Virus record (IMG/VR): IMGVR_UViG_3300009428_000109
Location: 1-20,320 of that record
DNA: 20,320 bases
From: a virus
Strand: one strand, 5' to 3'
A program made the translations under genes and the position numbers. The notes below the pieces were generated by a model, which was given only the letters and a program-made list of their open reading frames with translations, was not told the DNA's origin and did no database searches. Positions 1 to 20,320 of this stretch are shown piece by piece. How positions within the stretch are numbered: position 1 is the stretch's first letter; each line of letters starts with the position of its first letter.

Positions 1-100
1 CTAATATATTATTAAAAAAACAATATGTAAGTATTTGAAACTTAATTGATTCATCAATTTCTACCTTTAATTTTAAATCTACTTTTTTTACTATTGCCAT
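1..100 (-). CDS. Partial small protein at left edge, unknown function
   Basis: A leftward reading frame opens with ATG at 100-98 and stays open for 33 codons to the window edge, so only the N-terminus is visible (begins MAIVKKVDLKLKVEID). It starts one base after the amidase stop (TAA, A, ATG), the same junction used elsewhere in this window, which supports the start and places it in the leftward operon. The visible part alternates Lys/Asp/Glu with hydrophobic residues, as in a beta strand, and then becomes aromatic-rich. I do not recognise a family and the true length is unknown. Confidence 0.5.
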   Translation of the reverse strand, partial: MAIVKKVDLKLKVEIDESIKFQILTYCFFNNIL

Positions 101-101
101 T

Positions 102-1025
102 TTATAAACTCATTATCATATCAACCATATCTGGATGTGGATAAATATCAGACTTACCTGTTCTCACATTACCATGTGTAAGTAAACCTTTTACTTTACC
201 AGCCCATGCATCCTCTTGAAAATCAAAACCTTTACTAGGACCATACTTCTTGATATATTGTTTTAAACCTAATCTAATATCTACTCCATCTCTCTCACCT
301 ACCCACTTAATCCACATTTCTGTAGCTTTAATTTGTTCTTCAGTGTAGTTATGCCAGTGTAATTTATTTTTGTAGTGTTCAGGAAGCTCACATATTTGTT
401 CTTTTTGACATACTGAACCTACATATGTTTTCATTGTTTTACTATCTAAGTATCCCATATTACATATTTCAATTCCAACTGAATGTCTATTCATATAACC
501 AGAACCAGTCTTACCTAAATGAAAACCTTGTGCACCAGTAGGAAATGCTTGAACCATAATACCATTATAATCATCATTACCATTTTTATGGTTAACTCCC
601 CCTAATACAAATTCTGTTGCAATACGCCCTCTACTATCTCTACCCCAATGATCAATGCATCTATAAGGATTTGCGTTACCAGCAGTATGATGTAAAAATA
701 TGTACTCATTTTTAATTGGTCCATCAACATATTCCCCTTTAGGTAAATAATGCCTATGTATAATTTGATCATAGTTTGTCTTAAACATTTGACCATGAAT
801 ATCAGTATCTTCATCTATTGCTACTGTTAATTTACTTGGTAATTGTAATAATAGTGCCCAAGTATCAGAACCAACTATTCCATCAGCTGCTAAATTATGC
901 ATAAGTTGAAATCTTATTACATGCTTTTCAGTTTGTTTACCAAATATTCCGTCTCTTGTAATTAAAAGATTTTGCTGTAGTGTGTTTACTTCTGATCCAC
1001 TGTCACCCCTTTTTAACATTCTCAT
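102..1025 (-). CDS. N-acetylmuramoyl-L-alanine amidase with peptidoglycan-binding domain (endolysin-like)
   Basis: The 307-aa product joins an N-terminal peptidoglycan-binding domain (residues about 4-60; repeat-type pattern with DGIFG and ADGIVG) to an Amidase_2-like zinc hydrolase (about 105-300). Expected zinc and catalytic positions are visible: FLHHT (H112/H113), SVGIEICN (E186), LLTHGNVR (H284) and DIYPHPD (H297/D299). By family knowledge it would cut the bond between N-acetylmuramic acid and L-alanine in host peptidoglycan, acting in lysis or as a virion-associated wall hydrolase. No signal peptide or membrane segment is seen, so export would need a holin or virion delivery; no holin is recognised nearby. 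The start lies one base after the stop of the upstream gene. The substrate bond is inferred from the family; confidence in the amidase call is high. Confidence 0.88.
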   Translation of the reverse strand: MRMLKRGDSGSEVNTLQQNLLITRDGIFGKQTEKHVIRFQLMHNLAADGIVGSDTWALLLQLPSKLTVAIDEDTDIHGQMFKTNYDQIIHRHYLPKGEYVDGPIKNEYIFLHHTAGNANPYRCIDHWGRDSRGRIATEFVLGGVNHKNGNDDYNGIMVQAFPTGAQGFHLGKTGSGYMNRHSVGIEICNMGYLDSKTMKTYVGSVCQKEQICELPEHYKNKLHWHNYTEEQIKATEMWIKWVGERDGVDIRLGLKQYIKKYGPSKGFDFQEDAWAGKVKGLLTHGNVRTGKSDIYPHPDMVDMIMSL

Positions 1026-1026
1026 A

Positions 1027-1332
1027 TTACTTTACCCCAGAGGCTGCTTTTTCCATAGCTTGTTTAAAAGCCTTTTCATCCTCACTTACCTCTCCTGCGT
1101 TTTCATTTTGTGTTGCAGCTGTTTGAGCAATAAACATTTGAGCTTGTAATCTTTCAGCTCTTGCCTTGTCAATAGTAGCTAATAAATCCTCATATTCTGC
1201 TTGAACAGTTAAATGGGGAATATTTTCTTTATAGAATTGTGTAATTTCTTCTCTACGTTGAGAGAGTTCCTCTTTACTTAGCTGAGGTTGCTTATCCTGT
1301 AAGTTAGGATCTAAGTTTTTGATGTCTGCCAT
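1027..1332 (-). CDS. Hypothetical 101-aa charged, helical protein
   Basis: I place the start at 1332 (MADIKNLDPNLQDKQ), because an A-rich leader (ACCAAAAAA) directly precedes this ATG as at many genes here; an in-frame ATG at 1371 would add 13 residues of unlikely sequence. The protein is rich in Glu, Lys, Gln and Ala, and residues about 18-75 should be mostly helical or coiled coil (ELSQRREEITQF, EDLLATIDKARAERLQ). The C-terminus is Ala/Glu/Lys-rich. No catalytic motif or membrane segment is seen. It lies directly upstream of the amidase with a one-base gap, so the two are probably co-translated; a small structural, scaffold or chaperone-like role is possible but is only inference. Confidence 0.62.
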   Translation of the reverse strand: MADIKNLDPNLQDKQPQLSKEELSQRREEITQFYKENIPHLTVQAEYEDLLATIDKARAERLQAQMFIAQTAATQNENAGEVSEDEKAFKQAMEKAASGVK

Positions 1333-1403
1333 TTTTTTGGTTTTATAAATTAAACATACGCAAACATACATAATTAGTTTAACTTATAAAAGTTTAAAGG
1401 CTT

Positions 1404-1661
1404 TTATTTTTTTCTTGACTTTGCCCCAGAACATTTCCAACGCTTACGAGATAAGTTGTTTGGAGTATTAGGATCATTGGCTTTCTTTTTAGATACTCTT
1501 TTTTTAATACCTAAACTTCTTGCACAATAGCTATCCCCCTTTGACGTACCAGGTTTAACACGTGGCCCCCCTCCTTTAGCTTTACCAGCCTGACCATAGC
1601 TTACTCTTTTACCACTTTTGGTAACCTTTACTTTTGCTTTTCCTTTTCTTGGTGTTGCCAT
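1404..1661 (-). CDS. Lysine-rich small protein with Cys/Trp motif (phage-type basic protein)
   Basis: The 85-aa protein is very basic (Lys/Arg/Gly/Ser). Its N-terminus (MATPRKGKAKVKVTKSGKRV) resembles a protamine or histone tail, while the C-terminal half is more specific: GTSKGDSYCARSLGIKK (about 38-54), then SRKRWKC (about 70-76). Small proteins with this GDSYCARS...SRKKWKC pattern occur in marine phages and large viruses, in families of unknown function; the two Cys could bind metal. Its start overlaps the stop of the upstream basic gene as TAATG. A nucleic-acid binding or DNA-condensing virion role is inferred from composition only. Nothing in the sequence shows enzymatic activity. Confidence 0.7.
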   Translation of the reverse strand: MATPRKGKAKVKVTKSGKRVSYGQAGKAKGGGPRVKPGTSKGDSYCARSLGIKKRVSKKKANDPNTPNNLSRKRWKCSGAKSRKK

Positions 1662-1903
1662 TATCTTTTTTTGCCTTTATGCAAACCGTGGCTTGCGTGT
1701 TGTTTGCCTTTTTTAGTTGCAGCACGTTTCTTTTTATTTGCAGCTGCTAGTTTAGCTTTGCCCTTTTTAGTGCTCTTTAACTTAGCAATAGTTTTTTTAG
1801 GTGCATAGACTTCACCTGTCTCAGAACTCTTCTTACCTGATGCGGTTGTCCATTTCTGCTTAGTCCACCTTGATAGACTTTTTTGCTGCTTAGTCTTGGC
1901 CAT
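1661..1903 (-). CDS. Lysine-rich small protein, protamine/histone-tail-like
   Basis: The 80-aa product is dominated by Lys, Ala, Ser, Thr and Gly. It begins MAKTKQQKSLSRWTKQKW, has a short TASGKKSSETGEVYAPKKTI segment at about 20-39 and ends in a Lys/Ala/His tail (KKGKQHASHGLHKGKKR). The middle SGKKSSETGEVYAPKK(T) stretch looks like a conserved core flanked by disordered basic arms. It shares one base with both neighbours (TAATG at each end), so the cluster should be translated as a coupled unit. Binding to phage DNA or RNA is a reasonable inference from charge; no known domain is recognised with certainty. Confidence 0.68.
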   Translation of the reverse strand: MAKTKQQKSLSRWTKQKWTTASGKKSSETGEVYAPKKTIAKLKSTKKGKAKLAAANKKKRAATKKGKQHASHGLHKGKKR

Positions 1904-2070
1904 TATTTCTTAGCTTTAGCTTTAGCTGTTTTAGATAAGTCTTTCATGTGAACTAAAGGCTTACTGGTTTTAGTATGTGTCTTACCGGTATGTAATTTAC
2001 CATTAGACATTTTGTGACTAGCACCTTTCCATTCAGTTCCGTTTTTTAAATAGTGTTTTACTCCTTTCAT
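1903..2070 (-). CDS. Lysine-rich 55-aa protein
   Basis: This frame is 55 codons long and fits exactly between two basic genes: its ATG (2070-2068) overlaps the upstream stop as TAATG and its stop (1905-1903) overlaps the downstream start in the same way. The product begins MKGVKHYLKNGTEWKG, includes a His/Lys/Thr-rich middle (GKLHTGKTHTKTSK, about 24-37) and ends KTAKAKAKK. The NGTEWKGASHKMSNGKLHTG segment (10-29) has the look of a small conserved fold, with Trp14 and several His. Composition matches its neighbours. Function unknown; the gene is credible because of its position and the two exact overlaps. Confidence 0.62.
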   Translation of the reverse strand: MKGVKHYLKNGTEWKGASHKMSNGKLHTGKTHTKTSKPLVHMKDLSKTAKAKAKK

Positions 2071-2264
2071 TATTTCTTTGTTTTATATCCGCCTCCGTTG
2101 GCTTTGTATCTTTTAGCAAGCATTTGGGCTTTACGTGCTGACCATTGTCCAGCTCCCCCACCTTTACTACCTGCTTTGATTGAATTAAATAATCTTTTAC
2201 GCATAGTAGGTTTAGTATAGTTCCCTGAACTATTTACTGTGCTCTTCTTTTTTTTTGCTGCCAT
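2070..2264 (-). CDS. Small basic protein with WSARKAQ motif
   Basis: The 64-aa product starts MAAKKKKSTVNSSGNYTKPT and has a Gly-rich then helical C-terminal half: SKGGGAGQWSARKAQMLAKRYK followed by NGGGYKTKK (the two parts lie at about 33-54 and 56-64). The WSARKAQ...YK..GGGY signature recalls a small domain of unknown function found in phages and large eukaryotic viruses, often next to other Lys-rich micro-proteins. It is separated from the 102-aa gene by two bases and overlaps the next gene as TAATG. A nucleic-acid or virion packaging role is inference; the gene call is supported by operon position and the motif. Confidence 0.7.
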   Translation of the reverse strand: MAAKKKKSTVNSSGNYTKPTMRKRLFNSIKAGSKGGGAGQWSARKAQMLAKRYKANGGGYKTKK

Positions 2265-2266
2265 CT

Positions 2267-2575
2267 TTAGTTATTAATGTTATTAGGGTATGTTGATTCC
2301 ATGAGATCTCTTATTTTTGCACACCTTTCATATTCTTCTTCTTCTACATAGTACGCAATCATATTTTCAAATTCATCTAATTCAGGACCATTGTCAGGAT
2401 CAAATGCTAATACAGCTTCATGTCCATGCTTAAACTTTTTTACTAGTAAGTCTTCAAAAGTAATTTGATTAGTTAAAACTAAAAAAGAGTTTTCGTAAGC
2501 TGTCTCTAGTAGTATTGCATCTAGTTGCATTTGCTCTATCTCAGTAAGACCACTATCTTCCATATGATTGTCCAT
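2267..2575 (-). CDS. Acidic 102-aa protein with UVR-like C-terminus
   Basis: This is the first gene of the leftward operon. The product is acidic (many Asp/Glu), in sharp contrast to the four basic proteins encoded just after it. Residues 1-40 look helical (EIEQMQLDAILLETAYENS), and the C-terminal part EEEYERCAKIRDLMES (about 79-94) resembles the UVR helical-hairpin motif of UvrB/UvrC and ClpC-type proteins, which mediates protein contacts. The ATG at 2575 is chosen as the first in frame; MEDSGL at codon 5 is an alternative. An adaptor, or a partner that neutralises the basic proteins, would be inference. No enzyme motif is seen. Confidence 0.62.
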   Translation of the reverse strand: MDNHMEDSGLTEIEQMQLDAILLETAYENSFLVLTNQITFEDLLVKKFKHGHEAVLAFDPDNGPELDEFENMIAYYVEEEEYERCAKIRDLMESTYPNNINN

Positions 2576-2825
2576 GTTATTTTATTTAAGTTATACTGCG
2601 TCTATAAGAACAATATACTAAATTTCTAAATTCTATAAAAATTTTTGAGTAATAACATGCCCCCCACCTGATTAAAAAAAACTTATGTCCCCCATCCCGG
2701 TCCTGGTAAAATTATGTATATGGCATAGGTGAGAGGTTATATAAAACTTCTCCCCACCTGTCTCTTGTGGTTGGGCTACCCCCCGTAATTATCCACACTA
2801 TATTTTTAATTTAATACTTTTACAA
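2576..2825. promoter_or_regulatory. Divergent intergenic control region with imperfect hairpin
   Basis: These 250 bases separate the leftward operon from the first rightward gene and should hold promoters for both. A hairpin can form on the + strand: AGGTGAGAGGTT (2727-2738) pairs with AACTTCT (2745-2751) and CACCT (2755-2759) around a CCC bulge, with a six-base loop. C-rich patches at 2660-2667, 2693-2700, 2752-2755 and 2779-2784 stand out from the AT-rich background. A TATATTTT box (2799-2806) precedes the rightward gene but has no well-spaced TTG partner. I see no confident -7 box for the leftward operon. Confidence 0.4.
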
Positions 2826-3155
2826 ATGGTTTACTTCAGAAAATTGAACATCAATGAGTCTACTGGCTCAGCAACAATCATTGTGAGCTCTGCTCCAATG
2901 TCACAGAAACAAACTACTCTTGCTGGTTTGTCTGTGGGAACAAGAACTCAAGGGAATCTATCCTTTGGTGTTCTGTCACTAATAGACCCTGAAACTAATC
3001 AGGTAATGCGTAGTGACCACCCTACAATCAAAGCGTTGGCTAGTAAGCTGAACGTTGGTGATGAACTTAAGAACTTTAAACTCTCTGAGTCTAAGGTTGT
3101 GAACTTACAAACCGGTGAAGAGAATGAGAATCTTTTCTGGGTTGAACAGGTCTAA
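2826..3155 (+). CDS. Hypothetical 109-aa protein, paralogue of the gene at 3414
   Basis: The product (MVYFRKLNINESTGSATIIV...) is about two-thirds identical to the 112-aa protein encoded at 3414-3752, with two identical 11-residue blocks (FGVLSLIDPET and QVMRSDHPTIK). The pattern of short hydrophobic strands with Gly/Asn turns suggests a compact beta-rich fold; there are no Cys residues, membrane segments or catalytic motifs. It is a single-gene unit: a divergent promoter region lies upstream and hairpins follow. Base composition is unusual: 2881-2940 has 27 G/C of 60, clearly higher than most genes here, so this copy may be recently acquired or under different codon selection. A single-strand-binding, anti-host or other abundant early protein is possible, but function is unknown. 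Confidence 0.75.
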   Translation: MVYFRKLNINESTGSATIIVSSAPMSQKQTTLAGLSVGTRTQGNLSFGVLSLIDPETNQVMRSDHPTIKALASKLNVGDELKNFKLSESKVVNLQTGEENENLFWVEQV

Positions 3156-3160
3156 CCTGT

Positions 3161-3201
3161 AAGGAGGAGGGAAGCTTAACTGCTCCCTTCCTTTTCTTTG
3201 T
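3161..3201 (+). terminator. Purine/pyrimidine hairpin after the 109-aa gene, containing motif copy 1
   Basis: AAGGA (3161-3165) and AGGGA (3168-3172) plus GC (3174-3175) pair with GC (3182-3183), TCCCT (3184-3188) and TCCTT (3189-3193), with a GG and an A bulge and a six-base loop; TTCTTTG follows. The right arm contains AACTGCTCCCTTCCT (3178-3192), the motif repeated elsewhere in this window. It may be a terminator or processing site for the 109-aa gene. Confidence 0.45.
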
Positions 3202-3310
3202 CTACCGCTCATGTGTAGCTCTCTACTTGGTCAGGAATGAATCAGGTACATCTACCGTGCAGACACACACAACACCACAGGGCTAACGCTTTGTGTGTGT
3301 TGTTTTTTTT
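3183..3310 (+). ncRNA. Possible small RNA or long 3' UTR ending in an intrinsic terminator
   Basis: This non-coding stretch starts at motif copy 1 and ends in a hairpin plus T8. It is richer in G/C (28 of 60 in 3181-3240) than the surrounding DNA. It can form small stems, for example TACTTG (3224-3229) with CAGGTA (3243-3248), and carries TCTACCG twice (3201-3207 and 3251-3257). A 34-codon frame from 3237 is not convincing. No clear TAnnTTTG box precedes it, so it may instead be the 3' UTR of the upstream gene. Confidence 0.25.
3263..3310 (+). terminator. Hairpin with T8 tail
   Basis: ACACACACAA (3263-3272) pairs perfectly with TTGTGTGTGT (3291-3300) around an 18-base loop, followed by TG and eight T (3303-3310). 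The stem is not GC-rich, but the perfect pairing and T tract fit an intrinsic terminator for rightward transcription from 2826 or from motif copy 1. Confidence 0.55.
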
Positions 3311-3323
3311 CCCTATGGACTGG

Positions 3324-3343
3324 TCATAGCTTCTCATAGCTTC
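3324..3343 (+). repeat. Perfect tandem 10-bp repeat upstream of a promoter candidate
   Basis: TCATAGCTTC occurs twice back to back, ending six bases before the TAACTTTG box at 3350. A 10-bp period is about one helical turn, so a regulator could contact both units from one face of the DNA. This makes it an operator candidate for the 112-aa gene. Confidence 0.5.
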
Positions 3344-3349
3344 ATAATA

Positions 3350-3371
3350 TAACTTTGACTGCTCCCTTCCT
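3350..3371 (+). promoter_or_regulatory. Promoter candidate: TAACTTTG box plus conserved leader motif (copy 2)
   Basis: TAACTTTG (3350-3357) matches the Bacteroidetes -7 consensus TAnnTTTG and is directly followed by ACTGCTCCCTTCCT, where transcription would begin. The next start codon (3414) is 42 bases after the motif. The same arrangement occurs at 5282 and 7363. No obvious -33 TTTG is seen; the tandem repeat at 3324-3343 lies in that place. Confidence 0.6.
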
Positions 3372-3413
3372 TTCTTATGCAAATATTTATTAATCATTAA
3401 TTATAATTAAATT

Positions 3414-3752
3414 ATGGAAACAAATTCAGTTTATTTTAGAAAGCTTAACATCAATGACAACACAGGTAGTGCAACAATAATTGCATCTGATGTACCATTG
3501 ATACAGAAAGCAACTACATTAGCAGGTGTTAATGTAGCAACAAGAACACAGAACAACATTACATTTGGCGTATTAAGCCTTATAGATCCAGAGACTGGAC
3601 AAGTAATGCGTTCTGATCATCCAACAATCAAGCAATTAGGTGCTAAACTTAATAGAGGTGATGAGATGAAAGGATTTAAACTATCTGCTAACCCTGTGTT
3701 AAACTTAACATCAGGTGAAGAAACAGGTATGTTTTGGATAGAAGCTGTGTAA
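3414..3752 (+). CDS. Hypothetical 112-aa protein, paralogue of the gene at 2826
   Basis: The product (METNSVYFRKLNINDNTGSA...) matches the 109-aa protein along its whole length, with a three-residue N-terminal extension and the same blocks FGVLSLIDPET and QVMRSDHPTIK. Substitutions are spread evenly and mostly conservative, so both copies seem under selection. Base composition is closer to the rest of the window (22 G/C of 60 in 3481-3540) than that of its paralogue. It has its own promoter candidate (3350-3371), a 10-bp tandem repeat upstream and a strong terminator downstream, making it a one-gene transcription unit and probably well expressed. No domain is recognised and the function is unknown. 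Confidence 0.78.
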   Translation: METNSVYFRKLNINDNTGSATIIASDVPLIQKATTLAGVNVATRTQNNITFGVLSLIDPETGQVMRSDHPTIKQLGAKLNRGDEMKGFKLSANPVLNLTSGEETGMFWIEAV

Positions 3753-3775
3753 ACCAGCTTGTAAGAGGAAAACTT

Positions 3776-3816
3776 TGCAGATCTAGTGTGATAACTAGGT
3801 TTGCATTGTTTTTTTT
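3776..3816 (+). terminator. Strong intrinsic terminator after the 112-aa gene
   Basis: TGCAGATCTAGT (3776-3787) pairs with ACTAGGTTTGCA (3794-3805) over 12 positions, including two G-U pairs, with a six-base loop GTGATA. TTG and a run of eight T (3809-3816) follow. This should end transcription from 3350. Confidence 0.7.
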
Positions 3817-4037
3817 ATTTAAATGTGTGTATCATTATATAAACTAGGTCTCATACCCACATTATACCACCTTTTACCACTATCATAACTCTTATAGCAC
3901 ATTAATATATTAATATAGCTAACACAAGGGATAGGTGTGATACTATAACTGCTCCCTACCTCTCCTATGTAGTATGTCTCTCTATCTATAGGATAATAGA
4001 CATAGTACCCGGAATATCATTAATCACTAATAGTAGA
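3817..4037. other. Non-coding stretch with promoter-like motif, no gene seen
   Basis: No convincing reading frame occurs here. It holds an AT-rich self-complementary patch (ATTAATATATTAATAT, about 3901-3916), a loose inverted pair TTATAG/CTATAA (about 3892-3897 and 3943-3948), and motif copy 3 at 3947-3961. The last probably drives the RNA element at 4038 and the lipoprotein genes. Confidence 0.45.
3947..3961 (+). promoter_or_regulatory. Conserved leader motif, copy 3
   Basis: AACTGCTCCCTACCT differs by one base from the commonest form. It is preceded by TACTATA rather than a good TAnnTTTG box and lies 218 bases before the first lipoprotein start, leaving room for a structured leader at 4038-4139. 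Confidence 0.4.
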
Positions 4038-4139
4038 ATTAAGTGTAACAAGACAAATTAAAGGCTAAGACGTTAGTCATCCTACTGTCACTAGATGACA
4101 GCTTGTAGATGCTCTGTCAGCAGGGATGTTGCACTTAAT
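4038..4139 (+). ncRNA. Candidate structured RNA or 5' leader element (multi-branch fold)
   Basis: ATTAAGTGTAAC (4038-4049) pairs with GTTGCACTTAAT (4128-4139) over 12 positions with one G-U pair, closing a 78-base domain. Inside are GGCTAA/TTAGTC with a GACG loop (4063-4078), CTGTCA/TGACAG with a five-base loop (4085-4101) and TGCT/AGCA with loop CTGTC (4110-4122). A second CTGTCA at 4114-4119 could compete for TGACAG (4096-4101), so two exclusive folds are possible. The element lies between motif copy 3 and the lipoprotein genes. It is not a tRNA: no T-loop or anticodon arm is seen. It could be a regulatory leader or a separate small RNA. Confidence 0.45.
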
Positions 4140-4179
4140 AACTATATCACCAATTACTAACCAATAATAATAAATCGTT

Positions 4180-4344
4180 ATGAAAAAGAAATTACTTTAC
4201 CTTATGGTATTCCTCTTCGTTGGAGGACCAATACTTCAATCTTGTGGATCCTCTAAACGTGGATGTAAGAAGATGAGAAAGTACAGAACTTATGCTTCTT
4301 GTGAACCAACAAAGAAGTTAACTTATCCTAGAACTAAATATTAG
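4180..4344 (+). CDS. Small lipoprotein (54 aa)
   Basis: The protein begins MKKKLLYLMVFLFVGGPILQ and continues SCGSSK: a basic start, a hydrophobic core and a lipobox L-Q-S-C with Cys22 as the predicted lipidated residue. The mature part is only about 33 residues, basic (KRG, KKMRKYR, TKK) with two more Cys (29 and 41) that could form a disulphide. By family knowledge signal peptidase II would process it. Residues after Cys22 (GSSK) lack the acidic surface-export signal known in Bacteroidetes, so it may stay on the periplasmic side. The leader AATAATAATAAATCGTT before the ATG is typical of genes here. A role in superinfection exclusion or lysis control (spanin-like) is inference. Confidence 0.65.
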   Translation: MKKKLLYLMVFLFVGGPILQSCGSSKRGCKKMRKYRTYASCEPTKKLTYPRTKY

Positions 4345-4348
4345 TTTT

Positions 4349-4762
4349 ATGATTAGATATATAACAATATTCTTTCTTGCAATATCATTAATGAGTTGTG
4401 AGAAGGAGCCTTTATCAGAATGTATAATAGAGGTACAAGAATCTAACCTAGTAACTATATTCACACAAGAGTATAGTACTACGTATAGCACATCAGGTAA
4501 TATATACTATGAGTATTACTCATGGGGTAGTGACCTTATGGCATTTTATAATGATCAGTGGTTAGCAACCAACCCATCAGACTATAGTAGTCAAGCATGG
4601 TATGATTGGGCTATCCAAAATACTCAACCAACTTATTTAATAATATCTTCTGATGATTATAGTCTATCAGCAGATTGGAATGGGTATAATCAAGACTATT
4701 ACTACTTAAATACTAATATCTCAGATCTTATCACTAATGGTGATACGGTCATAATACTTTAA
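4349..4762 (+). CDS. Lipoprotein rich in Tyr, Trp, Ser and Asp (137 aa)
   Basis: The N-terminus MIRYITIFFLAISLMSC is a lipoprotein signal with lipobox L-M-S-C (Cys17). The following residues EKEP are acidic/charged and resemble the surface-export signal of Bacteroidetes lipoproteins, so the mature protein may face outward. The mature domain is acidic and unusually rich in Tyr, Trp, Ser and Asn (for example YYEYYSWGS and NGYNQDYYYLN), as in many small extracellular beta-rich domains; no known family is recognised. It starts four bases after the small lipoprotein stop, so the pair is likely co-translated. Surface display fits a phage protein that blocks a receptor against superinfection, but that is inference. 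Confidence 0.72.
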   Translation: MIRYITIFFLAISLMSCEKEPLSECIIEVQESNLVTIFTQEYSTTYSTSGNIYYEYYSWGSDLMAFYNDQWLATNPSDYSSQAWYDWAIQNTQPTYLIISSDDYSLSADWNGYNQDYYYLNTNISDLITNGDTVIIL

Positions 4763-4768
4763 TAAATC

Positions 4769-5122
4769 ATGAAAAACTTATTCAAATCATTAATCAAAAT
4801 TATATATGTAATCGTTCTACCTGTGCTATTTGTCATAGGAACATATCATTTCGTAACTAACTATACAGTTAATACAACTCTATTGTTACTTATAACTTTA
4901 CTTGGCGTAGCTGTTGTAGCTAACTCAGTAATGTACTTAGTCTTTATGTCTAGAGTAAATATGCTTCCTACCTGCAAAGTAGAGTTTATACCTATATTTG
5001 GATTTGCATTTGGTGTAGATCCGGATCAGCATAGGAAAGTTAGTTGGCTATTGCTACTACCTTTTGTATCATTTGAATTTAGTGTGAAAAAGCAGATAAA
5101 CTTAAAGAAAAGTAAATTTTAG
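4769..5122 (+). CDS. Small multi-pass membrane protein (117 aa)
   Basis: Two clear membrane segments are seen, at about residues 8-27 (KIIYVIVLPVLFVIG...) and 36-60 (TTLLLLITLLGVAVV...), and a hydrophobic stretch at 74-103 may re-enter or cross the membrane. The tail is basic (KKQINLKKSKF). There is no enzymatic motif. It starts six bases after the lipoprotein gene and completes a three-gene envelope unit (two lipoproteins plus a membrane protein) followed by a hairpin region. Such a trio would suit host-envelope modification, superinfection exclusion or lysis; holin function is possible from size and topology but not shown. Confidence 0.65.
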   Translation: MKNLFKSLIKIIYVIVLPVLFVIGTYHFVTNYTVNTTLLLLITLLGVAVVANSVMYLVFMSRVNMLPTCKVEFIPIFGFAFGVDPDQHRKVSWLLLLPFVSFEFSVKKQINLKKSKF

Positions 5123-5216
5123 TGAACAGTGGTTCATACAAACAGTACCAGTATATATTTATATAATATATATAGTACTATAGTTAGTACAATTTAATGA
5201 GTGGTGGTGGCTAAAT

Positions 5217-5272
5217 GGATAGTAACAATACCTTTTTAATATAGCATATTGTTTAAGGTTGCGTTACTATCC
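5217..5272 (+). repeat. Long inverted repeat just before a promoter candidate
   Basis: GGATAGTAAC (5217-5226) and GTTACTATCC (5263-5272) are perfect complements; ACCTT (5230-5234) pairs with AAGGT (5255-5259), and AATATAGCATATT lies inside. There is no T tract after the stem. It may terminate or process the envelope operon RNA, or act as an operator for the promoter candidate ten bases downstream. Confidence 0.5.
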
Positions 5273-5281
5273 TTATTTAGG

Positions 5282-5303
5282 TAACCTAAACTGCTCCCTT
5301 CCT
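5282..5303 (+). promoter_or_regulatory. Promoter candidate: TAACCTAA box plus conserved leader motif (copy 4)
   Basis: TAACCTAA (5282-5289) runs directly into ACTGCTCCCTTCCT, aligned as in copies 2 and 5. A TTG at 5259-5261 lies 20 bases upstream, a spacing close to the usual -33/-7 distance in Bacteroidetes. The start codon at 5344 is 40 bases after the motif. Confidence 0.55.
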
Positions 5304-5343
5304 AACCTATACAGTTATCAATTTAATAATCAATAAAGAAAAA

Positions 5344-5862
5344 ATGGCAAATCAATTTAAAATCAATGAAAGTATTGTAGAGAACATACTACATAATGTT
5401 TTATTACCACAGAGCCCACATAATAGTGAGCATATATTTAATATCTTAATGAGAGAGTTACCTGATCATGCAAAAGAAATTATATTGCATCTTAGTTTGG
5501 CTAAAGAAAATTATAGTCCTGTAGTTATTGGTGACTATATAAAGCTTGTGCCTCCAAGTTATCATGTAGGTAGCAACTATGAATGGGATATACTTGAAGA
5601 CATGGGTCTAAGCCCAGGAGATGGTATGGTCTATGGTAAAGTAGTTGGAGACACATCATGGGGTAATGATAAGTTCAACCCGTTTTACAGTAACCTTAAA
5701 GTAGAGTTACTATATCATGATGAAGAAAAGAAGTTAAAGATGTTTGATTTCCAGGCAGAGCCAATGGAACTAACTAAAGTTAGTGCAGCAGACATAAAAT
5801 ATTTTGATATATTAAACCCAGACGTAGTAATAGATCCAATAACTGAAGTAAATGAACAATAA
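5344..5862 (+). CDS. Hypothetical 172-aa protein
   Basis: The product starts MANQFKINESIVENIL. Residues 1-55 look helical; 60-135 alternate strands and turns with conserved-looking aromatic/Gly patches (GDYIKLVPPSYHVG and SPGDGMVYGKVVGDTSWG); the C-terminus is acidic. The central part resembles a small beta-barrel, such as a translation- or nucleic-acid-binding fold, but I cannot name a family. It is the first gene after promoter copy 4 and so heads the 5344-6311 unit. The leader ATCAATAAAGAAAAA is typical of starts here. Function unknown. Confidence 0.68.
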   Translation: MANQFKINESIVENILHNVLLPQSPHNSEHIFNILMRELPDHAKEIILHLSLAKENYSPVVIGDYIKLVPPSYHVGSNYEWDILEDMGLSPGDGMVYGKVVGDTSWGNDKFNPFYSNLKVELLYHDEEKKLKMFDFQAEPMELTKVSAADIKYFDILNPDVVIDPITEVNEQ

Positions 5863-5863
5863 A

Positions 5864-6076
5864 ATGGCTAAAATATCAATGGAACTGCTCCAAGCAGAAC
5901 AACAGTCTTGGAAATTATTAGATAATGCATTAAAAGATGCTAAGGGAAAGAATATACCATTCGGGAGGTATATGAATGACAAGTATTTAATGAATGATGA
6001 TGATTTGGCTGGAGAAATTAGTGAATCATTTGCTATGTTGATCCTATTAAAGAATCATGTTAAAGAAATTATCTGA
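5864..6076 (+). CDS. Hypothetical 70-aa helical protein
   Basis: I place the start at 5864 (MAKISMELLQAEQQS), because it lies one base after the upstream stop (TAA, A, ATG), a recurrent junction here; an ATG at 5852 would add four residues and overlap the previous gene. The protein appears all-helical, with LLQAEQQSWKLLDNALKDAK (8-27) followed by a short loop and the hydrophobic C-terminal helix AMLILLKNHVKEII. There are no Cys, membrane segments or motifs. It overlaps the downstream winged-helix gene by 20 bases, which suggests coupling and perhaps a shared role in regulation or replication start. Confidence 0.58.
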   Translation: MAKISMELLQAEQQSWKLLDNALKDAKGKNIPFGRYMNDKYLMNDDDLAGEISESFAMLILLKNHVKEII

Positions 6077-6311
6077 TAGATTTGGTATAATTAAATACAA
6101 AGTCTTATCAGATCCTAATTTATCTATACAAGCAAAAGGGTTGTATAGTCTCATAGCTTGCTATGCAGATAAGAACCGTGAAGCATATCCGTCTGCTTCA
6201 ACACTTGCTGACTCACTAAATGTATCACAGAGATATGTTTTTAAGCTCTTAAAAGAACTGAGACAGCATAATTACATAAAAAGAATAAAGGGCAAATTAG
6301 TTATTACCTAA
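6057..6311 (+). CDS. Winged helix-turn-helix protein (HTH_36-like)
   Basis: The 84-aa protein matches the N-terminal winged-helix domain of phage replication initiators and related regulators: an entry helix (LSIQAKGLYSLIACYADK, about 23-40), then the signature AYPSASTLADSLNVSQRYVF (43-62; recognition helix about 56-66) and a wing with KRIKGKLVIT. In full-length family members a C-terminal domain follows; here the protein stops after the wing, so it is a single-domain DNA binder. It overlaps the previous gene by 20 bases. It could regulate early transcription or mark the replication origin; which one cannot be decided from sequence. Confidence 0.75.
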   Translation: MLKKLSDRFGIIKYKVLSDPNLSIQAKGLYSLIACYADKNREAYPSASTLADSLNVSQRYVFKLLKELRQHNYIKRIKGKLVIT

Positions 6312-6410
6312 GTGATAGCTATATAAGTGCAGTTTATTTTTGAATTTAACTAATAATTTCTTATAATTAGTGAGCCAAAGGCAGTTATATTTTTATCTTT
6401 GTTGATAGAT

Positions 6411-6677
6411 ATGATAGTACAACTACCCAATGGCCGCATAATTGAGTGCTCAGTAGAGCAATACTTATCTCTTACAGATCAAGAGGTACAAGATCTTAAT
6501 GGCTTAAGTTCAGCATACACAAAAGAAGTGGTTAATCCCTTTTACAATGCCTTTTCAGGTAAGACAGTTATTATTGACTATGAACCAGAGTACATAGAAG
6601 AAAATGAGCCTGCCTTAGATGAAATAGATGCATTTGAAAAGCTAGATGATCCGTATTTCCATTCAGATGACGTGTAG
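6411..6677 (+). CDS. Hypothetical acidic 88-aa protein
   Basis: I choose ATG 6411 (MIVQLPNGRIIECSVEQYLS) over an upstream TTG at 6399, since other genes use ATG. The N-terminal 30 residues form a recognisable small motif (QLPNGRIIE.SVEQYLSLTDQEVQDL), followed by an acidic tail (EENEPALDEIDAFEKLDDPY...). Similar short proteins starting with this motif appear to be common in Bacteroidetes phages, but I know no function for them. The preceding 87-99 base gap contains TATTTTTG (6335-6342) and TATCTTTG (6394-6401), both fitting TAnnTTTG, which in such AT-rich DNA may be chance. Confidence 0.62.
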   Translation: MIVQLPNGRIIECSVEQYLSLTDQEVQDLNGLSSAYTKEVVNPFYNAFSGKTVIIDYEPEYIEENEPALDEIDAFEKLDDPYFHSDDV

Positions 6678-6717
6678 TCATCAAACAATCAATTATTAAT
6701 TTTTTAAAACTAAAAAA

Positions 6718-7293
6718 ATGCAAAGCAAAGTCAATGTATGTGCTGATGACATGGGTAATGTTATCATTCAATCAAAAAACAATTCAGAGTATGGTTATGT
6801 AAGACTACAACAAGACAGAGTTACCTTTGGTAACAATGGCTGGGTTAAAAAGTCTAATGTATCAACGTTATTACTTGGTAAAGTAGAAGACTTACAGTCA
6901 TTAAACTTTAAGTCAGGAGATGTTATAGCAGGTAAAATTGTTATTAAAGAACAATTAGAGCCATTCAATAGCAATGATCCAGACAGAGATTACAAGTATG
7001 CAGGTGATACAGGTATCATATGCTGTGTAGATGGTCAACCTATTTATAGGAAAGCAATGTTTACTGCTGATATAACAGCACAAGACGTGTTATTAGCTCA
7101 TACTAATGGTCAAGACATTAAAGATGCTAATGGATCAACAACAGTTGGTAAGATAAAGAATGCTACAACACTTGAAGCATTTGGTATAAGTGAAGAAGTA
7201 ACAGAAGAAGAAGAAACTGTTACTGAGACAGAAGAAGTTACTGATAAAGTAGAAGAACTTGTAGAAGAAGAGGCTGAAACCTTTGAACTATAA
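6718..7293 (+). CDS. 191-aa protein with long acidic tail, possible ssDNA-binding protein
   Basis: Residues 1-155 form a folded domain (MQSKVNVCADDMGNVIIQ..., with repeated short strands). Residues about 156-191 are a strongly acidic tail of Glu/Thr/Val ending EEEAETFEL. An acidic C-terminal tip with an aromatic and a final hydrophobic residue is a hallmark of bacterial and phage SSB proteins, where it recruits partners. The DRDYKYAGDTGIICCVDGQP stretch (about 83-102) looks like a conserved turn. A second SSB-like protein with tip DFDL is encoded at 15151, so this one may have another role. The gene is followed by an inverted repeat (7309-7366) and a promoter candidate and so ends its unit. 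Confidence 0.6.
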   Translation: MQSKVNVCADDMGNVIIQSKNNSEYGYVRLQQDRVTFGNNGWVKKSNVSTLLLGKVEDLQSLNFKSGDVIAGKIVIKEQLEPFNSNDPDRDYKYAGDTGIICCVDGQPIYRKAMFTADITAQDVLLAHTNGQDIKDANGSTTVGKIKNATTLEAFGISEEVTEEEETVTETEEVTDKVEELVEEEAETFEL

Positions 7294-7308
7294 GAATAGT
7301 TAATTGTA

Positions 7309-7366
7309 GTTAGTTAGGTTAAAAGGGGTGTATGACTGGATCTTATCGTTGTACACCCTAATTAAC
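7309..7366 (+). repeat. Inverted repeat between operons
   Basis: GGGTGTA (7326-7332) pairs with TACACCC (7352-7358) around a 19-base loop; GTTAGTTAGG (7309-7318) can extend the stem with CCTAATTAAC (about 7357-7366) after an asymmetric bulge. No T tract follows. The right arm overlaps the TAACTTTA box at 7363, so the fold or a protein bound to it could affect the next promoter. Confidence 0.45.
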
Positions 7367-7384
7367 TTTAACTACTCCCTTCCT
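7363..7384 (+). promoter_or_regulatory. Promoter candidate: TAACTTTA box plus conserved leader motif (copy 5)
   Basis: TAACTTTA (7363-7370) precedes ACTACTCCCTTCCT, differing from the copy at 3350 by only two bases over the whole 22-base block. The start codon at 7429 is 44 bases after the motif. Confidence 0.58.
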
Positions 7385-7428
7385 CATACATGAGGTTAAC
7401 ACTTTTACTAATCAATTACTAAACAATT

Positions 7429-7965
7429 ATGCTATCTCAAAAACAATTAGACACATTACTAGAACACCAGAAACTCAACGCACTCTCAAAGAGAGAGGAG
7501 CGTTATCAATACTATGGGATATTAGCTGAGTATCAGCTACATCCTCCATCATTAGTAAACTCTTTAAGTTACACTAAACTAAATCCGTATCAACATTTTT
7601 TGTTTAAACGTGTACTTCATGGCCTCAAGGTTTATAAACCTGAAGAAGTTAACAAGTTACATTGGGACAAGAAACGTAGAATAACTAAGGTTTGGAAACG
7701 TGGGCAAAGAGAGATCAATGCTTGGAAACAAACTGTTTGTAATAAGCGTGTAAATGCTTATCTTAGCAAAACATTCAAGCACTCATCACTAGCACAGTAT
7801 ATTGCAAATATACCAGCTACTGAAATATTAGATGATTATACCAACACTATGAGCTTCAAAGAGTTAGGTATGACATATGAAGATGTTATATTAAAATTCA
7901 TGTCATTAGGATTACTTCCTAAAAACTATTTAGAACTAAAAAATGAGCATCAAAAAAGTATCTAA
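7429..7965 (+). CDS. Hypothetical basic 178-aa protein
   Basis: The product (MLSQKQLDTLLEHQKLNALS...) is basic and mostly helical, with a Lys/Arg/Trp-rich middle (LHWDKKRRITKVWKRGQREI, about 77-96) that could contact nucleic acid, and a C-terminal region with FKELGMTYEDVILKFMSLGL resembling a helix-turn-helix (about 143-162). No catalytic residues are evident. It is the first gene downstream of promoter copy 5 and its stop lies four bases before the preferred start of the HNH gene, so it may work with that protein. Function unknown; DNA binding is inferred from composition. Confidence 0.65.
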   Translation: MLSQKQLDTLLEHQKLNALSKREERYQYYGILAEYQLHPPSLVNSLSYTKLNPYQHFLFKRVLHGLKVYKPEEVNKLHWDKKRRITKVWKRGQREINAWKQTVCNKRVNAYLSKTFKHSSLAQYIANIPATEILDDYTNTMSFKELGMTYEDVILKFMSLGLLPKNYLELKNEHQKSI

Positions 7966-7969
7966 CAAA

Positions 7970-8212
7970 ATGTCAAAATTAAATACAGCCTATAGCAAAT
8001 TGCGTAGGCAGTATTTAACTGACAAACCTATCTGTCATGCAAAGATTCACAAGTGTTCTTTACATGCTACAGACATACACCATAAAAATGGACGTGGTAT
8101 ATACTATTTAGATACATCAACATGGATGCCAGTTTGTAGAAACTGTCATATGTGGATAGAAGAAAACCCAGCTGAATCTTATGAATTAGGATACTCAGGC
8201 TCTAGGTCATAG
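7970..8212 (+). CDS. Small HNH-type zinc-binding protein (nuclease-like)
   Basis: I prefer ATG 7970 (MSKLNTAYSKLRRQY, 80 aa), four bases after the upstream stop; ATG 7943 would add nine residues and overlap. The domain carries paired Cys and His in HNH order: C-x-n-C near ICHAKIHKCS, then TDIHHKNGRGIYY with the HH that starts the beta-beta-alpha-metal fold, and VCRNCHMWIEENP with the second Cys pair and the final His. By family knowledge such domains cut or nick DNA using one metal ion. It is very small, as in stand-alone phage HNH proteins that act in packaging or recombination. It ends seven bases before the tRNA gene. Confidence 0.75.
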   Translation: MSKLNTAYSKLRRQYLTDKPICHAKIHKCSLHATDIHHKNGRGIYYLDTSTWMPVCRNCHMWIEENPAESYELGYSGSRS

Positions 8213-8218
8213 CAATAT

Positions 8219-8292
8219 GGTCCTATAGCTCAACTGGATAGAGCAACAGCTTTCTAAGTTGTAGGTTCAAGGTTCAAGTCCTTGTAGGATCA
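8219..8292 (+). tRNA. tRNA-Arg (anticodon UCU)
   Basis: A complete cloverleaf is present: acceptor GGTCCTA (8219-8225) with TAGGATC (8285-8291, one G-U pair), D stem GCTC/GAGC (8228-8231, 8241-8244), anticodon stem ACAGC/GTTGT (8246-8250, 8258-8262), loop TTTCTAA with anticodon TCT at 8253-8255, and T stem CAAGG/CCTTG with loop TTCAAGT. The discriminator is A8292; CCA is not encoded (CA follows). It reads AGA, the Arg codon that dominates in this AT-rich genome, so it likely supports phage translation. Confidence 0.9.
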
Positions 8293-8308
8293 CATTAAAA
8301 AAGCAATT

Positions 8309-8410
8309 ATGAAAAATGATAAAAACCAAATCAAATTATTAACATGGACTATGGTCCTTATAATAACAATACTTATATGGGCAACAGTATACCAGGTGTC
8401 ATGCCTATGA
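8309..8410 (+). CDS. Possible 33-aa membrane peptide overlapping the helicase start
   Basis: A 33-codon frame starts 17 bases after the tRNA and encodes MKNDKNQIKLLTWTMVLI followed by a hydrophobic segment ending YQVSCL, a plausible single membrane span. Its TGA overlaps an in-frame helicase ATG at 8407 as ATGA, a junction used elsewhere here. Against it, out-of-frame AT-rich DNA often gives hydrophobic peptides, and the DNA also looks like an A/T-rich leader for the ATG at 8344. Confidence 0.28.
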   Translation: MKNDKNQIKLLTWTMVLIITILIWATVYQVSCL

Positions 8411-9507
8411 CCAATAGAGAAATAGTGCAGTCAGATGCATTAGAAATAACTAAAAAACATAAAAGATCCGGATTAGGCATATCTATGGGTGTGGGCAAGA
8501 CAAGAATTGCTATACAACATTTAATGATAAACTTTAATCCATTACTTCAAGCACTAGTAGTAATACCTAAACACTCAGTATCACAATCATGGATTGATGA
8601 GTTAGATAAAATGAATTTATATAAATTAGTAAAGCATATAACGTTTACTACATATCTATCATTAAAAAAACATAATCCAAATAACTATGATATAGTCTAT
8701 TTAGATGAATGTCACTCATTACTACCGGGTCATGAAGAGTTTCTATCTTTATTTAAAGGTAAGATACTAGGATTAACAGGTACTCCACCCAGAGATAAGA
8801 AGTCTGTAAAAGGCATGCTTGTTCAAAGATATTGTCCAATTAGATATAGTTTTGGTGTAGATGATGCAACAAATAGCAATATACTTAATGATTATAAAAT
8901 AATTATACATGAGTTAGAGTTATCTAGGTTACCATCCTTAAAGAAGAAAAATAAGAATGGTGGTCATTGGTATACTAATGAGAAGAAAGATTATGACTAC
9001 TGTACTGGTAGAGTAAATGATGCACAATCACCAAAGCAAATGCAGTTTGCAAGAATTATGAGAATGAGAGCACTGATGGATTATCCTACTAAAGAATCAT
9101 ATGTAAAATCTATGATTAAGAATATAGAAGATAAATGCATAGTGTTTGCTAACACTCAGAAGCAAGCAGACCGTATTAGTAAGCACAGTTATCATTCAGG
9201 TAACCCTAAGTCTGAAGAAAATCTAGAATTATTTTCAGATGGAAGGATTCATAACCTATCTTGTGTGTTACAATTAAGTGAAGGTGTAACAATACCTGGG
9301 TTAAGACAAGGTATTATTATGCATGCATATGGTAATGAAAAGAAAACTGCACAAAGAATTGGTAGATTACTAAGACTAAATCCTAGTGAGACAGCAATAT
9401 GTCATGTATTATGTTATAAAAATACACAAGACGTAAGTTGGGTGTCATCAGCCCTTAAATCATTTGATGAAACAAAAATTCAACGTTATAACCCTTTAAA
9501 TAGATAA
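8344..9507 (+). CDS. Superfamily 2 DEAD-type DNA helicase (SNF2/Res-like)
   Basis: The 387-aa product has the full set of SF2 helicase motifs: Walker A GLGISMGVGKT (43-53), motif II DECH (121-124), motif III TGTP (145-148), motif IV region IVFANTQ (266-272) and motif VI QRIGRLLR (337-344). These motifs mean ATP-driven movement on double-stranded nucleic acid. The protein is compact and lacks accessory domains. In Bacteroidetes phages a similar small helicase commonly sits in the replication region, where it may remodel forks or recombination intermediates. The longest start is 8344; an ATG at 8407 (MTNREIVQSDAL) is a real alternative because it forms ATGA with an upstream frame and still keeps all motifs. 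It heads a run of small genes with gaps of a few bases. Confidence 0.88.
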   Translation: MDYGPYNNNTYMGNSIPGVMPMTNREIVQSDALEITKKHKRSGLGISMGVGKTRIAIQHLMINFNPLLQALVVIPKHSVSQSWIDELDKMNLYKLVKHITFTTYLSLKKHNPNNYDIVYLDECHSLLPGHEEFLSLFKGKILGLTGTPPRDKKSVKGMLVQRYCPIRYSFGVDDATNSNILNDYKIIIHELELSRLPSLKKKNKNGGHWYTNEKKDYDYCTGRVNDAQSPKQMQFARIMRMRALMDYPTKESYVKSMIKNIEDKCIVFANTQKQADRISKHSYHSGNPKSEENLELFSDGRIHNLSCVLQLSEGVTIPGLRQGIIMHAYGNEKKTAQRIGRLLRLNPSETAICHVLCYKNTQDVSWVSSALKSFDETKIQRYNPLNR

Positions 9508-9511
9508 ATCA

Positions 9512-9658
9512 ATGGAAATCTTAATCTTAGTATTAGTAGCTGGTGCAGCATTTATTGCAGGCAACAGTGTAGGAAAATCAAAATTAAAAAACAATATCAA
9601 TAAACTAACTGTGAGGCAAATGTTAGTACATAAAACACAAAAACTTAAAAATCTATAG
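9512..9658 (+). CDS. 48-aa single-span membrane protein
   Basis: The frame starts four bases after the helicase stop and ends two bases before the zinc-ribbon gene, which supports it. The product has an N-terminal hydrophobic segment (EILILVLVAGAAFIAGNSV, 2-20) with almost no leading charge, followed by a basic tail rich in Lys and Asn. This topology suggests the tail stays in the cytoplasm. It could be a small holin-like or membrane-anchor peptide; the sequence gives no direct hint. Confidence 0.55.
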   Translation: MEILILVLVAGAAFIAGNSVGKSKLKNNINKLTVRQMLVHKTQKLKNL

Positions 9659-9660
9659 CA

Positions 9661-9900
9661 ATGGGAAAAATGAAAGAACTTTATATGGAACAGCAACAAG
9701 AACAAATATACCAAGGAGTACATGATTCAATGATTCATGGACTTGCTAGAACAGCTATAGAAGAATTTGTGGAAGAAGGGGAAACTCCTTGTCCTAATTG
9801 TAATATGCCTACCTTAACACGTAATGAATCAAATGCTAGATGTACTGAATGTGCTCAAGAGTTTGTTTACGTTGATGGAGGAGCATTAAGATTTTTATAA
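9661..9900 (+). CDS. Zinc-ribbon protein (79 aa)
   Basis: The N-terminal 40 residues are helical (MGKMKELYMEQQQEQIYQG...), with an acidic stretch, and the C-terminal half is a zinc ribbon: CPNC (44-47) and CTEC (61-64) separated by 13 residues, followed by short strands QEFVYVDGGALRFL. Such ribbons bind one zinc and mediate nucleic-acid or protein contacts, often in transcription or tRNA-linked proteins. The stop overlaps the next start as TAATG. It may be a transcription modulator, but this is inference. Confidence 0.68.
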   Translation: MGKMKELYMEQQQEQIYQGVHDSMIHGLARTAIEEFVEEGETPCPNCNMPTLTRNESNARCTECAQEFVYVDGGALRFL

Positions 9901-10148
9901 TGGAGGAGTATGAATATGACCATGATGGTGTTAAGTGCACTGTAGACTATATCTATGATAAGGGAGAACCTGATCAATGGTATGACCAAAACGGAGATCC
10001 AGGTACACCTGGTTATGGACCAACTGTTGAAGTACTCAACGTATGGGCTATACTAACTGATAGATTAGGAAATAATGTTTCAGTAAAAATAGATGAACTA
10101 TTATATCCAGAGGATATAGAAGAAGAAATACTAAGATCTAAAGAATAA
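9900..10148 (+). CDS. Hypothetical acidic 82-aa protein
   Basis: The product starts MEEYEYDHDGVKCTVDYIYD and is acidic throughout. A central Gly/Pro-rich loop (GDPGTPGYGPTVEVLNVW, about 32-49) is followed by strands and a C-terminal helix (PEDIEEEILRSKE). The shape of the pattern (two strand pairs around a loop) resembles small phage proteins that pair with zinc-ribbon or binding proteins, but I recognise no family. It is coupled to the zinc-ribbon gene through TAATG, so the two proteins may be made in similar amounts. Confidence 0.6.
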   Translation: MEEYEYDHDGVKCTVDYIYDKGEPDQWYDQNGDPGTPGYGPTVEVLNVWAILTDRLGNNVSVKIDELLYPEDIEEEILRSKE

Positions 10149-10154
10149 ATATTA

Positions 10155-10327
10155 TGAGAGAAAAGTTTGATAAAAAAAAATATCTAGATGATTTAAGATA
10201 TAGACAATACAGAAGTAATCAAGGACGCAGTCCTGAAAGAATGGAAAAGATATATAAAGGTTGCTTTGTTGTACTATGTGCAGGAATTGTATTATGTATA
10301 GTTACTTTAGTCTGTAATTTAATATGA
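10155..10327 (+). CDS. Small membrane protein split by a frame change at an A8 run
   Basis: An ATG at 10155 (MREKFDKKN...) runs into TAG at 10185, while the frame shifted by -1 at the run of eight A (10173-10180) stays open to TGA 10325-10327. Joined, they give a 57-aa protein with a basic, Tyr/Arg-rich N-terminus and a C-terminal membrane segment (CFVVLCAGIVLCIVTLVC). Without a shift, only a 28-aa membrane peptide from ATG 10241 remains. The stop forms ATGA with the next gene. Explanations are a sequencing or real indel in the A run, or programmed slippage on A-AAA-AAT. Confidence 0.45.
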
Positions 10328-10707
10328 AAGATCAACTGTTTGTACAAGCAACAATCAAAGAAGGTAAATTACACTTCCCTATAAAAGCCTTTGAAACTAA
10401 ATATAACAAGTTTCTTAAAGATATGCCAGAGGGTGCACGTATAGAATTATTTATAGGTGTCCAGGATGGTAAAGGCAGTAACCCACAACTTGCAAGAGTA
10501 CATGCAATGATAAGGGAAATAGCCAATGAAATAGGCTATACATTTGAAGAAGCAAAACTACAAGTCAAGCGTAAAGCTGGCCTATGTTTTGTTAAGAACA
10601 ACGTAGAGCACTGTAAATCTTTTGGAAAGTGTGATAAAGAAGAACTTAATCTAGCTATACAAGCTTGTATTGAGATAGGAGACTTTAGTGGAATGCAATT
10701 AAGATGA
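10324..10707 (+). CDS. 127-aa protein, possibly NinB/recombination-mediator-like
   Basis: The N-terminal half is strand-rich (LFVQATIKEGKLHFPI...), and the second half is helical: QLARVHAMIREIANEIGYTF (55-74), then EEAKLQVKRKAGLCF and, after a Cys-rich loop, SFGKCDKEELNLAIQACIEI. This layout (a conserved helix with EIGYT, a Lys-rich strand, then a helix with EEL..AI) recalls the NinB/Orf family of phage recombination proteins, which load recombinases onto ssDNA. Similarity is judged by eye and is weak. The start forms ATGA with the upstream small membrane gene. Its 3' end overlaps the leftward gene by nine bases. Confidence 0.6.
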   Translation: MKDQLFVQATIKEGKLHFPIKAFETKYNKFLKDMPEGARIELFIGVQDGKGSNPQLARVHAMIREIANEIGYTFEEAKLQVKRKAGLCFVKNNVEHCKSFGKCDKEELNLAIQACIEIGDFSGMQLR

Positions 10708-11115
10708 CATTTCATTAAGCTTTTCAGCTAACTTAGATAACATCTCTGTAGGATTTTTAGTTTCCTTATTGATGTCTTTAACTATGTTACCAAAATCCTC
10801 TTCTGTAACCTTAAGATCCTCATACCTCTCAAGTCCTTGCTCTTTTGCAAATGACTTAAGTATGTTAATTATAGAATATAGAGTATAAAGTTCACTTTCA
10901 ATAGAAGTGAATTGTCTATTTTTCTTTTTAGCTTTGTCAGGATCCAAAATCAATTCATTAAAGTCTTGTATAAGAACTCCAAATATTGATGCATCAGGGT
11001 AAAACTCAGTGATGTATCTACCATAAATTTGTTGTAATCCTTGTATAAATGCAGGATTAATATCAGCTACTAAATTTTTAGTAGTGTCATATGTAATGAA
11101 TTGCTTGTTAGCCAT
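10699..11115 (-). CDS. Isolated leftward gene, hypothetical 138-aa protein
   Basis: This is the only gene on the minus strand between 2576 and the right edge. The product (MANKQFITYDTTKNLVADIN...) is mostly helical, with a mixed-charge middle (LDPDKAKKKNRQFTS) and a C-terminal amphipathic helix (TEMLSKLAEKLNEMSS). No motif is recognised. Its 3' end overlaps the previous rightward gene by nine bases, and its start is 43 bases from that of the UDG gene, so the short AT-rich divergent gap must hold its promoter or its expression depends on weak transcription. Its orientation suggests a late-acquired or separately timed gene. Function unknown. Confidence 0.65.
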   Translation of the reverse strand: MANKQFITYDTTKNLVADINPAFIQGLQQIYGRYITEFYPDASIFGVLIQDFNELILDPDKAKKKNRQFTSIESELYTLYSIINILKSFAKEQGLERYEDLKVTEEDFGNIVKDINKETKNPTEMLSKLAEKLNEMSS

Positions 11116-11158
11116 AGTAGTGTTATTAATTAATCAAAGATACAAAAAAGAATTTAAT

Positions 11159-11884
11159 ATGAACCAGAACTTAATAGAAATTGACATAGAGCAATTAAGA
11201 AATGATGTCAATAATAAATTAGAAGACTCAGGATGGGCCCCTATGCTATCCCCATTTATAAATGGATTAGAGTTTGATATGATAATGAGCAAATTAGTTG
11301 ACTGTGTAAATGCAGAGAAAAGATTTACACCTAGATTTAAAGATATGTTTAATGCATTCTTAGAATGTCCATATGATAAACTTAAGTGTATTATTATAGG
11401 TCAGGATCCATATCCACAACTTGGAGTTGCAGATGGTATTGCATTTAGCTGTAGTAGAAAAGGTAAAGCAGAAAAATCCCTGCAGTATATACTTAAACAA
11501 ACTATAGGTGATCATAATAAAACAGGTAAAGTAATATATACACCAGAAGAATGTGACTTAAGACGTTGGGCTAACCAGGGCGTGTTGTTAATTAACACAG
11601 CTTTTACAGTAGAGATAAACTCTATAGGCTCACACTATTCTATATGGAAACCATTTACAGAATACTTGTTTGAAAATATAAATAGACATAATAAAGATAT
11701 ACCAACTATACTTATGGGAAAGAAAGCAGAAGCTTGGGAATTACTATTGAACAGACAAAAATTGTTTAAAGTAGCTCACCCTGCATCAGCAGCATATAGA
11801 GGTGGAGAATGGGACTGTAAAGATGTCTTTAACAAAGTAAATACAGAACTAGATAAGCAGGAAAAAACTTGCATAGACTGGTAA
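11159..11884 (+). CDS. ung: Uracil-DNA glycosylase, family 1
   Basis: I place the start at 11159 (MNQNLIEIDIEQ, 241 aa), because an ATG 75 bases earlier would run a hydrophobic, non-homologous extension into the divergent gap. Family 1 motifs are clear: CIIIGQDPYPQLGVADGIAFS (water-activating motif; Asp83 matches the catalytic Asp), GVLLINTAFTV (about 141-151, uracil-binding Asn146) and AHPAS (H207, the catalytic His in the DNA-intercalating loop region). The usual GQDPYH reads GQDPYP. The enzyme removes uracil from DNA, starting base-excision repair. It opens the replication block; UDG genes are a known part of crAss-like and related phages. Why it is needed (deaminated cytosine or dUMP misincorporation) is inference. 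Confidence 0.92.
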   Translation: MNQNLIEIDIEQLRNDVNNKLEDSGWAPMLSPFINGLEFDMIMSKLVDCVNAEKRFTPRFKDMFNAFLECPYDKLKCIIIGQDPYPQLGVADGIAFSCSRKGKAEKSLQYILKQTIGDHNKTGKVIYTPEECDLRRWANQGVLLINTAFTVEINSIGSHYSIWKPFTEYLFENINRHNKDIPTILMGKKAEAWELLLNRQKLFKVAHPASAAYRGGEWDCKDVFNKVNTELDKQEKTCIDW

Positions 11885-11921
11885 TATTTACTATCTTTAA
11901 TAACCTAAAAAAATAATATAA

Positions 11922-12455
11922 ATGTCTAGTATTCAAGAACTTATCCTACAAAAGAATAAAGAAAAAGATATAAGTGATTTTAAGAAAAGTTTTTATAAAA
12001 CTTATAATGTAAAGTTGTATATTTACAGCCCTTCAGAAAAAGATAAAAAGATTCCTATAGGTGTGTTTCATGATTGTGCCCTAGCTGCATTACATGAAGC
12101 TGATCCAAACTATTCTAGTATTAAATCACTACAAAATAGAAACAGGTTTAGAACTTACTTGGTTTATGTACAGGTAATGTCTTATCTAGCTCATAAAGAG
12201 GGTCATTCTAAATCTAGTGTTGGTAAGTTTCTTAAACGTAACCACGCTACTGTAATTAACTCATGTAAAATGGTTGAGAATGGATTTTTTAGTAATGATA
12301 AGACTGTACTAGATGCATACAATAACACTTTAAAACACTTAGAAAATTATGTGGGAACTATTCCAGAAAATATTGAAAGTAAAGATAACTCCAAATCAAG
12401 CCTTGATCCTATTTGGCATGAAGCAAGGAGTCTCCTTACCAATAGTCCTGGCTGA
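11922..12455 (+). CDS. DnaA domain IV-like DNA-binding protein (177 aa)
   Basis: Residues about 75-145 resemble the C-terminal DNA-binding domain of DnaA: a helix with VYVQVMSYLAHKEGH, then SKSSVGKFLKRNHATVINSC, where KRNHATVI (105-112) matches the DnaA signature GRDHSTVI that contacts the DnaA box. The AAA+ domain of true DnaA is absent; a short Lys-rich N-terminal part (1-70) replaces it. It likely binds a replication origin or host DnaA boxes and could recruit the helicase encoded just downstream. The last 35 residues are polar and encoded in an overlap with the next gene, so they may be a late extension. Family assignment is by motif; the role is inferred. Confidence 0.72.
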   Translation: MSSIQELILQKNKEKDISDFKKSFYKTYNVKLYIYSPSEKDKKIPIGVFHDCALAALHEADPNYSSIKSLQNRNRFRTYLVYVQVMSYLAHKEGHSKSSVGKFLKRNHATVINSCKMVENGFFSNDKTVLDAYNNTLKHLENYVGTIPENIESKDNSKSSLDPIWHEARSLLTNSPG

Positions 12456-12939
12456 AGATAAACAAGTATTAATAACCAAAGGTTTACTTATAAAAGAGGA
12501 TAACCAATATAAAATGACTGCTGAAGCTAAAGCATTTTGTGCTAAGCTTGATAACTATTTTGTTAAAGCAAAGAAGAAAACTGATATACAACTTATGGGT
12601 AAGGACTTTAATGATAAGATCCATACTTATAGAGAAATATTTCCTGCTAGAAAATTACCAAGTGGTAACCCTGCAAGGAATAATGTGAAAGCATTAGGAG
12701 AAAACTTCAGATGGTTCTTTGAAACATATGATCATACATGGGATGCTATTATTACAGCAACACGGATGTATGTAAATGAGTATAGAGATGCAGACTATAT
12801 GTATATGCAAACAAGTCAATACTTTATATCAAAACAAGATAAGCATAAAGTTAAACACTCTAGACTAGCTGACTACTGTGATATGATAGTAGATGGTGTT
12901 AGTACTGAGGAAGAACATTTTAAAGAAAACGTAGTATGA
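12349..12939 (+). CDS. 196-aa protein encoded just before the DnaB helicase, possible loader or accessory
   Basis: The protein starts MWELFQKILKVKITPNQALI. The early KITPNQALILFGMKQGVSLP segment (12-31), followed by a winged-helix-like pattern (ITKGLLIKEDNQYKMTAEAK), looks like a real conserved start, so I keep ATG 12349 although it overlaps the previous gene by 107 bases. The rest is helical and aromatic-rich (NFRWFFETYDHTWDAI, about 118-133; YMYMQTSQYFISKQDK). It ends in ATGA with the DnaB start. Position directly before the helicase suggests a helicase loader or primase-helicase adaptor, but no AAA+ motif is present. Start alternative: ATG 12418 (MKQGVSL). Confidence 0.65.
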   Translation: MWELFQKILKVKITPNQALILFGMKQGVSLPIVLAEDKQVLITKGLLIKEDNQYKMTAEAKAFCAKLDNYFVKAKKKTDIQLMGKDFNDKIHTYREIFPARKLPSGNPARNNVKALGENFRWFFETYDHTWDAIITATRMYVNEYRDADYMYMQTSQYFISKQDKHKVKHSRLADYCDMIVDGVSTEEEHFKENVV

Positions 12940-13889
12940 AAAATAAACCGTCATGGATTGGCCAATATGCTGCTTTCAATGAAGCACTAAAATATATGTA
13001 TGCTAGGTCTACAGGAGAGGAGAAATCCATATACACTCCTTGGCCTAAATTTAATGATGCCGCTACTGATGGTCTAGAGTGGAATACATTGACTGTAATT
13101 GGTGGTAGACCTGGTTCAGGTAAAACATTAATTAAAGATCAAATCATAAGAGAATCATTTGCATTAAATCCAAATGATAAGTTTAGAGTATTAGAATTTC
13201 AGTTTGAGATGGTAGGTAGAACCTCAGCTATTAGAGAGTTTAGTTCTATCACTGGTAAAACATACAAAGAACTGTGTAGTGCAGGATCAGTACTAGCTAC
13301 TGATACACTAAACACATGTCACTTATATGCTAAAGAAAGAGTTAAACATCCCGTTGATATAATTAGTACACCTATGACAGTAAATCAGATGCGTGAACAA
13401 ATTGATCAGTATATGAATCAACATAAAGGTGTAAATACAATTATAACTTTAGACCATACAATGCTAGTAAAAAGAGCACCCTATCAAAATAATACATTAG
13501 ATATGTTATTTGAATTAGGTGAGTTTTTTACACAATGTAAACGTGATTATCCTTGTTTGTTTATAGCTTTATCACAACTTAACCGGAACATAGATAATCC
13601 AGACAGGGCAATAGATGGTAAGTATGGTAATTATATACTTGAGTCAGATATATTTGGCTCAGATGCAATGCTACAACATGCAGATATGTTGATAGGTATT
13701 AATAGACCAGCTAAACAAAAGATTAGGTTCTATGGGCCTGATAGATATATTATAGAAAATGATAGAACCTTGGTGTTGCATTTTCTAAAAGCCAGAAATG
13801 GTGATGCACGGATGTCATTCTTTAAAGCAAAGTTTGAGCAAATGCAGATAGAAGAAATGATAACACCAGGACAACAAGAACGCAGATGA
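12936..13889 (+). CDS. DnaB-type replicative DNA helicase (RecA-like domain)
   Basis: The 317-aa product carries the DnaB RecA-fold motifs: Walker A GGRPGSGKT (56-64), FQFEM after the second strand (89-92), Walker B-like ITLDH (170-174), motif H3 ALSQLNR (211-217) and KARNGDA (285-291) near the arginine-finger strand. By family knowledge it forms a ring that unwinds DNA at the phage fork. It is shorter than bacterial DnaB (about 450 aa) because the N-terminal primase-binding domain is missing; only about 45 residues precede the Walker strand. It joins its neighbours by ATGA at both ends, so it is co-translated with the upstream helper candidate and the unknown protein after it. Confidence 0.9.
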   Translation: MKNKPSWIGQYAAFNEALKYMYARSTGEEKSIYTPWPKFNDAATDGLEWNTLTVIGGRPGSGKTLIKDQIIRESFALNPNDKFRVLEFQFEMVGRTSAIREFSSITGKTYKELCSAGSVLATDTLNTCHLYAKERVKHPVDIISTPMTVNQMREQIDQYMNQHKGVNTIITLDHTMLVKRAPYQNNTLDMLFELGEFFTQCKRDYPCLFIALSQLNRNIDNPDRAIDGKYGNYILESDIFGSDAMLQHADMLIGINRPAKQKIRFYGPDRYIIENDRTLVLHFLKARNGDARMSFFKAKFEQMQIEEMITPGQQERR

Positions 13890-14440
13890 TAAATACTAAA
13901 AACTTAAATAATAAATCAAAGATGGGACTAACACCGCAACAAAGAAAACAGAAGGTTGCATCTCTCAGAGAAGAGCATGATGACTACTTTCAAACAGAGG
14001 GTATAGTTAATGCACTATACATACCTAAGATGGCTTATAGGCCAACTGGTAAGGATGAGCTACATGTTAGTTTCTTCCCAAGTGAATTTGAAAAAGGAGA
14101 GGATATATATACAGAGTTTGTATCTATAGATTATGATACAGAAGATCCAAAAAGAACATTATATTATCACAAGAATAACCCTCATTGGAAAGAGGAGTAT
14201 GAAATGATAACAAGCAACTCAGGCTTCCAAAGACATATTATACCAGTCAGTGAGTTAAAAGTTGTAAATGATGTTACAAGTAGGGGTAAAGCTATTATAG
14301 ATTTTGCAAATCCTGATTTGCCTAATCCAGATGAAACTACTCAAACTGCTCCCTCCCTCACCTCTGCAGATCTGATAAAAGTATTATCAGAAATAAATGC
14401 AACATTAAATAAATTAATAACAGTAATCCAAAGTAAATAA
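13886..14440 (+). CDS. Hypothetical 184-aa protein in the replication operon
   Basis: The start at 13886 forms ATGA with the DnaB stop. The N-terminus is basic and Gln-rich (GLTPQQRKQKVASLREEHDD, 14-33); the middle has strands with conserved-looking aromatic residues (YFQTEGIVNALYIPKMAYRP and HVSFFPSEFEKGEDIYTEFV), and the C-terminus after a Pro/Thr linker (PNPDETTQTAPSLTSA) is a Leu/Ile helix that could oligomerise (IKVLSEINATLNKLITVI). It may be a fork accessory. The linker region is encoded by a base-perfect-looking copy of the leader motif (14344-14358). No enzymatic motif is found. Confidence 0.66.
   Translation: MINTKNLNNKSKMGLTPQQRKQKVASLREEHDDYFQTEGIVNALYIPKMAYRPTGKDELHVSFFPSEFEKGEDIYTEFVSIDYDTEDPKRTLYYHKNNPHWKEEYEMITSNSGFQRHIIPVSELKVVNDVTSRGKAIIDFANPDLPNPDETTQTAPSLTSADLIKVLSEINATLNKLITVIQSK
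14344..14358 (+). promoter_or_regulatory. Leader motif copy inside a gene (copy 6)
   Basis: AACTGCTCCCTCCCT lies within the 184-aa gene and differs by one base from the intergenic form; it is strongly pyrimidine-rich for this AT-rich gene. It lies 83 bases before the Sak4-like start, about twice the usual distance, and lacks a well-placed TAnnTTTG box. An internal start point for the recombination genes is possible; coincidence with a Pro/Ser-rich linker is the alternative. Confidence 0.3.
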
Positions 14441-14441
14441 T

Positions 14442-15125
14442 ATGGCACAAAGCGTATTGGTAATTGCAGATTCAGGTACAGGAAAGTCTACCTCAATCAG
14501 GACATTAGATCCTAAAGAGACTTTCATTATAAATATTGCTAACAAACCGTTACCATTTAAAGGTTGGAAAGGCAAGTATAATCAAATTAGCAAAGATAAC
14601 CCAAAAGGTAATCTTACATCTGCTTCATCAAGTGCAGGTATAATTAAAGCTATTAAGCATGTTGATGAAAAGATGAGCCATATCAAGACATTAGTTGTTG
14701 ATGACTGGCAGTATATGAGTTCTTTTGAATATTTTGATAGAGCAAATGAGAAAGGATATGATAAGTTTACACAGATTGCAGCTAACTTAGCCATGGTGGC
14801 AAAGCTACCTAAAGATCTGAGAGATGACTTAACAGTAATCTTTTTGACTCACTCAGAAGATTCAACTGATATAAATGGTAATAGAAAAATTAAAGCAAAG
14901 ACTATTGGTAAAATGATTGACAATACTCTTACTTTAGAAGGCCTATTCTCCATTGTATTATTTGGGAAAGTAAATAAAAATGATGATGGTGAACTTGAAT
15001 ATGGTTTTGAAACTCAAAACTCAGGAGAGAACACATGTAAATCACCAATGGGTATGTTTGAGGATAAGTTTATTCCTAATGACCTAAAGTTTGTAAAGGA
15101 TTGTATTGAGGAATATAATCAATAA
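14442..15125 (+). CDS. Sak4-like RecA-fold ATPase (single-strand annealing/recombination)
   Basis: The 227-aa product has a Walker A ADSGTGKST (9-17) very near the N-terminus, Walker B TLVVDD (83-88) and a sensor-like strand VIFLTHSED (132-140). Size, motif spacing and location fit phage Sak4/AAA_24 ATPases, minimal RecA-like proteins that promote annealing or exchange together with an SSB. An SSB-like gene follows 25 bases downstream, the typical partner arrangement. The start is one base after the upstream stop. Other P-loop ATPases of similar length remain possible, but the neighbour makes Sak4 the best call. Confidence 0.8.
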   Translation: MAQSVLVIADSGTGKSTSIRTLDPKETFIINIANKPLPFKGWKGKYNQISKDNPKGNLTSASSSAGIIKAIKHVDEKMSHIKTLVVDDWQYMSSFEYFDRANEKGYDKFTQIAANLAMVAKLPKDLRDDLTVIFLTHSEDSTDINGNRKIKAKTIGKMIDNTLTLEGLFSIVLFGKVNKNDDGELEYGFETQNSGENTCKSPMGMFEDKFIPNDLKFVKDCIEEYNQ

Positions 15126-15150
15126 TTAATAATCAATAAAAAGAAAAATT

Positions 15151-15822
15151 ATGTTAAGTACTAAAGACATGTCTGCCGGATCAGGTAGCATCAAACCAGT
15201 AATTGGAGTGGGTAACCACAAAATTAAAATTAACTCAATATCATTTGATCAAACACCATATGATATGGATGCATTTAATATTACATTACATGTAGAAGGA
15301 GAGCCTGTAACAGGGGAATTCAACGGATTCTTAAAAGATATGAATAATCCTAATGGACCACGTTTTGAAGGTCAAGTAGGCAGAGTAAGATTCTCACCAT
15401 ATCCATTTAAAGATGCAACTCTTAATAATGGTAATGAAATTAGCCGTGACACAGAAGTGTTAAAAGCTATGGTTTTCTTATCAGAAGTAGTAGGAAAGAG
15501 AAATGAGCTTGATGCAATTGAAGCAAATACAATTGAAGACTTTATGGTAAAAGCTGGAAATGTATGTTCTGAAACCGGATACATCAATGCATGCTTAGGT
15601 GCACGTGAGTGGGAAAACAAAGAAGGTTATGTAAATAATGATTTGTTCTTACCTAAGAGAAGTAAAGATGGTATGCCGTTAGAAGAAATGGATAAAGAAA
15701 GTTCTAATCTATTGTCATTTGACAGAAACAATACTAATCATTTCAGACCTTATTTAAAGAAAGAATCAACAGCATCAAACTTTGAGCCTGCTTCTGCAGC
15801 TGGTGGTGACTTTGATCTGTAA
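15151..15822 (+). CDS. Probable ssDNA-binding protein with acidic DFDL tip
   Basis: The 223-aa protein is strand-rich over residues about 15-110 (KPVIGVGNHKIKINSISFDQ, then NITLHVEGEPVTGEFNGFLK), as expected for an OB fold, and ends after a Ser/Ala-rich linker in GGDFDL. An acidic-aromatic tip is typical for SSB proteins and serves to recruit helicase, primase and recombinase. Position after the Sak4-like ATPase and upstream of the primase fits. It lacks the classical bacterial SSB sequence, so it is a divergent phage type. A strong terminator 17 bases after the stop ends the operon. The alternative is a recombination mediator with a similar tail. Confidence 0.7.
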   Translation: MLSTKDMSAGSGSIKPVIGVGNHKIKINSISFDQTPYDMDAFNITLHVEGEPVTGEFNGFLKDMNNPNGPRFEGQVGRVRFSPYPFKDATLNNGNEISRDTEVLKAMVFLSEVVGKRNELDAIEANTIEDFMVKAGNVCSETGYINACLGAREWENKEGYVNNDLFLPKRSKDGMPLEEMDKESSNLLSFDRNNTNHFRPYLKKESTASNFEPASAAGGDFDL

Positions 15823-15838
15823 TATAAATCCTAAAGAG

Positions 15839-15872
15839 TGGGCTCAGTTAATAGCTGGGCCCATTTCTTTTT
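15839..15872 (+). terminator. Strong intrinsic terminator
   Basis: TGGGCTCAG (15839-15847) pairs with CTGGGCCCA (15855-15863), nine pairs including one G-U, with a seven-base loop TTAATAG, followed by TTTCTTTTT (15864-15872). It ends the UDG-to-SSB transcription unit; the primase start is 14 bases further on. Confidence 0.82.
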
Positions 15873-15886
15873 AATATATTTGGATT

Positions 15887-16864
15887 ATGTTCAGTACTAA
15901 AAATTTAATATTAGAAGAAACAGATGTACCTAGTTACTGGGTATTTCAATATTATTTAAATCTACCTGAACAGCTTACGGGACAAGACATAAAGATTAAT
16001 TCAATATTTAATCCTAATGATAAGACCCCAAGCTTTTGTATATACGTTGATAAGACTATAATGCAGTATAAGTTCAAAGATTTTTCAACAGGTAGAGGTG
16101 GAAATAAATCAGACTTAGTTAGACATATGTTTAGTTTAGGTTATCCACAAGCCACAAGAAGAATTATAGAGGACTACAATAACTATATTCAACAGAATGG
16201 TAAAGTTGAGGTAGAGTTTGTACCACAAGCAAAGTGGGAAATAGATTTTATTAAGTACAGGAAATGGAATAAAGATGATGCTAACTTTTGGTTACCATTT
16301 GGAATAGGAAAAACATTATTAGAAAAATATAATGTAAAACCAATTGAGTATTTCAATATGGTAAAAGAGGAATCATTGGAAATAGAATCACTTAAGATAG
16401 GAAGTAAACATACATATGGTTACTTTGATAAACACGGTGATGTATTTAAGATATACCAACCCTATAGTAAAAAGCATAAATTTCATAAAGTTAAAAGTTA
16501 CATCCAGGGGATAGATCAATTAGAGTATAAAGAACCATACTTAGTTATTTGTTCTTCTCTTAAAGATGCAATGTGTTTAAAAGGTATGGGATATAACATA
16601 GAAGTTATTAGTCCAGACTCAGAGAATACTATGATTAAACCTCATATAATTGCTAACTTGAAAAAGAAGTTTAAAAAACTTATTACTATATTTGATAATG
16701 ATGATGCAGGTAAACATGCAGTAAAAAGATATGCAGAAGCATATAATATTAATGGATGCACGCCAACTATATGCAAAGACATATCAGATGCTATGAAAGA
16801 AATAGGATTTGATAAGACGCATGCAATGTTAAAACCATTATTAAAACAAACAATAAATAAATAA
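15887..16864 (+). CDS. TOPRIM-type DNA primase
   Basis: The 325-aa product resembles DnaG-type primase: an N-terminal domain (about 20-85) with NPNDKTPSF and YKFKDFSTGRGG, which corresponds to the zinc domain layout but lacks the Cys/His ligands, and a TOPRIM domain (about 218-285) with ICSSLKDAMCLKGMG (221-235) and TIFDNDDAGKHAV (267-279). The Asp cluster of FDNDDAG should bind metal. The usual catalytic Glu of TOPRIM motif I (E-G-x-x-D) is replaced by Ser223, with Asp227 kept. Similar changes may be common among related phages, but activity should not be assumed. TATATTTG (15875-15882) lies too close to the start to be a normal promoter unless the mRNA is leaderless. Confidence 0.83.
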   Translation: MFSTKNLILEETDVPSYWVFQYYLNLPEQLTGQDIKINSIFNPNDKTPSFCIYVDKTIMQYKFKDFSTGRGGNKSDLVRHMFSLGYPQATRRIIEDYNNYIQQNGKVEVEFVPQAKWEIDFIKYRKWNKDDANFWLPFGIGKTLLEKYNVKPIEYFNMVKEESLEIESLKIGSKHTYGYFDKHGDVFKIYQPYSKKHKFHKVKSYIQGIDQLEYKEPYLVICSSLKDAMCLKGMGYNIEVISPDSENTMIKPHIIANLKKKFKKLITIFDNDDAGKHAVKRYAEAYNINGCTPTICKDISDAMKEIGFDKTHAMLKPLLKQTINK

Positions 16865-16865
16865 T

Positions 16866-17270
16866 ATGCAAAATAAAAGATGGTGGATACCGGGTAACGT
16901 TCCTTCTAGTAAGAATGGTAGACGTTGGACAGGTAAATACTTTATAGCAAGCAAAGCTGTAATGAATTACAGAAAAGCAACTAAGGATATTTATGATAAA
17001 TATACTGATGAATTTAAAAAAGAACTAGAGAAGCATGAGCTTCCTGTTAAAATCTCTTTTGAATTTGTGAGAGGGTCTAGACATAAATTTGATTATTTAA
17101 ATCCTGCACAGACAGTGCAAGATGATATGGTTAAGTATGGGTGGATTGAGGATGATAATGCAGAGTTTATAATACCCGCATTTGAACAGTATAGTTATAA
17201 TAAAGAGAACCCAGGTGTATGGATTGAGTTAATTATAAATAATGAAAAAAAAGAAGATAATAACACTTGA
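16866..17270 (+). CDS. rusA: RusA-like Holliday junction resolvase
   Basis: The 134-aa product has the RusA pattern: N-terminal WWIPGNVPSSKNGRRW (6-21), a strand with FEFVRGSRHKFDYLNP (66-80; D76 corresponds to the DxDN metal site region), QTVQDDMVKYGWIEDDNAEF (82-101; D86/D87 and D96/D97) and a final strand PGVWIELII. By family knowledge it is a dimeric endonuclease that resolves four-way junctions made during replication and recombination. The canonical D-x-D-N reads DYLNP, a variant also seen in some phage members. The start is one base after the primase stop, and its end overlaps the next gene by 29 bases. Confidence 0.85.
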   Translation: MQNKRWWIPGNVPSSKNGRRWTGKYFIASKAVMNYRKATKDIYDKYTDEFKKELEKHELPVKISFEFVRGSRHKFDYLNPAQTVQDDMVKYGWIEDDNAEFIIPAFEQYSYNKENPGVWIELIINNEKKEDNNT

Positions 17271-17550
17271 TGAATTTTTTAGGTATAAACAAATGTTTGA
17301 AGGACTTCCTGAAGACAAAGCTTTAGCTAGTCAATTATATAATAATGCAGATTATGCAGATAAAGAAATAGTTGATAGGTTAATGGCCAAGGCTTTAATG
17401 TTTGATGACAGAGTAAAGTTTTGTATAGCAGTCAAACATCAATTTACTATAGGATGTTTTAAGACAACAAGAATTTATGCATTTATTCAGAAAGAAACAA
17501 TAGATGAAATATACATAGACATATTAAGAAAATTAAGAGACAATGATTAA
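17242..17550 (+). CDS. Hypothetical 102-aa protein
   Basis: The frame begins at ATG 17242 (MKKKKIITLDEFFRYKQMFE) within the end of the RusA gene and overlaps the next gene by eight bases. The product is helical with mixed charge (EGLPEDKALASQLYNNADYA, 20-39; EIVDRLMAKALMFDD) and ends in a strand-helix (TIDEIYIDILRKLRDND). No motif is recognised. It lies between RusA and the vWA protein in a tight array, so a role in replication or in the vWA/AAA+ complex is conceivable but unproven. Confidence 0.6.
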   Translation: MKKKKIITLDEFFRYKQMFEGLPEDKALASQLYNNADYADKEIVDRLMAKALMFDDRVKFCIAVKHQFTIGCFKTTRIYAFIQKETIDEIYIDILRKLRDND

Positions 17551-18706
17551 CATACAAGATGCGGTTGCTAGAACAACCAAAAGTTTAATATTTGCAGAGC
17601 CCTTTTACGGGCTCTTTTTAATTGGTATCAATAAGAAATATAGTTTAAATCTTGCTACAGCAGGTGTAAGCAAAAATAATATTGGTTGTCAATTGACTAT
17701 AAACCCTGAGTTTTATATAAACCTCAGTGAAGATCATAGATTTGGTTTAATTAAGCATGAGCTATTGCATATTGCATTTGGTCATCTTATAACAAGGGAT
17801 AGATACTCAGACAAGAAGTTATTTAATATAGCTGCTGACTTAGAGATCAACCAGTACATACTGGAAAGTAAATTACCTGACGGTGGTTTACTATTATCAA
17901 GTTTCCCTGAGCTAAAGCTACCTAAGAAAGCAGGTACAGATAAATACTATGAACTGCTACAACAGGCCCAAGAAGATGGTACATGTCCATCCTTAGATAG
18001 TCTTATGAATCAAATGAATGGTGAATCACCTTATTGTCATGGTACATGGGATGAGTTTGATGATTTACCTGAAGCAGATAAAAAGCTAATGCAAAAACAA
18101 ATAGAGCATCAGCTTAAAGATTCTGCAGAGCAGACAGTAAAGAAACAAGGTAATATACCTGGTGAGCTTGCTGAATTGATAGAAAGACTAATGAATATTG
18201 AAGCACCAAAATTTGATTGGAAACAATATCTCAGAAGGTTTGCAGGTAATTCTAGTATAGTATATACAAAGAAGCTGAGACGTAAGTATAATAAACGTTA
18301 TGCAGCAAATCCAGGACTTAAAATTAAATTCAAAAATCATATACTTGTTGGTGTTGACACAAGTGGATCTGTGAATAATGATGAACTAAAGGAATTCTTT
18401 AGTGAACTTACACATATGCATAAGACAGGCCATAAGATTACAGTAGCACAGTGTGATACCCGCTTGAACAGCGTGAAAGAATTTAATCCAAATAAAGATT
18501 GGGAAATACACGGTCGTGGTGGGACAAGCTTCCAACCAGTAATTGACTATTATAATGAAAAAAAGGGAACCTATACGGCTCTAATATATTTAACAGATGG
18601 TGAAGCTTATTCTCCTGATAATTGCCCTAATAATACATTATGGGTACACAGTTCTAACTGTAATATCAATGATGAGCTACCAGGACAGAAAATTCAACTT
18701 AATTAA
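17543..18706 (+). CDS. HExxH metallopeptidase-like protein with C-terminal von Willebrand A domain (DUF2201-like)
   Basis: The 387-aa product matches the VWA-like DUF2201 type. The N-terminal part has ARTTKSLIFAEPFYGLFLI (9-27) and a zinc-type site KHELLHIAFGH (71-81: H72, E73, H76, H81) followed by NIAADLEIN. The C-terminal vWA domain carries a complete MIDAS: VDTSGS (271-276), GGT (326-328) and TDGE (351-354). A charged helical linker joins them. Such proteins pair with MoxR-type AAA+ ATPases, here encoded ten bases downstream, probably to remodel or activate a target protein. Activity as a peptidase is not shown for the family. A terminator-like hairpin lies inside the 5' coding part. Confidence 0.85.
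   Translation: MINIQDAVARTTKSLIFAEPFYGLFLIGINKKYSLNLATAGVSKNNIGCQLTINPEFYINLSEDHRFGLIKHELLHIAFGHLITRDRYSDKKLFNIAADLEINQYILESKLPDGGLLLSSFPELKLPKKAGTDKYYELLQQAQEDGTCPSLDSLMNQMNGESPYCHGTWDEFDDLPEADKKLMQKQIEHQLKDSAEQTVKKQGNIPGELAELIERLMNIEAPKFDWKQYLRRFAGNSSIVYTKKLRRKYNKRYAANPGLKIKFKNHILVGVDTSGSVNNDELKEFFSELTHMHKTGHKITVAQCDTRLNSVKEFNPNKDWEIHGRGGTSFQPVIDYYNEKKGTYTALIYLTDGEAYSPDNCPNNTLWVHSSNCNINDELPGQKIQLN
17596..17619 (+). terminator. Terminator-like hairpin inside the vWA gene
   Basis: AGAGCCC (17596-17602) pairs perfectly with GGGCTCT (17609-17615) around TTTTAC, followed by T's to 17619. The bases encode residues AEPFYGLF, a conserved-looking motif of the protein, so the fold may be a codon-level coincidence or an attenuator that lowers expression of the vWA/AAA+ genes. 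Confidence 0.4.
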
Positions 18707-18716
18707 TTAAAAGAAA

Positions 18717-19985
18717 ATGGCACAAGTAAATTTAAACGTAACAGAACTAAAAGGATTTGTAAATCATATAATAGAAAACAATAGATTTCTACAGAGTAAT
18801 GGGAAGGGTCCTGTATCTATAGAAGTTGTAGGAGAATCAGGTATTGGTAAAACTTCAACAATAGTAGAACTAGCTGAAGAAAACAACTTAACATTTGTAA
18901 AACTAAATCTTGCTCAGATAGAAGAGTTAGGTGACCTAGTAGGATTTCCTGTTAGACAGTTCCAAATGTATAAGGAGAAAAAAGTAGCAGTGAGTAATAA
19001 TAATGTTAATATGGTTACAGCAGCACAAAGAGCAGCGGGAACTAGTTTAGCTAACTTAAATCAAACTGTTACTAAGAAAGTAGGTCAATGGGTTGATGAG
19101 TTAGCTGTTCAAGAGTTTCTTAAGCAAGGATATAAAATCACAGGTAAGAATAGAATGTCTTATTGTGCTCCTGAATGGATTGCTGATGCTAAGGAAGGTG
19201 GTATCTTATTATTAGATGACTGGAATAGAGCTGACACAAGATTTATTCAAGCAGTTATGGAATTGATAGATAGACAAACTTATATATCATGGACCTTACC
19301 AAAGAACTGGCATATTATATTAACAGCTAACCCGGATAATGGAGACTATATGGTTAACAGTGTAGATTCTGCACAGAAGACTAGGTATGTAACAGCTAAT
19401 CTAAAGTTTGATGTTAATGTATGGGCTCAATGGGCGGAAGGTGCAGGTATAGATTCAAGATGTATTAACTTCTTACTTCTACATCCTGAGTTAGTAACTC
19501 AAGAAACTAATGCTAGATCTATAACAACGTTCTTTAACTCTATATCAAGCTTTGACTCTTTTGAGGATAACCTTAGTATGATTCAGATGATTGGTGAAGG
19601 TAGTGTGGGTGATGCATTTGCATCTATGTTTACAACCTTTATTAATAACAAACTAGACAAACTGGTGACACCAAAAGATTTGTTGACACATGATAATGAG
19701 TCATATATTCTTGGTGAACTTAGATCTTGTATAGGTCAAGATGATACATACCGTGCAGATATTTCTGCTACATTAGCAACAAGGCTCGGTAACTATGCTG
19801 TAGTATATTCTAAAGAAAACACTATTGGACAGAAGCAAACTGATAGATTAGTCTCACTTTGTACAAAAGATTATTTTACTAATGATCTCAAGTATTTAAT
19901 TGTAAGAACAATCTTCAATGGTAATAAAAAGAAGTTTAATAAAATGATGATGAACCCAGACATCGTTAAAATGACAATGAAATAA
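18717..19985 (+). CDS. MoxR-like AAA+ ATPase
   Basis: The 422-aa product has Walker A GESGIGKT (39-46), Walker B GGILLLDDWNRAD (161-173), sensor 1 with ILTANPDNG (201-209) and an Arg-containing QKTRYV (220-225) near the expected arginine finger. Between Walker A and B it has a long insert (about 80-150). This layout fits MoxR/CbbQ-type AAA+ proteins, which form rings and act with a vWA partner; the partner gene is directly upstream. It starts ten bases after the vWA stop. The pair probably remodels a phage or host protein complex; the target is unknown. Confidence 0.85.
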   Translation: MAQVNLNVTELKGFVNHIIENNRFLQSNGKGPVSIEVVGESGIGKTSTIVELAEENNLTFVKLNLAQIEELGDLVGFPVRQFQMYKEKKVAVSNNNVNMVTAAQRAAGTSLANLNQTVTKKVGQWVDELAVQEFLKQGYKITGKNRMSYCAPEWIADAKEGGILLLDDWNRADTRFIQAVMELIDRQTYISWTLPKNWHIILTANPDNGDYMVNSVDSAQKTRYVTANLKFDVNVWAQWAEGAGIDSRCINFLLLHPELVTQETNARSITTFFNSISSFDSFEDNLSMIQMIGEGSVGDAFASMFTTFINNKLDKLVTPKDLLTHDNESYILGELRSCIGQDDTYRADISATLATRLGNYAVVYSKENTIGQKQTDRLVSLCTKDYFTNDLKYLIVRTIFNGNKKKFNKMMMNPDIVKMTMK

Positions 19986-19986
19986 A

Positions 19987-20320
19987 ATGGCAAACAAATC
20001 AGTATATCAAGATTATAATGCTGATGCTTTAACTTACTTTGGATTAGAGAATGACACTATTAATGGTGTCATCTCTTCTTCAGGTGAGGTATCTAAAGTA
20101 TTATGCACTGAAGATCAAACAACATATGAGAAAATACATACTATATTAACGGTCCCTACTGAGGATGACCAAACTTTTAGAACTAAAAAGAAAGCTTTTA
20201 TATTACCTAAGTGTAGTGTATCACAAGATAGATTAAAAGCAGCTCTCAAGGAGCACGGTATAACTGTAACTAATGATTTTGAATTAGCAGATTTAGTTAT
20301 AGGTCATGGAGATATAACGC
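19987..20320 (+). CDS. Partial protein at right edge, possible BRCT-like domain
   Basis: The frame starts one base after the AAA+ stop (TAA, A, ATG) and is open for 111 codons to the edge. It begins MANKSVYQDYNADALTYFGL. Residues about 79-105 (KKKAFILPKCSVSQDRLKAA, then LKEHGITVTNDFELADLVIGH) have the order of a BRCT domain: strand, phosphate-loop-like turn, helix, strand with ADLVI. This comparison is by eye. Its position suggests a member of the vWA/AAA+ cluster or the replication machinery. The C-terminus is beyond the window. Confidence 0.5.
   Translation, partial: MANKSVYQDYNADALTYFGLENDTINGVISSSGEVSKVLCTEDQTTYEKIHTILTVPTEDDQTFRTKKKAFILPKCSVSQDRLKAALKEHGITVTNDFELADLVIGHGDIT

Follow-up and report, generated by a model that had tools for sequence, protein, structure and literature searches.

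On balance, the evidence favors the reading that the C-rich motif recurring in the window (the whole stretch of viral DNA analyzed, 20,320 bases from IMG/VR) is a phage-specific promoter of approximately 22 bp that belongs to the early block, starts transcription at about G21, and is likely to be read by the giant double-barrel RNA polymerase of the phage. A more far-reaching proposal, which we advance tentatively as a serious possibility, is that the motif represents the cognate promoter of the crAss-type virion RNA polymerase and perhaps the first such promoter to be found across a family: a C-rich 22-bp element that ends at +1, coevolves with the polymerase among lineages, and drives short, separately terminated early units, including small RNAs with a 5' stem-loop. 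An earlier note on this DNA had regarded the motif as promoter-linked, associated with one gene class, and plausibly read by a phage polymerase, and these parts stand; its view of a fusion to a host promoter box, with the motif as a fixed beginning of the mRNA, is not supported.

Copies of the motif and their lineage forms

Seven copies were found on the + strand of the window and none on the minus strand (Table 1). The word AACTGCTCCCTTCCT occurs exactly at 3178 and 5289, with one change at 3357, 3947, 7370, and 14344, and with three changes at 2745; the six copies previously reported were all present at their sites on the + strand, and the copy at 2745 had been overlooked. In an unbiased scan for repeated 14-mers, this word ranked first in the window (7 on the + strand and 0 on the minus strand, with approximately 0.01 expected from base composition), and dinucleotide-preserving shuffles (n = 100) gave a mean of 0.35 matches and a maximum of 3, with 0/100 reaching 7. 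The window is read leftward from 102 to 2575 and mostly rightward in the remainder. The end of the word lies 40, 42, and 44 bases upstream of the ATGs at 5344, 3414, and 7429, as previously described, while the label "intergenic" does not apply to the copy at 14344, which sits within an ORF and upstream of the next gene. ORFs 2826 and 3414 are duplicated genes, and some motif copies adjoin them.

Table 1. Promoter copies, predicted small RNA, and hairpin or terminator elements in the window
Feature	Coordinates	Strand	Remarks
Promoter copy 1, ACTTCTCCCCACCTGTCTCTTG	2746..2767	+	Leader copy at the divergent point; putative start G2767; upstream of ORF 2826-3155; family-wide conservation
Promoter copy 2, ACTGCTCCCTTCCTTTTCTTTG	3179..3200	+	Putative start G3200; upstream of a small RNA predicted to be structured, with no ORF reaching 60 aa
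Promoter copy 3, ACTGCTCCCTTCCTTTCTTATG	3358..3379	+	Putative start G3379, 35 bases 5' of ATG 3414
Promoter copy 4, ACTGCTCCCTACCTCTCCTATG	3948..3969	+	Putative start G3969; hairpin from +21, then a long leader to ATG 4180
Promoter copy 5, ACTGCTCCCTTCCTAACCTATA	5290..5311	+	Putative start A5311, 33 bases 5' of ATG 5344
Promoter copy 6, ACTACTCCCTTCCTCATACATG	7371..7392	+	Putative start G7392, 37 bases 5' of ATG 7429; directly 3' of a hairpin
Promoter copy 7, ACTGCTCCCTCCCTCACCTCTG	14345..14366	+	Inside ORF 13886-14440; putative start G14366, 76 bases 5' of ATG 14442 (AAA_24 ATPase)
Predicted small non-coding RNA	3200..3312	+	Intrinsic terminator at its end: hairpin at approximately 3266-3304, then T8
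Intrinsic terminator	3776..3814	+	3' of ORF 3414-3752, upstream of copy 4
Hairpin GGGTGTA..TACACCC	7330..7360	+	Between ORF 6718-7293 and copy 6; intergenic hairpin also in motif-less relatives

The viral collection is rich in homologous contigs, and dozens of marine contigs related to the window carry the motif. With the A of ACTGC numbered 0, the conserved unit reaches a G at +21, beyond the word originally noted, and reads WCTGCTCCCnnnCTn7G over approximately 22 bp (indexed W0-C-T-G-C-T-C-C-C-n-W-n-C-T13-n7-G21), containing ACTGCTCCC. A weight matrix seeded with exact words and trained on 225 loci, many of which overlap or are closely related, gave 546 matches in these loci against 2 in 60 sequence-reversed loci; 113 were left after the removal of near-duplicates, a set that is non-redundant by sequence identity and not by tree, such that sites from related contigs are not independent. 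In oriented loci, 472 matches lay with the gene strand and 27 against it.

The core of the motif is kept amid diverged flanks in about a hundred sites, and its third block differs between lineages, being T-T-C-C-T in the window's clade and A-G-C-T-A or A-A-C-T-A, often followed by TTTG, in divergent lineages. The resulting lineage types, ACTGCTCCCTTCCT and TCTGCTCCCCAACTA, differ at +0, +11, and +14. Leader and other copies of the same genome agreed with each other at a rate of 0.92 at +11 (0.41 when shuffled) and 0.90 at +0 (0.53 when shuffled), and this concerted variation would fit a trans-acting factor, namely, any phage-encoded one. Tandem copies are present in some relatives at a spacing of approximately 16 to 22 bases, and single copies were gained or lost between lineages. 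Ahead of the ORF 7429 homologue, a hairpin is followed by the motif in the window's clade and stands without it in sister lineages. In the window, as in some relatives, the coding copy lies in codon frame 1; in four others (L222, L187, L167, and L159) it lies in frame 3, and different residues are encoded by the two frame types. Therefore, the element kept at this site appears to be the DNA word and not the peptide.

The early block and the candidate polymerase

In a 101-kb relative (G012), the terminase and major head protein are encoded leftward, and homologues of the helicase and primase of the window are encoded rightward together with a DNA polymerase. All of its motif matches (6/6) share a strand and fall in the initial 12 kb of the rightward block, with 0 elsewhere, including the terminase and capsid genes. 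Exact matches in divergent near-complete genomes are similarly grouped where the rightward block begins, and their strand is that of the ATPase gene of the early block. Enrichment by gene class, which the earlier note had proposed as a check, was thereby found in relatives, the motif being limited to the early/replication block. Among strictly non-redundant copies outside ORFs, 43/63 have an ORF start no more than 80 bases from +21, mostly at 20-40 bases, and the 5' leaders predicted from +21 are 33-37 bases for ORFs 3414, 5344, and 7429 and mostly 20-80 bases family-wide. As a point against this promoter being sufficient, the block spans approximately 27 kb and has only approximately 2 to 7 copies, so that other promoters or read-through must exist.

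The same 101-kb genome contains a 3341-aa ORF with GADFDID. The region of this giant ORF was found in 11/12 further genomes, and SGADFDID was present in 9/10 of those fetched, in open frames of 1,683 to 5,040 aa. The ORF aligns with crAss RNA polymerase subunits by tblastn. Because a direct sequence comparison of the polymerase with PDB chains gave nothing meaningful, a profile-profile comparison was used, in which the giant ORF matched phi14:2 gp66 with an hhalign probability of 98.4% (E 9e-15). The terminase is approximately 25% identical to those of crAss-like phages, and also to that of Flavobacterium phage FpV4, and the primase is approximately 33% identical. Features of Crassvirales are present in the form of a DFDID double-barrel polymerase ORF (scored in near-complete relatives, the window itself spanning 20 kb only), a related terminase and primase, and divergent early and late blocks. 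On sequence grounds, the phages of this family are crAss-like; close isolated relatives were not found in the phage collection, and the ORF 7429 protein had none among named phages.

The RNA polymerase of crAss-like phages is unusual and related to the eukaryotic polymerases of RNA silencing. In phi14:2, early genes are transcribed by the crAss-type virion RNA polymerase (PMC10136315, PMC8375218). By analogy, the best-supported reader of the motif is the phage's own virion RNA polymerase, the gp66 homologue, which we infer because the motif is unlike a host promoter, varies between lineages, is concerted within a genome, and is found on the early side only. The polymerase would be packaged in the virion and enter the cell by injection, with packaging and timing being presumed, and the promoter would then fire the transcription units with which the rightward early/replication block opens.

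The strongest rival to a promoter of the phage polymerase is a phage activator that works with the host polymerase. The motif would then be an operator or activator box at which a phage DNA-binding protein recruits or blocks the host enzyme, in a manner resembling MotA and T4 middle transcription. The length of the motif and its concerted variation suit any phage trans factor, tandem copies occur in some relatives, and a candidate is available in the block itself, in which a winged-HTH gene (6057-6311) was the sole protein-family match in a search of the small early proteins, none of the others having matched. However, if transcription starts at +21, there is no host -7 element at the right distance, and the pattern known from crAss-like phages is that the virion polymerase transcribes the early genes; we consider this alternative to be unlikely, but worth keeping in mind.

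Upstream sequence, RNA structure, and the putative start

The motif had been described as fused to the TAnnTTTG box of the host. Across 37 non-redundant intergenic sites, this box was perfect at the -8 position in 1/37 and matched at five or more of six bases in 6/37; it was not conserved at a fixed upstream place in these sites and was absent in divergent lineages. In one divergent group (such as L263, L266, L269, L270, L276, and L277), an abutting hairpin with TTYC loops ends at -1 instead of the box. The same 37 sites revealed no other conserved promoter 5' of the motif, and a sigma-70 scan gave no excess over shuffles. Judged by conservation, the TAAC-type box is not part of the motif.

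These results bear on the view that the host RNA polymerase starts at TAAC..TTTG and that the C-rich word opens the mRNA, where it would influence initiation, stability, or translation. TAACTTTG or TAACTTTA stands directly 5' of copies 3 and 6 (TAACTTTG at copy 3), T often occupies -2 and -4 in the clade of the window, and the 3' half of the motif in divergent relatives resembles TAnnnTTTG, all of which recall the Bacteroidetes housekeeping promoter (TTG / TAnnTTTG); however, the spacing is 3 instead of 2 or the fit is weak, and the likeness is not conserved here. Besides the scarcity of the box, RNA structure begins at approximately +21, and some copies head structured non-coding stretches, which makes transcription from a host box improbable. 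A purely translational role for the motif is also unlikely, considering that some copies precede structured RNA-like stretches without an ORF and that the coding copy changes frame.

RNA folding of 98 sites revealed low pairing through +19 (mean 0.34 at +19) and a peak of 0.72 at +21, with a G at +21 in 88/98. Compared with shuffled downstream sequence, pairing was reduced at +16 to +19 and raised at +22 to +25; pairing at +21 itself was only approximately 2 standard deviations above its control because the G there pairs readily. In leader copies, bases 21-24 had a complement further downstream in 23/32 against 10.3 expected, with 0/300 tail swaps reaching 23, and the count dropped to 2 for the 4-mer starting at +22; the controls correct for composition and tail conservation and not for kinship, and these fold and pairing counts overstate the number of independent events. 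The stems of leaders are kept by compensatory changes, namely, GTGG (2767-2770)/CCAC in the window, GAGG/CCTC in L250, GCAGT/ACTGC in L269, GTAG/CTAC in L270, GCAC/GTGC in L266, and GACAG/CTGTC in L322, although the divergent leader of L266 pairs from approximately +15, which counts against a start at +21. At copy 2, the folded RNA begins at +20 and the motif is unpaired. Bases +21 to +25 also paired with the motif itself more often than expected (23 vs 11, for 4 bases), in varying registers. A uniform hairpin within the motif was considered and rejected as a common feature, with a mean z of approximately -1.1 that was similar to that of the downstream sequence alone.

Because structure begins at or next to +21 and compensatory changes preserve its stems, the most likely start of transcription is approximately G21, to within a base or two, and the motif would correspond to -21 to +1, as an upstream promoter. 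This is the explanation of the fold and pairing results with the fewest assumptions, and it moves the start from the beginning of the motif, where a conserved mRNA start had been suggested, to its 3' end.

An RNA-binding factor that needs a single-stranded motif could also account for structure at +21, in which case the RNA would start further 5'. As an RNA-level element, the motif would be a single-stranded 5' tag of early transcripts to which a phage protein or an antitermination factor binds, similar to put/nut or ops, or a processing site cut just before G21. The motif is mostly unpaired with a stem directly 3' of it, and the tandem spacing varies from approximately 16 to 22 bases, both of which suit an RNA element. 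However, several copies lie just 3' of hairpins or terminators that should stop transcripts coming from upstream, one lies within a gene ahead of the next gene, and a separate conserved promoter was not seen 5' of the copies; we regard action at the RNA level as very unlikely. A functionless repeat arising by chance or shared ancestry, for which the copies adjoining the duplicated genes 2826 and 3414 might speak, has a negligible probability in view of the core being kept amid diverged flanks in about a hundred sites, the strand bias, presence or absence at single loci, and the differing reading frames of the coding copy.

Known phage polymerases and the small RNAs

The closest parallel to a promoter read by the phage polymerase is Thermus phage P23-45, in which conserved motifs lie upstream of mapped starts for each of two phage polymerases (PMC10770324). 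Both systems have phage-specific motifs at pre-early or early genes and single-chain two-barrel polymerases of the kind of crAss gp66 and QDE-1 (PMC10770324), and, as in P23-45, the motif of the present family stands upstream of early units and is missing from the late block. A feature of P23-45 itself is that the presence of the motif tracks that of the polymerase in relatives (PMC10770324). One of its motifs is AT-rich and the other GC-rich, and its starts were mapped experimentally, whereas the start and reader are deduced here. Cellulophaga phage phi14:2 shares a homologous giant polymerase with DFDID and the early/replication block as its target; however, the motif is absent from phi14:2, its early region has no clear equivalent repeat, and its polymerase is a distant homologue. 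A crAss polymerase promoter was not described in the open-access literature searched, and one may have been published for phi14:2 (Drobysheva 2021).

The promoters of the virion RNA polymerase of coliphage N4 each contain a hairpin. N4 resembles the present family in its injected polymerase (proposed here) and early genes, and one group of relatives has a hairpin directly adjoining the motif. The polymerases are unrelated, however, and most sites here are without an adjacent hairpin; a stem of the N4 type (5-7 bp with a small loop) was not found at each promoter, abutting hairpins being confined to that one group.

How the crAss polymerase finds its start sites may be approached with this motif, the natural co-varying variants of which are ready templates for recognition. 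The motif may also help to assign genes of metagenomic phages to the early class and to identify the first small RNAs made in infection. The new RNA would often open directly with a stem-loop, and hairpins or terminators ahead of several copies would end the prior unit, after which the promoter would set off transcription anew for the gene or small RNA that follows. An Rfam search of the window and of relatives at motif sites returned tRNAs only, with no match for the RNA predicted at 3200..3312. Across the clade, the stretch between ORFs 2826 and 3414 is occupied by differing structured RNA-like sequences that fold from approximately +20 to +23, and the stems of the predicted small RNAs include compensatory pairs (TACTAG/CTAGTA and TACTGG/CCAGTA).

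Pairing and hairpins at the motif

Part of the early promoter motif proposed here (WCTGCTCCCnnnCTn7G) is often complementary to bases +21 to +25, which begin with its terminal G, the putative transcription start; across all sites, such complementarity was found at 23, against 11 expected. The complementary pairs from +21 onward include GCAG to CTGC, GGAA to TTCC, and GAGG to CCTC, and their register changes among sites.

In one group of relatives (L263, L266, L269, L270, L276, and L277), hairpins with a TTYC loop and a varied stem sequence (GGCATT-TTCC-AATGCC, CGTGCAT-TTCC-ATGCACG, and GCCTGT-TTTC-ACAGGC) end directly at the motif and lack a T tract. In some relatives, the motif is doubled in tandem with a variable spacing of about 16-22 bases.

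Paralogous early genes and predicted RNAs

The window ORFs 2826-3155 and 3414-3752 are adjacent paralogues whose early protein products, 109 and 112 aa long, matched nothing in Pfam or PHROGs. The interval between them holds differing predicted structured small RNAs at the same place in the window and relatives; none of them matched an Rfam family at the gathering thresholds. In one type, the core TCCTGGGGRAGCAAGGCC is conserved and the closing stem shows compensatory changes. A conserved hairpin ahead of an early gene, followed downstream by the word TCTATAGGATAA..ACCCGnAATATC, is possibly a regulatory RNA.

Features in the window and in contigs of relatives (L-numbers); all small RNAs are predicted
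Feature	Location	Remark
Small RNA (predicted, structured)	window 3200-3312	between paralogues
Small RNA	L299 4801-4905	same place
Small RNA	L206 4715-4810	same place
Small RNA	L201 4698-4790	same place
Small RNA	L205 3794-3920	same place
TTYC hairpins (examples)	L266 3752-3769, 4359-4376	
Tandem motif	L217 4634-4674	
Tandem motif	L304 4923-4964	
Tandem motif	L222 16239-16276	
Tandem motif	L202 687-730	
Hairpin and word	window about 3969-4020	ahead of early gene
Hairpin and word	L200 4969-5020	ahead of early gene
Hairpin and word	L266 4640-4700	without promoter motif

Phage phi14:2 and tRNA genes

In the early region of Cellulophaga phage phi14:2 (L337/L338), the word TTTTAGCCTTACAT is repeated on one strand (98283, 98386, 99987, and 7676) and is a weak candidate for this phage's own early signal. 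The single tRNA in the window, Arg (tct) at 8219-8293, has a run of three tRNAs in its place in some relatives (L206 9791-10030).
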